Shown: positions 1-64,000 of the stretch, piece by piece
Numbering within the stretch: the first letter of the stretch is position 1
Layout: the number at the start of each line of letters is the position of its first letter
NCBI GenBank assembly: GCA_910574935.1
Contig: CAJTCU010000002.1
Coordinates: 62,001 to 126,000 of the forward strand
DNA: 64,000 nucleotides
Direction: 5' to 3'
DNA from: Oscillospiraceae bacterium
GTDB taxonomy: Bacteria; Bacillota; Clostridia; Oscillospirales; Acutalibacteraceae
Translations under genes and position numbers: made by a program
The notes under the pieces: model-generated
What the model saw: only the letters and a program-made list of their open reading frames with translations
Database searches by the model: none
Told to the model about the DNA's origin: nothing

Positions 1-781
1 GAATGTCCATATTGCTCTCCCACAAGCTGTCGATGGTGCCTACGTCCTTCCAGTAGCCCTCAAAACGATAAGCAAACATTTTCTCGCCAGAATTCAGCAT
101 AGCGGGCAGCACGTTTTTACCAAAGTCGTTGGAACTCTTAGGATCCTCCTCGTCGGCCAGAAGGAACTTCTTCAGCTTTTCCCAGGTGAACACGTAAATA
201 CCCATATTGGCCAGATCGTTCTTGGGCTTTTTGGGCTTCTCGTCAAACTCGTAGATGGAATTATCCTCATTGGTATTCAGGATACCGAAGCGGCTGGCCT
301 CGGCCATGGGCACCTGCTGCACGGCAATCGTGCAGGCGGCGTCCTTTTCCTTATGGTACGCAATCATCTTCGAATAGTCCATCTTATAAATATGGTCGCC
401 GGAAAGCACCAGAACATAGTCGGGATTATAACGCTCAATAAAGGGAATATTCTGGGTAATGGCATTGGCCGTGCCTTTATACCAGTCGGTCTTTTTCCGC
501 TTCTCATATGGAGAAAGCACATGTACGCCGGCATTCATACTGTCCAGGTCCCAGGGCTGGCCGGAACCAATATATTCGTTCAGCTCCAGGGGCTGGTACT
601 GGGTGAGCACACCCACCGTCTCAACACCGGAATTTACGCAGTTGGAAAGGGGAAAGTCAATAATTCGGTACTTCCCCCCGAAGGGTACGGCGGGCTTGGC
701 GATGTTTTTGGTCAGCACGCCCAGCCGGCTGCCCTGGCCGCCCGCAAGCAGCATAGCCACGACCTCTTGTTTGGGTAACAT
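1..781 (-). CDS. glgC: Glucose-1-phosphate adenylyltransferase, 3' part outside window
   Basis: ADP-glucose pyrophosphorylase makes ADP-glucose from glucose-1-phosphate and ATP, the committed step of bacterial glycogen synthesis in the cytoplasm. About 260 N-terminal residues are visible. They start [20 protein letters not shown], carrying the nucleotidyltransferase GGxGxRL loop, followed by [19 protein letters not shown] and the [12 protein letters not shown] segment with the catalytic Asp. The start codon at 781 has a textbook AGGAGG seven bases upstream. The gene lies 118 bp downstream of glgB on the same strand, so the two probably form a glycogen operon. The C-terminal left-handed beta-helix and allosteric region lie beyond the window edge. 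Family identity is near certain; a GlgD-like regulatory paralogue is less likely because the N-terminal catalytic motifs are intact. Confidence 0.95.
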
Positions 782-899
782 TGTTTGTCCTCCTATGTGA
801 TTACTTTGGTATTGATATATTACTTTTAAAGCAACCGCCGGTAGAAAAACGGCGCTTTTTTGACAACAGAAAATCTTTCCCCCGCAAGCTCACGGCTTT

Positions 900-2924
900 T
901 TAGCTGGCCCGCTGGGCCTGTTTTGCCATTTTCGCCTCTGGCTTTGGCACAGGCATGGCCTTCACCTTGGGCTTAGGCTTTTCTCCGCGCTTTACACATT
1001 CCAGGAAAAACACCGTGTTCCCCGGCAGGGTCAGGCTAATGCTCTGTTCACAGCCATGCATAGGCTCGTCCTCAGCCAAAATGCGCTTACCATTGGTAAC
1101 GCCTTGTCCACCGAAGCTTTTGTCGTCCGAGGTGAACACCTCGGCCCAGGTGCCCCAATAGGGTACACCGATCCGGTAGTTCTCCCGCTGCACAGGTACG
1201 AAGTTACACACAGCCACCAGCTCTTTGCCCTCCTTGGACTTACGCCGAAAGGCAATTACGCTCTGAGTGTAGTCATCGTTAGAGATCCACTCAAAGCCCT
1301 CCCAGGAGAAGTCGATTTCCCACAGTTCCGGCCGGTCGAGGTAGAAGTGGTTTACTGCTTTAAAGAAATTCTGCGCATCCTTATGCTCCTTATATTGCAG
1401 CAGGCCCCATTCCAGCTCCTTCTCAAAGTTCCACTCGTCCTTCTGGGCAAACTCGGTGCCCATAAATTGCAGCTTCTTCCCCGGATGTCCCATCATGTAG
1501 GTAACAAAGGCCCGCATTTGGGCTGCTTTCATCTGGTCGTCTCCAGGCATTTTATTGATTAACGAGCCCTTGCCATATACCACCTCGTCGTGAGAGATGG
1601 GCAGGATAAAGTTCTCTGAGAAAGCATAGAAAAACGAGAAAGTTAGGCTATTGTGGTTGCCGCTGCGGAACAGGGGGTCCATAGACATATAGCGAAGCAT
1701 GTCGTTCATCCAGCCCATATTCCACTTATAATTGAAGCCCAGCCCGCCGATAAAGGTAGGCTTGCTGACCATAGGCCAGGCCGTGGACTCCTCCGCGATC
1801 ATCAAAGGCTCTTTCACTTCGGCAAAGATCGCCTCGTTCAACGCCTGCAAAAAGGCCACCGCCTCCAGGTTCTCCTTGCCGCCATCCTTGTTGGGCACCC
1901 ACTCGCCATCCCGTCGGTTGTAGTCCAGGTACAGCATAGAGGCCACCGCGTCTACCCGCAGGCCATCCACATGGTACTCTTTTAGCCAGAACACCGCGCT
2001 AGACATCAGAAAACTCATGACCTCGGGTTTGGCATAGTCGAATACTAGGGTGCCCCACTCTTTATGTTCACCCTTGCGGGGATCCGCATACTCGTAACAA
2101 GGCGTGCCGTCAAATTTAGCCAGGCCCGCCGCGTCTTTGGGAAAATGAGAGGGCACCCAGTCCATAATTACACCAATGCCCGCTTGGTGGCAGCGATCCA
2201 CAAAGCGCATAAAGTCGCTGGGCTGGCCATAACGGGAGGTGGGGGCAAAATAACCCATCACCTGGTATCCCCAGGAGCCATCATATGGATACTCGGTGAG
2301 CGGCATGAACTCAATATGGGTAAAACCCATATCCTTTACATAAGGAATCAACTCATCCCCCAGCTTATCATAAGAAAACACGCTGCCATCGGCATACTTC
2401 CGCCAAGAACCGGCGTGGACCTCATAAATATTAATCGGTTGACTGTAGGAAGGGTTTTCCTCCTTCTTTTTCTGCCAAGCCGCGTCCTGCCAGGCATAAT
2501 TATCCAGCTCATACCAACGGGAAGCGGTGCCCGGACGGGTTTCGGTATGGCGGGCAAAAGGGTCTGCCTTGTAAGAGTTCTCGCCAGAGGCATCCTTAAT
2601 ATAAAACTTGTACATCTCGAAGGGCTCAAACTCGAAATCAGTGTAACCCTCCCAAACACTGTCATCGATCTTCTTTAAAGGGTATTTGGCGTTGTCCCAA
2701 TTGCAAAAATTCCCCACCAGAGACACTGCCTTTGCATGGGGGGCCCAAAGCCGGGCCACCATACATTTTTTTCCCTGATAAATGGCTTTATGCACGCCTA
2801 AATACTCATACGCACGGCGGTTTTTGCCCCTGTGGAACAGGTCTAGAGGAACCTGGCCGGGATCGCCGACCGGCTTCGAACCAGCCTGCACTGCTTTTTC
2901 CATATCTGACGTACCGGTGTTCAT
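900..2924 (-). CDS. glgB: 1,4-alpha-glucan branching enzyme
   Basis: This GH13 glycogen branching enzyme cuts alpha-1,4 chains and re-attaches them in alpha-1,6 linkage. An N-terminal CBM48-like domain (WAPHAKAVSLVGNFCNWD) precedes the GH13 barrel. Barrel motifs visible are DWVPSHFPKD, DGLRVDAVAS with the nucleophile Asp, IAEESTAWP with the acid Glu, and LPISHDEVVYGKGS. I place the start at 2924 (MNTGTSDMEK): AAGGAGAT sits eight bases upstream, and a longer in-frame start at 2963 would fall on the predicted transcription start. That gives 674 residues, within the family range. The last ~30 residues are a basic Pro/Lys/Ala tail, probably unstructured. Followed by glgC. Confidence 0.95.
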   Translation of the reverse strand: MNTGTSDMEKAVQAGSKPVGDPGQVPLDLFHRGKNRRAYEYLGVHKAIYQGKKCMVARLWAPHAKAVSLVGNFCNWDNAKYPLKKIDDSVWEGYTDFEFEPFEMYKFYIKDASGENSYKADPFARHTETRPGTASRWYELDNYAWQDAAWQKKKEENPSYSQPINIYEVHAGSWRKYADGSVFSYDKLGDELIPYVKDMGFTHIEFMPLTEYPYDGSWGYQVMGYFAPTSRYGQPSDFMRFVDRCHQAGIGVIMDWVPSHFPKDAAGLAKFDGTPCYEYADPRKGEHKEWGTLVFDYAKPEVMSFLMSSAVFWLKEYHVDGLRVDAVASMLYLDYNRRDGEWVPNKDGGKENLEAVAFLQALNEAIFAEVKEPLMIAEESTAWPMVSKPTFIGGLGFNYKWNMGWMNDMLRYMSMDPLFRSGNHNSLTFSFFYAFSENFILPISHDEVVYGKGSLINKMPGDDQMKAAQMRAFVTYMMGHPGKKLQFMGTEFAQKDEWNFEKELEWGLLQYKEHKDAQNFFKAVNHFYLDRPELWEIDFSWEGFEWISNDDYTQSVIAFRRKSKEGKELVAVCNFVPVQRENYRIGVPYWGTWAEVFTSDDKSFGGQGVTNGKRILAEDEPMHGCEQSISLTLPGNTVFFLECVKRGEKPKPKVKAMPVPKPEAKMAKQAQRAS

Positions 2925-2966
2925 GGTTATCGATCTCCTTGTCCTGTTTAGATTGAAACCCATGCT

Positions 2967-2997
2967 ATTATAATACCATACTTCTGGAAAATTTCAA
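2967..2997 (-). promoter_or_regulatory. Probable sigma-A promoter of glgBC
   Basis: On the minus strand TTGAAA (2992-2997) is followed after 19 bases by TATAAT (2967-2972). A TATTAT overlapping the -10 would give a 16-base spacer. Transcription would start near 2960, which excludes a translation start at 2963. Confidence 0.6.
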
Positions 2998-3139
2998 GTG
3001 GTTTTTAGCTATTTATTTTAAAGATTAGGTTTAAAATGTCCAAACTTTGTGTGTTATAACAAAATCCAACGGCATTCTCTGTGTATTTCCACCCATAGAG
3101 GCTTTTTGGCCCGACTGTCGGGAATAAATTCCACACTAG

Positions 3140-3170
3140 AAAAAAGCCGTACCACAAGGCAACGGCTTTC
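3140..3170 (-). terminator. Intrinsic terminator after the envelope operon
   Basis: AAAGCCGT and ACGGCTTT arms flank an 11-base loop, and the minus strand continues with a run of T. It lies downstream of the nucleotidyltransferase gene ending at 3347. I see no gene in the rest of 2998-3346. Confidence 0.6.
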
Positions 3171-3346
3171 AACTTTATTTCGTAATAAACGCAGTCCCTT
3201 TCAAGCGCACCCAGCACATATTCGCCAGGTATACCGTCTACTTTTAAAAAGTACGTACCTGCTGGAATCTATCACTTCCAAAAAGGTTCACGCCATTCCC
3301 CCCGACTCTTCCAGAACCGGCCGACAGGGTGCGGAAAACGCCCCCC

Positions 3347-4285
3347 TTATGCCGGTGTCCCCCATACGGGCGATGGATATAGGCCCTGCTCTGTCATACC
3401 AGCTATGGCGTCTACCACCGCTTGACGGTCCACCTTATAGGTAATACCATGCCATTTATCACCCGTGGAAAGCACGGTCACCTGGGCGCGTCCCTGTTGC
3501 AACAAAGAATTCACCGCAAAAGGCAAGAAGAATTCCCCCTTCAAAGGATTTTTATCCAAATCCTCCTTAAAAAACCTTAAAAATTCCTCCTCCAGTCCTG
3601 CGGTAAAGCCCGGTGTAAAGCCCCAAAGGGACATAGAGACCGGTGTATCCGGCGGCAGCGTAACCCAGCTGGCCCCATTGTCCTCGGTATAGGCAATCTC
3701 GCCGCTTTCCAGCTTCTCGATACGGGTACGCTCCACCACTTTTACCAGCATGCCATTCTCCACCTGGCACACACCCCGGGCTACAGAGCCGTGCTGGGAA
3801 ATGGTGTTTTTCACCTGATAGCCCACCATCGCCAAATCCAGTTTTGGATGGTCCTGGGCATTTTTCAGAAAATCGTAGATTTTCTGAAAAGCCTCTCTCC
3901 CATAGAAGTCATCGGCATTGATCACCGCATACGGAGCCTCCCCTACCAACCGCGCCCCGGCCAGAGCCGCATGCCCTGTGCCCCAGGGCTTTTCTCTATC
4001 CTTTGGAACACAAAAGCCGGCAGGAATGTCCTCCTGCTTCTGAAAAGCAAATTCCACCTGCATATAGGGCGCGATAGCGTTCGTAATCTCCTGTTGGAAC
4101 TCCTCCAGCATAGTCTCCTTGACGACGCACACCACCTTGCGGAAGCCCGCTTTCCAGGCGTCGTATATGGAATAGTCAATAATGCATTCGCCGCAAGGAC
4201 CCACATGCTCCACCTGCTTTAGCCCGCCTCCGCCATAACGGCTTCCCAGACCCGCCGCCATAATGACCAATACCGGTTCGCTCAT
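3347..4285 (-). CDS. Sugar-phosphate nucleotidyltransferase
   Basis: A 312-residue NTP-transferase-fold enzyme that probably activates a sugar-1-phosphate with a nucleoside triphosphate. The start MSEPVLVIMAAGLGSRYGGG carries the G-rich nucleotide loop. PYAVINADDFYGREAF has the acidic metal-binding pair typical of the GalU/RmlA superfamily. The substrate cannot be read from sequence, so I do not call it galU. It is the last gene of a four-gene minus-strand set (GtrA, LCP, LCP, this gene), which points to supply of an activated sugar for a wall or surface glycopolymer. The ATG is preceded by AAAGGGGAC. A 121-bp gap separates it from the upstream LCP gene, so an internal promoter is possible. 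Confidence 0.85.
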   Translation of the reverse strand: MSEPVLVIMAAGLGSRYGGGGLKQVEHVGPCGECIIDYSIYDAWKAGFRKVVCVVKETMLEEFQQEITNAIAPYMQVEFAFQKQEDIPAGFCVPKDREKPWGTGHAALAGARLVGEAPYAVINADDFYGREAFQKIYDFLKNAQDHPKLDLAMVGYQVKNTISQHGSVARGVCQVENGMLVKVVERTRIEKLESGEIAYTEDNGASWVTLPPDTPVSMSLWGFTPGFTAGLEEEFLRFFKEDLDKNPLKGEFFLPFAVNSLLQQGRAQVTVLSTGDKWHGITYKVDRQAVVDAIAGMTEQGLYPSPVWGTPA

Positions 4286-4406
4286 AATTCTGTCCCCTTT
4301 GAAAAATTTTATTATTTATCTCTTGCGAATGATTCCGTTACACCATGAAGAGGCACATACCCTGCCGCGCCTAATTTTGCGTTTCGTCTCCATATCCGTG
4401 CTTGAC

Positions 4407-5630
4407 TTATTCTCCATACAGGAAATCTCGCAGATGCTCCCCCATTAACTGGCCGTCATAGCGCAGCACCCACGAATCGTATTCGTTCCAGGCGCCGTAG
4501 GCGCCCTCCTCCTCTCCGGGCAGGGTAATACTCTCTGTTTGGATCTTCCCCAGGGCAAAGGGCGCCAGCTGGGCTATATCCCCCAGGCTAAGAGAGGTCT
4601 CACAGTTGGGCATCATCCCATGCGCAATCCCCGGATAACTAAACAGTGTCTTTTTTCTCGCCCCGTCCACCAGGCCGGCCAGTACCCGGTGCTGCCGGCC
4701 TGTGCGGCTCTCGTCGCCATCCAGCTCTCGAATACGGGAATAGGCCACTGCCTGATTGCCGTTTAAGGTTACCCGGCCGCCTATATACTCTCCATCAATC
4801 ATATTATGGGTGCCATCTGTGGCAGTGAAATAATCCTTGTCTCGAATTCCCGAGTCTCCTCCTTCCCGCAGAACCTCCTGGCTCAGGTTCCACAGGTTGC
4901 GGTTCACCTCCCGCATCTCGTCGCCGCTCAGTTCCAGCTCCACCCCGCCAAAAGCATCCACAATGCGGGCCATATTATAAAAGTTTACGGTCATATAGTC
5001 CTCAATGTCCAGACCAAAGTTCTCATTTAGGGTCCGTATAGCCAGTTCCGGCCCACCATAGGCATAGGCGTGGGTCAGCTTATCATAGCCATATTCCGGG
5101 ATATACACCTCTGAATCCCGCATCAGCGAGGCCATTTTCAAGGTGTGGCTGCGGCTATCCACCGCCATAACCATCAGCGCGTCCGAGCGCCCCTGGTTTT
5201 CGCCCTCCCGGCTATCTACGCCAAACAGGGCAATGGTTTTTACCCCTAGGGTTCTGGCGGACGTGTCCACACTTAGGCTTCCCTCCAAAGGGCGCACCTT
5301 CAGCCCGCCGAACATATACACCCCCAGCCCCGCCAAGGCGCACACCAGCAGAATTAGCACAAGAAAAATTTTTGTCCCAAGTTTCATGCGCCGTTTGGGC
5401 TGTTTGGGCTGCTTTTTTCCGGCCATCTCCCGGCGGCCAGCCCTGCGAGCCTGTTCGGAAGAGTAGCTAGAAATATCTTCGAACTCTCCCGGCCCCTGGT
5501 AGTCGTCATAATAGTAATTGTCCCTCAGGGGCTCCCGGCGGGTGCGGGGGGCCTGGGCGCTGGGTCTTTGGGGCCTTCCGCCTTTGGGGGCGCTGTGCCG
5601 GCCCGCAGGCTTTTTTTCATATCTCGGCAT
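4407..5630 (-). CDS. LytR-CpsA-Psr (LCP) family glycopolymer transferase
   Basis: LCP proteins transfer lipid-linked wall polymers to peptidoglycan on the outer face of the membrane. The 407 residues comprise a basic, Pro/Arg-rich cytoplasmic N-terminus (1-95), one membrane span (about 96-112, KIFLVLILLVCALAGLGVYM) and an extracellular LCP domain. The domain shows FGVDSREGENQGRSDALMV, SLMRDSEVYIP and NGNQAVAYSRIR, which carry the conserved Arg and Asp residues that bind pyrophosphate lipid. The start is nine bases after the stop of the paralogous LCP gene upstream; the ribosome binding site GGGAG lies unusually far, about 13 bases. It shares long blocks with that neighbour and is probably a tandem duplicate. 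Confidence 0.9.
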   Translation of the reverse strand: MPRYEKKPAGRHSAPKGGRPQRPSAQAPRTRREPLRDNYYYDDYQGPGEFEDISSYSSEQARRAGRREMAGKKQPKQPKRRMKLGTKIFLVLILLVCALAGLGVYMFGGLKVRPLEGSLSVDTSARTLGVKTIALFGVDSREGENQGRSDALMVMAVDSRSHTLKMASLMRDSEVYIPEYGYDKLTHAYAYGGPELAIRTLNENFGLDIEDYMTVNFYNMARIVDAFGGVELELSGDEMREVNRNLWNLSQEVLREGGDSGIRDKDYFTATDGTHNMIDGEYIGGRVTLNGNQAVAYSRIRELDGDESRTGRQHRVLAGLVDGARKKTLFSYPGIAHGMMPNCETSLSLGDIAQLAPFALGKIQTESITLPGEEEGAYGAWNEYDSWVLRYDGQLMGEHLRDFLYGE

Positions 5631-5639
5631 GGTTTCTTT

Positions 5640-6836
5640 TTACTCTCCCTCTTCCGATTCCCCATCTTCCCCGGCAGCGCTGCTCCCATTATATTCATTC
5701 CAATAGGGAGACTGTTCCTCATAGATAAAAGCGCTCATGCGCTTGGCCGCGCTCTCAATATCATAGACAATGTCGCTGCGCATGTCTTCGATCAAATCAT
5801 AATCAACATCCGGCACCGAAATAGATTCTATTTCAATGTCTTTGGTCAAAATTGGCAATATGCCCAAAATGTCGTCCAGCTCCAGATTGGTCAGACAATA
5901 GGGCATCAGCTTTTTCACCAGCTGGGGATAGTCGGTAACACTTAGCAGCTTTACCCGCTGAATAAGCCCGACCAGCACCTTCTGCTGGCGCTCTACCCGT
6001 CCAAAATCGTCGCCAATATAACGGATGCGCCCATAGGCCACCGCCTGATTGCCGTTAAGCAGATAGGTGGCCATCTCGGCGGTGGCAGACATATAGTCAC
6101 CGTCGGAGATTTCTGGATACTTGCGGTCGTCATACACGCCCTCGGCCATATCGATATTCTTTTGACTTTCCACCTCCCGGCTCAAGTTGGAGAGGTTGGT
6201 GTTGATCTCTTCGATCTCGCCGGCGCTCACATCCATCTCCACTCCGCCGAAAGCATCCACAATGGCCGCCATGTTTACAAAGTTGATCGTCACATAGTCC
6301 TCAATACGCAGACCGAAATTTCGGTTCAGGGTGCGTACCGCCAGTTCGGGGCCGCCCCAGGCATACGCCGCGTTGATTTTTGTATATTCGTCATAATGCG
6401 CACCAAAGCCCTCGCCCTCGATGTGCACCTGACTATCCCGCAGAATTGAACTCATCTTAATGGAGCCGTGGCGGTTATCCACCGTTACCACCATTAGCAG
6501 GTCTGAACGGCCTACAAACTGGTCATTTCGGGCGTCCAGGCCAAAAACGGCGATATTTTTTATACTGCTGTCCGAGACCGCCACTCCCGGCAGCTTGTTG
6601 TCATTAATCCCCAGCTTTTCCGGGTCCTTGGTAATGGCCCCAGTGGTCAGCTCTCCAATCAAGTCGGTGGATATGTAGACGAGCACAGAGCCGAAAAGAA
6701 TCAGCACTACGCACACTACCGCCGCGATAGATTGCAACACAACACGGCCCCGCTGGCCCTTGCGGCGCTTCTTTTTTTCCTGAACCGAGTAGCTGGAAAC
6801 GTCCTCAAAGCCTTGTCCCTTTGCTTTTCTTGCCAT
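5640..6836 (-). CDS. LytR-CpsA-Psr (LCP) family glycopolymer transferase, paralogue
   Basis: Second LCP protein, 398 residues from ATG 6836 (MARKAKGQGFED), chosen because GGGAGG lies seven bases upstream; a start nine codons earlier has no such site. A short basic cytoplasmic segment and one membrane span (about 35-57) precede the LCP domain. Domain motifs are FGLDARNDQFVGRSDLLMVV, ILRDSQVHIEGEG and LLNGNQAVAYGRIRYIGDD. Compared with its neighbour it has an insertion around VESQKNIDMAEGVYDDRKYP and an acidic Ser/Glu-rich tail. Paired LCP genes are common in Clostridia and may differ in polymer preference. It starts 36 bp after the GtrA gene, so it belongs to the same transcript. Confidence 0.9.
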   Translation of the reverse strand: MARKAKGQGFEDVSSYSVQEKKKRRKGQRGRVVLQSIAAVVCVVLILFGSVLVYISTDLIGELTTGAITKDPEKLGINDNKLPGVAVSDSSIKNIAVFGLDARNDQFVGRSDLLMVVTVDNRHGSIKMSSILRDSQVHIEGEGFGAHYDEYTKINAAYAWGGPELAVRTLNRNFGLRIEDYVTINFVNMAAIVDAFGGVEMDVSAGEIEEINTNLSNLSREVESQKNIDMAEGVYDDRKYPEISDGDYMSATAEMATYLLNGNQAVAYGRIRYIGDDFGRVERQQKVLVGLIQRVKLLSVTDYPQLVKKLMPYCLTNLELDDILGILPILTKDIEIESISVPDVDYDLIEDMRSDIVYDIESAAKRMSAFIYEEQSPYWNEYNGSSAAGEDGESEEGE

Positions 6837-6872
6837 AAAACATCCTCCCTGCAATGGAAACATTTTGTCTTT

Positions 6873-7307
6873 TTACAAGCGGCCGTCCTTGTGTTCCGCT
6901 GGCTTTCCACGGAACACAAACAGCTTGCTGAAAATATAATTGGCTATCACAATTAAAACACTGGCAAACACTTTCATAACTTTATCGTTCATATGCAAAA
7001 GATCCACGCCCACAAACATGCACCCCATGTCCAGCAGCAGCGAGACACCCCGGGCCCCAAAAAATTTGGCCATTTCCAGGGCAATGCCCCGGGCCCCATG
7101 GACCTTGCTCTCAAACACCCACGTTCGGTTCGTCACATAGGCAAAAAGAATCGCCAGCAGCTGGGAGACCACCGTGGAGGCCATATAGTGCACGTGGAGA
7201 AGATCCGTTAGCAACCAGTAAGCAGCCCAGTTCACCAAAGTGGTAAGGACTCCAAAAAACAGATACAGGATCATCTCCCGGTATTTTACAAAAAGTGTTT
7301 TCAGCAT
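6873..7307 (-). CDS. GtrA-like membrane protein
   Basis: A small polytopic protein (about 144 residues, four predicted spans) of the GtrA family, whose members help move lipid-linked sugars across the membrane. Typical features are YLFFGVLTTLVNWAAYWLL at the N-terminus, the TNRTWVFESKV motif between spans 2 and 3, and NYIFSKLFVF at the end. I chose ATG 7307 because GGAGGAAGGAG precedes it; a longer in-frame start at 7373 has no ribosome binding site. It is the first gene of the envelope operon with the two LCP proteins and the nucleotidyltransferase. This supports a job in synthesis or attachment of a glycosylated wall polymer. Confidence 0.85.
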   Translation of the reverse strand: MLKTLFVKYREMILYLFFGVLTTLVNWAAYWLLTDLLHVHYMASTVVSQLLAILFAYVTNRTWVFESKVHGARGIALEMAKFFGARGVSLLLDMGCMFVGVDLLHMNDKVMKVFASVLIVIANYIFSKLFVFRGKPAEHKDGRL

Positions 7308-7453
7308 AAAAAAGATGCTCCTTCCTCCGACTGCTCCTAAGACCCACATATATATTTTACGAATCCTCCACACTACACTAAAGAAAACAATCTTTATGTA
7401 TTTTCAAAGACTCAATGGGTATATTTTGCTGTCCAACTATTTCCTGATGTTAT

Positions 7454-7482
7454 AGTATACCTCAAAATCTCCATAAATGCAA
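7454..7482 (-). promoter_or_regulatory. Promoter of the GtrA-LCP-LCP operon
   Basis: On the minus strand TTGCAT (7477-7482), a 17-base spacer and TATACT (7454-7459). It leaves a ~140-nt 5' leader before the GtrA start. Confidence 0.7.
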
Positions 7483-7484
7483 GG

Positions 7485-7515
7485 CAAAAGAAAAAGCCGC
7501 CGGAAATTTGGCGGC
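7485..7515 (-). terminator. Intrinsic terminator of the HD-domain gene
   Basis: GCCGCC/GGCGGC arms around an 8-base loop, followed on the minus strand by TTTTTCTTTT. It lies just after the HD-domain stop at 7529 and abuts the promoter of the next operon. Confidence 0.8.
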
Positions 7516-7528
7516 AAAGTGCGGTTTT

Positions 7529-8032
7529 TCAAACCGCCTCAGCTTTTGGTAAGCACTTTCCTGAAAGCCTGGGGTAAGGGCTTTTTCTCTTAAAAAATTC
7601 GTATACCGAGCAGCCCTTATCTACCAGGGTGACCACTGCCCCTTCTCGATACCGGGGCGGACGCAAGGTCAGCGGGAACATATGGGTTCGAATGATGTCT
7701 GCCTCTATGCCAGTAAGCTCCAGCTCTTTGGCCGCATTTTGCCAAGCAATTTCCGGGTGGCGGGCCCAGTGGCCCTTACGGGTAGGGTCGCCGTCTTGGG
7801 CGTCATAAAAAAAGTAATCGTGAAGCAGCGCCCCAATGGCCATATCCCTCATATGAAAGCGCACCCCTAAAAAGGAGGCCAGCCGGCAGCTGTAATAGGC
7901 CACGGCCACACTATGCAGCAGCCGGCAGGTATTGCCGTGCTGCGGATATTCAGCCATACTAACCAGGTTAGATGCTTCAATTAATTCGTTATAACAATTC
8001 CAAAACGCCTCGGCGTCCCAATATCTTGACAT
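7529..8032 (-). CDS. HD-domain protein, putative phosphohydrolase
   Basis: A 167-residue HD-fold protein. LLHSVAVAYYS supplies the first metal-binding His, ALLHDYFFYD the HD pair, and the later residues HPEIAW and TLVDKG complete the set seen in small clostridial HD hydrolases. The family hydrolyses phosphate esters of nucleotides or related metabolites, but the substrate is unknown. The start at 8032 (MSRYWDAEAF) has AAGGGAG upstream. It has its own promoter (8193-8221) and terminator (7485-7515), so it is monocistronic. It lies directly downstream, on the same strand, of the large non-coding RNA but behind that RNA's terminator. Confidence 0.8.
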   Translation of the reverse strand: MSRYWDAEAFWNCYNELIEASNLVSMAEYPQHGNTCRLLHSVAVAYYSCRLASFLGVRFHMRDMAIGALLHDYFFYDAQDGDPTRKGHWARHPEIAWQNAAKELELTGIEADIIRTHMFPLTLRPPRYREGAVVTLVDKGCSVYEFFKRKSPYPRLSGKCLPKAEAV

Positions 8033-8192
8033 GCATTTTACTCCCTTTCTTAAATAAAAAACAGACTCTAGGCTTTGGTTAAAAGATCCCCAAAGCACTA
8101 AAAAACTATGTAATACATAAAAACAGCCCTATTCTCAATTAGAAGCGATACCATGATCTCGATCTTAACGAATCCAGGCAAATCACATTTTT

Positions 8193-8221
8193 ATTATAAT
8201 CTAAAAACACCACTTATGCAA
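8193..8221 (-). promoter_or_regulatory. Promoter of the HD-domain gene
   Basis: Minus-strand TTGCAT (8216-8221), 17-base spacer, perfect TATAAT (8193-8198). The leader to the start codon is ~155 nt. Confidence 0.7.
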
Positions 8222-8293
8222 GGTCTATTATCTGGCAATTTATATGATAAACCAAGACAGAAAATGACAGATAAACTTTAAGAAAAAACGCGA

Positions 8294-8326
8294 AAAGGCC
8301 TCCAAGTATTGCCCTGGAGGCCTTTA
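8294..8326 (-). terminator. Terminator of the large ncRNA
   Basis: AAAGGCCTCCA/TGGAGGCCTTT-type stem with a 10-base loop. The minus strand continues TTTTCGCGTTTTTT. The structure is nearly symmetric and could act in both directions. Confidence 0.8.
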
Positions 8327-8945
8327 TTATGCAAAAAATCCAGCTTCTTCAGCTTACTGCGAAAATATTCTACAGCCCATGGGCGCAAAACTCCTTTAAC
8401 TTGGCACATCAGTACTCTTTCGCTGCCCCGCTGTAATCATTTCATTTCGGTAAGCTTTTAGAAGCTTCTAAACTAGCGGCGCCAAAACAGGTCCGTGCCA
8501 AATTGACTTGCTGTCACTCTATACTTTTGCAGCATAGTGACCGCCTTTCGTAATTTAGGATCATTCGCATTTATATCTATTTTGCGGACCATGAGTCCGC
8601 AAGCTCGTGCTGTGTTTCACTTAAGTCCATTGGACTCACCCGCCTTTCCGTCTTTGTTTTTTAGTTCCGCCTCTCTTGTAAGCGCTGGTCTTGGGCCTCC
8701 CTTTCACGCAATCCTGCGTACCGTATCTTTACGGCTGTCTTCTCAAGACTACCCAATTTTTACAACTTCCACTGGGTGTATACGCAAAAGCGCTTACTTC
8801 CACTTAAATTACCACTCCGCCGTTTTCGCTCCGGCCTTTAGGAAACAATTCTTTTTAAGCTTCCCAATTCTACCGTCTACTTCCGGCTTTAGCGGAACAA
8901 TCTATTAATTACTTAGACTCTCACAAGCTCGTTCTCTCTTGTGAT
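8294..8945 (-). ncRNA. Large (~650 nt) structured non-coding RNA, possibly ROOL-class
   Basis: A perfect TTGACA-17-TATAAT promoter (8952-8980) points into a 650-nt stretch with no convincing reading frame, which ends at a strong terminator (8294-8326). Reading the minus strand, hairpins are dense. A 5' stem pairs 8938-8943 with 8922-8927. A long-range 8-bp helix pairs GTAAGCGC (8790-8797) with GCGCTTAC (8678-8685). It encloses a junction of at least four helices: ACCCA/TGGGT at 8751-8777, and stems at 8737-8749, 8721-8734 and 8706-8719. Further stems lie at 8625-8637, 8582-8602, 8513-8541 and 8457-8472. Size, promoter, ornate structure and host type fit large bacterial RNAs such as ROOL; OLE and GOLLD fit less well. 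I cannot confirm the class without a covariance search. A 123-codon frame on the plus strand is a by-product. Confidence 0.75.
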
Positions 8946-8951
8946 GGTTGT

Positions 8952-8980
8952 ATTATAAACCATCGCGCGGCGTTTGTCAA
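8952..8980 (-). promoter_or_regulatory. Consensus promoter of the large ncRNA
   Basis: Minus-strand TTGACA (8975-8980), exactly 17 bases, TATAAT (8952-8957). The predicted start is A8945. It is one of the two or three best sigma-A promoters in the window, implying strong constitutive expression. Confidence 0.85.
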
Positions 8981-9101
8981 TAGGTTTTTTAAAAAAATCT
9001 GAAAAACTTTCAGCAATTTCCTATAGTTCCAGGTTTTACTCCCCTACCGTCTGTTTTTCCGCGATTTTTCGGGCAAAAATAGAAAATGACTGAACACCCC
9101 C

Positions 9102-9130
9102 TTGACTTTCCCGCCGGTTTTAGGTAAAAT
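9102..9130 (+). promoter_or_regulatory. Promoter of the DUF1292 gene
   Basis: TTGACT (9102-9107), 17-base spacer, TAAAAT (9125-9130). A translation start as far upstream as 9102 would fall in the -35 box and is excluded. Confidence 0.65.
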
Positions 9131-9179
9131 AAGACCATGTGAGCGGGCCGGTTGCCCGCAGCCGAAAGGAGCGAGCAAT

Positions 9180-9479
9180 TTGGACAATGGTTATGAAGCT
9201 GACCTGATCACCCTGATCGATGACGAGGGGCAGGAGCATGAATTTGAAATTATTGATGAGCTGGAAAACGACGAGGGGCATTTTATGGCTCTGGTTCCCA
9301 CTCGTCCCGATCCAGATGACCTTGCCTCCGATGCGGAGACCTATTATATTTTTGAGGTAATTGAGGAGGACGGCGAGGAACAGCTGCAAGAAGTGGAGGA
9401 TGACGCTCTGCTGGACCGGCTGGCAGAACTTTTTGAAACCCGGTTTAATGAAGCCTTTTACGAAGGCGGCGAGGAATAA
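9180..9479 (+). CDS. DUF1292 family acidic protein
   Basis: A small (99-residue) strongly acidic cytoplasmic protein of the DUF1292 family, widespread in Bacillota and of unknown function. It opens LDNGYEADLITLIDDEGQEH, and the YYIFEVIEEDGEEQLQEVED block is typical. The start is the TTG at 9180: GAAAGGAG lies eight bases upstream, and upstream frame is promoter DNA. DUF1292 genes often sit near yrzL/ruvX-type genes, but here the gene is alone. It is followed, before any terminator, by a structured non-coding stretch ending at 9749, so both may be on one transcript. Confidence 0.85.
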   Translation: MDNGYEADLITLIDDEGQEHEFEIIDELENDEGHFMALVPTRPDPDDLASDAETYYIFEVIEEDGEEQLQEVEDDALLDRLAELFETRFNEAFYEGGEE

Positions 9480-9552
9480 GTATACGCACTGAAATACATT
9501 CTCTGTCTGCCCGATACGCGGACTGTGCACATATAACCCTACACTCAAATTA

Positions 9553-9705
9553 TTGGGAGCCCGTCTCCGCCTGCGGATTGCAGACCTCCCGGCCCAGCAC
9601 GACTGTGGTTGGACGAAGGGAGCGTGAACCATGTGGGAGGGCACCCACCTGTTCCTCTTGTAGGCAGGTTATTGAGATGCACATTACGGTCGGGCGGGCT
9701 ACCAT
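9553..9705 (+). ncRNA. Structured RNA candidate, 6S-like rod
   Basis: Between the DUF1292 stop and the terminator at 9715-9749 lies ~150 nt that folds as a long rod. The closing stem AGCCCGTC (9558-9565) pairs with GGCGGGCT (9693-9700), extended outward by TGG/CCA. A CTGC/GCAG mini-hairpin lies on the 5' side (9571-9583). The upper helix is CCTCCC (9585-9590) with GGGAGG (9635-9640), then TGGTT/AACCA near the tip. An ACCTG/CAGGT hairpin (9648-9668) lies on the 3' side. Closing stem, central bubble with flanking hairpins and terminal helix recall 6S RNA. No clear promoter is seen (only a weak TATAAC near 9533). SRP RNA is unlikely because the GGAAGCAGC domain IV signature is absent. Confidence 0.4.
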
Positions 9706-9714
9706 GAACATCAT

Positions 9715-9749
9715 GCCGCTGGGAAAGTTTCCCAGCGGCTTTTGGTTTT
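9715..9749 (+). terminator. Strong intrinsic terminator
   Basis: GCCGCTGGGAAA and TTTCCCAGCGGC pair perfectly around a single unpaired G, followed by TTTTGGTTTT. It ends the DUF1292/structured-RNA transcript. Confidence 0.85.
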
Positions 9750-9842
9750 GGTGGGCTTGTTTTGACATTTTGGGCAGCACCACCATTTTGGGGTTCCTTC
9801 CACCCAGGCATAGAATTATGTGAAAAGAATGTACCTAAAAAA

Positions 9843-9879
9843 CGAAAGGCCGCCATCCATCTTTGGACAGCGGCCTTTC
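9843..9879 (-). terminator. Terminator of the nucleoside hydrolase operon
   Basis: GGCCGC...GCGGCC hairpin immediately after the stop codon at 9881, followed on the minus strand by TTTCGTTTTTT. Confidence 0.8.
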
Positions 9880-9880
9880 A

Positions 9881-10795
9881 TTATGCGTTTCGCAGTTTCT
9901 CGAACAGGTCCGTGAACAGCGCGTCCCGGTGGATGTGGTACACATACCGCATCAGCGGCCCCTGGGGGTCTGCTGGCTGGTACTGATGGTCATATCCTGG
10001 CAGGGTCACTGGCCGCACCTGAGAATTCATAAACCGCTCCCCTTCATTCAGCAGCCAAGCCACCGCCGTTACATCCCATACCACTCGGGTCCAGGCTTTG
10101 CCAGCAGCATAGCTTTCGGCAGCAGTAATGGTGTTCTCCGCCAAATAGTCCGCCAAGGGATTCTGCCCCTTCAGCCAGTGTTCCAGCTCTGGCCGGCTGG
10201 TGGTAAAGGAACTGACCACCCCCATGCAGGGCAGCTGCACAAAGGGCACCCCACTGCCCATTACCACCCGGGCAGCCGCCACATCCTGAGCCATATTAAA
10301 CTCTTTGGTGTCATGGTAATGCAGCGCGTTGCCTCCCAGCCACACCACCACGGTGTTTTCTGCCACCTGGGGATTTAACAGAATGGCCGAGGCCACGTTG
10401 GTAATGGCTCCAATGGCCACCACATACAGAGGCTTCTCTGGGGTATACTCCCCTGCCCGCCGGGCCAGATCTTCCGCCGCCGGAGAGGGCACAGGCGTAT
10501 GCTCGTCCCGCAGATACTGGGGTGAGCCCTTATAGACCGGCACGCTCTCCCCCAGCAGGCCCAAGAGCTTGTGGATTTCGTCATAGCTTTTCAGCATCCC
10601 GTCCTCAGGGCCCGACGAATTTTCGTTGTGAAAAGGCGCTGCGTATAGGGCTGTGGTGGTCAGCCGGTCCTTATTCAGCAGCAGATAAGACAGGGCAAAC
10701 TGGTCGTCTATTTCATTATAGGTATCGGTATCCAGTGCCACATCTACGGGGCCAGCAGGAACCGACAGGTTCTTCCGTCGCTGTTCAGGGGTCAT
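9881..10795 (-). CDS. Nucleoside hydrolase (inosine/uridine-type)
   Basis: Cytoplasmic nucleoside N-ribohydrolase, 304 residues, splitting a nucleoside into base and ribose. The Ca2+-binding signature DTDTYNEIDDQFALSYLL sits near residue 22. NAIT/NVASAILL and VVWLGGNALHYHDTKEFNMAQD correspond to the mid-protein active-site loops, and VVWDVTAVAWLL holds the late conserved Asp. Base preference cannot be read. A GAGGTG ribosome binding site precedes the ATG. It starts 15 bp after a Gfo/Idh/MocA dehydrogenase gene and shares its promoter and the 9843-9879 terminator. The pairing suggests that released ribose or another sugar is further oxidised, but that link is inference. Confidence 0.9.
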   Translation of the reverse strand: MTPEQRRKNLSVPAGPVDVALDTDTYNEIDDQFALSYLLLNKDRLTTTALYAAPFHNENSSGPEDGMLKSYDEIHKLLGLLGESVPVYKGSPQYLRDEHTPVPSPAAEDLARRAGEYTPEKPLYVVAIGAITNVASAILLNPQVAENTVVVWLGGNALHYHDTKEFNMAQDVAAARVVMGSGVPFVQLPCMGVVSSFTTSRPELEHWLKGQNPLADYLAENTITAAESYAAGKAWTRVVWDVTAVAWLLNEGERFMNSQVRPVTLPGYDHQYQPADPQGPLMRYVYHIHRDALFTDLFEKLRNA

Positions 10796-10810
10796 AGAAA
10801 TGCACCTCAG

Positions 10811-11866
10811 TTAAAATTTCACCACAGTGTTCTTCTCGGCGGACTCAAAAATAGCCTCCATCAACCGCATCAGTTCCCGCTGCTGGTCGTGGGTGACAAT
10901 CTGCTTCTCCTCGCCGTTCACCACCTTGGCAATGTTCCGGTAGTAGTCGCAAATATCCTGGGGGACCCGGGGCAGAGGCAGCTCCTTGATGGTATCGTCT
11001 GTGCGGGGGGCCATGGTCTTGGTCAAGCCGGCCGCCGTAATGATGGGCACCGCGTCATGCTTCTCGTCGCTGGTGGCCACCACAATTTTTCCGTTTACCG
11101 CGAAATCATCAATAACGGCGGTACCGTTCAGGCCCTCGATATACCACCGGGGCAGGTTGATAAAGTTGCTGGTCCCCACCTCTACGGTGAACACAATGCC
11201 CCCCTGGTCGTCATCAAAGGTAAAGGTAGCGGTAAAGCCATCGTCCACCTCTTCGTTGGTCACGTTGGAGAGAGTCGCATAGACCGAGTTGGGCATACGG
11301 CCCATCATCATGTTCATCTGGTCCAGCAGATGAACCCCCCAGTCCAGCACCATGCCGCCGCCGTGCTCCTTGGTGTTGCGCCAGTCCCCAGGAATTCCCC
11401 GGCTGCCGTGGACCCGGCTTTGAATGGCGAACACCCGGCCCAGGTCGCCGGACTTAACGATCTTTTCTGCCACCCGGAAGTCCTCGTCCCAACGGCGGTT
11501 CTGGTGTACGGTGAATACGGAACCCGTACGATTGCTGGCAGCGATCATCTCCTCCAAAACCTCTGTGGACATTGTAACGGGCTTTTCACACACCACAGCC
11601 TTGCCGGCCTCCATAGCCTTCACACACACCTCTTTGTGGGCGTCGTTGGGAATTGCCACGGTGACCACGTCAATGGCGGGGTCTGCCAGCAGCTCTTCCA
11701 GGCTGGCGTAGGCCTTAATCCCCTTCTCTTCCGCGGCCTTGTTGCGCTCTGGCAGAATGTCGTACACGCCCTGAAGATGTACCTCCGGAATTTCCTGGAG
11801 CTTGCGGGTGTGCCAGCCGCCCATTCCGCCGTAGCCCACCACAGCCACATTTACAATTTTTCCCAT
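10811..11866 (-). CDS. Gfo/Idh/MocA family NAD(P)-dependent oxidoreductase
   Basis: A 351-residue dehydrogenase with an N-terminal Rossmann fold (NVAVVGYGGMGGWHTRKL, a GxGxxG variant) and the family hallmark CEKPVTMS near residue 95. A C-terminal substrate domain contains GGGMVLDWGVHLLDQMNMM with the conserved Asp/His. Members oxidise or epimerise sugars and inositols; the substrate here is undetermined. GGAGGT lies ten bases before the ATG. First gene of a two-gene operon with the nucleoside hydrolase, under a promoter at 11929-11957. Confidence 0.9.
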   Translation of the reverse strand: MGKIVNVAVVGYGGMGGWHTRKLQEIPEVHLQGVYDILPERNKAAEEKGIKAYASLEELLADPAIDVVTVAIPNDAHKEVCVKAMEAGKAVVCEKPVTMSTEVLEEMIAASNRTGSVFTVHQNRRWDEDFRVAEKIVKSGDLGRVFAIQSRVHGSRGIPGDWRNTKEHGGGMVLDWGVHLLDQMNMMMGRMPNSVYATLSNVTNEEVDDGFTATFTFDDDQGGIVFTVEVGTSNFINLPRWYIEGLNGTAVIDDFAVNGKIVVATSDEKHDAVPIITAAGLTKTMAPRTDDTIKELPLPRVPQDICDYYRNIAKVVNGEEKQIVTHDQQRELMRLMEAIFESAEKNTVVKF

Positions 11867-11928
11867 CTGTTAAAGTACCTCCATATATACTGATAAGTTC
11901 CGGCAGACCTTTTGTCTGCTTTAGGGCT

Positions 11929-11957
11929 AGTATAGCATGTAATCTAGCCCCATGCAA
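11929..11957 (-). promoter_or_regulatory. Promoter of the dehydrogenase/nucleoside hydrolase operon, with leader hairpin
   Basis: Minus-strand TTGCAT (11952-11957), 17-base spacer, TATACT (11929-11934). Just downstream a GCAGAC/GTCTGC hairpin (about 11903-11919) forms at the 5' end of the transcript; it could stabilise the mRNA or be an operator. Confidence 0.65.
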
Positions 11958-12090
11958 TTGTTTTTTTCTCGAAATTTATCACAATTTTTTACCCCGTGAA
12001 CTCTTATATGAAGAGCGTTCCGTACATCCCCAGATGATGGTTTGAACCTGTGGAGTCCAGGCGCCAGGCGCCGCTTTGTCAGGATCTTCG

Positions 12091-13449
12091 CTATATCCCC
12101 AGCACCAGTTTGGCAATATTAAAATAAATCATCAGCGCCACCGCGTCCACGATGGTAGTGATCAGCGGGCTGGCCGTTACCGTAGGGTCCAGGCCCAGGC
12201 GCTTGGCCAGCACCGGCAGGCTGCTGCCCACCAGATTGGCCACCATCACCGCCGCTACCAGGGTAAAGCAGACCACCAGTGCCACCGGCAGGCCCACCCG
12301 GTCCCAAAACATCAGCTTGATAAAGTTCGCCGCTGCCAGGGTGCCTCCACACAGCAGCGCCACGCTGCACTCCTTTACCAGTACCCGGGGCACATCCCGG
12401 TACTGGATCTCCCCTAAAGACAGCCCCCGGATAATGGTGGCTGAGGTCTGGCCTCCAGAGTTGCCGCCCGTGTCCATCAGCATGGGGATAAAACTGGTGA
12501 GCACCACGCTGGCCGCCAGGGCATCCTCAAAAGAAGAGATAATCCCACTGGTAAAGGTAGCGGAAATCATTAGAAACAGCAGCCAGGGCACCCGCTTGCG
12601 CCAGGTCTGCCACACGTTGGTTTTCAGATAGGGTTTATCCGAGGGGGCCATAGCCGCCATGCGCTCAATGTCCTCGGTGGCCTCCTCTTGAATAACGTCA
12701 ATGGCGTCATCCACTGTAACAATGCCCACCAGGCGCTCTTCGGCATCCACCACCGGCAGAGCCAAAAAGTCATAAAGGCTCAGCTCCCGGGCAGCCTCTT
12801 CCTGGTCTGCGTGGGTGCTCACAAATTTCACGTTGGTCTCCATAATATTACGGATTACCTGGTCCTTGGGGGCCAGCAGCAGGTCTTTTACTGTGACAAT
12901 GCCCTCCAGCTTCCGGCGGCTGTCTGTAACATAGCAGGTGTAAACGGTCTCCTTCTCCACCCCGGTGCGGCGGATGCGCTCAAAGGCCTGCTCCACAGTC
13001 ATGCTGCGCTTTAGGTCCACATACTCCATGGTCATGATACTGCCCGCGCTGTCCTTCGGGTAGTTGAGCACCTGGTTGATCATCTTCCGGGTCTCGGGGT
13101 CCACGTGGCGTAAGACGCGCTTTACCACATTGGCGGGCATTTCTTCGATCATGTCTACTGTGTCGTCCAAAAACTGCTGGCCCATTACCTCGTCCAGTTC
13201 CCGGTCACTAAAGCCCTGCACCAGCAGCTCTTGGCTTTCCGGTGACATATAGGCAAACACATCCGCCGCCAGCTCCTTGGGCAGCAGGCGGAACAGCAGG
13301 GGCATTTTCTGCTGAGGAAGCTCCTCCAGCACCAGGGCCGCGTCGGCGGGGTTCATGTCCTTTACCAGGGCCCCCGCCTGGGAATACTGCCGCTCCTCAA
13401 ACAAGAGCAGGAGACGCCCTACCATTTCTTCTATCCAATTCTTGTCCAT
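12091..13449 (-). CDS. mgtE: Magnesium transporter MgtE
   Basis: A 452-residue MgtE-type Mg2+ channel. The cytoplasmic N-domain of helical repeats (1-130) is followed by two CBS domains (about 135-255; DSRRKLEGIVTVKDLLLAP and VVDAEERLVGIVTVDDAIDV) that sense Mg2+. A C-terminal block of five membrane spans includes the TGGNSGGQTSATIIRG pore motif. Start ATG 13449 has AAGGAGGT eight bases upstream and matches the usual family length. The frame stays open upstream to an ATG at 13626, adding a hydrophobic stretch, but that start has no ribosome binding site. It is preceded by a ~450-nt leader (13450-13934). Confidence 0.95.
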   Translation of the reverse strand: MDKNWIEEMVGRLLLLFEERQYSQAGALVKDMNPADAALVLEELPQQKMPLLFRLLPKELAADVFAYMSPESQELLVQGFSDRELDEVMGQQFLDDTVDMIEEMPANVVKRVLRHVDPETRKMINQVLNYPKDSAGSIMTMEYVDLKRSMTVEQAFERIRRTGVEKETVYTCYVTDSRRKLEGIVTVKDLLLAPKDQVIRNIMETNVKFVSTHADQEEAARELSLYDFLALPVVDAEERLVGIVTVDDAIDVIQEEATEDIERMAAMAPSDKPYLKTNVWQTWRKRVPWLLFLMISATFTSGIISSFEDALAASVVLTSFIPMLMDTGGNSGGQTSATIIRGLSLGEIQYRDVPRVLVKECSVALLCGGTLAAANFIKLMFWDRVGLPVALVVCFTLVAAVMVANLVGSSLPVLAKRLGLDPTVTASPLITTIVDAVALMIYFNIAKLVLGI

Positions 13450-13934
13450 ATCGTGTACCTCCTTTTGAATCTTCATCAAAATATTGAGAAGTACACAACA
13501 CGAAACCCCAGGAGCCTGCCGTGACAAAAGGAGGCTCCCCCACTCCGGATTACCAAAAAGACAACCGCGCCGGCCCGAGGCCAAAAACAGGATTGCCCCC
13601 ACAGCCAAAAAGAGCGCGCCAGTCATCTATACTATAGTAAACACCGTTGAGAATCTCTGGAATTTTCAAGCAGCCGGCTGCGCCGCTGGTTCAGAAGAGA
13701 TTTCTTATTTTCTAAAGCTTTATCTCTTTGAAACTGCGTTGACTATCCAATCCCCTTCAACAGAGCGGGCCAAAAACCGCCTGGCCCGCCAAAAAGGCAA
13801 GCCAAAAGCGCCGTTCTCGGGGTTCCGTGCTGTCGTTACTTCGAGGGACGCTCACTCTGCTCACCTCTCCTTTACACTTCATTTGGGAATTCTCCCATAC
13901 TATATAGAGTAGCCTTTTTTGTCCAGTTTGTCAA
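13450..13934 (-). promoter_or_regulatory. Long mgtE 5' leader with promoter and hairpins
   Basis: A minus-strand TTGACA (13929-13934) with a weak TACTCT 17 bases on gives a transcript start near 13900, about 450 nt before mgtE. The leader has a TGGGA/TCCCA hairpin at its 5' end, a perfect 7-bp GCGGGCC/GGCCCGC stem near 13763-13788, a GGAGCC/GGCTCC stem near 13515-13540 and a short ORF (13757-13855). It does not match the M-box (ykoK) consensus as I know it. Mg2+-dependent control through this leader is plausible but unproven. The -35 box overlaps the T-run of the preceding terminator. Confidence 0.45.
13757..13855 (-). CDS. Possible 32-residue leader peptide upstream of mgtE
   Basis: A GTG-initiated frame with AAAGGAGAGG about ten bases upstream encodes a short peptide beginning VSVPRSNDSTEPRERR, then a hydrophobic stretch FWLAFLAGQAVFG and a stop. 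Its ribosome binding site is better than chance and it lies inside the mgtE leader, so it may act as a regulatory leader peptide. It could equally be a remnant. No family recognised. Confidence 0.2.
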   Translation of the reverse strand: MSVPRSNDSTEPRERRFWLAFLAGQAVFGPLC

Positions 13935-13971
13935 GAAAAAACGGAGGCCTGCCAAAATATGGAAGCCTCCG
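13934..13971 (-). terminator. Terminator of the DUF4430/transporter operon
   Basis: CGGAGGC/GCCTCCG stem with a 16-base loop, then TTTTTT on the minus strand. It follows the membrane protein stop at 14025. Confidence 0.75.
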
Positions 13972-14024
13972 CAAATGTCTATATTTACTTGATCCGCTTT
14001 GCCAATTAGGCCTTGTCGCATCTC

Positions 14025-14528
14025 TCAGTGCCAACGCCCAGCCATGGCCACACAGCGCTCCAGGGCTTTCCGCAAAGGCCAATAGAGCACGATCATCAGT
14101 AAAAAATTCCCTATACAGTGGCTGATGTCAAAAGGGAACCCACTGGCGATCCACCCCAATACCATGGGAACCCCCCCTGCCGGCAGGTACACCAGCGAGC
14201 ACAAGGCCCCAAAACTTAGCCCAAACAAACCGGACAAAACCGCCCATTGCCAAGCGTGCCTCATCCATCGAAAGAGCCAGGCAAGCAAAAATAATAAGGG
14301 CCATACATAGAGATACATCACCCACCAAATGCCAAAGCCATACAGCAGCCCCTCCAGAGCTAAAAACACCGCCACCGCCCCCAGGGCCAGTATGCCAAAG
14401 GACTGAGTGAACAGCACGATAAACAGAGAGACCACTTCAAAATTAGGCAAAAAGGCCAAGGCCTCCTTAGAAACCACCAGCAGTACGCCCATTAAAGCCA
14501 TCAGGCATAGAGAAACCAGCCGCCGCAT
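14025..14528 (-). CDS. ECF transporter S component-like membrane protein, likely cobalamin-related
   Basis: A 167-residue very hydrophobic protein with about five to six membrane spans. Size and topology fit substrate-binding S components of energy-coupling factor transporters. Its ATG immediately follows the TAA of the DUF4430 lipoprotein gene (TAAATG), so the two are translationally coupled. The pair lies behind a cobalamin riboswitch, so the likely substrate is a cobamide or precursor. Identity rests on topology and context rather than a signature motif; a different small transporter family is possible. No ECF ATPase genes are present here, so it would use shared energising subunits encoded elsewhere. 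Confidence 0.65.
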   Translation of the reverse strand: MRRLVSLCLMALMGVLLVVSKEALAFLPNFEVVSLFIVLFTQSFGILALGAVAVFLALEGLLYGFGIWWVMYLYVWPLLFLLAWLFRWMRHAWQWAVLSGLFGLSFGALCSLVYLPAGGVPMVLGWIASGFPFDISHCIGNFLLMIVLYWPLRKALERCVAMAGRWH

Positions 14529-14951
14529 TTAGTATCCAGTCGTCAAAACCAGCTCATAGGTGGCGCCATCCTCTACCGGCGTGCTGTCTATGCCAGTATT
14601 CACCTGCTCGCCGCCTTTGGTCAGGCACCACCACTCCTGGGCGCCATCGTCGGCCTTTTCCCCATCCACGGTGGTAATAAACAAGCCGTACTGGCCATCC
14701 TCTCCCTCAATAAGCTTCTCGTCCTGTAGGGCCGCGCCCAGCATCTCTTGGGTTGTCTCAATGCTGAACTCCTTGGTGGAGCCGTCCCGGTGGGTTACTG
14801 AAAGGGTAACGCTTTTCTTCTCTCCATTCCCCTGGTCCGAACTCTGGCCCTGGCTCTGGCAGCCGGCGGCTACCACAAGGGTCATCATCACGGCCAAAAG
14901 TACGCACGCCACCCGACTGCAATTCTTTGTGTGTTCTACCAATTTTTGCAC
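14529..14951 (-). CDS. DUF4430 lipoprotein, probable cobamide-binding
   Basis: A 140-residue surface lipoprotein. The signal peptide (ACVLLAVMMTLVVAAGC) ends in a lipobox Cys, followed by a Ser/Gln/Gly-rich linker and a DUF4430 domain, related to the C-terminal domain of transcobalamin/intrinsic factor. GSTKEFSIE, LFITTVDGEKAD and WWCLTKGGEQVNTGID are typical of this fold. I chose the GTG at 14951: TAGGAGGA lies ten bases upstream, and the longer frame to 14996 has no ribosome binding site. Placement behind a cobalamin riboswitch and before an S-component-like protein supports capture of corrinoids outside the membrane. Function is inferred. Confidence 0.8.
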   Translation of the reverse strand: MQKLVEHTKNCSRVACVLLAVMMTLVVAAGCQSQGQSSDQGNGEKKSVTLSVTHRDGSTKEFSIETTQEMLGAALQDEKLIEGEDGQYGLFITTVDGEKADDGAQEWWCLTKGGEQVNTGIDSTPVEDGATYELVLTTGY

Positions 14952-15059
14952 TGCTAAAAATCCTCCTAATAGGTTTGGAGGGGTTGGCCATCTCATTTGC
15001 TATAAAAACCCGTACACAAATAAGATAAAGAAAGCCTAAATATTTGCTTCCCAGCACAA

Positions 15060-15453
15060 ATCGCCAAGAACCCGTGGCTATTGCACGGCCCTCCGGGCAA
15101 GTCTTTCGGCTTAGACGTTCAGGGCTGGCAATGAGAGGCCGCCCTAAACGCGGTCTCTTGCCCAGCGCTTCCTCCTGTCTTCCCAGCCGGCATTGCCAAC
15201 CAGTGACGTTTGCGGGGCTTTCGTTAACACGGTGTTCCTAGCGTGGCTGCACTCTCTCTTGAAGCGGCGGCACTTCCTGAAACATTGGACCATACCGATT
15301 TTCCTGTGTGTTAACTATATGCCCTGTGGAGGTCGCTTCGTCATCACGGCGACGGGTTCGCCCGGGATTTTCACCCGGTTCCTGTCGGAAAACCGGTCAA
15401 GACCGGTCCCCGGCGGCCGTTTTCAGGCGGCCGCAGCCTCGGAGTCCCAACAG
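15060..15453 (-). promoter_or_regulatory. Cobalamin riboswitch
   Basis: The minus-strand leader carries cobalamin-aptamer features in order. These are GGAACCGGGTGAAAATCCC (around 15364-15382), CGAACCCGTCGCCGTGATGA, CACTGG (15200-15205) and a B12-box-like GGGAAGACAGGAGGAAGC (15167-15184). The aptamer spans roughly 15167-15411. Downstream, a hairpin of GGCAAGAGACC with its complement (about 15123-15165) and a CCGTG/CACGG stem near 15073-15090 probably form the expression platform. It controls the DUF4430 lipoprotein and membrane protein, which should be repressed when cobalamin is plentiful. Confidence 0.85.
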
Positions 15454-15459
15454 GGAAAA

Positions 15460-15488
15460 ATTTTAACACAAAAGAGTGGGCCTGTCAA
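15460..15488 (-). promoter_or_regulatory. Promoter of the riboswitch-controlled operon
   Basis: Minus-strand TTGACA (15483-15488), 17-base spacer, TAAAAT (15460-15465), giving a start near 15453. Confidence 0.8.
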
Positions 15489-15497
15489 TGGGTTCTT

Positions 15498-15944
15498 CTA
15501 TCTGCGGGCCTCAAAGAAGGACCTTAGCAGCGCTCTGCTCTCTGCTTCCATAAAACCTCTGTATACCTTTGGGCGCCCTCCAGACATAGCAACAAGACCG
15601 CCCCAGTTCCAGGCGGTCTCGCTGTCCGCGCCATATATAATCCGCTCCACCCGGGCGTTTACCGCAGCCCCCATGCACATGGGACATGGCTCTAGCGTTA
15701 CATAGAGCTGGCACCCGGTCAGCCGCCAGTCTCCCAGCCTCTGGCAGGCCTGGTGCAGGGCCTCCACCTCTGCATGGGCCAGGGCGCTGTGGGCGGCCTC
15801 CCGGCGGTTGCGCCCCTGGCCAAGGATTTCTTCCCCCCGCACCACCAGGGCCCCCACCGGTACCTCACCCTGGGTCCCTGCCTCCCGGGCCAACGCCAGA
15901 GCCTGAAGCATCCATTTTTTTTGAGGCAAAAATTCTAATTCCAT
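15498..15944 (-). CDS. tadA: tRNA-specific adenosine deaminase TadA
   Basis: Deaminates adenosine 34 of tRNA-Arg(ACG) to inosine. The 148 residues show the zinc deaminase signature: HAEVEAL (His ligand and proton-shuttle Glu) and LEPCPMCMGA (two Cys ligands). The GEVPVGALVV and NWGGLVAMSG blocks are characteristic of TadA rather than of cytidine deaminases. The start lies three bases after the CPBP protease stop, without a strong ribosome binding site of its own, so it is probably read by coupled translation. It ends just before the promoter of the cobalamin operon. Confidence 0.95.
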   Translation of the reverse strand: MELEFLPQKKWMLQALALAREAGTQGEVPVGALVVRGEEILGQGRNRREAAHSALAHAEVEALHQACQRLGDWRLTGCQLYVTLEPCPMCMGAAVNARVERIIYGADSETAWNWGGLVAMSGGRPKVYRGFMEAESRALLRSFFEARR

Positions 15945-15947
15945 GGA

Positions 15948-17339
15948 TTACAGGAACATGCTGACCAACATGATGCCCACTGCGGCCACCATACACCAAA
16001 AGGACGGCGCATGGGCTAGGCAGCCTAAGGACTCACCAGCGCCCAAAGGAGATAGCGGGGCCTCTTCCTGCGTCTTTGCTGGGCACCACTCCTCCTGGCG
16101 CCACAAGGGCGGCGTTTCCTGCCCCATCGCATATTCACCTTGCTGGCTTGCTCCCTGCTGGGCCGCCAAAGCCTTGCGCCTTTCACGGCTCCCCTTTGTC
16201 AGACGTAAAATTAGCAGAAGCACCAGTGCCACAAGGCCCAGCCCCAGGGGGATGAACATCAACAGGTTCCGCAGCAGAAGCATCTGGTCTGGGCCCACCA
16301 GCAGCTCCGCGTACTCGTCCACCACTGCCAGCCCGTTGTTTAAAGCGTGTATAGACACTGTTACCCACAGATTCCGGGTCTTGGCATAGGCCAGGCCCAT
16401 TACCAGCCCCGCCACAGTGGCAAAAACCACTGAGCTGATGTTTAGGTGTGCCATACCAAAAATCAGCGCAGAACCAAAAACAGCAAATCCGGTACCAAAC
16501 CGCTCCAGCGAGGAAAAAACAACCCCGCGGAACACGAACTCCTCTACCACAGGCACCATAACCGCAATGCCTACCAGCTCTACCCAGAAAGCGGGGAAGC
16601 TTTGGGGCATATTCAGCAAATTTTCGGTGGGGTCCGCGGCTCCCAGGTTCTTTAGCAGCTGCATTAAGGCATTGGCGGGAAAATTCGCGGCCAAACTTAT
16701 CCCCAAACCCGCCAGAACCATCAGCAGGCTGGTGAACCCCCCTTTATTCTCAAAACGAAAATACTGGTTCCAGTCCTTCTTCCCAGCCAACATATAGCAC
16801 AAGAATGGTGGCAAAAGCCCTGCCGGAGACATTGCCACCGTGTAAAGCGCCATCCCCAGCTCGTCGGTTTGAATGTTGAATCCCAAAGCTAGGGTGGCGG
16901 CCACCAGCACGGTGCCCACCAAAAAGCTAATTACAATTTGGATCAACACCAGCAGGCACATCCAGTTTACCACCCGGGCCCCGCCGGTTTTGCGGGGATC
17001 CTTAGGAGGCGTTATGGCAAAGCCGGGCACCGCCTGTCCCTGGGCATAGGCCGGGTAGTAGGCGGCAGGCTGATAATAGTTGGGCTGAGGGTAGGGCGGG
17101 TATCCCGCCGGCTGCACATGCGCAGTTTGCACATGCGCAGTTTGCACATGCGCAATTTGCACAGGCGCAGTTTGCACAGGCACGGTCTGTACTGGCATGG
17201 CCTGCGCAGGCTGCCCTGGGTAAGGCTGGGGATACCCCACCGGCTGGGGCTGGCCCTGCACAAGGGGCTGGCCGGGCTGGGGGGGCTGACCGTAGACGGC
17301 AGGATAATAAAACGCGGGATTATTGATTGGTTGATTCAT
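15948..17339 (-). CDS. CPBP family intramembrane glutamic protease with Pro/Gln-rich N-terminus
   Basis: 463 residues. Residues 1-120 are a low-complexity cytoplasmic segment rich in Pro, Gln, Tyr and Val, with PVQT/HVQT pentapeptide repeats at about 50-75. Then come about seven to eight membrane spans with the CPBP (Abi/Rce1-like) motifs VVEEFVFRGVVFSSL, FGMAHLN and a late Asn in the last conserved helix. The family includes CAAX-type proteases and proteins tied to bacteriocin self-protection. The C-terminal ~70 residues add a linker and a final span. The repeat tract is encoded by 15-bp DNA repeats (17115-17205). Shares a transcript with tadA. Confidence 0.85.
   Translation of the reverse strand: MNQPINNPAFYYPAVYGQPPQPGQPLVQGQPQPVGYPQPYPGQPAQAMPVQTVPVQTAPVQIAHVQTAHVQTAHVQPAGYPPYPQPNYYQPAAYYPAYAQGQAVPGFAITPPKDPRKTGGARVVNWMCLLVLIQIVISFLVGTVLVAATLALGFNIQTDELGMALYTVAMSPAGLLPPFLCYMLAGKKDWNQYFRFENKGGFTSLLMVLAGLGISLAANFPANALMQLLKNLGAADPTENLLNMPQSFPAFWVELVGIAVMVPVVEEFVFRGVVFSSLERFGTGFAVFGSALIFGMAHLNISSVVFATVAGLVMGLAYAKTRNLWVTVSIHALNNGLAVVDEYAELLVGPDQMLLLRNLLMFIPLGLGLVALVLLLILRLTKGSRERRKALAAQQGASQQGEYAMGQETPPLWRQEEWCPAKTQEEAPLSPLGAGESLGCLAHAPSFWCMVAAVGIMLVSMFL
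17115..17205. repeat. 15-bp tandem repeat within the CPBP protease gene
   Basis: About six in-frame copies of a 15-bp unit (like GCACATGCGCAGTTT) that decay along the array. They encode HVQTA/PVQTA pentapeptides. Such arrays can change copy number by slippage, which would alter only the length of the N-terminal tail. Confidence 0.75.
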
Positions 17340-17413
17340 TCCCTAACTCTCCCAATGGTTTGATTCAATAATTTTTAGACTGGCTCCATGGGCCAAGCAC
17401 CGGTCTTTCCGGG

Positions 17414-19303
17414 CTAGAGTACCAAACATACCTTTCGGGCAAAGTCCGCGGGATCTTCTAGGGCCACCCCCTCAATGAGCAGCGCCTGGCCGTAGAGGAT
17501 CTCCGCGTACAGCGCCAGTTTTTCCTGGTCTCCGGCCAAAGAACACAGCTTTTCAAACACCGGATGGTCCGGGTTCAGCTCCAGCACCCGCTGGGCCTGA
17601 ACCTTCTCTCCCGCGGGCATGGCATTCAGCACCTTCTCCATCTCGGTGGAGATCATCCCCTCAGTCGAGATACAGGCCGCGTGGCTCTTTAGTCCCCCAG
17701 AAAGCTTTACCGCCTTCACCTTGCCCTCTAAAGCCTTGCCCATGGCCTCCAGCAGATCCTTGCGGCTTTCGCTTAGCTCCTTGGTGCGCTCCTTCTCCTC
17801 GTCGGTCTCCAGGTCCAGGCCCTCGGCGGAGATGTTCTTAAACTCCTTTTCTCCATACTTACCCAGTACCCGCAGGGCGAACTCATCCACATTGTCCGTC
17901 AGGCACAGGATCTCCCAGCCCTTTTCAGCCACGGCCTCGGCCTGGGGCAGGGCCAAAATGCGCTCGGGGGTCTGGCCACAGCCATAGTAAATGGCCTGCT
18001 GGTCCTCCTTCATCCGGTCCACGTATTCCTTTAAGGTGGTCAACTTCTTATCCATGGAGCTGGTAAACAGTACCAGGTCTTGCAGCTCTTCCTTCTTGGC
18101 CCCGTAGTTGTCGTACATACCGTACTTTATTTGCAGGCCAAAGCTCTTCCAGAATTCCTCATACTTCTCCCGGTGGTTTTCCAACATGGACTTTAGCTCG
18201 CTGGCAATTTTCTTTTCCAGCCGGCCGGCGATAAGCTTCAGCTGGCGGTCATGCTGCAACATTTCCCGGGAAATGTTCAGAGACAGGTCCTGGCTGTCCA
18301 CCAGGCCCCGCACAAAACTAAAGCAATCTGGCAGCAGATCTGCGCATTTGTCCATAATCAGTACCCCGCTGGCAAAAAGCTGAAGGCCTTTTTCAAACTC
18401 ACGGGTATAGTAGTCGTAGGGGGCGGTCTTGGGGATAAACAGCAGGGCGGTATAGGTGGCCGCGCCCTCGGTAGAGGTGCGGATGACGCCCAAGGGGTCC
18501 TGCCAGTCGAAAAACTTTTCCTTATAGAAGCTATTCAGCTCCTCGTCCTTTACCTCACTCTTGGCCTTTTTCCAGATGGGCACCATACTGTTTAGGGTCT
18601 CTATCTCGGTAAAGGTGTCATACTCCGGGTCCTTGCCGTCCACGCCAGTGCCCTCTTTCAGGCGGCTCTTCTTCATCTCCATACGGATGGGGTAGCGGAT
18701 GTAGTCGGAATATTTTTTAATAAGCTGGCTAATTCTATACTGCTCCAAAAAGTCGCTGTAATTCTCATCCTCAGTGTCCTCTTTGATGGTCAGGGTAATT
18801 TTGGTACCCCGCTCCGCTTTTTCGCAGGGAGAGACCTCATACCCCTCCAGCCCGGCGGACTCCCAGGCCCAGGCCTCGTTGCCGCCAAAGGCACGGCTTT
18901 CCACCACCACCCGGCTGCTAACCATAAACGCGGAGTAAAATCCCACGCCAAACTGGCCAATAATATCTACATCGTCTTTTTTCTCGTTTTCATTTTTAAA
19001 TTGCAGCGAGCCGCTCTTGGCAATAACGCCCAGGTTATTTTCCAGCTCTTCTTTGGTCATGCCAATCCCGTTATCGGTAATCACGATGGTGCGGGCGTCC
19101 TTATCCAGGTCCACCCGGATGAAGAAATCTTCCCGGGAAAGGCCGGTCTGGCCCTCTTCAAAGCTGCGGTAGTAGAGCTTATCAATCGCATCGCTGGCAT
19201 TGGAGATCAGTTCACGAAGAAAGATCTCTTTGTGGGTATAAATAGAGTTGATCATCAAATCCATCAAGCGTTTGGACTCCGCCTGAAATTCTTTTAATGC
19301 CAT
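17414..19303 (-). CDS. htpG: Molecular chaperone HtpG (bacterial Hsp90)
   Basis: ATP-dependent dimeric chaperone, 629 residues. The N-terminal GHKL ATPase shows the LRELISNASDAIDKL helix, DNGIGMTKEEL and IGQFGVGFYSAFMV. The middle domain has the catalytic-Arg region DLSLNISREMLQHDRQL, followed by the dimerisation domain. Length is normal. AAAGGAAG precedes the ATG by about 12 bases. Driven by a consensus promoter (19362-19390); an ACCGGC/GCCGGT hairpin (19328-19345) lies just before the ribosome binding site and could influence translation. No CIRCE or HrcA site is visible. Confidence 0.97.
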   Translation of the reverse strand: MALKEFQAESKRLMDLMINSIYTHKEIFLRELISNASDAIDKLYYRSFEEGQTGLSREDFFIRVDLDKDARTIVITDNGIGMTKEELENNLGVIAKSGSLQFKNENEKKDDVDIIGQFGVGFYSAFMVSSRVVVESRAFGGNEAWAWESAGLEGYEVSPCEKAERGTKITLTIKEDTEDENYSDFLEQYRISQLIKKYSDYIRYPIRMEMKKSRLKEGTGVDGKDPEYDTFTEIETLNSMVPIWKKAKSEVKDEELNSFYKEKFFDWQDPLGVIRTSTEGAATYTALLFIPKTAPYDYYTREFEKGLQLFASGVLIMDKCADLLPDCFSFVRGLVDSQDLSLNISREMLQHDRQLKLIAGRLEKKIASELKSMLENHREKYEEFWKSFGLQIKYGMYDNYGAKKEELQDLVLFTSSMDKKLTTLKEYVDRMKEDQQAIYYGCGQTPERILALPQAEAVAEKGWEILCLTDNVDEFALRVLGKYGEKEFKNISAEGLDLETDEEKERTKELSESRKDLLEAMGKALEGKVKAVKLSGGLKSHAACISTEGMISTEMEKVLNAMPAGEKVQAQRVLELNPDHPVFEKLCSLAGDQEKLALYAEILYGQALLIEGVALEDPADFARKVCLVL

Positions 19304-19361
19304 AGCTGGGCAATACTTCCTTTCTTTACCGGCTGCACGCCGGTTAAACTATTTACCTTAT

Positions 19362-19390
19362 AGTATAGCAAATGTGCAGAGAGATGTCAA
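19362..19390 (-). promoter_or_regulatory. Promoter of htpG
   Basis: Minus-strand TTGACA (19385-19390), 17-base spacer, TATACT (19362-19367). Confidence 0.8.
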
Positions 19391-19433
19391 CTAGTGCACA
19401 CTTCCCGGGAGCGCCGAAATCTTCATTATGTCC

Positions 19434-19462
19434 TTGCATTTCTAAATGAAAGGTAGTATAAT
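19434..19462 (+). promoter_or_regulatory. Promoter of the NfeD-SPFH operon
   Basis: TTGCAT (19434-19439), 17-base spacer, TATAAT (19457-19462). It is divergent from the htpG promoter 45 bp away. Confidence 0.75.
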
Positions 19463-19504
19463 TATATTGACGAAATAACAGCCCATTTTAAGGAGGGTGG
19501 ACGT

Positions 19505-19951
19505 ATGATCTATTTATGGCTGGGTATCACGGTGGCGGCCGCTATTATTGAGGCCGCTGTGCCTGCGCTGGTCTCTATCTGGTTCGTGCCGGGGGGCCTG
19601 GCCGCGCTGCTTGCCAGCCTGCTGGGCGGGGCCCCTTGGCTACAAATTATTCTGTTCGTGGTGTTCACCACGCTGGCCGCTGTGTTTACCCGTCCCCTGG
19701 CCCGGCGTCTGCAAAAGGACGGTCCTACCTCTACCAACGCGGACCGGGTTCTGGGCGCCGAGGCTGTGGTGACCCAGGAGGTTAACAACCTGCTGGGCGC
19801 GGGCCGGGTTTCAGTGATGGGGAACAGCTGGGCCGCGCGTTCTGTGGTTCCCGAACAGACCATCCCCGCCGGTCAGGTGGTTACTGTTTCACGCATTGAG
19901 GGCGTTAAACTAATGGTTTCACCCTCTCAGAAGAAAGGAGAAACTCTATGA
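19505..19951 (+). CDS. NfeD family membrane protein
   Basis: A 148-residue NfeD-type protein: two to three membrane spans (IYLWLGITVAAAIIEAAVP, FVPGGLAALLASLLG, LQIILFVVFTTLAAVF), then a soluble OB-fold (ADRVLGAEAVVTQEV...GRVSVMGNSWAARS). It is the short form without the N-terminal protease. NfeD proteins pair with SPFH proteins to organise membrane microdomains, and here the next gene is exactly that partner with a 4-bp ATGA overlap. AAGGAGGG precedes the ATG. Confidence 0.9.
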   Translation: MIYLWLGITVAAAIIEAAVPALVSIWFVPGGLAALLASLLGGAPWLQIILFVVFTTLAAVFTRPLARRLQKDGPTSTNADRVLGAEAVVTQEVNNLLGAGRVSVMGNSWAARSVVPEQTIPAGQVVTVSRIEGVKLMVSPSQKKGETL

Positions 19952-20895
19952 ATCTCGCGCTGATTCCCGCCTTTATCTTCGGCAGTGCCGAGGTGGCGAT
20001 TATTCTTGCAATCGCTGTAATTATTCTATTGCTGGCTGCCATCGTTTCCAATTTCAAAATCGTCCCCCAGGCTCATGCCTACGTCATCGAGCGCTTGGGC
20101 ACCTTCCATGCCACCTGGGGCACCGGCCTGCATTTTAAAATTCCCTTCATAGACCGTGTTGCCAAAAAAGTGAGCATGAAGGAGCAGGTCATTGACTTCC
20201 CGCCCCAGCCAGTGATTACAAAAGACAACGTGACCATGCAGATAGACACCGTGGTTTATTTCCAGATCACGGACCCCAAGCTGTACGCTTATGGAGTGGA
20301 AAACCCCATCTCCGCTATTGAGAACCTCTCGGCCACCACCCTGCGGAACATCATCGGCGAGATGGAGCTGGACCACACTCTCACCTCCCGGGATGTGATC
20401 AACTCAAAAATTCGGGTGATTCTGGACGAGGCCACCGACCCCTGGGGTATTAAAGTAAACCGGGTGGAGCTGAAAAATATTATCCCGCCCCGAGAAATTC
20501 AAGATTCCATGGAGAAACAGATGAAGGCCGAGCGGGAGCGCCGGGCCAAGATTTTGGATGCCGAAGGCGAAAAGCGCAGCGCCATCCTTATTGCCGAGGG
20601 TGAAAAAGAGTCCGCTGTGCTTCGGGCCGAGGCTGTGAAGGAGACAAAAATTCGCGAGGCCCAGGGCGAGGCCGAGGCCATTCTCTCAGTGCAGCGGGCT
20701 ATGGCCGACGCTATTAAGCTGATGAACGAGGCAAACCCCAGCGAACAGGTTATCGCCCTGAAGAGCCTGGAGGCTTTCCAGACAGCTGCGGACGGGCGGG
20801 CCACCAAGATCATTGTGCCCTCTAACCTGCAGGGCCTGGCGGGACTGGCCACCTCGGTGAAGGAGATCTTCGACGTCTCCACGCCGGAAAAGTAG
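19948..20895 (+). CDS. SPFH/Band 7 (stomatin-like) membrane protein
   Basis: 315 residues: one N-terminal membrane span (IILAIAVIILLLAAIVS) and an SPFH domain (VPQAHAYVIERLGTFHATW, DFPPQPVITKDNVTMQIDT). A long Ala/Glu/Lys coiled coil (about 190-260, KQMKAERERRAKILDAEGEK) precedes a C-terminal tail. It fits the QmcA/paraslipin type that oligomerises at the inner membrane with NfeD. Start overlaps nfeD by four bases; AAAGGAG is inside the nfeD 3' end. Confidence 0.92.
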   Translation: MNLALIPAFIFGSAEVAIILAIAVIILLLAAIVSNFKIVPQAHAYVIERLGTFHATWGTGLHFKIPFIDRVAKKVSMKEQVIDFPPQPVITKDNVTMQIDTVVYFQITDPKLYAYGVENPISAIENLSATTLRNIIGEMELDHTLTSRDVINSKIRVILDEATDPWGIKVNRVELKNIIPPREIQDSMEKQMKAERERRAKILDAEGEKRSAILIAEGEKESAVLRAEAVKETKIREAQGEAEAILSVQRAMADAIKLMNEANPSEQVIALKSLEAFQTAADGRATKIIVPSNLQGLAGLATSVKEIFDVSTPEK

Positions 20896-21076
20896 AGAAA
20901 ACCCCTTCCTATTCCCCAGGAAAAATTGGGGAAACATCGCGTGACCTGGGTGCGGGAAAACCACCCGTGGCGATTTTCCCCGCCAAAGGAGAAAAGCACT
21001 TAAACAATCCGTTGGTTCCTGGGTGACACAGTTCCACTTAGTTTTATCCCACATAGGTACCATATTACGAACGAAT

Positions 21077-21116
21077 AAACACAGCGGGACTTTGTTAAGT
21101 TTCGCTGTGTTTTTAT
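21077..21116 (+). terminator. Intrinsic terminator
   Basis: AAACACAGCG/CGCTGTGTTT stem with a 16-base loop, then TTTTATT. About 180 bp after the SPFH stop; the intervening DNA has further GC-rich imperfect hairpins (20910-21000). Confidence 0.7.
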
Positions 21117-21707
21117 TCCCGGGTCTCAAAAGAGAGCAGAAATAGGAAAAGCCTTGAATGCCCTTGCCTCTGTAATATACCTTAATTGGCAGCCAATAAG
21201 GTACGGCCACTTAAAACCCGCTTTAATGCTATGTGCTATTGCGCATCGACCCGGCCGCGAGAACCCGGCTTATAAAATTAGAAGAAATCGCTAACCGTTT
21301 TGGCCTGCCCTTAAAAGCCCTGCATGGACCTTTTACGCTTGCCACACATACCGGCAACGAGGAGAAGCGGTTCATTTCATCCCGCAAGGAAATTTTGTCC
21401 GGCCATAAACAATCCCCCTGTGTTATCGCGAAATCCAGGCATGGACCGCCGCTCTGGCACCCGATCCAGGCATTGTGGCCGTGCCGCGCCAGGAAAGCGT
21501 CCCCACCACAAATAACAGTTGAATAATCTTCCCAAATATGGTAAACTCATAAGAATAATGAGGTTTTTTCCAGTTTGGCCCCATTGGGACGTTTGGTCTG
21601 ATGACTGCTGTAATGTCTTTGGGCGCAAAATGTCTGGCGCTACGATTCGTTTCTAGGGTTTCATCTGGACAAAAGGAAATTTATAACAACTTTTTTGGGG
21701 GCAAGAC
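21117..21707. other. Intergenic stretch with possible gene relic
   Basis: No convincing gene. An open frame at 21233-21526 (+) begins plausibly (LIKLEEIANRFGLPLKALHG) but its second half is Arg/Pro/His-rich and unlike a folded protein, and no ribosome binding site precedes it. It may be a decayed gene start. A TACCTTA...TAAGGTA hairpin lies at 21178-21203. Confidence 0.4.
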
Positions 21708-22268
21708 ATGATCACCTACGACCAGATCCGCCACGATGGCGCTATAAAAACTTATATTGCCCAGGCTGACGCCTCTATGGCCGCCCTGGGCTTCACTGAA
21801 CACAGCTTCGCCCATGTGAGCCGGGTGGCGGAAACTGCCGGGTACATTCTGCGAGAGCTGGGTTATCCGCAGCGCCAGGTGGAACTGACCAAGATCGCGG
21901 GCTACCTCCACGACATCGGCAACCTGGTGAACCGGGTGGACCACAGCCAAAGCGGCGCGGTAATGGCTTTCCGGCTTTTGGACAATATGGGCTTTCCCCC
22001 AGAAGAGATTGCCCTAATCTCCACAGCGATTGGCAATCACGACGAGGGCACCGGTGTGCCGGTAAACGCCGAGTCCGCCGCCCTAATCCTCGCGGACAAG
22101 TCCGACGTGCGCCGTACCCGGGTACGAGAAAAGGACCCCCATCGCTTCGACATTCATGACCGGGTCAATTATTCGGTAACCCGGTCCCAGATGGAGGTGG
22201 ACCGTCCCCATGCCGCCGTATGGCTGCGGCTGGAGGTAGACCCCAGCTTTAGTTCTGTTATGGAATAA
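21708..22268 (+). CDS. HD-domain phosphohydrolase, C-terminus cut by in-frame TAA
   Basis: 186 residues of a metal-dependent HD hydrolase: HSFAHVSRVAETAGYIL gives the first His, KIAGYLHDIGNLVNR the HD pair, and the AIGNHDEGTG motif and LADKSDVRR complete the site. A GGGGG-type ribosome binding site precedes the ATG. The frame ends SSVME-TAA at 22266, but the next 32 codons continue in the same frame as FEIFMERMKLCRKAA...LTINGIQL and then TAG. That is the C-terminal signature I expect for this family, which usually has Tyr (EYF) at the position of the TAA. The catalytic core is intact, so the short product may still work, or be read through. Confidence 0.85.
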   Translation: MITYDQIRHDGAIKTYIAQADASMAALGFTEHSFAHVSRVAETAGYILRELGYPQRQVELTKIAGYLHDIGNLVNRVDHSQSGAVMAFRLLDNMGFPPEEIALISTAIGNHDEGTGVPVNAESAALILADKSDVRRTRVREKDPHRFDIHDRVNYSVTRSQMEVDRPHAAVWLRLEVDPSFSSVME

Positions 22269-22367
22269 TTCGAGATCTTCATGGAGCGCATGAAACTTTG
22301 CCGTAAAGCCGCCCAGCGGTTAGACCTGGAATTTAAACTGACCATTAACGGTATTCAGCTGTGTTAG
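22269..22367 (+). pseudogene. Separated C-terminal 32 codons of the HD phosphohydrolase
   Basis: In-frame continuation beyond the TAA at 22266-22268, ending in TAG at 22365. Its sequence (FEIFMERMKLCRKAAQRLDL...) is protein-like and matches the expected family tail. It has no start signal of its own; a single TAC/TAT to TAA change, or a sequence error, would explain it. Confidence 0.65.
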
Positions 22368-22379
22368 GAGAGGACGCAA

Positions 22380-22844
22380 ATGCTTTACTGCACCAAATGT
22401 CAAGCTGTCACCGAGGACGCTGCCAAGCGTTGTCCTGGCTGTCACAGCGCTAAGCTTCGCCCCGCCGGAGAGAGGGATATGGTTTTGCTGCAAGGGGCAG
22501 ATATGTATACCGCCCAACAGGTAGCCCAGCGATTGATGGAACAGGACATACCCTGTGAAACAAAGTCCGCCGGCCATGCCTACTTTTCCTTCGACAATCA
22601 ATCCCTGCCTACGGACCAAAACCTGTATGTGCCTTTTGCTCATCTATCAGCCGCCCAAGAGCTGGCCGCCCAGGTAGGCCAAGAGCTGGAGCAGGAGCGG
22701 AACCAGCCCCAGGAGGACCCTGGACCAGCCAGCGCAAAACATATTTTTATAGAGGTGCTTTCAGTGGCCGCTTTTTTGGCGCTAATTGCCCTGGCTTCTC
22801 TGGGAACCGACGCGCTGACCAGTTGGCTGAAAACTTTACTTTAA
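22380..22844 (+). CDS. Zinc-ribbon, tail-anchored membrane protein
   Basis: 154 residues. An N-terminal zinc ribbon (YCTKCQAVTEDAAKRCPGCHS) is followed by a domain resembling DUF2007-type signal-transduction modules (YTAQQVAQRLMEQDIPCETKS), a charged linker and one C-terminal membrane span (EVLSVAAFLALIALASLGT). Function unknown. GGAGAGG lies just before the ATG, 12 bp after the end of the interrupted HD gene frame, suggesting an operon. Confidence 0.75.
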   Translation: MLYCTKCQAVTEDAAKRCPGCHSAKLRPAGERDMVLLQGADMYTAQQVAQRLMEQDIPCETKSAGHAYFSFDNQSLPTDQNLYVPFAHLSAAQELAAQVGQELEQERNQPQEDPGPASAKHIFIEVLSVAAFLALIALASLGTDALTSWLKTLL

Positions 22845-23067
22845 AAAAGACCTCTCCCAGTGCAACTACGCCGCCGCTGGGGGACTTCTTATAGGTGAAA
22901 AAGGTAGTTATCTCTTTTGCTTAGCTAATGCCTTTGGGCGGACGGTATTCTGTATGAGGCAAGAAAAATGTCCACGCCGACACAGGTTACAAGACGCTAC
23001 CCTGCGCTGGGTTTCCTGGCGGGGCAAAAGAAATAACCATATTGAAAATATGAAAGGCGGTGCCACT

Positions 23068-24348
23068 GTGAAATTTACCAAAAAATTACTGACCTCCGCC
23101 CTATGTGCCGGGCTAACCCTGGCGCTGGCCCTGACCGGCTGTGGGGGCCAAACTCTGAACGCCACCGGCGACCTGATGGCCGGTGTGCGCAAAAGTTCCC
23201 AAACGGCAGAGGCTGATCTAGCCGGCCCCGGGGCCCAGGCTTTTACCGGCTTCGGGCTGGAGCTCTTCCGGCGCTCGATGAAGGCTACCCCGGAAGAGAA
23301 CGTGCTGGTCTCGCCCCTGTCCGTGCTCAGCGCTATGGCCATGACCGCCAACGGCGCTGGGGGGCAAACCCTATCCCAAATGGAGGGGGTGCTGGGCCTG
23401 CCCATTGACCAGCTGCGGGCGTATTTGGCCGCCTACACGGATTCTCTTCCCTCTGGAGAAAAGGCACAGTTCCACACTGCCAATTCCCTATGGGTCCGGG
23501 ACGGCGTGATGCGGGTAGAAAAGGACTTCCTTCAACTAAACGCCGACTATTTTGGGGCCGGGGTGTATCAGGAGCCCTTTAACACTTCCACCCTGGAAAA
23601 GATTAACAGCTGGGTCAATCAGCATACCCATGAGATGATCCCCACTATCCTCGACGAGATTGACTCCCAGGCGGTGCTCTATCTGATCAACGCTCTGGCC
23701 TTTGAGGCCCAGTGGGAGGAAGTCTATGAGGATCTTGATGTGCGGGAGCAGGTCTTTACCTGTCAGGACGGCCAAGAGCTGAACGTGGACATGATGCACT
23801 CTTGGGAGCGCACCTATTTGGAGGACAGCGAGGCTACGGGCTTTTTGAAATATTATTCCGGCAACCAGTACGCTTTTGCCGCCCTGCTGCCCAATCAGGG
23901 AATCACCCTGGCGGAGTATGTGGAAGGCCTTACCGCTGAAAAGCTGCGGCAGGTGCTAACCAACAGCTCTCAACAGGATGTAACAGCTGGTATTCCCAAG
24001 TTTCAACAGGACTATAGCGCCTCATTAAAGGACTTGTTCGCCCAGTGGGGCATGACGGACGCCTTTGAACCCGGTTTGGCAGACTTTTCCCCCATGGGCA
24101 ATACTGGCTCCAACGGCGAGGCGCTGTATATTGGCGATGTGCTGCACAAAACCTATATTTCCGTATTTGAGCAAGGCACCCGGGCCGGAGCCGTTACCGC
24201 AGTGGTCATGGAGAGCGGAGGCGCTATGATGAATGAGCCCAAGCAGGTGGTGCTAGACAGGCCCTTCCTCTATATGATTGTGGACACCGAGACCTTCCTG
24301 CCCATCTTTATGGGCGCGGCCTATACCCCCCTGGGGGAAGCCGGCTAA
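23068..24348 (+). CDS. Serpin family lipoprotein
   Basis: A secreted serine-protease-inhibitor homologue, 426 residues from GTG 23068 (VKFTKKLLTSALCAGLTLAL), chosen because AAAGGCGG lies seven bases upstream. Signal peptide ends LALTGCGG, a lipobox, so it is probably membrane-anchored outside the cell. Serpin blocks include NVLVSPLSVLSAMAMTANGA, NSLWVRDGV, LYLINALAFEAQWEE and, before the reactive loop, KTYISVFEQGTRAGAVTAVV with the hinge consensus. The loop then reads MESGGAMMNEPKQVVLDRPF, followed by FLYMIVDTETFLPIFMGAAY. Loop numbering puts P1 near a small residue, which would suit elastase-like targets, but this is uncertain. Bacterial serpins in gut species counter host or microbial proteases. 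Confidence 0.92.
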   Translation: MKFTKKLLTSALCAGLTLALALTGCGGQTLNATGDLMAGVRKSSQTAEADLAGPGAQAFTGFGLELFRRSMKATPEENVLVSPLSVLSAMAMTANGAGGQTLSQMEGVLGLPIDQLRAYLAAYTDSLPSGEKAQFHTANSLWVRDGVMRVEKDFLQLNADYFGAGVYQEPFNTSTLEKINSWVNQHTHEMIPTILDEIDSQAVLYLINALAFEAQWEEVYEDLDVREQVFTCQDGQELNVDMMHSWERTYLEDSEATGFLKYYSGNQYAFAALLPNQGITLAEYVEGLTAEKLRQVLTNSSQQDVTAGIPKFQQDYSASLKDLFAQWGMTDAFEPGLADFSPMGNTGSNGEALYIGDVLHKTYISVFEQGTRAGAVTAVVMESGGAMMNEPKQVVLDRPFLYMIVDTETFLPIFMGAAYTPLGEAG

Positions 24349-24363
24349 TCCCTTTAGCAAAAT

Positions 24364-24409
24364 AAAAAGCGCCTTTGGACCGGTTTTCCGGCCTAAAGGC
24401 GCTTTCTAT
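24364..24409. terminator. Bidirectional terminator between serpin and rhomboid-like genes
   Basis: AAAGCGCCTTT and AAAGGCGCTTT pair perfectly around an inner CCGG/CCGG stem, with A/T runs on both sides. It can serve both convergent genes. Confidence 0.8.
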
Positions 24410-24478
24410 TCCTAGTGCAAATTTAAAAAAGAACAACGTTTCCACCAAAAGTCTGGCCCAGCCAAATTGTTAATCCGT

Positions 24479-25312
24479 TTATTTATATGAATCGTCTACG
24501 TTCAGCTGGCTAAGCTTTTTCAGAATGTCCCTTTCCAGTTCCTGCTCGTGCCGCAGCGCCGCTTGCCTTGCTTCTTCCTGCTGCACCGCCTCTTCGATCA
24601 CTCCGGCGGGCACAGCGGCCAGCACCATCCGCCGCACCGGCGGAATCCAGGCACAAGCCGCGGACATTAGCCCCAAGCCCAGGAACAGGCTTATATTACA
24701 GCGGATTATTCCCAGCCCAAAACCCAGGACATAGGTGCACAGCACCCCACAGGCCGCTAGGGCCATCTTCTCCCCACGGGTCAGTTCATCCAAAAGCCCC
24801 CGGTTAAACAGACAGATTGCCCAGGCCGCACCTAACAGTCCCATAGCCCCACTGGAAGCCCCCGCTGTGAACGCCATAGGGCTATCGAACATATAGGGCG
24901 GATGCAGAAAGGTGTAAAGCGGAACGGAGACCCAGCTCTCCAGAAAGCCAGACAGCAGAAAAACCCCCACCACTGCCGCCGAACCCCCGTGGCTCTCCAC
25001 AAAGCTCCCCGCCAGGTATAGCAAAGCCAGGGCAGCCAGCAGGTGGAAGAGGTTCTCTTGGGGAAACAAAAATGTAAAATGCCGGTAAAAGGCCCACCCT
25101 CCTGGGGTTAGTGCGTCGCCGCACAGAGCCAATAGATTGGTCAACTGTCCGCCGCAATACCCCAGAGGGACCGCCACCCAGCCAGGCAGGCCCTCCCATC
25201 CGTTGGACGCTCCTGCATAGCCTTCCGGCAGGGGGATCAGGCGGTCCAGTATGTAGATAAACACAATCAAGGCCATCAGGATATAGGTGGCAATACAGTC
25301 TCTCTTTCGCAT
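24479..25312 (-). CDS. Rhomboid-like membrane protein lacking the usual catalytic His
   Basis: 277 residues, six to seven membrane spans and a basic coiled C-terminal tail. LFHLLAALALLYLAGSFVES matches rhomboid span 2 and GASSGAMGLLGAAW matches the GAS-G active-serine motif. In span 6, where rhomboids have AHLGG, this protein reads CNISLFLGLG, with Ser in place of the catalytic His. It may therefore be an inactive rhomboid or a divergent one. GGAGTGAACAAGG upstream of the ATG serves as ribosome binding site. Alone on the minus strand, upstream of the bidirectional terminator. Confidence 0.65.
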   Translation of the reverse strand: MRKRDCIATYILMALIVFIYILDRLIPLPEGYAGASNGWEGLPGWVAVPLGYCGGQLTNLLALCGDALTPGGWAFYRHFTFLFPQENLFHLLAALALLYLAGSFVESHGGSAAVVGVFLLSGFLESWVSVPLYTFLHPPYMFDSPMAFTAGASSGAMGLLGAAWAICLFNRGLLDELTRGEKMALAACGVLCTYVLGFGLGIIRCNISLFLGLGLMSAACAWIPPVRRMVLAAVPAGVIEEAVQQEEARQAALRHEQELERDILKKLSQLNVDDSYK

Positions 25313-25397
25313 ATACCTTGTTCACTCCGTCATTATTATGATGAAAAACTTACCGGCCCAGGAACAGCCTATGCTTTACGGCTGAAAAACATCCCTT

Positions 25398-26036
25398 CTA
25401 TCCATAGGTTCCCATAACCAGTTCCATCAAATGAACTGGCCGTCCTCCGCCCAGCCGGATACCTGCCGTACAGCGGTTACAATAGCAAAGGACCCGCCGC
25501 CCCTGGTGCTTTTCAGCCTGTTCCCTCATGAGCGCCTGTTGTTCTGGCTCCGGCAGTTCATAAAGCGGCTGGTTCCGATAAGCGGCCAGCCGCGCGGTAT
25601 TTTCCGGTGATTGCGGCTCAAAATGCAGATTACCGCAAAAGGTGGATCTCTCCCGATTCTCTTGAATTTCCCAGACCTCCACCCCCATTTTAGCCAAAAG
25701 CCTCCGTACCGCCCCCCAGATCTCCGGGTGCTCCCGGTCCCGCCAGCAGTCTTGTATACTCACCTGTAGACCACGGTAGTCCGGCCAAGGAAAATCTGTC
25801 CGGCCCGCCAGCCAGACAAACAGATTTTCTGGCCTCAACTGGGGAAGCCTCTCCTCCATGGTTTCTCTGCACGCCTGACAGAAATATAGGGCTGTGTCTC
25901 CAATTGGATACTGTTTTTTATCTATGCGGCAGCAGCCTGCCACGGGCATTTGTTCCAAAAGATAGCTTCTTAGCTTGTTTGCCGCCTCTGGGCTGGCTTT
26001 CGTAAAATTGCAGCTGGGGAAAAAGATGGTTCCCAT
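25398..26036 (-). CDS. Cysteine-rich protein resembling CCG/heterodisulfide-reductase domains
   Basis: 212 residues from ATG 26036 (MGTIFFPSCNFTKASPEA), preceded by AAGGATG. Recurrent Cys motifs (PSCNF, VAGCCRID, YFCQACRETM, SIQDCWRDRE and CYCNRC near the C-terminus) resemble the CCG domains of heterodisulfide reductase subunit B and GlpC, which bind a non-cubane Fe-S cluster or zinc. A redox or metal role is plausible; substrate unknown. It is the last gene of the leuC-to-leuD transcript, 93 bp after leuD. Four Cys pairs are present and none looks lost. Confidence 0.6.
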   Translation of the reverse strand: MGTIFFPSCNFTKASPEAANKLRSYLLEQMPVAGCCRIDKKQYPIGDTALYFCQACRETMEERLPQLRPENLFVWLAGRTDFPWPDYRGLQVSIQDCWRDREHPEIWGAVRRLLAKMGVEVWEIQENRERSTFCGNLHFEPQSPENTARLAAYRNQPLYELPEPEQQALMREQAEKHQGRRVLCYCNRCTAGIRLGGGRPVHLMELVMGTYG

Positions 26037-26129
26037 TTCATTCACATCCTTTTTAAAGGGAAAAGTAAAGTTTTTGAACCCCCCTGGCCAACTGCCGGTC
26101 TCTTCTCCACTTGTCTCCAAACAGCCGCC

Positions 26130-26618
26130 TTAGCCCTTGCTTCTAATGGACTCCATCAACCCGCCGCTGGCAATGATATTCTGCAAAAATTCGGGATAGG
26201 GCTGGGCCTGGTAGGTCTTGCCAGTGGTCTCGTCGGTGATCAGGCCCGTGTCAAAATCCACCGCTACCACGTCCCCAGGGGCAATCTCTTCCGCGGCCTC
26301 CGGGCACTCCAAAATCGGGAAGCCGATATTGATGGAGTTTCGGTAGAAAATGCGGGCGAAGGTTTTGGCAATCACACAGGATACTTCAGAGGCTTTCAAG
26401 GCAATGGGCGCATGTTCCCGGGAGGAACCGCAGCCAAAGTTTTTGCCAGCCACCACCACGTCGCCGGGCTTTACATTTTTCACAAAGTCCTTGTCAATAT
26501 CCTCCATACAGTGGCTGGCCAGCTCCGCATGAGAGGCGGTGTTCAGATACCGGGCGGGGATGATCACGTCTGTGTTCACATCGTCCCCGTACTTGTGTAC
26601 CCTTCCTTTTGCGTTCAT
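26130..26618 (-). CDS. leuD: 3-isopropylmalate dehydratase small subunit
   Basis: Small subunit of isopropylmalate isomerase (leucine biosynthesis), 162 residues, the short LeuD form found with aconitase-like LeuC of anaerobes. Characteristic motifs are [36 protein letters not shown] and [20 protein letters not shown] lies ten bases before the ATG. Unusually it is not next to leuC: about 1.7 kb with three other genes lies between. All run on the same strand with small gaps, so one transcript is likely, but there is a 110-bp gap before leuD. Confidence 0.95.
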
Positions 26619-26728
26619 CGCTTTATCGCTCCTTTTTCTTAAAATTATAGTTTATTGGGTTTGGCCCCAGCAGGGAAGTGCTGGCTTTACCAATCTTGGG
26701 CTTTGCATCCGCTCCGCCGACAGTCCTT

Positions 26729-27201
26729 TTATTCCCCAGCGTAATAGTCCACCGCGTCCTCTTCCAAGAAAACCCGGTTGATTCCCCGGCCCCACACGCC
26801 AATTTTGTGGGAGTCCGGGTAAACCGCAACGTCCAGGGCGTTTTGGGTGTCAAAGTCAAGATACATCAGAGACTCTTCACCGGAATTGGTGAGTTTATGG
26901 GCTCCGCCAGGTTCAGCTGGAAAAAACAGCAGGTCCCCGGCCCCTACTTCCCGCTCTCCATCCGGGGTCCGCAGAAGTCCCCGGCCGCTGACAATGAAGA
27001 ATACTTCCTCATTTTTTACGTGAAAATGGTAGGGGTATGCGGCCTTTCCCGGCGGTCTTTCATATACGCTCACCACACACTGGTTGGCTCCGCCCAATGG
27101 CACAAACTTCCGGCGGTTGTATTCGTATTGGTCCGGGCCGGTTTTGTGCTGGCCTCCAGCTGGGTCAAGTTTTTGTGTATAACGCTCTCCGCTGGCTTCA
27201 T
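26729..27201 (-). CDS. Cupin-domain protein, start apparently frameshifted
   Basis: A single-domain cupin of about 157 residues: KAAYPYHFHVKNEEVFFIVSG gives the HxH...E metal motif, TPDGEREVGAGDLLFFPAEP and GGAHKLTNSG the second motif, then the YPDSHKIGVW end seen in small sugar-related cupins. The neighbouring tautomerase ends in ATGA with AGGAGA upstream, an ideal start for this gene at 27201. But that ATG runs into another frame; the cupin frame (EASGERYTQKL...) begins one base off. One missing base after ATG (ATGGAAGCC to ATGAAGCC) would restore MEASGERYTQKL. Either the gene is broken at codon 2, a non-standard upstream start (a TTG near 27250) is used, or the sequence has an error. Confidence 0.65.
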
Positions 27202-27422
27202 AGCTCTTTTCTCCTATTTTCCCCGGCCATATACTCTGCTTTGATCTCTCCAATATCCCTGCCGCCGATGCCGAAGTTCTCGTCCGGCAGCTCCTTAATA
27301 GTGACGGTGAAGAACCCGGCGGGAATATGGGTGACCTCCGCCGCCGTGGCGGTGAGACGCTCAATCAGCTCCGCCTTTTGCTCTTTGGCCAGCGCGCCGC
27401 ACTCAATGGAAATATAAGGCAT
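27198..27422 (-). CDS. 4-oxalocrotonate tautomerase family protein
   Basis: 74 residues beginning MPYISIECGALAKEQKAEL; after removal of Met the N-terminal Pro is the catalytic base of the tautomerase superfamily. PAGFFTVTIKELPDENFGIGG carries the active-site loop. Length suits the short hexamer-forming type. Reaction: keto-enol tautomerisation of a 2-oxo acid, substrate unknown. GAGGGAG precedes the ATG; starts nine bases after the GNAT fusion gene and its TGA overlaps the expected cupin ATG. Confidence 0.85.
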   Translation of the reverse strand: MPYISIECGALAKEQKAELIERLTATAAEVTHIPAGFFTVTIKELPDENFGIGGRDIGEIKAEYMAGENRRKEL

Positions 27423-27431
27423 CGTTCTCCC

Positions 27432-28319
27432 TCACATCCTTATCTCTATATGGTAATATTGCTCTACAAACCAGACGGCGGATTTAATCTCTTCCTTAGT
27501 AAAACACATCCCCTCTGGAGCCAGCACCCACTTTTCCTCCACGTCATCCAAGCGGTGGATGACAGCAATCAGCCGGCCTGTGAAGGTCTCCAGGGGCACG
27601 TCCACCCCCAACACGTAGGCGTCTTGCTCCGCGCCGTCGGGAGCTATAACCCCAGGCACGTATCCATAGTTGACGGAGTAAACAATATCTGGGTGCCGGG
27701 GGTGCGCCGTGCCCAGAGGGCGGTCTATTTTGATGGCGACCCGGTCCCCCAGCTTGGGAAAGCTCTCAGGGCGGCGCAGCGCCCACTCTTCTCGAAGCAG
27801 GGAGAACAGGGCGTCGTCGAAGCATTTGTCCTCATAGGTACGCACCCCCCGGCGCAGGGTCCCCTCCCGGGTAAAGCCCAGCTTTTCCAAGATTCCCAGG
27901 GAGGCGGCGTTTTCCGTAAACGCCCGGGCGGAAACAAGCTCCGCGCCCCGCTGGGCAAATAAGTAGTCCAGCACCCGTTCCAGGGCCTCGGTCATATAGC
28001 CCTGCCGGGCCCAGGCCTCCCCCAAGTAGTAGTCCAGGGAAAAGGACTTGACACGAAAGCGCAGGCGGTCGCTCTCTATGCCCACGCGCCCAACCACCAC
28101 GCCGCCGTCTTTCTGGACCAGAGCCAACTGGCCGCCCGGGTTCTGGGTCAGAATATCCTCCGCCTCTTCCAGGCTGGGCAGCTTGCCAAAGACGTTGTAC
28201 CTGCGCACAAATTCCTGCCGCCACAGGGCCAAAAAGGCAGGAGCGTCCGCTTTTTCCGGCGCCCGCAGAATCAGCCGCCGGGTCTCCAGCAGCGGAAGGC
28301 GCTTCTCTTCTTTACTCAT
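27432..28319 (-). CDS. GNAT acetyltransferase fused to inorganic-pyrophosphatase-like domain
   Basis: 295 residues with two domains. Residues ~8-175 are a RimJ/RimL-type GNAT: LLETRRLILRAPEKADAPAF, YYLGEAWARQGYMTEALERV with the acetyl-CoA loop, and NAASLGILEKLGFTREGTLR. Residues ~185-295 match the small clostridial pyrophosphatase-related family: VAIKIDRPLGTAHPRHPD, SVNYGYVPGV, EQDAYVLGV and WVLAPEGMCFTKEEI. That domain is normally a separate ~110-residue protein. AAGGAGAA precedes the ATG, 12 bp after leuC. Acetylation and phosphate-ester roles are family-based; neither substrate is known. The fusion itself is read directly from one uninterrupted frame. Confidence 0.85.
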   Translation of the reverse strand: MSKEEKRLPLLETRRLILRAPEKADAPAFLALWRQEFVRRYNVFGKLPSLEEAEDILTQNPGGQLALVQKDGGVVVGRVGIESDRLRFRVKSFSLDYYLGEAWARQGYMTEALERVLDYLFAQRGAELVSARAFTENAASLGILEKLGFTREGTLRRGVRTYEDKCFDDALFSLLREEWALRRPESFPKLGDRVAIKIDRPLGTAHPRHPDIVYSVNYGYVPGVIAPDGAEQDAYVLGVDVPLETFTGRLIAVIHRLDDVEEKWVLAPEGMCFTKEEIKSAVWFVEQYYHIEIRM

Positions 28320-28331
28320 GGGGGATTCTCC

Positions 28332-29591
28332 TTACAGCTTAGCGGGGTCGGTGAGATAACCGGTGAGGGCGCTGGCCGCGGCCACGGCGGGGCTAGCGAG
28401 CACCACCTCGGACTCTACATGGCCCATGCGGCCCACAAAGTTCCGGTTGGTGGTGGAAACCGCCCGTTCGCCCTGGGCCAAAATGCCCATATATCCTCCC
28501 AGGCAGGGCCCGCAGGTGGGGGTGCTGAATACAGCCCCGGCCTCGATGAAGATTTCGGCCAGGCCCTCGCGGACGCACTGTAGGTACACCTCCTGGGTGG
28601 CGGGAATTACAATGCAGCGCACGCCCTTGGCCACCTTTTTACCCTTCATAATCTGGGCGGCTACGCGCATATCGCTGATACGACCGTTGGTGCAGGAGCC
28701 AATGACGCTCTGGTCAATCTTTACGTCGCTGACCTCCTCAATCAGTCGGGTGTTCTCCGGCAGGTGGGGCATGGAGACCGTGGGCCGCAGGGTACTAAGG
28801 TCAATGGTCACGGTGCGCTCATACACTGCGTCGGCATCCGCTTCATACGCCTTGCTCTCCCCTTGGTAGCGGTTCTTGCAGTACTCTAAGGTCTTCTCGT
28901 CCACTGGGAAAATGCCGTTTTTGGCCCCGGCCTCAATGGCCATATTGGCAATGGTAAACCGGTCGTCCATGCTCAAAGAGGCTACCCCCTCGCCAGTAAA
29001 CTCCAGGGACTGGTATAGGGCGCCGTCCACACCGATCTCCCCGATGAGGTGCAAAATCACATCCTTGCCGCTAACAGGCCCATGCAGCTGGCCCTTAAGC
29101 TCCACCTGAATGGCAGAGGGAATCTTAAACCATAGCTTGCCCGTAATCATGGCCGCAGCCATATCCGTGGAGCCCACGCCTGTGGAGAAAGCCCCCAAGG
29201 CCCCATAAGTACAGGTGTGGGAGTCAGCTCCCACACAGGCACAGCCCGGGCCCACCAGGCCCTTTTCAGGCAGCAGGGCATGCTCAATGCCCATTTGGCC
29301 CACGTCGAAGAAATTGGTGATGTTATATTTGTCCGCGAACTGCCGGGTCTGCTTGCACTGCTGGGCGGCCTTAATGTCCTTATTGGGCACAAAATGGTCC
29401 AGCACCAGGGCAATCTTGTCCTTGTGGAACACCCCGGTGGCCCCGCACTTTTCAAACTCGTTGATAGCCACTGGCGAGGTGATGTCATTGCCCAGCACCA
29501 TGTCCAGGCTGGCCTCTACCAGCTGGCCGGGCTGTACAGAGTCCAGTCCGGCGTGGGCTGCTAAAATTTTTTGCGTCATTGTCATTCCCAT
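28332..29591 (-). CDS. leuC: 3-isopropylmalate dehydratase large subunit
   Basis: Large [4Fe-4S] subunit of isopropylmalate isomerase, about 419 residues, of the aconitase-like HACN type common in anaerobes. Fe-S ligands lie in VIGSCTNGR and [32 protein letters not shown] and [10 protein letters not shown] are substrate-region motifs. The start is uncertain: GAAAGGA is too close to a GTG at 29603 and suits ATG 29591 better. First gene of a run ending with leuD and a Cys-rich protein. Homoaconitase or citraconate hydratase cannot be excluded by sequence, but the pairing with LeuD supports the call. Confidence 0.93.
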
Positions 29592-29719
29592 GTTTTTGGT
29601 CACATTCCTTTCAAAATTTTTAAGTCAGGCTTCATAAAGACCGCCGACGCGAAAAGGGGCAAAGGCGGAAATTGCCAGGTACTTGGGCACTTCCCTGGAC
29701 CGCGCAATATATCCCTCTT

Positions 29720-30490
29720 TTATTGGTCCTCTGGGGTCTCCTGGTTCTGCGGTTCGTCCCTTATCAGCCGGTCTAAAAGGGCCACCGAATCCTCATAGTA
29801 GGCCACTTTCTTCTCGTCCTTGGCAAAGCCGCTGCCCTCCATGGCCCGCACCGAAATTCGCAGCCGGCCACACAGCTCTTCCAGTACCTCGGGGGTCCAG
29901 CCGCCTACAGTTTCCATCTCGGCCGCCTGAAAGTTCTGAAAAGCCGACACCTCGTTCCAGGCGTACATGGCCTTGTCATAGTCCGTGGCGTCCTCCGGCA
30001 TGGGGGTTCCGTCATTATATTGAAAAAAGCTTTGGAACTGGGGCTGCATCTGGCCAAAGGCCTCGGCGTCATGAAGGTAAAGCATGCACTCGTTCAGCGA
30101 AGCATCCCCCGCAAAGCGGGTCATAGACGCCTGAATCATCTGCACATCTGTCTCACCACTGTTCATCACGTAGTTATTCAGCTGTACCACCACCTTACCG
30201 TCGCCATTACGGTCCTCGGCATATCGCTCAATATAGCCGCTAATCTGCTCCTGAGCCTCTGAGGGCATAGAATAGGAGGTGAGCAGACCAATGGAATAGT
30301 CTGGCTCCACCTGGGACACGATGGAGTAGATGAGGCTTGCCACCCCTACCACCGCTAGAATTCCCACCATCAAGTGAACCTTATGATAAAACCACCAGTT
30401 CTGCCGCTTGTCCTTTGCCGTCCTTAATTCTATGACGTTGGAGTGGATGGTATCCTCTCCCGCGTGTACCAAATATCTTTCTCTGGCCAA
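29720..30490 (-). CDS. Membrane-anchored protein of unknown function
   Basis: About 256 residues: a basic cytoplasmic N-terminus (TAKDKRQNWWFYHKVH), one membrane span (about 39-60, LMVGILAVVGVASLIYSIVS), then a mainly alpha, acidic extracellular domain (DYSIGLLTSYSMPSEAQEQI, DGKVVVQLNNYVMNSG, CMLYLHDAEAFGQM). No family recognised with confidence. The likely start is the TTG at 30490: GGAGGT lies ten bases upstream, and the promoter -10 at 30526-30531 rules out longer starts. It has its own promoter and lies between leuC and trpB2 on the same strand. Confidence 0.7.
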   Translation of the reverse strand: MARERYLVHAGEDTIHSNVIELRTAKDKRQNWWFYHKVHLMVGILAVVGVASLIYSIVSQVEPDYSIGLLTSYSMPSEAQEQISGYIERYAEDRNGDGKVVVQLNNYVMNSGETDVQMIQASMTRFAGDASLNECMLYLHDAEAFGQMQPQFQSFFQYNDGTPMPEDATDYDKAMYAWNEVSAFQNFQAAEMETVGGWTPEVLEELCGRLRISVRAMEGSGFAKDEKKVAYYEDSVALLDRLIRDEPQNQETPEDQ

Positions 30491-30525
30491 TGAACCGTGC
30501 ACCTCCGCAAAATGTAGATATTGCA

Positions 30526-30554
30526 ATTATAGACCATTTTTTTTGTTTTATCAA
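30526..30554 (-). promoter_or_regulatory. Promoter of the membrane-anchored unknown gene
   Basis: Minus-strand TTGATA (30549-30554), 17-base spacer, perfect TATAAT (30526-30531). Confidence 0.7.
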
Positions 30555-30606
30555 GGCTTCCCCAGGGTTATTAACAGAAAGTTTGCAGGGGTTTCAAAGA
30601 CACGGG

Positions 30607-30632
30607 GTCCAGGAGGACCTGCCTCCTGGACT
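30607..30632. repeat. Perfect 10-bp hairpin without T-run
   Basis: GTCCAGGAGG/CCTCCTGGAC around a 5-base loop, 46 bp downstream of the trpB2 stop. Neither strand continues with a run of T, so it is not a classical terminator; it may still block 3' decay. Confidence 0.6.
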
Positions 30633-30677
30633 CCTTGGTATGGCGCTTATTCTTTTTACGGCGCGTGGAGGGATGAT

Positions 30678-32051
30678 TTATTCCACCACCGGCAGCTTAG
30701 AGAGCGCCTGGGCAATCTCTTCATCACTGGGCACATAGTCTTTCATCTGCCCATTATGGAACTTCTCGTAGGCCACCAGGTCAAAGTAGCCCGTACCCGT
30801 CAGGCCGAAGAGGATGGTCTTTTCCTCGCCGGTCTCCTTGCACTTCATGGCCTCGTTTACCGCAGCCAAAATGGCATGGCTGCTCTCGGGCGCAGGCAGG
30901 ATGCCCTCGATACGGGCAAAATCCTCCGCCGCCTGGAACACGTCGGTCTGCTTCACGGACACCGCTTCCATCAGGCCATCGGCGTACAGCTGGCTAAGCA
31001 CCGAGCTCATACCGTGGAAGCGCAGGCCCCCCGCGTGATCCGCCGAGGGAATAAATCCGCTGCCCAGGGTATACATTTTGGATAAAGGACAGACCTTGCC
31101 CGTATCACAGAAGTCATAGCGGTACTGGCCCCGGGTAAAGGAAGGGCAGCTGGCGGGCTCTACGGCGATAAAACGGTAATCCGCCTCTCCCCGCAGCTTC
31201 TGGCCCATAAAGGGGGCGATCAGACCGCCCAAATTACTGCCGCCGCCCGCGCATCCAATGATAATGTCCGGTTTCACGCCATACTTGTCCAGGGCGGTCT
31301 TTGCCTCCAGACCAATCACGGACTGGTGCAGCAACACCTGGTTCAGCACGCTGCCCAGCACGTAGCGGTATCCTGGGGTGGAGGTAGCCACCTCCACCGC
31401 CTCGCTGATGGCGCAGCCCAGGGAACCGGTGGTGCCGGGAAACTCCTGCAAAATCTTTCGGCCTACCTGGGTATTCTCCGAGGGAGAGGGGGTTACATCG
31501 GCCCCGTATACCTTCATCACCTCCCGGCGGAAGGGCTTCTGCTCGTAAGAACACTTTACCATATACACCTTGCAGTCCAGGCCCAAGTAAGAGCACGCCA
31601 TGGAGAGGGCCGTGCCCCACTGGCCCGCGCCGGTCTCGGTGGTCACGCCCTTTAGGCCCTGCTCTTTTGCATAGTAGGCCTGGGCAATGGCGGAGTTCAG
31701 TTTGTGGGAGCCAGAGGTGTTGTTCCCCTCAAACTTATAGTAAATTTTCGCGGGCGTTCCCAGTTTTTTCTCCAGGCAGTAGGCCCGCACCAGGGGAGAA
31801 GGCCGGTACATCTTATAGAAGTCCCGAATCTCCTGGGGAATTTCAAAGTAGGGGGTGTCGTTATCCAGCTCTTGGCGCACTAGCTCGTCGCAGAACACGC
31901 CGCCCAGCTCTTGGGCGGTCATGGGCTGGTGTGTGCCAGGGTTCAGCAGGGGCGCGGGCTTGTTTTTCATATCGGCCCGCAGATTATACCAAGTGGCAGG
32001 CATCTCAGTTTCGGAAAGATAGATTTTGTACGGGATGGTTTTTTCACTCAT
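30678..32051 (-). CDS. Tryptophan synthase beta chain-like protein TrpB2
   Basis: PLP-dependent TrpB2-type enzyme, 457 residues from ATG 32051 (MSEKTIPYKIYLSETEMP), which has AAAGGATTG upstream. GNNTSGSHKLNSAIAQAYYA contains the PLP Lys, TETGAGQWGTALSMAC the substrate loop, and GCAGGGSNLGGLIAPFMG the phosphate-binding glycine loop. The longer N-terminus and lack of a TrpA-interaction profile mark TrpB2, which makes Trp from indole and serine, often without TrpA. Placed behind a T-box with a Trp codon (UGG) as specifier, so it is induced when charged tRNA-Trp falls. No other trp genes are in the window. Confidence 0.93.
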   Translation of the reverse strand: MSEKTIPYKIYLSETEMPATWYNLRADMKNKPAPLLNPGTHQPMTAQELGGVFCDELVRQELDNDTPYFEIPQEIRDFYKMYRPSPLVRAYCLEKKLGTPAKIYYKFEGNNTSGSHKLNSAIAQAYYAKEQGLKGVTTETGAGQWGTALSMACSYLGLDCKVYMVKCSYEQKPFRREVMKVYGADVTPSPSENTQVGRKILQEFPGTTGSLGCAISEAVEVATSTPGYRYVLGSVLNQVLLHQSVIGLEAKTALDKYGVKPDIIIGCAGGGSNLGGLIAPFMGQKLRGEADYRFIAVEPASCPSFTRGQYRYDFCDTGKVCPLSKMYTLGSGFIPSADHAGGLRFHGMSSVLSQLYADGLMEAVSVKQTDVFQAAEDFARIEGILPAPESSHAILAAVNEAMKCKETGEEKTILFGLTGTGYFDLVAYEKFHNGQMKDYVPSDEEIAQALSKLPVVE

Positions 32052-32105
32052 TTTAGTCACAATCCTTTCACAGTTAATAATATAGAATGTCCCGCCAGGG
32101 ACGCA

Positions 32106-32440
32106 AAAACCCCCTGTCCCCGGCATATACTTATGCTGGGACAGGGGGAAAACTTCACGGTTTTACTCCTGCGGTGCCACCCGGCTTGACGTATCAAACG
32201 TCCTCTCAACGCGTACTACCATACGCTGGCTTTGGTAACGGAGCGCCGCTCCGGCTCCCCTACTCGACAGCCGCTGGTATAAAACTGCACTATATTTCTC
32301 CACAATTTCCCAGCTGTCCTTTCGGATCGCCCTCAAAAGCCCATTCAGCTAAACATTCCCCGCCCCGGTCCCACCAAATCCGCAGCTCTCTGACGACACC
32401 ATATCTGGTCTCTCTGAGTACCTGTATAGCCTACTTACAC
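32106..32440 (-). promoter_or_regulatory. T-box leader, tryptophan specifier
   Basis: The conserved T-box GGGTGGCACCGCAGGAG lies at 32166-32182 on the minus strand. The specifier loop reads GAA-UGG-GC with UGG (Trp) at 32341-32343. The attenuator is a long stem (CCCCCTGTCCC arms, 32110-32148) followed by TTTTT. Uncharged tRNA-Trp should stabilise the antiterminator and allow trpB2 expression. The whole leader fits between the promoter and trpB2. Confidence 0.9.
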
Positions 32441-32463
32441 TTTCTCAAAGGTTTATGAGAGTA

Positions 32464-32492
32464 ATTATACAGGCTAGGCGGAGAATTGTCAA
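32464..32492 (-). promoter_or_regulatory. Promoter of the T-box/trpB2 transcript
   Basis: Perfect minus-strand TTGACA (32487-32492), 17-base spacer, TATAAT (32464-32469). Start near 32457. Confidence 0.85.
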
Positions 32493-32542
32493 GAGGAACT
32501 TGAATTTTTTTGAGGAAGCCACTGTGTCTATCCCTTTTTCTA

Positions 32543-32570
32543 TTGATTTTTCCAAAAAACTGGTTATAAT
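32543..32570 (+). promoter_or_regulatory. Promoter of the SprA-like gene
   Basis: TTGATT (32543-32548), 16-base spacer, TATAAT (32565-32570), 35 bp before the start codon. Divergent from the trpB2 promoter. Confidence 0.65.
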
Positions 32571-32604
32571 ATAGTTACTAGTATGCAATACAGAGGTGTT
32601 TTTG

Positions 32605-33429
32605 ATGATTAGTCCCATTTCCTTCTCCTCTAGAGTAAACCCCATCTACAACAATGGATATAATCTAAATGTCCAGGCTGCTGGCCGCACTTTGGGAGTG
32701 GCCCAGGGGCGTGCCGCTATGCCCGAAACACCTGTTACCCCTGTACACCCCACCCCGGTGGTCAGCATTAACACCGCTCAGCCGCGCACAGACCTCTCTT
32801 CTCCCATGTGGGTGGATTCCTACCCCCGGGAACAGGCCAACCGCTCTCGGGTGCAGTACCTTTTGCCCCAGGCCTACCAAGAAACCAGTGCGCAGCCTAA
32901 CACGCCGGGGCAGGATCTTTCTCCTTTCCAGTGGCCCACTTTGCCCAGCGCGGCTCCTGCGGAACTGGCCGCACGAATGCGCGTCCAGTTTCCAGAGGAA
33001 TCGGCTAATACTCCAGAAGTATCCCCGCAGGCCGGAGACTCTTTGTCTATAGGAGCCGAAGGCGCCCAGCGGGCTGCTGAAGAAGGCCGCTGCCAGACCT
33101 GCGAAGAGCGCAAGTACCAAGACGGTTCGGATGACAGCAGTGTTTCCTATCAGACGCCCACCCACATTGATCCAGATGCCGCCCCAGCCGCTGTGCGGGG
33201 ACATGAGATGGAGCATGTTTCTCACGAGCAGGCCAAGGCCCAGCAGGAGGGCCGCAAGGTGGTAAGCCAAACCGTGACCATGCATACGGATATCTGTCCC
33301 GAGTGCGGCCGGGTGTATGTATCCGGCGGCACCACACAAACCGTAACAAAGGCTGATAGCCAGCAGCGTGCTCAGGAAGAGGAGCAGGAGGCCGAGATAA
33401 ATTCGGGTACTGTGCAGGCACTGATGTGA
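32605..33429 (+). CDS. SprA-related putative metalloprotease
   Basis: 274 residues from ATG 32605 (AGAGGTG six bases upstream). The first ~150 residues are Pro/Ser/Gln-rich and probably disordered. The conserved C-terminal part has CQTCEERKYQDGSDDSSVSY, the core TPTHIDPDAAPAAVRGHEME with HEMEH as an HExxH zinc motif, and a CPECGRVYVSGG pair of Cys. It then ends in a Gln/Glu-rich tail. This is the SprA-related family of unknown role seen across bacteria. No signal peptide is visible, so cytoplasmic or non-classically exported. Followed by a strong terminator. Confidence 0.75.
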   Translation: MISPISFSSRVNPIYNNGYNLNVQAAGRTLGVAQGRAAMPETPVTPVHPTPVVSINTAQPRTDLSSPMWVDSYPREQANRSRVQYLLPQAYQETSAQPNTPGQDLSPFQWPTLPSAAPAELAARMRVQFPEESANTPEVSPQAGDSLSIGAEGAQRAAEEGRCQTCEERKYQDGSDDSSVSYQTPTHIDPDAAPAAVRGHEMEHVSHEQAKAQQEGRKVVSQTVTMHTDICPECGRVYVSGGTTQTVTKADSQQRAQEEEQEAEINSGTVQALM

Positions 33430-33582
33430 AGGTTGAAGGGGAACCCGCCAGCATTTCTATAAAATCGTTGACATGCCGATGCCCTCGGACTCGCCGCGTA
33501 AAAATATTTTATAGTTTTTCCGCGTAAATTACTTGACATTTGCCAAAACGGGGCGCATGGCCCCAGTGTTTCTATACCTAAT

Positions 33583-33620
33583 GAAAAAACCGAGGCCCTT
33601 CCGGGCCCCGGTTTTTTTCA
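33583..33620. terminator. Bidirectional terminator
   Basis: AAAAAACCG-GGCCC/GGGCC-CGGTTTTTT hairpin with a TTCC loop and A/T runs on both flanks, between the SprA-like gene and the ABC exporter gene. Confidence 0.85.
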
Positions 33621-33631
33621 TGCGCTGGCCT

Positions 33632-35293
33632 TTAACGGCCATTATATTCAGAATATTGCAGTAGGTTGCGGCACAGGAACATTACCAGCAACGCCACAGG
33701 TATGTTGCCCAGCGTAATGCCTGCCAGCACCCCCACCACGCCAGGCAGCAGCTCTATGGCCATTACTGCAATCCCCAGGCCTACGCCGGGCAGCGCCAGA
33801 ATGATCATGGCCAAAAAGTAGAAGAGCAGCATCAGCCCCTTAGACCGTACCGAGCCGAACACGCGCTCTACCAGCATATTGCCGGAAATAAACAGCAGGG
33901 CAAAAGACACCCGCGCCACTATACACATTAGCATATCCACTGGACCGAGGCCAATGATCAGCGCCACCGGCACATAAATAACCACTGCCTCGCACACGTC
34001 CGCCACCAGGTTCTCCCCAATGGCCCACAGCAGCTTCTTCAGGGGCGGCTCGGGAATCAGATAAATATAGGGCTTTGTTAGTTCCCAGTTAAAGCGGCCC
34101 GCACTTTCTGAAAAGATTTGCATATAAGTACTCATGGCGAACACGGCTACCAGTACCGCCGAAGGTTCCTCTGCCTCAAACAGGGTGTTATAAAGCATGG
34201 AACAGCCAATGATAACCAGCATAAAGATGATGGAGGTTTTGGAGAACATAAGCACCCCTGAGCGGCGGTTTTCCATCTGATGCTTGAAGAAAATCGCGCT
34301 GGCTCCCCGGCCTCTTTCCAGTCCGGTCTTTCCCAGGCGCACCTTCTTTGGGGTCATCTCGGCGGGCAGCCCCTCTTTTTTCGCGGTGATGGCGGACTGG
34401 GCCACCTCGGCGGTTTGCAGCACGTCCTCATAATAGTTATTTTTATTTTTTACCACCAAGAGCAGAGCCACCAGAAAAGCGGCGGCAATCAGCAGTGCGC
34501 AAAGCCCGGCGGTCAGCCATTCTTGGGCAAATACGCCCCCGATCAGGCCTGCCGCCCAGCCGGACACCGGGAAGAATATCCCTATGGTGGCCAAAAAGTT
34601 CGTGCCCTCTTCCAGCAAACCAGTAAACTCTGTTGTTAGCAAAAAGCCCCCTTCTTCCGACAGAGAGCCCGAAGCGCTTACCGCCAGCACCCCCGGCAGG
34701 CAGCGGGCCAACATCCAGACTACAAAACCCAAGGTGACGCCATACACGCAGTATTTCACCACGCGTCGTGCATTGTCGTTTCCGCTGCTGCGCACATAGG
34801 CCGCCATGGCACAGACTTGCCCTAAAAACAGGCTAAGCCCATAGCCCAAAACAATGAATATCAGGTGCCCATATTCCAACCCATAGAGCCCATGCATCCA
34901 GTTGTACTGGAACAGCAGGAAGAACCCCAGCAGCAGCGAGAGCCCCAGCTGCCGGAACAGCCCATAGAACAGCACTTTATTGGGCCGCAGGGGGGACGGA
35001 AACAATACGCTTACATCCGAAAGGGTAAACATGGGGTAGTTCCCCGCGCCACCGTTGACGCCGTTTATAAAAGTTATCAAAAACATCAAGCTATAGAACA
35101 ACACCATAATAGCCGTCAGCTCCTGAAGCGGCCGCAGCTCTAAGTGTTCCGCATTGGTCTGTCCCCCAATGGTAGAGAGAACCAGCGCGGCGGCGATAAA
35201 TATTATGTAAATCAGTTTGGCCGGATGCTTTACCGCCTCTTTTAGCTGGTTCTTCAGCTTCACAGCCGTTAGGTACATCAGCGGGCTCTTCAT
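33632..35293 (-). CDS. ABC exporter permease (putative ABC_export family)
   Basis: A 553-residue membrane protein with about 12-14 spans, resembling the large two-half permeases of clostridial ABC exporters. It starts MKSPLMYLTAVKLKNQLKEA at 35293; the ATG overlaps the ATPase TGA (ATGA) and AAGGCGGGG precedes it. MFTLSDVSVLFPSPLRPNKV is a recognisable family block, and residues ~300-345 form a cytoplasmic loop between the halves. It works with the ATPase encoded immediately upstream. Substrate unknown. Confidence 0.85.
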   Translation of the reverse strand: MKSPLMYLTAVKLKNQLKEAVKHPAKLIYIIFIAAALVLSTIGGQTNAEHLELRPLQELTAIMVLFYSLMFLITFINGVNGGAGNYPMFTLSDVSVLFPSPLRPNKVLFYGLFRQLGLSLLLGFFLLFQYNWMHGLYGLEYGHLIFIVLGYGLSLFLGQVCAMAAYVRSSGNDNARRVVKYCVYGVTLGFVVWMLARCLPGVLAVSASGSLSEEGGFLLTTEFTGLLEEGTNFLATIGIFFPVSGWAAGLIGGVFAQEWLTAGLCALLIAAAFLVALLLVVKNKNNYYEDVLQTAEVAQSAITAKKEGLPAEMTPKKVRLGKTGLERGRGASAIFFKHQMENRRSGVLMFSKTSIIFMLVIIGCSMLYNTLFEAEEPSAVLVAVFAMSTYMQIFSESAGRFNWELTKPYIYLIPEPPLKKLLWAIGENLVADVCEAVVIYVPVALIIGLGPVDMLMCIVARVSFALLFISGNMLVERVFGSVRSKGLMLLFYFLAMIILALPGVGLGIAVMAIELLPGVVGVLAGITLGNIPVALLVMFLCRNLLQYSEYNGR

Positions 35294-35988
35294 GCCCCCA
35301 CCCCGCCTTCTGTAATCTGGAAGAACAGCTCTTCCAAAGACTGCCCTTCGCTGCCGTCGTTGATCTTGGTCGCCGCAAAACGGCCGTTCATCATGATATT
35401 GGCCACATCCCAATAGTCCTCTACGCTATCAATCATATGGGTACTGATCAAAACAGACGCCCCGTCATCCTTCAGCTCCCGAAAAATATTCTTTAACTCC
35501 TTAATGGCGTGGGGGTCCAGGCCCACCAAGGGTTCATCAAACACAGCCACCCGGGGCCTGTGGCACAGAGCACAGCAGATGGACAGCTTCTGCTGCATGC
35601 CTTTGGACAGTTCTTTGCCCAGCTTATCCTTTTTATCCCACAGCTCCAGGCGTTCTAAAAGCTGTTGGGAATAGGCCTCATCGTACATCTTATAGGCACG
35701 GCGGATGAACTCCAGGTGTTCTGAGACCGTCAGCAGGTCATACACCGCTGGCATCTCCGGAATATACCCCAACTGGCGCTTGGCCTCTTGGCTGGTGTTT
35801 TCCGCGCCATTGATCTCAATACGCCCGGTAAAGCGCAGCAGACCGGTGATACATTTGATAATGGTGGATTTTCCCGCGCCGTTGGGACCTAAAAGGATAC
35901 CGATCTGTCCGTCTCCCACCGCAAAGCTGATATTATCGTTGGCCAAATTCTTGCCATACTTTTTCGTCACGCCGCTAATTGAAAGCAT
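35290..35988 (-). CDS. ABC transporter ATP-binding protein
   Basis: 232-residue ATPase: Walker A GPNGAGKSTIIKCITG, Q-loop near YIPEMPAVYDLL, signature ELSKGMQQKLSICCAL, Walker B VAVFDEPLVGLDPH and switch His in STHMIDS. It energises the exporter encoded by the next gene with a 4-bp overlap. AAGGGAG precedes the ATG. Transcription starts from a promoter carrying a dyad over its -10, so expression is probably repressed by a dimeric regulator. Confidence 0.95.
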   Translation of the reverse strand: MLSISGVTKKYGKNLANDNISFAVGDGQIGILLGPNGAGKSTIIKCITGLLRFTGRIEINGAENTSQEAKRQLGYIPEMPAVYDLLTVSEHLEFIRRAYKMYDEAYSQQLLERLELWDKKDKLGKELSKGMQQKLSICCALCHRPRVAVFDEPLVGLDPHAIKELKNIFRELKDDGASVLISTHMIDSVEDYWDVANIMMNGRFAATKINDGSEGQSLEELFFQITEGGVGA

Positions 35989-36023
35989 CGCATCATTCTC
36001 CCTTTTCTCAAAAAATAATCCAC

Positions 36024-36062
36024 GTATGATATTATTATAATATCATACAACTATCCTGTCAA
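36024..36062 (-). promoter_or_regulatory. Promoter with overlapping operator dyad for the ABC exporter
   Basis: Minus-strand TTGACA (36057-36062), 17-base spacer, TATAAT (36034-36039). An 8-bp inverted repeat, GTATGATA (36024-36031) and TATCATAC (36041-36048), brackets the -10 exactly, as expected for a repressor site. No adjacent GntR/YtrA-type repressor gene is present. Confidence 0.75.
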
Positions 36063-36202
36063 GCGCAATCTGCATTCCATTTCCCATTTTACGAGAAAAG
36101 CAGCCTGTGTACAAGGCCTCCACAAAAATTGTAAGAGAATCGACAGGAATGGAAACTCTTCTGCGCCACAGTGCCGCTTAGACATAATAACACATAAAAC
36201 GA

Positions 36203-36235
36203 CTTGTGTCAATCGCGTAACGTGATTGACACAAG
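36203..36235. promoter_or_regulatory. 33-bp palindrome upstream of XRE regulator
   Basis: CTTGTGTCAATC (36203-36214) and GATTGACACAAG (36224-36235) are perfect 12-bp arms. The spacer GCGTAACGT is itself nearly symmetric around A36219, so all but two positions pair. It lies 54 bp before the XRE start and contains a TTGACA. Probably the regulator's own operator. No T-run follows, so it is not a terminator. The rest of 36063-36288 shows no gene. Confidence 0.75.
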
Positions 36236-36288
36236 GTTTATTCTTTTCTCCATCTCCCTACAATAGATGAGAGGGAGTGATACATTCT

Positions 36289-36516
36289 ATGAAAGCGGAA
36301 TACAAAGAACTCTATGAAAAATTTGGCCTCAATGTGGTCTACTACCGCAAACGCAAAAAGTTGACCCAATTACAGCTGGCGGAGCTGACAGACATTGACC
36401 GCAGCCATGTAAGCGCTATAGAATTGGGCAAGGTAGGGGTCTCTTTTGACGTCATTTTTAAGCTATGCCAGGTACTGGACGTCAAACCCCGGGATTTATT
36501 TGATTTCCGAGAATAG
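36289..36516 (+). CDS. XRE-family helix-turn-helix regulator
   Basis: 75-residue single-domain DNA-binding protein: NVVYYRKRKKLTQLQLAELT then DIDRSHVSAIELGK form the Cro/CI helix-turn-helix, ending RDLFDFRE. No effector domain, so it likely acts by DNA binding and dimerisation alone. ATG 36289 is chosen over a GTG at 36277 because GAGGGAG lies too close to the GTG. The large palindrome upstream suggests autoregulation. It is followed by its own terminator. Confidence 0.85.
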   Translation: MKAEYKELYEKFGLNVVYYRKRKKLTQLQLAELTDIDRSHVSAIELGKVGVSFDVIFKLCQVLDVKPRDLFDFRE

Positions 36517-36527
36517 GCATAAAGAAA

Positions 36528-36553
36528 AAAGCCCTGCTTAAGCAAGGCTTTTT
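36528..36553 (+). terminator. Terminator of the XRE gene
   Basis: AAAGCC-TGCTTAAGCA-GGCTTT hairpin followed by TTT, 12 bp after the stop. Confidence 0.75.
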
Positions 36554-36644
36554 AAAACAACAAACCAATATGCAAAAATGTAGGTGTAGAGGCTATGGAT
36601 GATTGGACCGATTTCGCCCGTTGGCCCAAGGCCTTTAAACCGCG

Positions 36645-37976
36645 CTACTCTTCTTCCTGCGCCTGCTTTTCCTTTACAATTAGCAGCCGTGCCAGCCGCT
36701 GGTCGTCAATTTCCAGCACCGTGATATTCAGGCCTTCCACCAGCACCTGGGGATGCTCCCCTTCTTTTGGAATACGCCCCAGCCGGTCGGTTACCAGACC
36801 CGCTATGGTGTCATAGCCGCCTTCGGGCAGCTCCACGCCAGTTAAATTAGAAATTTCGTCAATAGAGGCGGTGCCCTCCACCGTAAACTCCGTCTCGCTT
36901 ACCCTGTGGATCTCCTCCTCTTCATGGTCGTACTCGTCCTGAATATTACCCACGATGGACTCCACTAAATCTTCCAGGGTGATCAGCCCCGCGGTACCGC
37001 CATACTCGTCCACCACAATGGCGATCTGCACCTTGCGCTCGGTCATCTCTGTAAAAAGCTGGCTGCATTTTTTCGTCTCGGGAATAAAATAAGCCGGGCG
37101 CATCAGCTGGGTCATCAGGGTGCCTTGGGGCACTGGGCGGCCCACAAAGGGCAGCAGGTCCTTAACATAGCAGATTCCCACCACAGAGTCAATGTCCTCG
37201 TGATATACCGGCACCCGGGAGCAGCCGTGCTCTACCGAAAGCTCTACCACCTGCTGGGGCCCCGCGTCATCCGGTACCGCCAGAATATCCGTACGATGGG
37301 TCATGGTCTCACCGGCTGTGGTATCATTAAAGTCCAGAATATTGGCAATCATGTCCTTTTCCGTCTCCTCAATGACGCCTTTTTCCTCACCCTCGCCCAC
37401 CATCTGCAAAATTTCCTCCTCAGTAACAGCATCCTCCAAGGAATGAGGATCAATGCGGAACAGGCGCAGAATGCAGTTGGCTGTAAAGTTGGCAAAGCCC
37501 AAAAAGGGCAAAACCATTCGGGTCATGGCAAAGATCAGCCGCGCGTTGCGGTAAGCAAAACGCTCAGGAGCATGACGCACCCCTTTTTTAGGCAGTAAGT
37601 CCGCAAACAGAAAAAAAACCACCAGATATGCCACCGCCGCCAAAAAACAGGCAAACGCCCCCCGCAGGCTGGAACTTTTCAGCCCGGGAAACGCGGCGTA
37701 CAGCGGCCCATAAAAGGCGGCCACACAAAAGGCCAAACCAAAAATACCGCAAAACAGCAGACCGTACTGCATGGGCGATACCGCGCCAACACGGGCTTTC
37801 ATGGCCTTATGCAGCCGGCGGGCGCTTTTGCTGCCAGAATCCGCGTCCTTTTTCACCTGGGAAAGGGACAGGCTGTCCACAGCGGACTCTCCCGCAGCAT
37901 ACAACGCGGAAATTCCAAGGAATAAGATCGTCAAAAGAATCGGAACAACGGTTAAACCGTCCGGGTCGTCAGGCAT
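36645..37976 (-). CDS. CNNM/CBS-domain membrane protein (hemolysin C/CorC family)
   Basis: 443 residues from ATG 37976 (AAAGGAGAGG upstream). The CNNM domain has four spans (VVPILLTILFLGISALYAAG, ACFLAAVAYLVVFFLFADLL). Two CBS domains follow (TDILAVPDDAGPQQVVELSV; RPAYFIPETKKCSQLFTEMT) and then a CorC_HlyC domain ending in an acidic tail (VLEIDDQRLARLLIV). The family is linked to Mg2+ or other cation efflux and resistance; direct evidence for haemolysis is lacking. Monocistronic with its own promoter, divergent from nifJ. Confidence 0.9.
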   Translation of the reverse strand: MPDDPDGLTVVPILLTILFLGISALYAAGESAVDSLSLSQVKKDADSGSKSARRLHKAMKARVGAVSPMQYGLLFCGIFGLAFCVAAFYGPLYAAFPGLKSSSLRGAFACFLAAVAYLVVFFLFADLLPKKGVRHAPERFAYRNARLIFAMTRMVLPFLGFANFTANCILRLFRIDPHSLEDAVTEEEILQMVGEGEEKGVIEETEKDMIANILDFNDTTAGETMTHRTDILAVPDDAGPQQVVELSVEHGCSRVPVYHEDIDSVVGICYVKDLLPFVGRPVPQGTLMTQLMRPAYFIPETKKCSQLFTEMTERKVQIAIVVDEYGGTAGLITLEDLVESIVGNIQDEYDHEEEEIHRVSETEFTVEGTASIDEISNLTGVELPEGGYDTIAGLVTDRLGRIPKEGEHPQVLVEGLNITVLEIDDQRLARLLIVKEKQAQEEE

Positions 37977-38010
37977 AGATTTGCCTCTCCTTTCAAAATT
38001 ATTGCATACT

Positions 38011-38039
38011 ATTGTACTAGAAAACCCTGTGCTTGTCAA
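38011..38039 (-). promoter_or_regulatory. Promoter of the CNNM/CBS gene
   Basis: Minus-strand TTGACA (38034-38039), 17-base spacer, TACAAT (38011-38016). Confidence 0.75.
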
Positions 38040-38204
38040 TCATCATATCCCCAAGCCAAAGTTACCGGCCTTAAAGATGAAATGATTTTTCAGCAAACTT
38101 TTATCAAAATTGAATAGACGGCGGCCGTGCCACAGAAACCCGCGATTTTTCTATATATGCCCGTGATATGCCCGTGGAAATTTCGCAAAAGAGTCATTTT
38201 TGCC

Positions 38205-38233
38205 TTTACACCGCCTAAAAAAAATGGTAGAAT
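38205..38233 (+). promoter_or_regulatory. Promoter of nifJ
   Basis: TTTACA (38205-38210), 17-base spacer, TAGAAT (38228-38233), leaving a ~110-nt leader. Confidence 0.65.
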
Positions 38234-38352
38234 GATATGGTAAGGGCGCAGGCGACCTCTGCGTTCATCCGTTGTGTATTTAATTTTCCCATGCATGTAC
38301 ACGGAGCCCCGCCGCCCGGCCCGATCACCCCAAAAGGAGGAATATCGTTAAA

Positions 38353-41300
38353 ATGCCAAGAAAAATGAAGACCATGGATGGCAACACCGCCGCCGCGCAC
38401 GTTTCCTATGCGTTCACCGACGTTGCGGCCATCTACCCCATCACCCCCTCTTCCGTGATGGCCGACGAGACCGATAAGTACGCCGCCGCCGGCCGCAAGA
38501 ACCTGTTTGGCCGCGAGGTGCGCGTCACCGAGATGCAGTCTGAGGCCGGCGCTGCCGGCGCTGTGCACGGCTCTTTGGCGGCTGGCGCTCTTACCACTAC
38601 CTACACCGCCTCTCAGGGCCTGTTGCTGATGATCCCTAACATGTACAAGATCGCCGGCGAACTGCTGCCCAGCGTCATCCACGTTTCCGCCCGTACCCTG
38701 GCCACCCACGCCTTGAACATCTTCGGCGACCACTCCGACGTGTACGCCTGCCGCCAGACCGGCTACGCCATGCTGTGCTCCAACTCCCCTCAGGAGGTTA
38801 TGGACCTGGGCGCTGTAGCCCATCTGGCCGCTATTAAGGGCAAGGTGCCTTTCCTGCACTTCTTCGACGGTTTCCGCACTTCTCATGAGATCCAGAAGAT
38901 TGAAACCTGGGACTATGAGGACCTGGGCGAAATGCTGGACTGGGACGCTGTGAACGCGTTCCGCCGCCATGCCCTGAACCCCGAGCACCCCGTGCTGCGC
39001 GGCCAGGCCCAGAACGGCGACATCTTCTTCCAAGCCCGCGAGGCCTGCAACAAGTACTACGACGCTGTGCCCGAGGTGGCCGTTGAGTACATGAACAAGG
39101 TAAACGCCAAGCTGGGCACTGACTACAAGCCCTTCAACTACTACGGTGCGCCTGACGCAGATAAGGTCATCATTGCTATGGGCTCCGCTTGCGAGACCAT
39201 TGAAGAAGTCATTGACTACCTGATGGCCGCTGGCGAGAAGGTGGGCCTGGTGAAAGTGCACCTGTACCGTCCCTTTGTGGCCAAGTACCTCTTGGATGTG
39301 CTGCCGGAGACTGTAAAGACCATCTCCGTGCTGGACCGCACCAAGGAGCCCGGCTCCATCGGCGAGCCCCTGTACCTGGACGTATTGGCCGCTATCAATG
39401 GCACCAGCTTTGGCGCCTGCCCTGTGTACACCGGCCGCTACGGGCTGGGCAGCAAGGACACCAAGCCCAGCGACATTATTGCCGTATACCGCAACATGGA
39501 GAGCGCCGAACCCAAAAAGCGCTTCACCATTGGCATTGTGGACGATGTGACCCACCTGTCTTTGGAAGTCAAGGAAGATCCCGATACCGCTCCCGCTGGC
39601 ACCACTTCCTGTAAGTTCTGGGGCCTGGGCTCCGACGGTACTGTGGGCGCTAACAAGAACTCCATCAAGATCATTGGCGACCATACCGACATGTATGCTC
39701 AGGGCTACTTTGACTATGATTCCAAGAAGTCCGGCGGCCTGACCATCTCTCACCTGCGCTTTGGCCACACACCCATTAAGTCCACCTACTATATCTCTAA
39801 GGCGGACTTCGTGGCCTGCTCCAACCCCGCGTACCTGGACACCTACGATATGGTTCAGGACTTGAAAAAGGGCGGCAGCTTCCTGCTGAACTGCGCCTGG
39901 GACGACGCCGAGCTGAACGAGCGCCTGCCCGGCAAGGTGAAGAAGTTCATTGCCGAGAACGACATCAATCTCTACACCATCGACGGCTTCAAGATTGGCA
40001 AAGAGATTGGCCTGGGTACCCGCATCAATACCGTGCTTCAGTCCGCTTTCTTCTCCATTGCCAAGATTATCCCCGAAGAGGACGCTATCCAATATATGAA
40101 GGACGCCGCCACCAAATCCTATAGCAGGAAGGGCGACGCCATTGTTAAGATGAACCACGACGCCATTGACCGGGGCGCTACCGGCTATGTAAAGGTCAAC
40201 GTGCCCGAAGCCTGGAAGAGCGCCGAGGACAACTCTGTGAAGAAGGTGGCCACCGGCAGCCGTCAGGATCTGGTGGATTACGTGAACAACGTGGTATTCC
40301 CTGTGAACACCTTCCACGGCAAGGACCTGCCCGTTTCCACCTTTGAGCAGTACGCCGACGGCACCTCTCCCCAGGGTACCGCCGCCTACGAGAAGCGCGG
40401 CGTTGCTGTGGACGTTCCCGAGTGGATTCCCGAGAACTGCATCCAGTGCAACCAGTGTTCCTATGTGTGCCCCCACGCGGTAATCCGTCCCATCGCTATG
40501 ACCGACGAAGAGCTGGCCGCCGCCCCAGAGGGCACCAAGAGCAAGCCCATGACCGGCGTGCCCGGCATGCACTTTGCCATGGTCATCTCTACTTTGGACT
40601 GCACCGGATGCGGCAGCTGCGTAAGTACCTGCCCTGCCAAGACCAAGGCTTTGCAGATGGCCCCCATCGACTCTCAGCGTCCCCAGCAGGCTGTATTTAA
40701 TTATGGCATCGACCTGCCCGCCAAGGAGGCTGTGGCCGAGAAGTTTAAGGAGACCTCCGTCAAGGGCAGCCAGTTCAAGCAGCCCCTGCTTGAGTTCTCC
40801 GGCGCCTGCGGCGGCTGCGGCGAGACTCCCTACGCCAAGCTGGCCACCCAGCTCTTCGGCGACAAGATGTTCATCGCCAACGCCACCGGCTGCTCCTCCA
40901 TCTGGGGCGGCTCCGCGCCCGCCACTCCCTACACCGTCAACAAGAAGGGCCACGGTCCTGCCTGGGAGAACTCCCTGTTTGAGGACAACGCCGAGTTTGG
41001 CCTGGGCATGTGCCTAGCCCAGAACGCGGTGCGCGGCCGTCTGGCTGAGCTCACCGAGAAGCTCATTGCCGTAGACTATGTGGAGCAGGAAGTGAAGGAC
41101 ACCGGTAAAGCTTGGCTGGAAACCATGCAGGACAGCAAGGCCAATGGGCCTGCCGCCCAGGCGTTTATCGCCGCCCTGGAGTACAGCCGCGCCTCTATTG
41201 ACTGGACCATCAACTTCTGCAAGTCTGAGGACGCCGTCAAAGCGTTCGGCAGCAAGGAAGCCGCTGACAAGATGTTGGCCCATCATGAGGCCCGCAAGGC

Positions 41301-42024
41301 TGCCGGCGACCAGTACTGCGACTGCGAGGCCTGCCACCTGTGCAACGAGATCCTGAAAGACAAGGATTATCTGGCCAAGAAGTCCGTGTGGATTCTGGGC
41401 GGCGACGGCTGGGCCTATGACATCGGCTTCGGCGGTCTGGACCACGCTCTGGCCTCTGGCGAGAACATCAATGTACTGGTGTTTGACACCGAGGTGTACT
41501 CCAACACCGGCGGGCAGGCCAGCAAGTCCACCCCCTGCGGCTCTGTTGCTCAGTTTGCCGCCACTGGCAAGGCCCAGAAGAAGAAGGACCTGGCCGCTAT
41601 TGCCATGAGCTACGGCTATGTATATGTAGCTCAGGTGGCCATGGGCGCAGACATGAACCAGTGCATCAAGGCTTTCCACGAGGCCGAGAGCTACAACGGC
41701 CCCTCTATCATCCTGGCTTATGCTCCCTGCATCAACCATGGTATCAAGGGCGGCATGGGAATTTCTCAGCTTGAGGAGAAGAAAGCTGTGGCCGCTGGTT
41801 ACTGGCACAACTTCCGCTTTGACCCCCGTCGGGCCGACGCGGGCGAGAATCCCTTCCAGCTGGACAGCAAGGAGCCTTCCGCCTCTTACCGCGACTTCAT
41901 TATGGGCGAAGTGCGCTATAACAGCCTGACCCGTGCTTTCCCAGAGCGCGCCGAGAAGCTGTTTGCCAACGCCGAGAAGTATGCCGAGGAGAAATACGCC
42001 AAGCTGAAGAAGATGGCTGAGTAA
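38353..42024 (+). CDS. nifJ: Pyruvate:ferredoxin (flavodoxin) oxidoreductase
   Basis: Single-chain PFOR, 1223 residues, oxidising pyruvate with CoA to acetyl-CoA and CO2 and reducing ferredoxin; central to anaerobic fermentation. Visible in order: the pyruvate-binding N-domain (AFTDVAAIYPITPSSVMADE, EMQSEAGAAGAVHGSLAAGA), the gamma domain (ARTLATHALNIFGDHSDVYA region onward), and two ferredoxin clusters (CIQCNQCSYVCPHAV near 695; CTGCGSCVSTCP near 750). The CGGCGETPYAKL cluster motif and the thiamine diphosphate site GGDGWAYDIGFGGLDH near 1016 follow, then the C-terminal protective extension. AAAGGAGG precedes the ATG. Codon use is very biased (GCC, CTG, AAG), indicating high expression. A 912-codon open frame on the opposite strand is a by-product of this bias. 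Confidence 0.98.
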   Translation: MPRKMKTMDGNTAAAHVSYAFTDVAAIYPITPSSVMADETDKYAAAGRKNLFGREVRVTEMQSEAGAAGAVHGSLAAGALTTTYTASQGLLLMIPNMYKIAGELLPSVIHVSARTLATHALNIFGDHSDVYACRQTGYAMLCSNSPQEVMDLGAVAHLAAIKGKVPFLHFFDGFRTSHEIQKIETWDYEDLGEMLDWDAVNAFRRHALNPEHPVLRGQAQNGDIFFQAREACNKYYDAVPEVAVEYMNKVNAKLGTDYKPFNYYGAPDADKVIIAMGSACETIEEVIDYLMAAGEKVGLVKVHLYRPFVAKYLLDVLPETVKTISVLDRTKEPGSIGEPLYLDVLAAINGTSFGACPVYTGRYGLGSKDTKPSDIIAVYRNMESAEPKKRFTIGIVDDVTHLSLEVKEDPDTAPAGTTSCKFWGLGSDGTVGANKNSIKIIGDHTDMYAQGYFDYDSKKSGGLTISHLRFGHTPIKSTYYISKADFVACSNPAYLDTYDMVQDLKKGGSFLLNCAWDDAELNERLPGKVKKFIAENDINLYTIDGFKIGKEIGLGTRINTVLQSAFFSIAKIIPEEDAIQYMKDAATKSYSRKGDAIVKMNHDAIDRGATGYVKVNVPEAWKSAEDNSVKKVATGSRQDLVDYVNNVVFPVNTFHGKDLPVSTFEQYADGTSPQGTAAYEKRGVAVDVPEWIPENCIQCNQCSYVCPHAVIRPIAMTDEELAAAPEGTKSKPMTGVPGMHFAMVISTLDCTGCGSCVSTCPAKTKALQMAPIDSQRPQQAVFNYGIDLPAKEAVAEKFKETSVKGSQFKQPLLEFSGACGGCGETPYAKLATQLFGDKMFIANATGCSSIWGGSAPATPYTVNKKGHGPAWENSLFEDNAEFGLGMCLAQNAVRGRLAELTEKLIAVDYVEQEVKDTGKAWLETMQDSKANGPAAQAFIAALEYSRASIDWTINFCKSEDAVKAFGSKEAADKMLAHHEARKAAGDQYCDCEACHLCNEILKDKDYLAKKSVWILGGDGWAYDIGFGGLDHALASGENINVLVFDTEVYSNTGGQASKSTPCGSVAQFAATGKAQKKKDLAAIAMSYGYVYVAQVAMGADMNQCIKAFHEAESYNGPSIILAYAPCINHGIKGGMGISQLEEKKAVAAGYWHNFRFDPRRADAGENPFQLDSKEPSASYRDFIMGEVRYNSLTRAFPERAEKLFANAEKYAEEKYAKLKKMAE

Positions 42025-42051
42025 TTCGGCTTAGAACGATTTGTAATATTT

Positions 42052-42094
42052 GCAAGGTCCGGCGCGGCATCTGGCTACGCCGGACCTTGTTTTT
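42052..42094 (+). terminator. Terminator of nifJ
   Basis: CAAGGTCCGGCG/CGCCGGACCTTG perfect 12-bp stem followed by TTTTT. Confidence 0.9.
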
Positions 42095-42149
42095 AGAAAG
42101 CGGAAGCGCCCTACAGGAGGCGGCCTAGGCCGATGGTTCGCTGAAAAGT

Positions 42150-42557
42150 GCGTAAGTAAAAGTTTTGTCAACCTTTTCAAAGGTTGTGGGGGGGGCAAAG
42201 TCCCCAAGGTCTTGCTAAAGACCTAAACTTAGTTTAAATGCCCGAAGGGCCTAGGGCTTGTTTGAAAATAGAGGAAATGACGAATTTGGGGCCAGAAGGG
42301 GACAATTTCAAGGAGAAGAACCGCTGTAGTTAGCTGCGCTAACTACGGCAATCTCGCGATTGACGAGGATTTTCGACGTAGAAAGTGGCCTCTTCTGGCA
42401 AAAAAGACGACGTTTTCGATTTTTCAAACAAGCCCTAAGAGCATTTTCTTTAAAAATGCTCTTAAAGGCTATATGCACGTTTTGGCCTCCGGCGCTGAGG
42501 GCGCTGCCCCCCGTCCCCTGCCACCTTTGAAAAGGTGGACGAAACTTCTGCTTACGT
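42150..42557. repeat. Outer inverted-repeat element (MITE-like)
   Basis: The left end (GCGTAAGTAAAAGTTTTGTC, then AACCTTTTCAAAGGTT, then a G-run) is repeated inverted at the right end (ACGTAAGCAGAAGTTTCGTC, then CACCTTTTCAAAGGTG, then a G-rich run) over about 45 bp with roughly three quarters identity. Each end also holds its own ~14-bp palindrome around TTTTCAAA. No coding frame lies inside. The element separates nifJ from nnr and stops just before the nnr leader. Arrangement fits a non-autonomous palindromic element or its fossil. Confidence 0.65.
42253..42436. repeat. Inner palindromic element nested in the outer one
   Basis: AGGGCTTGTTTGAAAA (42253-42268) and TTTTCAAACAAGCCCT (42421-42436) are perfect 16-bp terminal inverted repeats. 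The arms remain partly complementary inward, and the centre has GTAGTTAGC/GCTAACTAC (about 42326-42345). About 184 bp, no reading frame. A GAGCATTT/AAATGCTC hairpin flanks it on the right (42439-42462). The whole could fold into one long cruciform or RNA rod. Confidence 0.75.
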
Positions 42558-42651
42558 ACCGGAAAGCTTATCGGGCGTTTTCAGCATTTGGAGGGGCTTA
42601 TGGTTTTCGCTTTCTCCTGTTCTGCCTATTTTTTTGAAAGGTCGTACTTCA

Positions 42652-44145
42652 ATGAAACTCTTCTCAAAATCCGAAATGCAGGCCCTGGAGTCCGCCGCCG
42701 AAGCCGCTGGGGTCTCCCTCTTTCAAATGATGGAGTCCGCCGGTTCCGCTTTGGCGGACTTGGCTCAAGAAGTCTTTCCCCTCCTCCCCCAGCCTGTGGT
42801 ACTGCTGTGCGGCAAAGGCAACAACGGCGGAGATGGCTTTGTGTGTGCCCGCCGCTTATGCCAAGACGGGATTGCCTGCATGGTCGTGCTGGTCCAAGGC
42901 CCACCCGCCACGGACCTGGCCCGAGCCGCCTTTTCAGCCCTGCCCAATAAGATTCCTGTCTTAACCCAGCCGAACCAGGCAGAAGCCGCTCTCTCTACCG
43001 CTGGTTTGGTGATAGACTGCGTCTACGGCTTTGGCTTTCGGGGTGAGCTGGACCCTGCTGCTGCCCGGCTTCTCTCCTACGCCAACGGCGTTCCCTGTCC
43101 CCGCCTTTCCGCCGACCTGCCCAGCGGCGTGGAATGCGACACCGGCCGGGCCTCTCCTCACAGCTTCCGCGCGGACATAACTCTGGCCTTTACAGCCCAA
43201 AAAATTGCCCATCAAAGCTATCCCGCTAAAGAATTCTGCGGCCAGGTAAAAGTTTGCCAGGTGGGTGTACCAGGGGCTCTGCTGTGTTCTGCCAAAACCC
43301 GCGCTTGCCTGACCAACGCCCTGTTGGCCAAGAACACCTTAAAACCTCCGGGGATCCAGGCTAATAAGGGCAGCCAGGGCCGGCTGCTGCTGGTGGCTGG
43401 CAGCTATGGCATGGCCGGGGCCTGTATGATGGCGGCACGGGCCGCGCTGCGCTGTGGGGTGGGCCTCTTAGACATTGCCGTGGAGCAAAGCTTATATCCC
43501 GTCCTAGCCGCCGCCATACCAGAGGCCGTGTTCACCGTATACACCCGGGAAAACGCCAGGGAGCAGCTCATTGCCGCCCTGGGCCGCTGCACCGCCTGTG
43601 TCGTGGGCTGTGGTCTGGGGGAACTGGCGGCCCTGGTGTGCCCCATTATTTTCGGCGCCTGTACCAAGCCCCTTCTCATCGACGCCGATGGACTGAACTA
43701 CTGCGCCCAGGCTGGCCTGCCCAGGCTCTCGTCCCCCATTGTGCTCACGCCCCACCCCGGAGAGATGGCCAGGCTGTGCAAAAGTACGGTTCCAGAGGTT
43801 CAGGCACAGCGTATTCCCATTGCTCAATCCCTATCTAAAGAGAGCGGGGCCGTTGTGCTGCTAAAGGGCGCGGCCACAGTAATAGCCGGACCAGATAGCC
43901 AACTGGCCCTGAATTCCACCGGAAATCCCGGAATGGCCAAAGGCGGCAGCGGCGACGTACTATCGGGCATCATTGGTTCGCTGCTGGCCCAGGGGGTCCA
44001 CAGTTTTCAGGCCGCGGCAGTGGGCGCGTGGCTTCACGGCAAAGCGGGAGATCTATGCCAAAAGAGCCTTTCCCCCCGAGCCATGCTGCCCACCGATCTA
44101 ATTGAAATGCTGCCAGAAATATTTAAGAAAACTGAAAGGCTATAG
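42652..44145 (+). CDS. nnr: Bifunctional NAD(P)H-hydrate epimerase / ADP-dependent dehydratase
   Basis: Repairs hydrated NADH/NADPH. 497 residues: the epimerase (YjeF_N, ~1-210) with LLCGKGNNGGDGFVCARRL and DCVYGFGFRGEL, then the dehydratase (YjeF_C, ~220-495) with GRLLLVAGSYGMAGACMMAA, LTPHPGEMARL and GNPGMAKGGSGDVLSGIIG. Start at ATG 42652 (GAAAGG ten bases upstream); the open frame extends upstream into the repeat element but without a start signal. Fusion of both activities is the normal bacterial form. Confidence 0.95.
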   Translation: MKLFSKSEMQALESAAEAAGVSLFQMMESAGSALADLAQEVFPLLPQPVVLLCGKGNNGGDGFVCARRLCQDGIACMVVLVQGPPATDLARAAFSALPNKIPVLTQPNQAEAALSTAGLVIDCVYGFGFRGELDPAAARLLSYANGVPCPRLSADLPSGVECDTGRASPHSFRADITLAFTAQKIAHQSYPAKEFCGQVKVCQVGVPGALLCSAKTRACLTNALLAKNTLKPPGIQANKGSQGRLLLVAGSYGMAGACMMAARAALRCGVGLLDIAVEQSLYPVLAAAIPEAVFTVYTRENAREQLIAALGRCTACVVGCGLGELAALVCPIIFGACTKPLLIDADGLNYCAQAGLPRLSSPIVLTPHPGEMARLCKSTVPEVQAQRIPIAQSLSKESGAVVLLKGAATVIAGPDSQLALNSTGNPGMAKGGSGDVLSGIIGSLLAQGVHSFQAAAVGAWLHGKAGDLCQKSLSPRAMLPTDLIEMLPEIFKKTERL

Positions 44146-44148
44146 AAC

Positions 44149-44177
44149 TTTACTTTACTGCCCCCTTCTGATAAAAT
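44149..44177 (+). promoter_or_regulatory. Probable promoter of the CmpB-like gene
   Basis: TTTACT (44149-44154), 17-base spacer, TAAAAT (44172-44177). Confidence 0.55.
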
Positions 44178-44228
44178 AGCATTCATAAAGAAAGTTACCA
44201 CCTGATTTAAGGAGTTGTATCATTTAGC

Positions 44229-45875
44229 ATGGCTTACACATATTTATGGTGCTTTTTTATCTACGCCTTTTTGGGCTGGTGCGGCGAGGTTCTCTACGCG
44301 GCGGCCATTGAACGGCGCTTTGTCAACCGCGGCTTCCTCAGCGGCCCGGTCTGCCCCATCTACGGGCTGGGCGTAGTACTCATTTCTTATGTGATGAGGC
44401 CCTTTGGCGGTAACCTGGCGGCCCTGATGCTGGGCTCCATTGTGTTGGGTTCCGCGCTTGAATGGCTGGCCGGATACCTACTGGAAAAAATTTTCCGTCA
44501 AAAATGGTGGGACTACTCTGACGAGCCCCATAACCTTAACGGCTATATTTGTCTTAAATTCTCCATGTTATGGGGAGTGGCCGGAGCCATTGTGGTACGG
44601 TTTGTCACCCCGGCCACTGGGCGGATGGTCAGCCATATCCCGCTTACGGTGGGATGGGTCATTCTGGCTGTGCTTTTGGCTCTGCTCACCGCCGACTTAG
44701 CTGTGACTGTGGTATCCATTATCGGCTTAAATTGTAAGCTGCGTATGCTGGAGTATGTCTCCGCCCGGCTGAAAGAGGGCTCTGATAAGCTGGGCGAGTC
44801 CCTGTTCCAGCATGCCTCCGCCACCCAGGGAGCTACCGCCGCCATCTCAAAAAGGACTGCCAAATGGCAGCTTGATCCCGAGCATTTGCGGGAGAAATAT
44901 GAGCAGTATCTGCGGTCTAACATCCTGCACCGCCGGCTCTTAAAGGCCTTTCCAAATCTGCGCTCTCTTCGTCATAACGAACAGTTGACCGCCCTACAGG
45001 AGAGTATCGACGTGTTCCGCCGCAAATCGAAAGATGCCCAGCGCCGCCGGAACGAGGCCGCCATTGCCGCCTATGAGGACCACCTGCCGGAAGGAGCGGA
45101 AAAGCCTTTTGCTTATAAAATCTGTTATGAAAAGCTTTTCTGGATCTTCATGGCGGGCAATGTGGTCGGCTGCGTACTGGAGACTATCTATGCCCTGATC
45201 GTTCCGCCCCACCAGTTCGAGCTGCGAGTGAGTGTGGTGATTGGTCCCTTTATTCTGGTATACGGCTTTGGGGCGGTGGCTATCACCCTATTCCTGCGGC
45301 GGATGTATAACCAGCGTGATGTGCTGATCTTTTTTGCCAGCATGGTCATTGGGGCCAGTTTTGAATATTTTTGCAGCTTTGTGCAGCAAGCGGCCTTTGG
45401 CACGGTATCTTGGGAGTACAGCGACTCCTTCTTAAACCTGGGTGGCCGCACCAACCTGATGTACTCTTTTTTCTGGGGAATTCTCGGCATGGTTTGGGTA
45501 AAAGACCTGTACCCAGTGGTCTCGCGCAGCTTAGAGAAGATCCCCAAAAAGCTGGGCCGCGGCCTTACCATTTTCTTCACGATTTTTATGGTTGCTGATA
45601 TGGCCCTGTCTGCGGCAGCTGTGCTTCGCCAGCAGGCCCGAGCCCAAGGCAGACCCGCCGGAAACCCGGTGGAAATCATGTTGGACCGGATCTTTTCAGA
45701 CGATGTAATGGAGTTGATCTACCCTCACATGCAGTATGTAGGCAAGCCCAAACCCCCGGAAGAGGTTTTCAAGGAGAAAAATCTTCTATTTGAAGTTCCA
45801 GGAAATCACCCCGCGCTGGCAGCGCAAAAAAGCCAAGAGTTTTTTGGCAGTTTGGAGCTGGAATTTCTTCCATAA
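44229..45875 (+). CDS. CmpB-type putative ABC permease with duplicated domain
   Basis: 548 residues containing two copies of the ABC_trans_CmpB module. Copy one (~1-165): LWCFFIYAFLGWCGEVLYAA, SGPVCPIYGLGVV, KWWDYSDEPHNLNGYICLKF. Copy two (~290-455): LFWIFMAGNVVGCVLETIYA, IGPFILVYGFGAV, SWEYSDSFLNLGGRTNLMYS. A charged coiled segment (~180-285) joins them. The family is predicted to be membrane transport-related, but no ATPase is adjacent and the true function is unknown. AAGGAG lies 14 bases before the ATG, a long spacing. Confidence 0.85.
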   Translation: MAYTYLWCFFIYAFLGWCGEVLYAAAIERRFVNRGFLSGPVCPIYGLGVVLISYVMRPFGGNLAALMLGSIVLGSALEWLAGYLLEKIFRQKWWDYSDEPHNLNGYICLKFSMLWGVAGAIVVRFVTPATGRMVSHIPLTVGWVILAVLLALLTADLAVTVVSIIGLNCKLRMLEYVSARLKEGSDKLGESLFQHASATQGATAAISKRTAKWQLDPEHLREKYEQYLRSNILHRRLLKAFPNLRSLRHNEQLTALQESIDVFRRKSKDAQRRRNEAAIAAYEDHLPEGAEKPFAYKICYEKLFWIFMAGNVVGCVLETIYALIVPPHQFELRVSVVIGPFILVYGFGAVAITLFLRRMYNQRDVLIFFASMVIGASFEYFCSFVQQAAFGTVSWEYSDSFLNLGGRTNLMYSFFWGILGMVWVKDLYPVVSRSLEKIPKKLGRGLTIFFTIFMVADMALSAAAVLRQQARAQGRPAGNPVEIMLDRIFSDDVMELIYPHMQYVGKPKPPEEVFKEKNLLFEVPGNHPALAAQKSQEFFGSLELEFLP

Positions 45876-45924
45876 TCCAGCTGTCCTCGCCAGAATTATA
45901 GAAAATAGGAAAGAAGGTGTTCGT

Positions 45925-46389
45925 ATGATTTCATGCCCTGTCTGCAAAACTGTAAATCCAGACCAGTCTGCCACCTGCCAGCAGTGTGGCGCTCCCCTGA
46001 CCGCCCCGCCGCCCCAAGGCGCCCCTTTGCCCTACCCGTATAGTCCCCAGCCCCAGCCCCAGTATTTTCAAAGCGGACCCCCAGCTTTTATCCCCTCTGC
46101 CCAGCCGCCCCAGCCGCCTCTTTACTTTCGTCAGAAACGTCCTTTCACCTGGACAGACGTGGCCACTGTGTTGGGCTTTGTATCCTCCATTATGGGATTC
46201 TTCTGGGCCAGCGTAGTATTGCTGCCTTTGGGGCTGGTGGCCTCCATGTTCGGATTTCGCGGAGACAAGACCCGGGGGCTGGCTGTAGCCGGTATCGTTA
46301 TTTCTGCCATTGGCCTGCTAATTAAACTCATGATCATTCTTCGTCAAGCGGCGCTTCTGCCGGACTGGTTTACAAGCGGCATCTGGTAA
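45925..46389 (+). CDS. Zinc-ribbon DUF4190-type membrane protein
   Basis: 154 residues: zinc ribbon (SCPVCKTVNPDQSATCQQCG), a Pro/Gln/Tyr-rich linker (~25-75), then two membrane spans (VLGFVSSIMGFFWASVVLLP; LAVAGIVISAIGLLIKLMII) of the DUF4190 type. Function unknown; such proteins are typical of gut Clostridia. AGAAGGTG precedes the ATG, 50 bp after the CmpB-like gene. Confidence 0.75.
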   Translation: MISCPVCKTVNPDQSATCQQCGAPLTAPPPQGAPLPYPYSPQPQPQYFQSGPPAFIPSAQPPQPPLYFRQKRPFTWTDVATVLGFVSSIMGFFWASVVLLPLGLVASMFGFRGDKTRGLAVAGIVISAIGLLIKLMIILRQAALLPDWFTSGIW

Positions 46390-46501
46390 TACCGTTTGGT
46401 ATCTGACAATTTGAGCTTTTCTCTTCTCCTACATAGCTCTCTCTGTAAGTGGAAAAATCAAAAATATTTTTTAAAAAAAATCATTTTTTATGAAGTTTTA
46501 C

Positions 46502-46530
46502 TTACATTCTCCTCTTAAATGTGGTATAAT
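46502..46530 (+). promoter_or_regulatory. Promoter of the CarD gene
   Basis: TTACAT (46502-46507), 17-base spacer, TATAAT (46525-46530). Confidence 0.65.
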
Positions 46531-46623
46531 AGCAGTTAGATGAAGTGTGCAGGCCGCTGGCTATGCTGGCGGCAGCCATAAGAGGAACTATGGAGGACCT
46601 TTTTTCGGTCAGAGAGGAAAATC

Positions 46624-47142
46624 ATGTATCAAATTGGCGAACTCGTGCAATACGGCAGTACAGGAGTATGCAGGATTAGCGAGATCAAACCGCAAACACT
46701 GCCCAATTCAGAAGAAGAGCGGCTTTACTATGTGTTGGTGCCTCTTTATAAGGCCTGTGTTATCTCAGTGCCCGTTGACTCAGATAAGGTCTTTATGCGG
46801 CCCATCATCACCCGGGAGGAGGCTGAGCGGTTGATCCGCCTTATCCCCACCCTACAGTTTCCAGCTTATCACAACCGTGCCGCCAAAGAGCTGGCGGGAC
46901 ATTATGATACCCTTCTGAAAAGCCATAGCTGTGAGGACTGGATTCAGCTGACCATGTCCATTTACTCCAAAAAGCAGGATCAGCTTAGCAAAAAGCGCCG
47001 GTTTGGCAGTGTAGACGAACGTTTTTTAAAGCAGGCGGAGGACCTGCTTTTCGGCGAGTTCGCCGCTGCGCTGGAGATTCCAAGAGAAGAGGTGCAGGGC
47101 TACATTGCCTCTAAAGTAGAGAGTCTAAAACAGGCTGGTTAG
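46624..47142 (+). CDS. CarD/CdnL-family transcription regulator
   Basis: 172 residues. The N-terminal RNA-polymerase-interaction domain (MYQIGELVQYGSTGVCRISE, YYVLVPLYKACVISVPVDS) is shared with TRCF. The helical C-terminal domain (ITREEAERLIRLIPTLQF; KRRFGSVDERFLKQAEDLLF) contacts DNA at the upstream edge of the open complex. CarD proteins stabilise open promoter complexes, often at rRNA promoters. GAGAGGA precedes the ATG. A weak terminator follows. Confidence 0.92.
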   Translation: MYQIGELVQYGSTGVCRISEIKPQTLPNSEEERLYYVLVPLYKACVISVPVDSDKVFMRPIITREEAERLIRLIPTLQFPAYHNRAAKELAGHYDTLLKSHSCEDWIQLTMSIYSKKQDQLSKKRRFGSVDERFLKQAEDLLFGEFAAALEIPREEVQGYIASKVESLKQAG

Positions 47143-47237
47143 AGGCAGCGTCTTGGCCCTGAAAAATTGGCCGGCAGTTTGACGTACGCTTTGTAAGACC
47201 GAGCTTGTGAAACCATGAATTATTTCTTAAATTTTTA

Positions 47238-47272
47238 CCAGCCTGCTACTTTTAGCGGGCTGGCTTTGTATC
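47238..47272 (+). terminator. Probable terminator of the CarD gene
   Basis: CCAGCC-GC/GC-GGCTGG hairpin with an 8-base loop, followed by the weak CTTTGT. Confidence 0.5.
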
Positions 47273-47296
47273 ATAAAATTTATAGGAGGCATTTTT

Positions 47297-48322
47297 ATGC
47301 TGCAACAAGTGATGACCGCTCCCGGCGCCATTACGTTTCAGGAAGTTCCTATCCCGCAGCCCCAGGAAGGACAGGTTCTTATCAAAATCATGGAAATCGG
47401 CGTATGTGGTTCCGACATCCACGTGTACCATGGCGAACATCCATTTACCAGTTATCCGGTCACCCAAGGCCACGAGGTCTCTGGTCTGGTAGAAAAACTG
47501 GGCCCTGGTGTTACCGGTCTTTCCCTGGGCCAAAAGGTCACCATCCAGCCTCAGGTGGTCTGCGGCCAGTGCTGGCCCTGCCGTAACGGCAAATACAATC
47601 TCTGCGAAAACCTAAAGGTCATGGGTTTCCAAACTACCGGTATGGCCTCTCATTACTTCGCGGTGGATGCGGAAAAGATCACCCCGCTGCCCGACAGCAT
47701 GAGTCTGGAAGAGGGCGCTATGATCGAACCCCTGGCCGTGGCCGTTCACGCGGTGCGCCGGGCCGGGGACATTGCCGGCAAGGACGTCTGTGTGCTGGGC
47801 GCGGGGCCTATTGGTATCTTGGTGGCCCAGGCCGCCAAAGGCATGGGCGCGGGCCGGGTGATGATTACAGACATAAGCGCCCTGCGGCTAGAAAAGGCCA
47901 AAGAATGCGGCATAGACTTTCCTGTTAACACGAAAGAAACCGGTTTTGGCGAAGCCTTAGTCCAGTATTTTGGCCCGGACAAGTGTGACGTGATCTACGA
48001 CTGCGCCGGAAACAATATCACTATGGGCCAGGCCATCGCCCACGCCCGCAAGGGCAGTACTCTCATTTTGGTGGCCGTGTTTGCCGGCATGGCCACGGTG
48101 GACCTAGCTGTGCTTAACGACCATGAGCTGGACCTGAACACCAGCATGATGTATCGCACCGAGGACTATGAAACCGCCATCCAACTGGCCAGCCAGGGCA
48201 AGGTCCGGCTGCTGCCCCTGCTCAGCAGGCGCTTCCCCTTTGCCCAGTACTTAGATGCTTACCAGTACATCGACTCTCACCGGGAGTCTACTATGAAGGT
48301 GCTCATTGATGTACAAGAATAA
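47297..48322 (+). CDS. Zinc-dependent alcohol/polyol dehydrogenase (MDR family)
   Basis: 341-residue medium-chain dehydrogenase. Catalytic zinc ligands are in GVCGSDIHVYHG and QGHEVSG. The structural-zinc Cys set lies in CGQCWPCRNGKYNLCENL, and the NAD-binding loop is VLGAGPIGILVAQAAKG. Closest in style to sorbitol/galactitol-1-phosphate and threonine dehydrogenases; substrate not determinable. AGGAGG lies just before the ATG. The end overlaps the TrmH methyltransferase gene by 14 bp. Confidence 0.92.
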   Translation: MLQQVMTAPGAITFQEVPIPQPQEGQVLIKIMEIGVCGSDIHVYHGEHPFTSYPVTQGHEVSGLVEKLGPGVTGLSLGQKVTIQPQVVCGQCWPCRNGKYNLCENLKVMGFQTTGMASHYFAVDAEKITPLPDSMSLEEGAMIEPLAVAVHAVRRAGDIAGKDVCVLGAGPIGILVAQAAKGMGAGRVMITDISALRLEKAKECGIDFPVNTKETGFGEALVQYFGPDKCDVIYDCAGNNITMGQAIAHARKGSTLILVAVFAGMATVDLAVLNDHELDLNTSMMYRTEDYETAIQLASQGKVRLLPLLSRRFPFAQYLDAYQYIDSHRESTMKVLIDVQE

Positions 48323-49142
48323 TCGAGTGCATGATATTTTTAGCCAGGACGCGGATTTTCAGAAATTTCAAGTCCTCAAGACCAATCGTAACAAGCGCCA
48401 CCGATACGGCGAATTCTTTGTGGAAGGGGTACGGAACCTGAACCAGGCGGTAGAAAATGGCTGGCAAGTTGCCTCCTTTCTCTACGCTTGGGACCGGCAG
48501 CTCTCTGGGTGGGCAAAAGACATGCTGGCCCGTGTGCCCACCCAGCAGAATTTCCGGCTAAGTGGGCCCCTGCTGGACCAGCTTAGCAGTAAGGAGGACA
48601 GCTCGGAGCTGATGGCGGTGGTGAAGATGCGTCCCGCCGACTTGAGCCTGTTCAAGCCCACCCGGCCCAATCCCCTGTGGGTGCTGTTTGACCGCCCCTC
48701 CAACCGGGGAAACCTTGGCACTCTGCTGCGCTCCATGGACGGCTTTGGGGCAGACGGGCTCATCCTCACCGGCCACGGCGTGGACCTGTACGACCCGGAT
48801 GTAGTCTCGGCTACCATGGGCTCCTTTTTCCGGGTCCCGGCGGTGCAGGCAGAGAACGCCGATGTAATGGCTTTTATCGCCCAAATGCGGGAGTCCTGCC
48901 CGGGGTTCGCTACCATCGGTACCACGGCCCACAGGGAACATCCCTTCTATCAGGCCAACCTAACAGGCCCACTGCTGTTGATGCTGGGCAACGAGACCGA
49001 CGGCCTGAGCTACGCCTATAAGCAGAGCTGCGACCATCTGTGCACCATCCCCATGGCGGAGAAGAGCTCGGCCAGTTCCTTCAATGTAGCTTGCGCGGGG
49101 ACGGTACTGCTGTATGAGGCGGCACGGCAGCGTCTGATATAG
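48309..49142 (+). CDS. TrmH-family RNA 2'-O-methyltransferase
   Basis: 277 residues of the SpoU/TrmH type, methylating ribose in tRNA or rRNA. N-terminal substrate-binding part (KTNRNKRHRYGEFFVEGVRN) and knotted SPOUT domain: WVLFDRPSNRGNLGTLLRSM (motif 1), LLLMLGNETDGLS (motif 2) and IPMAEKSSASSFNVACAGTV (motif 3). The target nucleotide is unknown. The start lies within the dehydrogenase gene with AAGGTG upstream, giving translational coupling. Followed by a perfect terminator. Confidence 0.92.
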   Translation: MYKNNRVHDIFSQDADFQKFQVLKTNRNKRHRYGEFFVEGVRNLNQAVENGWQVASFLYAWDRQLSGWAKDMLARVPTQQNFRLSGPLLDQLSSKEDSSELMAVVKMRPADLSLFKPTRPNPLWVLFDRPSNRGNLGTLLRSMDGFGADGLILTGHGVDLYDPDVVSATMGSFFRVPAVQAENADVMAFIAQMRESCPGFATIGTTAHREHPFYQANLTGPLLLMLGNETDGLSYAYKQSCDHLCTIPMAEKSSASSFNVACAGTVLLYEAARQRLI

Positions 49143-49206
49143 TTTAGTTGAATTTCAGCTTTGTCAAGCACCAACTGTGTTTACTGCACAGCGCATGTAA
49201 TTAAGG

Positions 49207-49238
49207 AAGAGCCCCCTCACCGGTGAGGGGGCTCTTTT
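49207..49238 (+). terminator. Terminator, GAGCCCCCTCACCGG type, copy 1
   Basis: AAGAGCCCCCTCAC/GTGAGGGGGCTCTT perfect stem with a CG loop, then TT. Two near-identical hairpins recur at 50535 and 51165. Confidence 0.85.
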
Positions 49239-49418
49239 CACAGGACCTACAGCAGCATGATGCCTGCTGTTGTCCACACTTAATATCCACCAACTCCACA
49301 GGTGCTTTGTGATAGAGATGATGATTTATGTTCCAGGATAAAAATACTTAAAGTCCTTTTATTTGGAACCGCCTAGATAAAACTAGAAGCTTTTATTAAT
49401 TATATTTCCTTTTTAGAA

Positions 49419-49447
49419 TTGATTTTTCTCCCTATTTGTTATATAAT
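49419..49447 (+). promoter_or_regulatory. Promoter of the exported repeat-containing protein gene
   Basis: TTGATT (49419-49424), 17-base spacer, TATAAT (49442-49447), 40 bp before the start. The stretch 49239-49418 is AT-rich with no gene. Confidence 0.7.
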
Positions 49448-49487
49448 CAACTTAAGATCATAGGCATAGTGGAAAGGAGAAATTTTC

Positions 49488-50507
49488 ATGAAGAAATTGG
49501 TTTCAATGATGCTTGCCCTAACCTTTGCTGCGTCATGTGCCGCGCCGGCTTTTGCAGCGCCAGCGCCCTTGCTTTCCGAAACAGAAACTGTACCGGAATA
49601 CGCGACTCAGGCCGCTGTGGGCATGACAGAGGCCGAAATTCAGGAATATGCCCACATGGACATAGACACCGCTGTGAATGAGCTGAAAGCAAAGATTCTC
49701 TCTGCCAGAAACAGCTTTATTTGGAGCACGGATTGGTATGATGAGAGATATTGCGGCGGGGCCTCTTATGGCTCTATCGACGACCCAGAGGGCACAGCAG
49801 TGGCTCTTCCAGCTTTTCATGACCTTTTCCCTGCTGATTGGGTTAACCCTGGACCAGAAGAACGTGCTATTCTAGAATCAGCTAAGGAGGCCATTCTTCC
49901 TAAAACCCAAGCTGAAAAACGGTACTATGCTTATCTCAATCAAGATAAGGCTGTGCAAAGTTTAAAAGACAAAATTATCACTGCTCGAAATGAATTGATT
50001 TACCGCCAGGACTGGGCCGCAGACGGCTATACCGTTTACTGTGTTGACCCTACCACAGGTGAATCTGAACTACTTCCAGCATTTAGCGATTTGTTCCCTG
50101 GCTGGGATTTGCCAGTAGAACCCATTTCTAACGAAATTCCTGTAGATAATGAGGGGATTTCTCCGCAATCCATTACAAGAATTCTATACGGGAGATTAAA
50201 TATTCCTCCTGCTAGAAACGGCGTTACAGTTTCCCCTATCGGACAGGCCATTCCTACCTATGGGTACAGATGGATAAGAATATATGGCACGAATTATGAA
50301 AACACCGATCTGATTAATCTCGGTTTTTCACATCCAAATGGCACTTCACTTTGTCATAGAAGAAATGCCACTGAGCGCCAGTATTTAGACTATCAAGTCC
50401 CTCCTGTTTCCACGACCACCCCTTCCTCTATCCGTACACGCTTTAGCCATTATCAAATGAGTAACAATGTGTACGCTAGAATCTATCTTGAAACAGAACC
50501 TGTGTAA
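49488..50507 (+). CDS. Secreted protein with internal duplication, unknown function
   Basis: 339 residues. A Sec signal peptide (MKKLVSMMLALTFAASCAAP, cleavage after AFA) is followed by two related ~80-residue units. Unit 1 (~63-115): LKAKILSARNSFIWSTDWYD to ALPAFHDLFPADW. Unit 2 (~160-205): LKDKIITARNELIYRQDWAA to LLPAFSDLFPGWD. The C-terminal ~110 residues are beta-rich (GYRWIRIYGTNYENTDLINL). No family recognised. A GGAGA ribosome binding site precedes the ATG. Base composition of the second half is more AT-rich than neighbours, hinting at a different origin. Confidence 0.75.
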   Translation: MKKLVSMMLALTFAASCAAPAFAAPAPLLSETETVPEYATQAAVGMTEAEIQEYAHMDIDTAVNELKAKILSARNSFIWSTDWYDERYCGGASYGSIDDPEGTAVALPAFHDLFPADWVNPGPEERAILESAKEAILPKTQAEKRYYAYLNQDKAVQSLKDKIITARNELIYRQDWAADGYTVYCVDPTTGESELLPAFSDLFPGWDLPVEPISNEIPVDNEGISPQSITRILYGRLNIPPARNGVTVSPIGQAIPTYGYRWIRIYGTNYENTDLINLGFSHPNGTSLCHRRNATERQYLDYQVPPVSTTTPSSIRTRFSHYQMSNNVYARIYLETEPV

Positions 50508-50534
50508 ATAAATCCACATTATGCCTGTGATCCC

Positions 50535-50566
50535 AAAGAGCCCCCTCACCGGCGAGAGGGCTCTTT
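50535..50566 (+). terminator. Terminator, same type, copy 2
   Basis: AAAGAGCC-CTCACC/GGCGAG-GGCTCTTT with one bulge, then AAAA. Weaker T-run than copies 1 and 3. Confidence 0.75.
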
Positions 50567-50609
50567 AAAAAGCACCTAGAAAAGTACACCTGTTTTAAGG
50601 GGAATATAG

Positions 50610-51164
50610 ATGAAAAAGAAAATTTCTCTGCTAATCATTGTTCTTTGCCTGGCGTTAGCCGCCTCCGCCCTCTACCTCTTCACCCCCTCCACCCGAAAGT
50701 ACGACTGCGTCCTGGCCGTCAACGGCCGGGACTACAAGGCCAGCGTCCGGCTGAAGGTCCCCCGGTACAAGCTTATCATGGGTAACCCAGAGGGAACTTT
50801 AGAGGTAAAGCCCGCCGAGGCCATAGAGGGCTGGGCCGCCGCTTCTTCCGGTACGAAGGGCAGCTTTTTCAACAAACTGTTCGGTGATAATAATTTTTAT
50901 CAGTTTGACATTTCTATGGCTTTCTATGACGGCCAGGATGAGCTATACAAACTCTCCACTGTGGGAGCGATCTTTCTCAATCACGAGGCCGGCTTCGCCC
51001 CTTGTTACGGCGTAACGGTGCTGCCCCGCGGCTTAGACCGCCTGGCCCTGGCCTTGGAGTTGACCCTGGACCAGGATGATCCGCCGGTCATCATGGAAAT
51101 ATGCTCGGCAGAAGGCGGCAAAGAGCTGCTTCCCTACTCTCAAAACGCCATAACGCACGGCTAG
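50610..51164 (+). CDS. Membrane-anchored or secreted protein, unknown function
   Basis: 184 residues: an N-terminal membrane anchor or signal (MKKKISLLIIVLCLALAASA LYLF region), then a beta-rich extracellular domain (DCVLAVNGRDYKASVRLKVP, LIMGNPEGTLEVKP, FYQFDISMAFYDG, APCYGVTVLP). No known family. AAGGGGAAT precedes the ATG. It stands between two copies of the GAGCCCCCTCAC-type terminator and has no clear partner. Confidence 0.65.
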   Translation: MKKKISLLIIVLCLALAASALYLFTPSTRKYDCVLAVNGRDYKASVRLKVPRYKLIMGNPEGTLEVKPAEAIEGWAAASSGTKGSFFNKLFGDNNFYQFDISMAFYDGQDELYKLSTVGAIFLNHEAGFAPCYGVTVLPRGLDRLALALELTLDQDDPPVIMEICSAEGGKELLPYSQNAITHG

Positions 51165-51202
51165 AAAAAAGAGCCCCCTCACCGCCGAGGGGGCTCTTTT
51201 TA
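51165..51202. terminator. Terminator, same type, copy 3 (bidirectional)
   Basis: AAAAAAGAGCCCCCTC-ACCGCC-GAGGGGGCTCTTTTT, with A-run and T-run, serving the orphan gene and the convergent asnA. Confidence 0.9.
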
Positions 51203-51206
51203 TGAT

Positions 51207-52208
51207 TTACAGCAGCACAATGCCCGCAGCCTTGCAGGCGGCCCTGGTCTCCTGGTCCCACAGGGAGGCCTGGACCTCGCCGATGTGGGCCTTGCCCAGC
51301 AGCAGCATGCACAGGCGGCTTTGGCCAATGCCCCCGCCGATGGTAAGGGGCAGCTCTCCATGAAGCAACATCTTGTGGAAGGGCAGCGTCCGCCGGGCAT
51401 CGCAGCCGGTCTCCCTAAGCTGCCGGTCCAGGGACTCAGGGTCCACGCGAATCCCCATACTGCTGATCTCCAGCGCAAGCCCCAGCGGTTCATGCCAAAA
51501 TAGCAGGTCGCCATTCAAGGACCAATCGTCATAGTCCGGAGCGCGGCCGTCGTGAGGCTTACCGCTCTTCAGCTTTCCGCCAATTTGCTGAATAAATACA
51601 GTTTTATGTTCTTTTGTAAAGGCATTTTCTCTTTCTTTCGGCGACAAACCGGGCCATAAATCTTCCAGTTCCTGCGCAGTGATAAAGGTCACATCCCGAC
51701 AGAGGGAAATTGCAAGATCAGAGAACTGCCATTGCAGCTCGTCTAAAGTACCGCAGATAGCACTTACAATTTTTCGGACTGTCTCTTGCAAAAACCGCAA
51801 AGTACGTTCCTCTTTGCAAATAACCTTTTCCCAGTCCCACTGGTCCACATAAATTGAATGGAGATTATCCAGTTCTTCATCCCGACGGATGGCGTTCATA
51901 TCGGCCACTAAGCCATTTCCCACAAAAAAGTCATAGTCATGCAGGGCCAGACGCTTCCACTTAGCCAAAGAATGCACCACCTGGCCGTTTCCATTCACAG
52001 CGGGAATATCAAAGCCTACTGGGCGCTCCACTCCATTTAGGTCGTCGTTCAGGCCGGTAGCGGGGTCCACAAACAGCGGCGCTGTTACACGTTTCAGATG
52101 AAGGGCCGCACACAGCTTTACCTGAAAAATATTTTTGATAAGTCCTATCGCCTTTTGGGTGTCATAAAGGCCTAACGCGGGAGAATAATCTTGAGGAAGA
52201 ATGGTCAT
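51207..52208 (-). CDS. asnA: Aspartate-ammonia ligase
   Basis: Ammonia-dependent asparagine synthetase, 333 residues, structurally related to class II aminoacyl-tRNA synthetases. Diagnostic blocks: [60 protein letters not shown] and the C-terminal [30 protein letters not shown] precedes the ATG. Own promoter (52294-52322). Confidence 0.97.
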
Positions 52209-52293
52209 ACCCGGTCACTTTCCTTTCGTTATATGAAAGACATTATGATAGAAGCCTGCAAATTCTCTTTGTTTAATCATTTGCGGTTTCTTT

Positions 52294-52322
52294 ATTATAG
52301 CACAAAAAGGACGGATTGTCTA
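52294..52322 (-). promoter_or_regulatory. Promoter of asnA
   Basis: Minus-strand TAGACA (52317-52322), 17-base spacer, TATAAT (52294-52299). It immediately follows the 3' end of the ferredoxin-type gene. Confidence 0.65.
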
Positions 52323-52360
52323 CAATAAGCTGCAAAATAAGCGGCAGTCTCCTTCTTCCC

Positions 52361-53272
52361 TCACTCTGCTTTTTCTGATTTCAAGCTGCTTGTGCTCTTT
52401 TCTTTCCCTACAAAGCCAGAGGTAATTGCCTTTGTAGGACAAATTTCTTTACACTTTCCGCAGCGGATACACTCTGGGCTATTGATATTTTTTGTAACCT
52501 CTACCGCCATAGGGCAAGCACGCTGGCACTTTTGACAACCCACACATTTATTTTTATCAAGCTGCATCTGATAGAAGCCGAAGCGGTTAAAGAGGGAATA
52601 GAAAGCGCCCAGTGGGCAGAGATAACGGCAAAAAGGGCGCTGAATAAACATGCATGCCGCTAGGATGAATACAAGAACCAGTACTTTCCAGCTAAAAAGC
52701 ACACCTACGACCGCCCGTAAGGAGGGATTAGCCAGCAGCAGCGGAATACCGCCCTCAAGAGTCCCAGCGGGACATAGATATTTGCAAAAATAAGGTGAGG
52801 TGACCCCTATATCCGTAATAGCAAAAGCTGGAAGCAGAATTACCATTACCAGCAGAATGATGTACTTAAGCCAACGAGCTGGCCGGTCTACTTTTTTCGG
52901 CACCTTCCACTTGGGCACTGGTATTTTGTACAGCAGATCCTGCACCAGCCCAAAAGGGCACAGGAGCCCGCATACTAGGCGTCCCAGCACCACGCCGAAT
53001 AACATCAGCAAACCTAATACGTAAAATGGAAAGTGGTGATTGCCACCGCCCAAAGCCGCCTGTAATGCCCCAATGGGACAAGCTCCCAGCGCACCGGGAC
53101 AGGAATAGCAGTTCAGCACTGGCACACAAAGCGCCTTTGTACTGCCAGTAAAAATTTTTCCCTTTGCAAAGCCCAGCAGGTAGCCGTTTACTAACACAGC
53201 GGCAGCTAGCTGGACCTTTCGCTGAAAGCCCATCTTCCCCTTTTTCAACCGATTCCAATGCACTCTAGGCAT
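52361..53272 (-). CDS. NapH/YccM-like 4Fe-4S membrane protein
   Basis: 303 residues with about five membrane spans, two membrane-embedded Cys motifs (CGLLCPFGLVQDLL and CRYLCPLGAFYSLF) and a C-terminal bacterial ferredoxin domain (CVGCQKCQRACPMAV; CIRCGKCKEICPTKAI). An extra N-terminal CYSCPGALGACPIGAL motif is present. Such proteins carry electrons across or along the membrane to redox partners. It overlaps the CD1871A gene by 28 bp and follows a TlpA-like thioredoxin, suggesting a small extracytoplasmic thiol-redox module. Start ATG 53272 has AGGCGGTG upstream. Confidence 0.88.
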   Translation of the reverse strand: MPRVHWNRLKKGKMGFQRKVQLAAAVLVNGYLLGFAKGKIFTGSTKALCVPVLNCYSCPGALGACPIGALQAALGGGNHHFPFYVLGLLMLFGVVLGRLVCGLLCPFGLVQDLLYKIPVPKWKVPKKVDRPARWLKYIILLVMVILLPAFAITDIGVTSPYFCKYLCPAGTLEGGIPLLLANPSLRAVVGVLFSWKVLVLVFILAACMFIQRPFCRYLCPLGAFYSLFNRFGFYQMQLDKNKCVGCQKCQRACPMAVEVTKNINSPECIRCGKCKEICPTKAITSGFVGKEKSTSSLKSEKAE

Positions 53273-53391
53273 ATCATCACCGCCTTTTGCAGCACTTCTA
53301 CTTGCTCTCTACCCAGCAAGCCAATGGCGATAAATATTAGCGCTATAGCTAAAAGACCATATCGCGCGGCCAAAATCCGCTTACTTTTCAA
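53245..53391 (-). CDS. CD1871A-family CXXC membrane peptide
   Basis: A 48-residue protein: a basic start (KSKRILAARYG), one membrane span (LLAIALIFIAIGLL), then VLQKAVMICLECIGIG at the very C-terminus with the CxxC signature of the CD1871A family. The start is a TTG at 53391 with AAAGGCGG nine bases upstream. It overlaps the TlpA-like gene by 11 bp and the ferredoxin-type gene by 28 bp, so all three are tightly coupled. A redox partner role for the CxxC pair is likely but not shown. Confidence 0.8.
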   Translation of the reverse strand: MKSKRILAARYGLLAIALIFIAIGLLGREQVEVLQKAVMICLECIGIG

Positions 53392-53920
53392 GGCTAATTT
53401 CCGCCTTTCCACTGGCTTTTAGCGCTTTATTCACAGCCTTAAGAAAAACGCCTTCAAAGTCCTGGAATCCGCCTCCAACGATCGGGTCGCATACCTGACC
53501 TCCCGTTGAATCCAGAAAAATAGTGGTGGGTACGCCCTGGACTTCTTTTAATAGCGCTTTAAAACTATCATTCCCGCTAACTAAGGTGATCCCCTCATAC
53601 TCGGCCCATTGCAATAATTCCCTTGCATTATCTTCATTCTTTTCTCCATCAACACAGATGGTAATAAGCTGCACGTTCTCTGGCAGGGCTTTTTCGAACG
53701 CGGCGAGGTCCGGCATTTCCGCAATGCATGGGGCGCAGTAAGTTCCCCAAAAGTTAATAAGCGTCAAATCCTTTGCTTCAATGTCTTTTTGGCTAAACGT
53801 ACCACCATCTAGTGTGTCGGCAGTAAAGGAACCACTCTCTCTGGCAGAGCAGCCAGAAATCAGCAAACTGATAAGCAAGAAAACAAGCAAGACAGGTGCC
53901 GCAACTCTTTTACATTTCAT
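53381..53920 (-). CDS. TlpA/ResA-like thioredoxin lipoprotein
   Basis: 179 residues: a lipoprotein signal (VLLVFLLISLLISGC) and a thioredoxin fold with NFWGTYCAPCIAEMPDLAAF (CxxC near residue 61-64) and the cis-Pro in GVPTTIFLDS. It probably reduces or exchanges disulphides outside the membrane, receiving electrons through the downstream CD1871A and ferredoxin-type proteins. GAGGTT precedes the ATG. Confidence 0.9.
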   Translation of the reverse strand: MKCKRVAAPVLLVFLLISLLISGCSARESGSFTADTLDGGTFSQKDIEAKDLTLINFWGTYCAPCIAEMPDLAAFEKALPENVQLITICVDGEKNEDNARELLQWAEYEGITLVSGNDSFKALLKEVQGVPTTIFLDSTGGQVCDPIVGGGFQDFEGVFLKAVNKALKASGKAEISLEK

Positions 53921-54503
53921 ATAAATAACCTCTTTTCTAAATTTTTCATAGCTACTTCAATCCAGCAGCCCGGATAATAAGCAACACCCAAATTTTTCAG
54001 ATAGAATAAAACGCATTTTTAAATATTCAGGAGCAGTTCACCACTCTCACTCAACAAATGAAGATTTTACTCCAGTGGGAATATAGGAGGCCCTATACTT
54101 GCTAAACTTTATTTTACCAGATTACGGTTGGATATGCAATCCGTTTTTAAGCTAAGTTCGTACGATTTTTGTTCCCGACATAAATATTGTTTATAATTTT
54201 CACATTTGCATATACAATTATAATTTGTATATATGTATAAAAATCAAATAAAATAGAAAAAATTGAAATTGGGACTTTACAAGCTGTTCTTTTTGTGGTA
54301 AAATAATACCGTTCTGAAATGAGCAGGTTCATTCTTCTATTTCCTTAAATTGAGATTCTTAGTTTTAAGCTTTGGAGCACAGGTCATGATGGTTTTATGA
54401 CCTGTTTTTAGAAGGTAGATCTTGAAGTGATTAGTTTGTTATCTTAGATAGCTGGCAATGCAGTTCATTATTAAGGAATCACTTTTATTATACTTTACTA
54501 TTT

Positions 54504-54525
54504 GGGCCCGTAGCTCAACTGGGAG
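54504..54525 (+). pseudogene. tRNA-Ala-like 5' fragment
   Basis: 22 bases, GGGCCCGTAGCTCAACTGGG plus AG, match the first 22 bases of the intact tRNA-Ala (54832) at 19 positions, covering acceptor and D arm, then the match ends. No anticodon arm or 3' half follows in register. Confidence 0.5.
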
Positions 54526-54645
54526 CCCACCCGGTACGGTTATATGACCCATTTTTAGAGATGTATCTCATGTGGTCGCCACTCGGTTCGCAACCTCAAT
54601 TTTTGATTGATGTTGAAATAGGTAAAGTACGAAGTCGTAAATTTT

Positions 54646-54700
54646 CGCCGCCTCCATCGCACTCCGTGCAATGTCGGCGGTTTGGCTGACAAAGTCAGCC
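54646..54700 (+). other. Pair of tight hairpins, possible small structured RNA or recombination site
   Basis: CGCCG...GCAC-TCC-GTGC...CGGCG (54646-54679) followed by GGCTGAC-AAA-GTCAGCC (54684-54700). The GC-rich hairpins stand out in AT-rich DNA. No reading frame. Confidence 0.4.
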
Positions 54701-54831
54701 CCCGAATCGCACCATTTCTTTTTCTTAAACATTTCTTTCATCTTTTCTCTCCCCCTTTATTTAATAAAAAATAAAAGAGAGAAAGACTACACCAAACAAT
54801 CACCTCGCTTATAATAGTTTAATATTTTTGA

Positions 54832-54907
54832 GGGCTCGTGGCTCAGCTGGGAGAGCGCCGCGTTCGCAACGCGGAGGTCGAGGGTTCGATCCCCTTCGGG
54901 TCCACCA
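54832..54907 (+). tRNA. tRNA-Ala (anticodon CGC)
   Basis: 76 nt with all arms: acceptor GGGCTCG/CGGGTCC including the G3-U70 wobble that identifies alanine tRNA, D arm GCTCAGCTGGGAGAGC, anticodon arm CCGCG-TTCGCAA-CGCGG giving CGC, T arm GAGGGTTCGATCCCCTT, and an encoded 3' ACCA. Followed two bases later by a terminator and a serine recombinase gene. Confidence 0.95.
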
Positions 54908-54908
54908 C

Positions 54909-54955
54909 TAAACAGACTTGCTAAAGCATACTTGCTTTTAAGCAGGTCTGTTTTC
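54909..54955 (+). terminator. Terminator of tRNA-Ala
   Basis: AAACAGACTTGCT and AGCAGGTCTGTTT pair, followed by TCTTTT. Its right arm overlaps the last codons of the convergent recombinase gene. Confidence 0.65.
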
Positions 54956-56578
54956 TTTTGTGACGGGGGTGACATAGATATCCGGCTCGGTCTGGCGGAG
55001 GCCATCGCACTCGGCCACAAGGTTCTGGAAATCTTCAAAGGCGACATTAAATTCAACCTCCAACGTGTAGTCCTTGTAAACGTACACGGACTTCACAAAC
55101 TGCGAAACAATCATTTTCCTGGCCTCGAAAGTACACCGGGCGTAAATGTCGGCCCAGGTTTCCAGTTGGGCGTACTCTTGTTTTTGGGCCTCTGCCCCGG
55201 CCAGACACTTTTCAAGTTCTTCCTGTGCGTCTGCAAGAGAAGCCGTCAGACTGACTATTTCTTCTTTGGCTTTCGCAACAAGGTCATTGAGCAGCTCTAT
55301 ACTCAGCTTACTTTGGCCCCGGATAACCTTGATGGTTTCGGCTTCATAGTCGGCCAGTTCTCGCTGTTTCTCGTCGATTTGTTTGCTGGCAATGTTGCAC
55401 CGCGCCCGGGCAAGTTCGATTGCCTTTTCGTGGCCCTCGGCTATGATTTTGTCTGCTGACGCGGCCTTTACCTTGCCTAACTGGTAGCGGATGATTCTAT
55501 CCATAATACCGTCCAGTTTTGTCAGGCCATAGCCGGACTGTCCCCCGCACTCGCCGGGATGCCGGGAGTTGTAGGTGCAGGTATAACGGAACCTCATCTC
55601 TCGCGTGACTTCTCCAAAACGGTTGACATATTTGTGTCCGTTTGTGGTAAGGGTCAGCGGGTGCTTGCAATGTCCGCAAAACACATTCCCCACCAAAAGC
55701 GAGTGCCCGCTCATATTCAGCGGTACGTCGCTGTGCTTGGTAGCCCGGCCTTTCATCAGCTCTTGGGCTCGTTGAAAGGTCTTGGGGTCGATGATTTGTA
55801 ATTCTGGGATAGGCTCCGAGCGGGCCTCGCCGTTGTGTATCACTCCCATGTACATGGGGTTTTTGATGATACGATTGATAGAGGTTGTAGGGATATTTTT
55901 GCCGTTCGGCTTGCGTATGCCGATTTCTGACAAGTACCGACACAGCCGCTGGGAACCGTAACCATCGCATACATACTTGTGAAAAATCAGGCGGATAATT
56001 TGTGCGGCGTCCTCGTCTATCACCACATCGCAAACCTCCCGGTTTTTCTTGTTGATACGGCCACGCTTTTCCAGCTTATATCCATATGGCACACTGCCGC
56101 CGGTAAAGCAGCCTTCCTGTGTAAGCTGTTCCAAGCGGGTCTTGGTACGCACAGAGGTCTTGACGCTTTCGCCGGACGCCTGCCAGTAGCGGATATAGTT
56201 TAAGAGCTTGTCCACATGGTTGTCAAACCGCTGCTGGCCCTCCACGGCACTCCAAACCTCTATGCCGTTCTGGACGAACCATTCCACCACAAATGGCGTT
56301 TCATCGTCCTTGCGGCCCAGGCGGTCAAACATATAGACCAGCAGAATTTCAAACTTGCCTTGCACTGCATCCCGCTGCATTTCCTGGATAGCGTCACGCT
56401 CTTTCGCGGAGACCTTGAAGCCGGAAATACCTTTTTCGTAAAGCTCATTTGCCAAAACCCACTCCGGGTTTTGTTCGATGAACTCCCGGCAATACTGCCT
56501 CTGCATGGGGATATCATCTTGTTCCACCTGCCCGACGGTTGATACTCGGTATAAACAATATACTCGTTTCTGATTCAT
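54938..56578 (-). CDS. Large serine recombinase (site-specific integrase)
   Basis: 546 residues. The N-terminal resolvase domain (YCLYRVSTVGQVEQDDIPMQ with the catalytic Ser; YMFDRLGRKDDETPF) is followed by a Recombinase domain (GYKLEKRGRINKKNREV; SINRIIKNPMYMGVIHNGEA). A zinc-ribbon (NVFCGHCKHPLTLTTNG...YTC) and a coiled-coil region (~400-480) follow, as in TnpX/phiC31-type integrases. It likely excises and inserts the surrounding element. GAAAGGTG precedes the ATG; a promoter lies at 56659-56687. Its 3' end is 30 bp from tRNA-Ala, marking one end of the element. Confidence 0.95.
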   Translation of the reverse strand: MNQKRVYCLYRVSTVGQVEQDDIPMQRQYCREFIEQNPEWVLANELYEKGISGFKVSAKERDAIQEMQRDAVQGKFEILLVYMFDRLGRKDDETPFVVEWFVQNGIEVWSAVEGQQRFDNHVDKLLNYIRYWQASGESVKTSVRTKTRLEQLTQEGCFTGGSVPYGYKLEKRGRINKKNREVCDVVIDEDAAQIIRLIFHKYVCDGYGSQRLCRYLSEIGIRKPNGKNIPTTSINRIIKNPMYMGVIHNGEARSEPIPELQIIDPKTFQRAQELMKGRATKHSDVPLNMSGHSLLVGNVFCGHCKHPLTLTTNGHKYVNRFGEVTREMRFRYTCTYNSRHPGECGGQSGYGLTKLDGIMDRIIRYQLGKVKAASADKIIAEGHEKAIELARARCNIASKQIDEKQRELADYEAETIKVIRGQSKLSIELLNDLVAKAKEEIVSLTASLADAQEELEKCLAGAEAQKQEYAQLETWADIYARCTFEARKMIVSQFVKSVYVYKDYTLEVEFNVAFEDFQNLVAECDGLRQTEPDIYVTPVTKENRPA

Positions 56579-56658
56579 TCAGCACACACCTTTCGCAATT
56601 TTTTTAGGAATGGTGTATGCCCCAGTATTCTGTTTTCAAGGTACATCCTTACACCATT

Positions 56659-56687
56659 ATTGTATCATATATCACAAAATATTGCAA
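56659..56687 (-). promoter_or_regulatory. Promoter of the serine recombinase gene
   Basis: Minus-strand TTGCAA (56682-56687), 17-base spacer, TACAAT (56659-56664), overlapping the end of the small upstream ORF. Confidence 0.65.
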
Positions 56688-56842
56688 ATTTCTTGTGTGT
56701 TTTGCTGTTCGTATTCACTATGGAAAAGGGTGTCCTTTACCCTATCCATCACTTTCGGTTTGGGAGTCTGCGTAAACTTCATGATAACTTTGCAGCCGTC
56801 AATCACGACGACTTCACAGATCCTATCTTTGGATTTATCCAT
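56672..56842 (-). CDS. TnpW-like 56-residue element protein
   Basis: A short frame MDKSKDRICEVVVIDGCKVI, then MKFTQTPKPKVMDRVKDTLF and a polar tail. CAGGAG lies eight bases before the ATG. Position directly upstream of a serine recombinase, length and the KxTxTxKPxVxDRVKxTL-like pattern resemble small TnpW-type proteins of clostridial conjugative elements. Function unknown. Another very short frame with GGGGGAGG lies just upstream (about 56845-56915). Confidence 0.6.
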   Translation of the reverse strand: MDKSKDRICEVVVIDGCKVIMKFTQTPKPKVMDRVKDTLFHSEYEQQNTQEICNIL

Positions 56843-56869
56843 TTAATATCAACTCCTGGATAAAAATAG

Positions 56870-57107
56870 GCTTATACAGACGGCGGTCAGCAGCCGCTCC
56901 ATAGTTTTTTCATCCTCCCCCCATGCTTGTGGCGGGGCGCCCTGTCCCGTGACGGACAGCCGGCGCAAGTATCATTATCCCCCTGGTGCGGATTATGGCC
57001 TGTCACTTTGCTGAATGTGGCCTGCCGTCTGGCTTTATCGCTCCACAAAGGTATCATCGCGCGCCAAGCTGCATGGCTCCCCGCACAGGGAATGTATCTG
57101 TTTTGCC
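56870..57107. other. Probable element remnant, no gene called
   Basis: GC-rich 240 bp without a supported frame. A Cys-containing minus-strand translation (NDTCAGCPSRDRAPRHK) hints at a decayed zinc-ribbon coding end, but it has no start. Confidence 0.3.
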
Positions 57108-57710
57108 TTATTCAATTTTCAATGTTCGTGGGGACAAAAAGTAATGCGTCCCAAGTTGGGACGCATTACCCCTGCAAACAGCAGGCTTGGAGATATGTCC
57201 CTCACCTACCGTCAAAAAAACGGCAAACTTTACGGTCTTTTTGAAAAATTTTTTCAAATTTTCTTTGGCACGCCATATGCTTTCCGCAATTTTAGATTGG
57301 GAAACCTTTTCTGCCGCCGCAATTTCTACCTCACTCTGTCCCTCAAAGTAATACTTCAAAAGCCTCCTTCGCTGAGGTTCAGACAGGCAGGTGTTTATCC
57401 CCTCCAAAAGCAGGCGGCAAAACTGTTCTCTGTCCAGTTAGTCATACTGCTCGATTAAAAGCTGCTCCGGGGATAAATCTCCTTTCTGCTCGGAGACTCC
57501 CTCGAGGCTTACAGTTTGCTTTTTATAGGTGTTGTTTTGGATATCCACAACCCTATAATCCTCGTCAGACCAGCCTTTCCATCGGTCAAATTCTTCCTCG
57601 GAGGAAAAATCTTCCCTATGCAGGCGTATGTAGGCCCCGGTTGCCGTCTTGAACACGATGGCGTCGGAGTCGGTCTTGTTTAGGGCGTAATCGCTTTTAC
57701 GGTCAAACAT
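57108..57710 (-). pseudogene. Sigma-70 region-4-like element regulator interrupted by TAA
   Basis: Two pieces in the same frame. Piece 1 (57438-57710) encodes 90 residues: NKTDSDAIVFKTATGAYIRL and SSEEEFDRWKGWSDEDYR, then EQLLIEQYD and TAA. Piece 2 resumes after the TAA as LDREQFCRLLLEGINTCLSE, then PQRRRLLKYYFEGQSEVEIA and QSKIAESIWRAKENLKKFF, a helix-turn-helix of the sigma region 4 type. Together they match the ~150-170-residue sigma-like proteins carried by clostridial conjugative elements. The stop at 57438 sits where the protein should continue, so this is a nonsense mutation, readthrough or error. The last ~40 residues look like an unnatural extension. Confidence 0.7.
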
Positions 57711-58173
57711 TTTGATCTCTCCATTTCATTCTTTTCTTCTGATGAAAAGCAGAAAATGAAATGGAGGACCTCTGGGCCAGTAGCTGGCGCAGAGGGAAAG
57801 TTTCTTGAGTTTATGAAAAAAACAGGGTGCCTCTATAGGAAACCCTGCCTTTTTACTGTGTATACGCTTATTAGTGCATGAATTATGGAACGATAATACT
57901 ATAATTGAAACAATTGTGTTCCGAGAAATTTTACATGTTTATTTGTGAAACGATACCCTGTTAGTCTTAGCCAGTTAGAAGAAAAAGACATAATTGCCTC
58001 CTCAAATGGCAGTTATGTCTTTTGAACACGGGTGAGCAATCCAAAAAGCTGTCGTTTTTTTGACAAGTTTTGGACTCTCTGAGTTATATAGAATTATAAT
58101 TCCAGTTATCTGGCACGATTAGGTTCTGTATAATACGCGGCCTGACCGATAGAATATGGTTGAGGTGAACATA
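57711..58173. other. Intergenic stretch with two bidirectional hairpins
   Basis: No gene seen. CAGGGT/ACCCTG with A/T runs lies at 57815-57855, and AAAAGACATAA-TGCC/GGCA-TTATGTCTTTT at 57983-58023. Both could terminate in either direction. AT-rich upstream region of the XRE gene follows. Confidence 0.6.
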
Positions 58174-58455
58174 GTGCCAGAGGACATTTTGGTCAAGTTA
58201 GGCCGCCATATAAAGATATCGCGGGAAAACCGCGACATGATCCAACAAGCTCTTTCAGATATCTCTGGGATTGCCGTAAGAACGATATCTAAAATTGAAA
58301 GAGGAAAGATGAATCCGTCTTATGAAATTCTTTCTATATTGGTGCGGTTTTTAGGAATATCCTTTGACTCTTTGTTTTCCTGCACGAACCGAACGGTGGA
58401 ATCGAACATTCAAGAAATTGCAGTGCTTTATCGAAATTCATCTGAAGAAAGCTAG
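58174..58455 (+). CDS. XRE-family regulator, element-borne
   Basis: 93 residues from GTG 58174, chosen because GAGGTG lies six bases upstream; an in-frame ATG at 58156 lacks such a site. VKLGRHIKISRENRDMIQQA, SDISGIAVRTISKIERGKMN and YEILSILVRFLGISFDSLF form the helix-turn-helix domain. Its neighbours are element genes on the other strand, so it may control element transfer or the two-component/ABC operon. Targets unknown. Confidence 0.8.
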   Translation: MPEDILVKLGRHIKISRENRDMIQQALSDISGIAVRTISKIERGKMNPSYEILSILVRFLGISFDSLFSCTNRTVESNIQEIAVLYRNSSEES

Positions 58456-58516
58456 CGAGCTATCCTGGCTTCAGCGAGGGCTATCGCGCTTGAATTTAGG
58501 GATATCAGAAAAGAAA

Positions 58517-58555
58517 AGCCCCAAAGCATACTCTTTGATACGCTTTGGGGCTCCT
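58517..58555 (-). terminator. Terminator of the resistance-type operon
   Basis: AGCCCCAAAGC/GCTTTGGGGCT stem; the minus strand continues TTTTCTTTTC. Lies 140 bp after the histidine kinase stop. Confidence 0.75.
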
Positions 58556-58693
58556 TGATTAGAATGGTTGCTTTTGTGGATTAGCCACTTTCACGAAATC
58601 TTTTTGTATAAAGGTACCCAATCGCATAAAAGTTATTCTTTGTACAAGAGTTTACTTATACCGCTTTGAGGAAAACCCCTAAACGTCCGCCGC

Positions 58694-59566
58694 CTATAAC
58701 CTGATCTGTACCCAAAACCATCCTCGCTCCACCCCAGCATCAAGCCCGGCCCCCAGCCTTTCCGTCAATGCCTTAACAATCGCCAACCCCAGTCCACTGC
58801 CGCCTTTGCTCCTGGCAGAATCATACTGATAAAAGCGCTGGAAAAGCAGGGGCACTTCCTCCGGCTTCAGCCCCTCTGCTTGATTAGCAACTACAAGGTG
58901 TACGGATTCTCCCGGAGGGTCCAGCTTGATATATACCTGCCCCGTGGTGTGGCGGTGGGCGTTGGTCAACAGATTTTCCAATATTCTCCGACAGGCTCCT
59001 TTATCAGAATATATATATACTGGCTGCTCCGGCAGTTCCACCTCCGGCTCCACCCCAGCGTTACAGAACAGGTGTGCTTGCTCCATCAAGCAGACAGCCA
59101 GCAGCTCGGCCAAATCAAGTCTCTCTATATGGAGAGGAGTCTCCGGGTTTTCAGCCTTGTGCCATTGGGTAAACTGGTCGATGGTTTCGGTTAACTGGGC
59201 GCACTTTTGCCGCATGGCGAAAAGATATTCCTGTTGGTGTTCCGGATTGCTCTCCAGCAGTTCGCTATAGCCTTGGAGGACAGTCAGGGGAGTGCGCAGG
59301 TCATGGCCCAAGCTACCTATGGACTCCCGCAATCGTTTTTCCTGGCAGGCGGCATCCTCCCGCAGTTTTTCACTCGCTCTAAGTCCCTGGTTGATTTCTC
59401 CTGCCAGCTTTCCCATACCAGGGAACAGCCCGCGGTTGGACAGCTTGGCACGGCGCTGGCCCTGATTATACGCATGAAGCTGGCGGCACAGGCTGTTTAT
59501 CTCCCAGCAGTAGGACAAAAAGACAAGGCACACTGCCAGCAAGGAAATGCACAAAAAGAGTATCAT
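58694..59566 (-). CDS. Sensor histidine kinase
   Basis: 290 residues: a single N-terminal membrane anchor (ILFLCISLLAVCLVFLSYCW), a short linker, the dimerisation domain with SIGSLGHDLRTPLTVLQGYS (phospho-His near 88), and the ATPase domain with ILENLLTNAHRHTTG (N box) and SKGGSGLGLAIVKALTE (G box). No extracellular sensor domain, so it probably reads its signal in the membrane or through the ABC permeases, as in bacitracin/lantibiotic sensing systems. Last gene of a five-gene operon whose first gene is the cognate response regulator; the start is nine bases after the permease stop. Confidence 0.93.
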   Translation of the reverse strand: MILFLCISLLAVCLVFLSYCWEINSLCRQLHAYNQGQRRAKLSNRGLFPGMGKLAGEINQGLRASEKLREDAACQEKRLRESIGSLGHDLRTPLTVLQGYSELLESNPEHQQEYLFAMRQKCAQLTETIDQFTQWHKAENPETPLHIERLDLAELLAVCLMEQAHLFCNAGVEPEVELPEQPVYIYSDKGACRRILENLLTNAHRHTTGQVYIKLDPPGESVHLVVANQAEGLKPEEVPLLFQRFYQYDSARSKGGSGLGLAIVKALTERLGAGLDAGVERGWFWVQIRL

Positions 59567-59575
59567 TCCGCCCTC

Positions 59576-60331
59576 CTATTTCAGCTTAGCATGGAACAGC
59601 GCCACACAAGATGCTGCTCCTGTCACCAGTAAGGTCAGTCCGGAGATAACCAGCAAAAACTGCATATCCGCCGAGGTGATAAGCACTTGCCGGATGCCCG
59701 CAAGCAGTTGGTACACGGGTGTCCACTTGAAAAAGTTGCGAAAGACGGCCAGGTTTTCCCCGTCCAAGGCTTTTTGGGAAAGCATTACCAGCAAAACCAC
59801 ATATCCTGTGGAGATACCCAATGATTTTACCAAGTCCCGGCATAAGGCCGTAATGAGAAAACACACTGTCCCTGCTGCCAGCAAACCCGCGCCATAGGCC
59901 AGCAGACAGGTGTGGAAGCGATTGTCTGCCAGCAGATAACCTAAGTTTTGACCATGTTTAGTCTGCCACCCGCTGTAAATCCGGGTGAACAGGACGGCGC
60001 TGACAGGGAAAACCAGCGCTCCGCCTGCAGCACCCAACAAGGAAACAGAAAAGGTAGCCAGCACCAAAGGGACACGCCTGCCGCCCTGGGCGATTTTTTG
60101 CTGGAAAGTCCTCTGAGTAAAATCTCTGCCTAAGGGGACTACCATCATTGCCATGACAAGGAACAGGCCGTATATAATCCCCGGAGTGCCAAAAAGCTGT
60201 TCTATCGTGCGGTCTGGGTTTCGTAGGTTTGTGCAAGGGAAAAGCGCGCCAAGGGCCGCCCCTCCCAAAATGCACAGGAGTGTAAAACGCTGAGAAAGTA
60301 CCCGGCGCAATTCTGTAAGAAGTATCCGCAT
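59576..60331 (-). CDS. ABC-2 type permease (second subunit)
   Basis: 251 residues, six membrane spans (for example LFLVMAMMVVPLG, LVLATFSVSLLGAAGGALV, LLVISGLTLLVTGAASCVAL). RNPDRTIEQLFG and FTQRTFQQKIAQGGRR resemble lantibiotic-immunity permeases (LanE/LanG-like). It shares the FQxxIAxGxxR block with the upstream permease, indicating paralogous subunits. Four-base gap between the two genes. Confidence 0.85.
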   Translation of the reverse strand: MRILLTELRRVLSQRFTLLCILGGAALGALFPCTNLRNPDRTIEQLFGTPGIIYGLFLVMAMMVVPLGRDFTQRTFQQKIAQGGRRVPLVLATFSVSLLGAAGGALVFPVSAVLFTRIYSGWQTKHGQNLGYLLADNRFHTCLLAYGAGLLAAGTVCFLITALCRDLVKSLGISTGYVVLLVMLSQKALDGENLAVFRNFFKWTPVYQLLAGIRQVLITSADMQFLLVISGLTLLVTGAASCVALFHAKLK

Positions 60332-60335
60332 AGCG

Positions 60336-61007
60336 TCACCTCAAAGCCGTCCGGCGGAAGTATAGTGCCAGCAGGCCGAAGGTTAGGGCCAGTATGCCCA
60401 GGGACAAAATGGCTACGGCAATATCTGCCCACAGTGGGAAAGATGCCGGACCGTAGAAGCTGTATGGAAAGGTATGCCGGTCGCTTTGGGTCAGCACGGA
60501 TACCAGCAGGGTGTACACAAGTGATATCATCAGGGTCTTGACCGAGTCCCGGAACAGGAAAGGGAATATCAGCAGCCCCACGCCCCTGGCTGTTGTAAGC
60601 AGGGTAGCGGGCAGGCACAGGCGCAGCAAATATTCCATTGGATACGCACCGCCCATACCGCCCCGCCGGATAGCCCAAAGCAGGGCAGGCAGCCCGGCGT
60701 TAAGATAGGCCAGGAACAGGAACACCAGTGTTAACAGCAGAAAGTGATTTCTCAGCAGCTTTATCCGGGACGCTCCATGGGCAATTTGGCTTTGGAAAGT
60801 GCGACGGCTAAATGCCGCCCCCATGTATACCGCTGAAAATACGGACAGCCCCAAACCGGGCGGGCCCATATCCCCCAAATTCTGGACAAACAGCTCCCCC
60901 GGAGAGGAAAAGCCGCTGATGAGGGAAAGGCAGCTTACCACCCCATAAAGCAGAAAGAACACGCCCACCCCAGGGCTATGGAAAAACCGGTAGCATATTG
61001 CTTTCAC
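60336..61007 (-). CDS. ABC-2 type permease (first subunit)
   Basis: 223 residues, about six spans (VGVFFLLYGVVSCLSLISGF, LLLTLVFLFLAYLNAGLPAL, ADIAVAILSLGILALTFGLL). FSRRTFQSQIAHGASRIKLL carries the FQSQIAHGxSR block of lantibiotic-immunity permeases. Its ATG overlaps the ATPase stop (ATGA at 61004-61007). With the second permease and the ATPase it should form an exporter that removes a peptide antibiotic from the membrane; the actual substrate is unknown. Confidence 0.85.
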   Translation of the reverse strand: MKAICYRFFHSPGVGVFFLLYGVVSCLSLISGFSSPGELFVQNLGDMGPPGLGLSVFSAVYMGAAFSRRTFQSQIAHGASRIKLLRNHFLLLTLVFLFLAYLNAGLPALLWAIRRGGMGGAYPMEYLLRLCLPATLLTTARGVGLLIFPFLFRDSVKTLMISLVYTLLVSVLTQSDRHTFPYSFYGPASFPLWADIAVAILSLGILALTFGLLALYFRRTALR

Positions 61008-61915
61008 TCTGCTCCACCTCCTATCAACCGCTGGAAATAGGTTTCCAGGTCATCGCCTTTGGTGGTCAATTCCTGGACGGGGATTTGATGATGGGCCAAG
61101 CAGGCGCTGATCTCCACGGTGCGCCCCATAAGGTCGTAAATGTGCAAGGAACGGTCAGGATACACAGCAAATTTCGCCGTATGCAGTTCCGATTCCAGCA
61201 TGGCCGCCGCCCGCTCCGGGTCAGGTACGCGAAGAAGGATGTACTGACGGCAGCGTTCTCCCAGTTCCCCGGCGGAGATGTCCTGAACCAGCCGCCCATG
61301 ATGCAGGAACCCATACCGGGTGGCCAAGCTCTCCAGTTCCGGCAGGATGTGGCTGGAAATCAGAATAGTGGTGCCCTTTTGCTGGTTCAACTCCTGCAGC
61401 AGCCTGCGTATCTCCAAAATACCTGTGGGATCCAGGCCGTTGATGGGCTCGTCCAGTACCAGGAATTCCGGCTCACTTAACAGCGCCACAGCAATGCCCA
61501 ACCGCTGGCGCATCCCCAAAGAGAAGTTTTTTACTCGCTGGCGGCCCGTGTCCTGCAGGGACAGACGCTCTAACAGTTCATCCACCTGGTTCTTTTCTGG
61601 TATGCCCCTTTGGATACGCACCAGCTCCAGGTTTTGCCGGGCGGTCATATCCGGGTATAAGGCCGGGCTTTCGATGAGAAAGCCCATACGCTGGCGTTGT
61701 TCCACTTGATTTTCCGCTTTCTCGAAAAGGGAGAAGCCACCGGAGGTGGGGAAATCCAGCCCGGCCATCAAGCGGATAAGGGTGGTTTTCCCCGCACCAT
61801 TTTCCCCTACCAGGCCATAGACGCTCCCCTGGGGGATGGAAAGATGCAGGTTATCCAGCACCGTACGCCGCCGGTAACATTTGGTGAGGGCCTGGGCCTC
61901 AAATACCGTTGCCAT
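61004..61915 (-). CDS. ABC transporter ATP-binding protein (BcrA/LanF-like)
   Basis: 303 residues: Walker A GENGAGKTTLIRLMAG, Q-loop near MGFLIESPALYPDM, signature NFSLGMRQRLGIAVAL, Walker B FLVLDEPINGLDP and switch His in SSHILPELES. The C-terminal ~80 residues are the extra domain typical of bacitracin/lantibiotic resistance ATPases. GGAGGA precedes the ATG, which lies 17 bp inside the response regulator gene. Confidence 0.95.
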   Translation of the reverse strand: MATVFEAQALTKCYRRRTVLDNLHLSIPQGSVYGLVGENGAGKTTLIRLMAGLDFPTSGGFSLFEKAENQVEQRQRMGFLIESPALYPDMTARQNLELVRIQRGIPEKNQVDELLERLSLQDTGRQRVKNFSLGMRQRLGIAVALLSEPEFLVLDEPINGLDPTGILEIRRLLQELNQQKGTTILISSHILPELESLATRYGFLHHGRLVQDISAGELGERCRQYILLRVPDPERAAAMLESELHTAKFAVYPDRSLHIYDLMGRTVEISACLAHHQIPVQELTTKGDDLETYFQRLIGGGAE

Positions 61916-62591
61916 GGTGTTCCTCCTCCCGCAGCTTGTAGCCGATACCGAATATCGTCTCGATGCAGTCAGCCCCTTTGGCTTTCAGCTTTTTTCTCAG
62001 GTTGCTAATGTGCGTATTGAGTGCGTCCCCATTTAAGTACGGCTCGTGCCAAGCGGCTTCAAAAAGCTGGCGCTTGGAAAAAGTCATATGGGGATTTAGC
62101 GCCAAGATTTCCAACAGCTTATACTCTTTGGCAGTGAGGGGGACGGTATGGCCCTCCACGCTGGCCGCTTTAGCACAGGTGTCTAAAGTCAGGCCATGGG
62201 TATGCAGAACGGCAGGCGGGGCATTATCCCTAAGCGCCCGGCGCAGACAGGCCTGGATACGGGCCAGTACCTCTCCTGTGTGAAAGGGCTTGGTGATGTA
62301 GTCATCCGCACCCTGCCGGAGCAGTTCCACCTTACCCTCCATGTTGGTCTTGGCGGAAACGATGATGACAGGCACGGTGCTCGCTCTGCGCATTTCTGCC
62401 AGAAGCTGCTCACCATGGAGGCCGGGGAGCATCAAGTCCAATAGTATCAGGTCAACAGTCTCTTGCTCTAAGGTTTGAAGCGCCTCCAAACCGTTGAGGG
62501 CTGGGATAGGGCAATAATTGTTTTGTTCCAGTAAGCGGCATAGCAGACGATTGATTTCCTGGTCATCCTCTACCACGAGGATATGGTACAT
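61899..62591 (-). CDS. OmpR-family response regulator
   Basis: 230 residues: receiver domain with acidic pocket VVEDDQE, phospho-Asp in LILLDLMLPGLHG and Lys in VSAKTNMEG. The winged helix (TAKEYKLLEILALNPHMTFS; NTHISNLRKKLKAKGADCIE) then contributes the DNA-binding helix. AAGGAGG precedes the ATG. Upstream there is a TATAAT (about 62615-62620) but no good -35, as expected for an activated promoter. Controls its own operon with the ABC genes and kinase. Confidence 0.95.
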   Translation of the reverse strand: MYHILVVEDDQEINRLLCRLLEQNNYCPIPALNGLEALQTLEQETVDLILLDLMLPGLHGEQLLAEMRRASTVPVIIVSAKTNMEGKVELLRQGADDYITKPFHTGEVLARIQACLRRALRDNAPPAVLHTHGLTLDTCAKAASVEGHTVPLTAKEYKLLEILALNPHMTFSKRQLFEAAWHEPYLNGDALNTHISNLRKKLKAKGADCIETIFGIGYKLREEEHHGNGI

Positions 62592-62811
62592 AAGTCATTC
62601 CTCCTTTGTGACTATTATAACAAGGAAATGTTTCGGCATTTTTACGGGGTGGGAGGGGATTTCTAAAGAGTTTCTAAAGAAGTGGGAAAGGCAGCCGGCT
62701 TGTTTATATTTATGAGCCATTTGTGCTATAGTAAAAATCAATTATGATTACGGTGCTGTGGATGCAGAACGGATTATGTTTGCTAGGCTAAACTTAATGG
62801 TATTGCCCAGC

Positions 62812-64000
62812 TCAGGCCACATTCCCTACCCCCCTATACTGCGGCCAAGCCATTTCTGCATAGTTCATGCCATTCTCGCCAGGGCTTCCATGATAGTACA
62901 ACGCCAAGTGCAGGTGCGGCCCGGTAGAATTGCCGGTGCTGCCAATGTACCCCACAAGCTGTCCCTGCCGTATAGGCGTACCAGGAGCTACCGCCAGCCT
63001 GGAGAGATGGGCATACACAGACTGCCACCCGTCCGCATGGTCTACCACCACGCAGTTGCCAAAAGACCACATATTGCTTACCCCATGGGCAGGCGTCCAC
63101 CCATCTTGGATATAGCGGACAGTGCCGGGAGCACAGGCATAGACCGGCTCACCATAACAATTTGCAAAGGAAATATCAATCCCATTATGGCCCGGATAGG
63201 TGTCCCAGGTATGCCCCGGGAACGGAAAAGCAAACCGGCCCTCGGCTATGGCGCTGGCCCCGCCCAGAGGGTTCGCCGCCAGAGGATAGTAACGCAGGAC
63301 GTGGTCTACATAGTCGATATCACCGTACCCACTCCACCCATGGATTCCCGCCTGCCAGACAGAAAATTCCTTGGCGTTTTCTTTTGAGTACCCGCCCCGT
63401 GCCAGCGCCCAGGATATGTAACCGTTGCCGAAGTTGTAACCCTGCAAGGCAAGGCTTATATGGGGGATATCTCCGGGGCCGGTGGCGCCCGCAAGCTGTA
63501 GGTTGTTGGCGATAATGCTTGTCCCGAAATCAATGGAGCGCTCCGGGTCAACCGGCGTACCCACGGGCAGGCCCATGCCCTCGGCGCATTGCATAACGTC
63601 ACCGCCTACCAGTTCCACATTGCCGCCGGATTCCTGCATCATCACGGCCTTTATCAAGTCCACATATTCCGGGATCCCGTGCTGGGTAGCGTAAATGCGG
63701 ATAATGGGGTCGAAGGCTTCAACCTCCGCGCTGACCGGCGTGTAAACGCCTGTGCCGGGGGAACTGCCGAACGCGGACAGCGCACCGCCCAGCAGCACCA
63801 CGGCCAGGAGGACGAAAACGCCTGTCCCGCCCACAAGCCCGGCGAGAGCACTTATAAGAGCGCGTGCAGCCCGAACAGTAACGACAACGGCTTTTTTCGT
63901 GGCAGCTCCTGTGGCTTTAGCCGTTTTACCTGCTTTTTGGGCAAGCTGCTTTTGGCTGTGGAGCTTCATCTTCCGGGTGGCACGCTCCATCAGGGCCTTG
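62812..64000 (-). CDS. Conjugative-element lytic transglycosylase/M23 peptidase (CD1108 type), 5' part outside window
   Basis: A peptidoglycan hydrolase used to open the wall for conjugation. At least 396 residues: basic N-terminus (KMKLHSQKQLAQKAGKTAKA), one membrane span (LAGLVGGTGVFVLLAVVLL), a lysozyme-like transglycosylase domain (IKAVMMQESGGNVELVGGDV with the catalytic Glu; ALQGYNFGNGYISWA), and an M23 domain with GHNGIDISF and PHLHLAL zinc motifs. The frame is open to the window edge, so the start probably lies beyond it. Strong marker of a Tn1549/CTn-like integrative conjugative element. The gap 62592-62811 holds only the operon promoter region. Confidence 0.92.
   Translation of the reverse strand, partial: KALMERATRKMKLHSQKQLAQKAGKTAKATGAATKKAVVVTVRAARALISALAGLVGGTGVFVLLAVVLLGGALSAFGSSPGTGVYTPVSAEVEAFDPIIRIYATQHGIPEYVDLIKAVMMQESGGNVELVGGDVMQCAEGMGLPVGTPVDPERSIDFGTSIIANNLQLAGATGPGDIPHISLALQGYNFGNGYISWALARGGYSKENAKEFSVWQAGIHGWSGYGDIDYVDHVLRYYPLAANPLGGASAIAEGRFAFPFPGHTWDTYPGHNGIDISFANCYGEPVYACAPGTVRYIQDGWTPAHGVSNMWSFGNCVVVDHADGWQSVYAHLSRLAVAPGTPIRQGQLVGYIGSTGNSTGPHLHLALYYHGSPGENGMNYAEMAWPQYRGVGNVA

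Follow-up and report, generated by a model that had tools for sequence, protein, structure and literature searches.

On the minus strand of the window, the whole 64,000-nucleotide stretch analysed here, lies a standalone structured RNA gene of a class that is absent from Rfam, and the conserved family to which it belongs is almost certainly real. Its relatives carry strong ribosome sites that are often followed by an in-frame stop within a few codons. From the sequence comparisons below, we consider it about 40% probable that this is a ribosome-docking RNA acting in trans, which would dock initiating ribosomes at minimal open reading frames (ORFs). We regard the architecture of the RNA as new; the mechanism is a proposal. 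The features in and around the gene are as follows.

9501-9704, plus strand: 6S RNA, adjoining the DUF1292 gene (Rfam RF00013, 51.8 bits)
9174-9479, plus strand: DUF1292 protein (PF06949), divergent neighbour (Pfam)
8952-8980, minus strand: promoter TTGACA-17-TATAAT, 12/12 (sequence scan)
8290-8945, minus strand: predicted RNA transcript (bounds taken from promoter and terminator; fold and homologues)
8921-8944, minus strand: 5' hairpin TCACAAG / CTTGTGA, kept in most genus RNAs
8877-8887, minus strand: conserved GCCGGAAGTAG, with 8 successive invariant columns in 11 aligned genus RNAs
8815-8829, minus strand: conserved GCGAAAACGGCGGAG, with 8 successive invariant columns (GAAAACGG) in 11 genus RNAs
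8678-8797, minus strand: multi-helix junction with closing helix 8797-8790 / 8685-8678 (minimum-energy fold; lineage-specific stretch)
8632-8649, minus strand: first ribosome site, extended Shine-Dalgarno GGAAAGGCGGGTGAGTCC, pairing with the 16S 3' end at -17.5 kcal/mol
8577-8630, minus strand: short ORF MDLSETQHELADSWSAK*, 17 aa, start codon 8630-8628 (start triplet in 18 genus loci)
8584-8600, minus strand: hairpin at the ORF end; its strand GGACTCAT (8598-8591) can pair with the start region GUGAGUCC (RNAalifold)
8473-8535, minus strand: ORF MLQKYRVTASQFGTDLFWRR* behind GAAAGGCGG (sequence only)
8403-8499, minus strand: 3' domain, helices 8499-8494/8408-8403 and 8490-8485/8420-8415 (covariation, 15 genus sequences)
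8354-8397, minus strand: second ribosome site AAAGGAG (8397-8391) and ORF MGCRIFSQ* (8380-8354) (sequence, genus comparison)
8294-8325, minus strand: intrinsic terminator, a 13-pair hairpin and then T-rich sequence (sequence)
8193-8221, minus strand: promoter-like site of the HD gene, TTGCAT-17-TATAAT, 9/12 (sequence)
7529-8032, minus strand: downstream HD-domain gene (HD match slightly under the Pfam cutoff)

The original prediction of a consensus promoter, a strong terminator and a densely folded minus strand was borne out. TTGACA-17-TATAAT is present in full at 8980-8952, and a 2-kb scan in which four promoter-like sites were found (2.9 expected) gave no other 12/12 match. At the opposite end, the hairpin at 8325-8294 is followed by a T-rich tail. 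The minus strand folds at -214.4 kcal/mol, compared with -173.0 (sd 6.8) in 20 shuffles, none of which equalled it (z -6.1); the plus strand is likewise structured (z -5.2). The 8-bp long-range helix that had been described pairs exactly (GTAAGCGC/GCGCTTAC) and is also part of the minimum-energy fold, and the stretch that contains it (8797-8790/8685-8678) is absent from most relatives. Covariation, which had been suggested as a check, was found in other parts of the RNA than this helix. The claim that the transcript holds no credible protein stood for long ORFs, as the region's only ORF of at least 100 aa (123 aa, 8537-8908, plus strand) had no Pfam match at E 0.001; it had overlooked the short ORF behind the extended Shine-Dalgarno (SD) element.

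A standalone structured RNA gene, possibly of a new class, had also been proposed, and this gained support from the negative result with Rfam 15 at gathering. ROOL, named at the time as the best candidate, was not supported: Rfam 15 gave no ROOL match in the window or in homologous loci, and the covariance models of OLE, GOLLD, RNase P and tmRNA gave no match to any of these. At gathering, the whole window yielded tRNA, 6S RNA and pemK only. When positions 8200-9100 were searched at E up to 10, eight matches were returned, all far below gathering and none to ROOL, OLE, GOLLD, RNase P or tmRNA. Likewise, no family was found at the RNA in 20 homologous loci scanned at gathering (the window genome's own and 19 others), and ARAGORN detected no tmRNA in the window. 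The sole tRNA of the window is at 54832, and the pemK RNA (RF02913, 44.7 bits) lies on the minus strand at 56899-56978.

Comparison by blastn with 50,697 phage records and with plasmids gave no match at E 1e-5, and a mobile-element origin was rejected on these grounds. Nine viral-contig pattern matches listed (L257-L265) were also set aside, because no promoter scoring 10/12 or more lay within 900 bases of them. No description of the RNA was found in searches of the open-licence literature. As presented in PMC12286853, a ROOL RNA of 659 nt has been described, GOLLD is reported to pull down ribosomes, OLE may sequester RpsU, and ROOL and GOLLD are carried by phages, often close to tRNA islands. 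Set beside that account, the RNA resembles ROOL, GOLLD and OLE in its similar size, dense structure and standalone nature. It differs from all three in having no Rfam match and in being sited near 6S RNA and DUF1292, and from ROOL and GOLLD in having no phage match and no tRNA in the window except the one at 54832. A homo-oligomeric RNA particle is a further mark of ROOL, GOLLD and OLE. The RNA described here is like ModT (raiA motif) RNA in being a conserved, structured, standalone RNA in Clostridia; the ModT family, however, was not among the Rfam matches here.

Homologues were sought within the genus, Neglectibacter. Comparison by blastn with 198 relatives gave matches in 20 genomes, the window's own included; one match (L019, genome G177) was dropped, as it resembles by eye an mcsA/mcsB coding region. 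A covariance model of the core (R1) recovered the RNA in 21 of 29 genus genomes. Six of the eight genomes missed by R1 were inspected beside their DUF1292 gene, and the remaining two (G003 and G015), without a DUF1292 match, fell outside this inspection. Beside DUF1292, a divergent RNA with a 12/12 promoter was present in G006 and G028, in G024 the promoter and the GCCGGAAGTAG block are followed by the end of the contig, which truncates the RNA, and no RNA was found in G004, G008 or G016. The total was 23 of 29 Neglectibacter genomes. One of these RNAs (G014) is 99.7% identical to that of the window. Upstream of the core, the best promoter with 17-nt spacing scored 12/12 in 21 of 23 genus loci and 11/12 in the other two; because it is so nearly invariant, strong transcription of the RNA is suggested. 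The distance from the beginning of the promoter to the first start codon ranged from 122 to 721 nt across the 23 loci.

The arms of the 5' hairpin differ among the 21 genus RNAs listed (GAGAC/GUCUC, GAAGAU/AUCUUC, CAGGA/UCCUG and CUGUAAAC/GUUUACAG), and the hairpin itself, judged by eye, remains in most of them. For the 3' domain, 15 of 17 prepared genus loci were aligned, with two shorter RNAs (L011 and L020) left out. Its helices, which were predicted from the same alignment as was used in the test, are paired in 90.6% of cells compared with 80.2% after shuffling, and the covariation score was 0.498 versus 0.294, with none of 500 shuffles as high. Both sides have changed in 7 of 12 pairs, and when the helices were slid out of register only 30.6-49.4% of cells were paired.

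Judged by sequence models, the RNA occurs in divergent form across Oscillospirales. Beside DUF1292 genes in other genera, 21 of 28 loci and then 11 of 40 more that were fetched were judged to have the first ribosome site, with loci ordered by DUF1292 similarity and up to 3 mismatches allowed in the site. A sequence-only model of the first site (R2) at E 0.01 matched 85 of 295 genomes of the order, some of which match by construction as members of the model. At the same threshold it matched 22 of 245 genomes of the class, 6 of the 22 being within the order, and 21 of 249 genomes of the phylum, one being the window's own. At E 1e-4 the counts were 39 of 295 for the order and 7 of 245 for the class, with three of the seven outside the order, and in the phylum sample only the window's own genome remained. 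Inspection of 30 order loci showed a promoter scoring 10/12 or better in the 450 nt upstream in 24 of them, one of which opens a 41-codon ORF. The phylum and class searches supplied 26 further R2 loci, and 14 were rejected as resembling ordinary gene starts, with ORFs of at least 60 codons.

Three loci of another phylum family, f122 (L321, L322 and L333), have a promoter and then GAAGGAGGGGAGUCC-N-AUG-GGC-NNN-stop, a three-codon ORF, and in two of the three a terminator-like hairpin follows the mini-ORF. Start codons of several other families lie 52-61 nt from where the promoter begins, and so near the 5' end. By eye, the distant family f55 (L296, L297 and L300) has short RNAs of roughly 250-300 nt; their first mini-ORFs read MTK*, VAH* (started by GTG) and MAK*, and short ORFs near the terminator read MEDIPPK*, MENNPPE* and MEGNPPK*.

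The surroundings of the gene are partly shared. Other genera of the family likewise have DUF1292 as a divergent neighbour, and the order 6S-DUF1292-RNA was seen again among them; a 6S RNA was present in 8 of the 20 homologous loci scanned with Rfam, one of them the window genome's own. Universal adjacency to DUF1292 was not supported, with matches in 2 of 39 rows. That count is low by design, for three reasons: loci already known from the DUF1292 search had been taken out as duplicates, only three DUF1292 queries were run over at most 2500 bases upstream, and three rows (L239 twice, L252) are loci dropped elsewhere. On the other side, a motif of the HD protein follows the RNA, within the available stretch, in 17 of 23 genus loci.

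The best conserved segment of the RNA in the genus loci is GAAAGGCGGGYGAGUCC-N-AUG, an extended SD element of the form GAAAGG(CG)GGUGAGUCC-N-AUG. The segment is complementary to the 3' end of 16S rRNA, and the 16S tail was confirmed in the genome of the window. In 79 homologous loci, pairing between 24-mers of the first site and the 16S 3' tail averaged -16.0 kcal/mol, compared with -9.7 when shuffled. Since a start codon and a promoter were conditions of entry to this set, it is no evidence for either; first sites less than 30 or more than 420 nt away from the promoter were excluded as well. Three loci (L239, L252 and L164, ordinary genes or Streptococcus) were removed before terminators, ORFs and pairings were counted, and a terminator was present in 69 of 79 homologous loci. 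The first site is strong and not extraordinary, since 7 of 50 long ORFs in the window pair with 16S rRNA at least as strongly at their best start.

In 18 aligned genus loci (from blastn), the start triplet at the first site was ATG in 16, TTG in one and GTG in one, and length changes near the ORF start are whole codons in these loci. An opening resembling M[DG]xxE[PST]Q[HQ] is found again in the peptides of different genera. Conservation does not extend to the whole peptide, because species differ in the frame in which they read the hairpin that encodes its second half.

That hairpin may also close the start. RNAalifold gave a helix of 12 bp in 18 genus sequences, with double changes in 2 of the 12 pairs. 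The predicted anti-start helix shows compensatory change across genera. Over 51 non-redundant loci of 69, from many genera, the start-closing pairing score was 17.16 when each locus kept its own partner; swapping partners lowered it to 15.94 (16.78 at most in 300 swaps), and shuffling them to 12.28. At four of the 51 first sites, the start-closing run had no more than 4 pairs. By eye, a change in the base that separates UCC from AUG is matched in its partner in many loci (A-U, G-C, U-A), with exceptions in a few, such as L080, L093 and L096.

Further ribosome sites lie downstream. The second site of the window pairs with 16S rRNA at -12.0 kcal/mol and opens an ORF of 8 codons, which is not minimal. 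At the same position, other genus members have three-codon ORFs (MGC* three times, MDC* and MGS*) or the two-codon ORF MY* (L007, L018, L041, L042 and L069). The ORF at 8535-8473 was rejected as a conserved feature, its frame being lost in relatives by eye.

Across relatives, 40 of 60 downstream CCNATG sites preceded by an SD have a stop within four codons, whereas for other SD-preceded ATGs in the same RNAs, taken as a control, this is so in 13 of 77 (p 2.7e-9); the SD rule and the four-codon cut-off were fixed after the pattern had been noticed. The 60 sites left out 19 Agathobaculum-type loci, which were defined by a peptide-start rule and include two (L213 and L253) that are probably not Agathobaculum relatives. 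In these 19 loci an early stop occurs at only 3 of 11 downstream sites. With similar sites removed and the 19 loci restored, the counts were 38 of 59 versus 26 of 125 controls (p 1.7e-8). Outside the RNAs, 5 of 20 SD-preceded CCNATG sites had a stop within four codons. The early stops depend on reading frame (40, 8 and 12 of 60 in frames 0, +1 and +2), and the 40 minimal ORFs end in TAA (19), TGA (14) or TAG (7). At least one minimal downstream ORF was present in 32 of 52 loci tested. If a minigene is taken as an SD, a start, few codons and a stop, the relatives show this arrangement at those 40 sites and at the 22 hand-picked first sites described below, whereas the ORFs of the window, with 17 and 8 codons, do not. 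Agathobaculum-type loci such as L246 also have a conserved segment, GCCGATGGGCATACTGATGAGT, about 340 nt past the first start codon.

Minimal ORFs occur at the first site itself in other families, as AUG-Gly-stop or a start, two codons and a stop; in 22 loci hand-picked for a minimal first ORF, the stops were TAA (11), TAG (7) and TGA (4). When 36 downstream motif copies were collected irrespective of start codon, 20 had ATG, 5 GTG, 6 AAG and 5 AAA, and four of the five GTG copies belong to one divergent group. The idea that every copy starts an ORF was rejected, as 11 of the 36 have no start codon. Copies with AAG or AAA could dock 30S subunits and not initiate.

The same element is found at protein genes. 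In L140, L143, L161, L172 and L238 (four labelled Agathobaculum and one Eubacteriales) an HD-domain gene has this element as its translation start, as does a DUF1292-like gene in L179, L191, L207 and L252, and the element is also carried by many unrelated genes. By eye, a mini-ORF with this element stands directly before protein genes in L225, L285, L270 and L306; the gene in L306 looks Hsp20-type-like. To judge from their placement, the sites in these four loci favour a cis role there.

In the docking mechanism that we propose, a strongly transcribed RNA, as its promoter would imply, presents one to several strong ribosome landing sites. Initiating ribosomes would dock there, synthesise a peptide two to about 30 residues long and release at once. 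The peptide itself would be of little consequence, and the RNA would hold or cycle ribosomes rather than produce protein. The strand near the end of the first ORF would pair with the first start region and close the site, and a ribosome reading through that strand would displace it and reopen the site. Acting in trans, such an RNA would be ribosome-docking or ribosome-sensing. Docking is the likely step, and its purpose is a guess. More specifically, and tentatively, the RNA might belong to a widespread bacterial class whose conserved working units are landing sites for ribosomes with stop signals built in. It might park or count initiating ribosomes and have a self-closing first start, as a translational counterpart of 6S RNA, whose gene is one gene away; this we regard as possible and somewhat doubtful. 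Lambda bar is a known minigene. Relatives of the RNA resemble lambda bar and axe-txe in having a strong SD whose AUG is followed by a stop after one or a few codons. The axe-txe leader contains two-codon ORFs (PMC8708949), and in that account its minigene acts in cis in an mRNA leader, whereas here one or several stand in a standalone, terminated RNA.

The ribosome sites might instead merely protect the RNA. The STAB-SD of Bacillus is a 5' stabiliser that has a long complement to the 16S 3' end and needs no long ORF, and the RNA studied here likewise has a long complement without a long ORF. In an arrangement of this type, with a strong 5' SD occupied by a 30S subunit or an initiating ribosome, 5' exonucleases would be blocked, the minimal ORFs would stop readthrough, and the structured remainder would do the real work of the RNA. 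This would suit the start codons near the 5' end in several other families, the occurrence of the element before protein genes, and the non-AUG motif copies, which would still dock 30S subunits; a review describes protection by a strong SD without translation (PMC7509114). The sites differ from STAB-SD in being internal, repeated in relatives and beside start codons, and the first can be shut by a strand that pairs with it. A 5' stabiliser would need neither a first start as far from the promoter as in the genus nor further copies hundreds of nt downstream, and anti-start pairing would counteract it. We consider protection rather unlikely to be the explanation. A sponge for a translational regulator, by analogy with CsrB, is distinctly unlikely. 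CsrB titrates CsrA by imitating the ribosome sites of target mRNAs, and the RNA is similar in that several motif copies resembling ribosome sites occur on one structured RNA in relatives. The element starts genes of the HD-domain (five loci) and DUF1292-like (four loci) families, both of which flank the RNA in the window, and copies without a start codon fit binding better than translation. However, many unrelated genes have the element, and the recurrence of the HD and DUF1292 families was counted without a background. The motif, GGUGAGUCC-N-AUG, often with an early in-frame stop, is also unlike the GGA loop of CsrB-type RNAs, and a protein-binding site would leave unexplained the in-frame stops within four codons, which use all three stop codons.

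That the RNA is a messenger for a functional micropeptide, encoded by the first ORF and followed by a long structured 3' end, is quite improbable. The recurrent M[DG]xxE[PST]Q[HQ]-like start, the varied start codons and the whole-codon indels within the genus speak for such a peptide; its second half, however, is read in different frames of one hairpin among species, the first ORF is merely Met-Gly in other families, and the conserved RNA is mostly outside the ORF. Very improbable is a cis-regulatory leader of the downstream gene, which the frequent HD-protein motif after the genus RNAs and the position of some distant members before protein genes might suggest. In the window, a strong terminator and a separate promoter-like site precede the HD gene; the next gene appears by eye to be different in other genera, and terminators are the rule in the wider set of loci.

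The docking of ribosomes in trans at minimal ORFs is the reading that we prefer. The genus Neglectibacter includes a named species, Neglectibacter timonensis SN17, so the RNA is directly testable. A structured RNA with a near-perfect promoter occurs across a group of gut bacteria and is missing from Rfam 15. If its sites do hold ribosomes at minimal ORFs, it would represent a mode of RNA control over translation capacity that we know from no other system.
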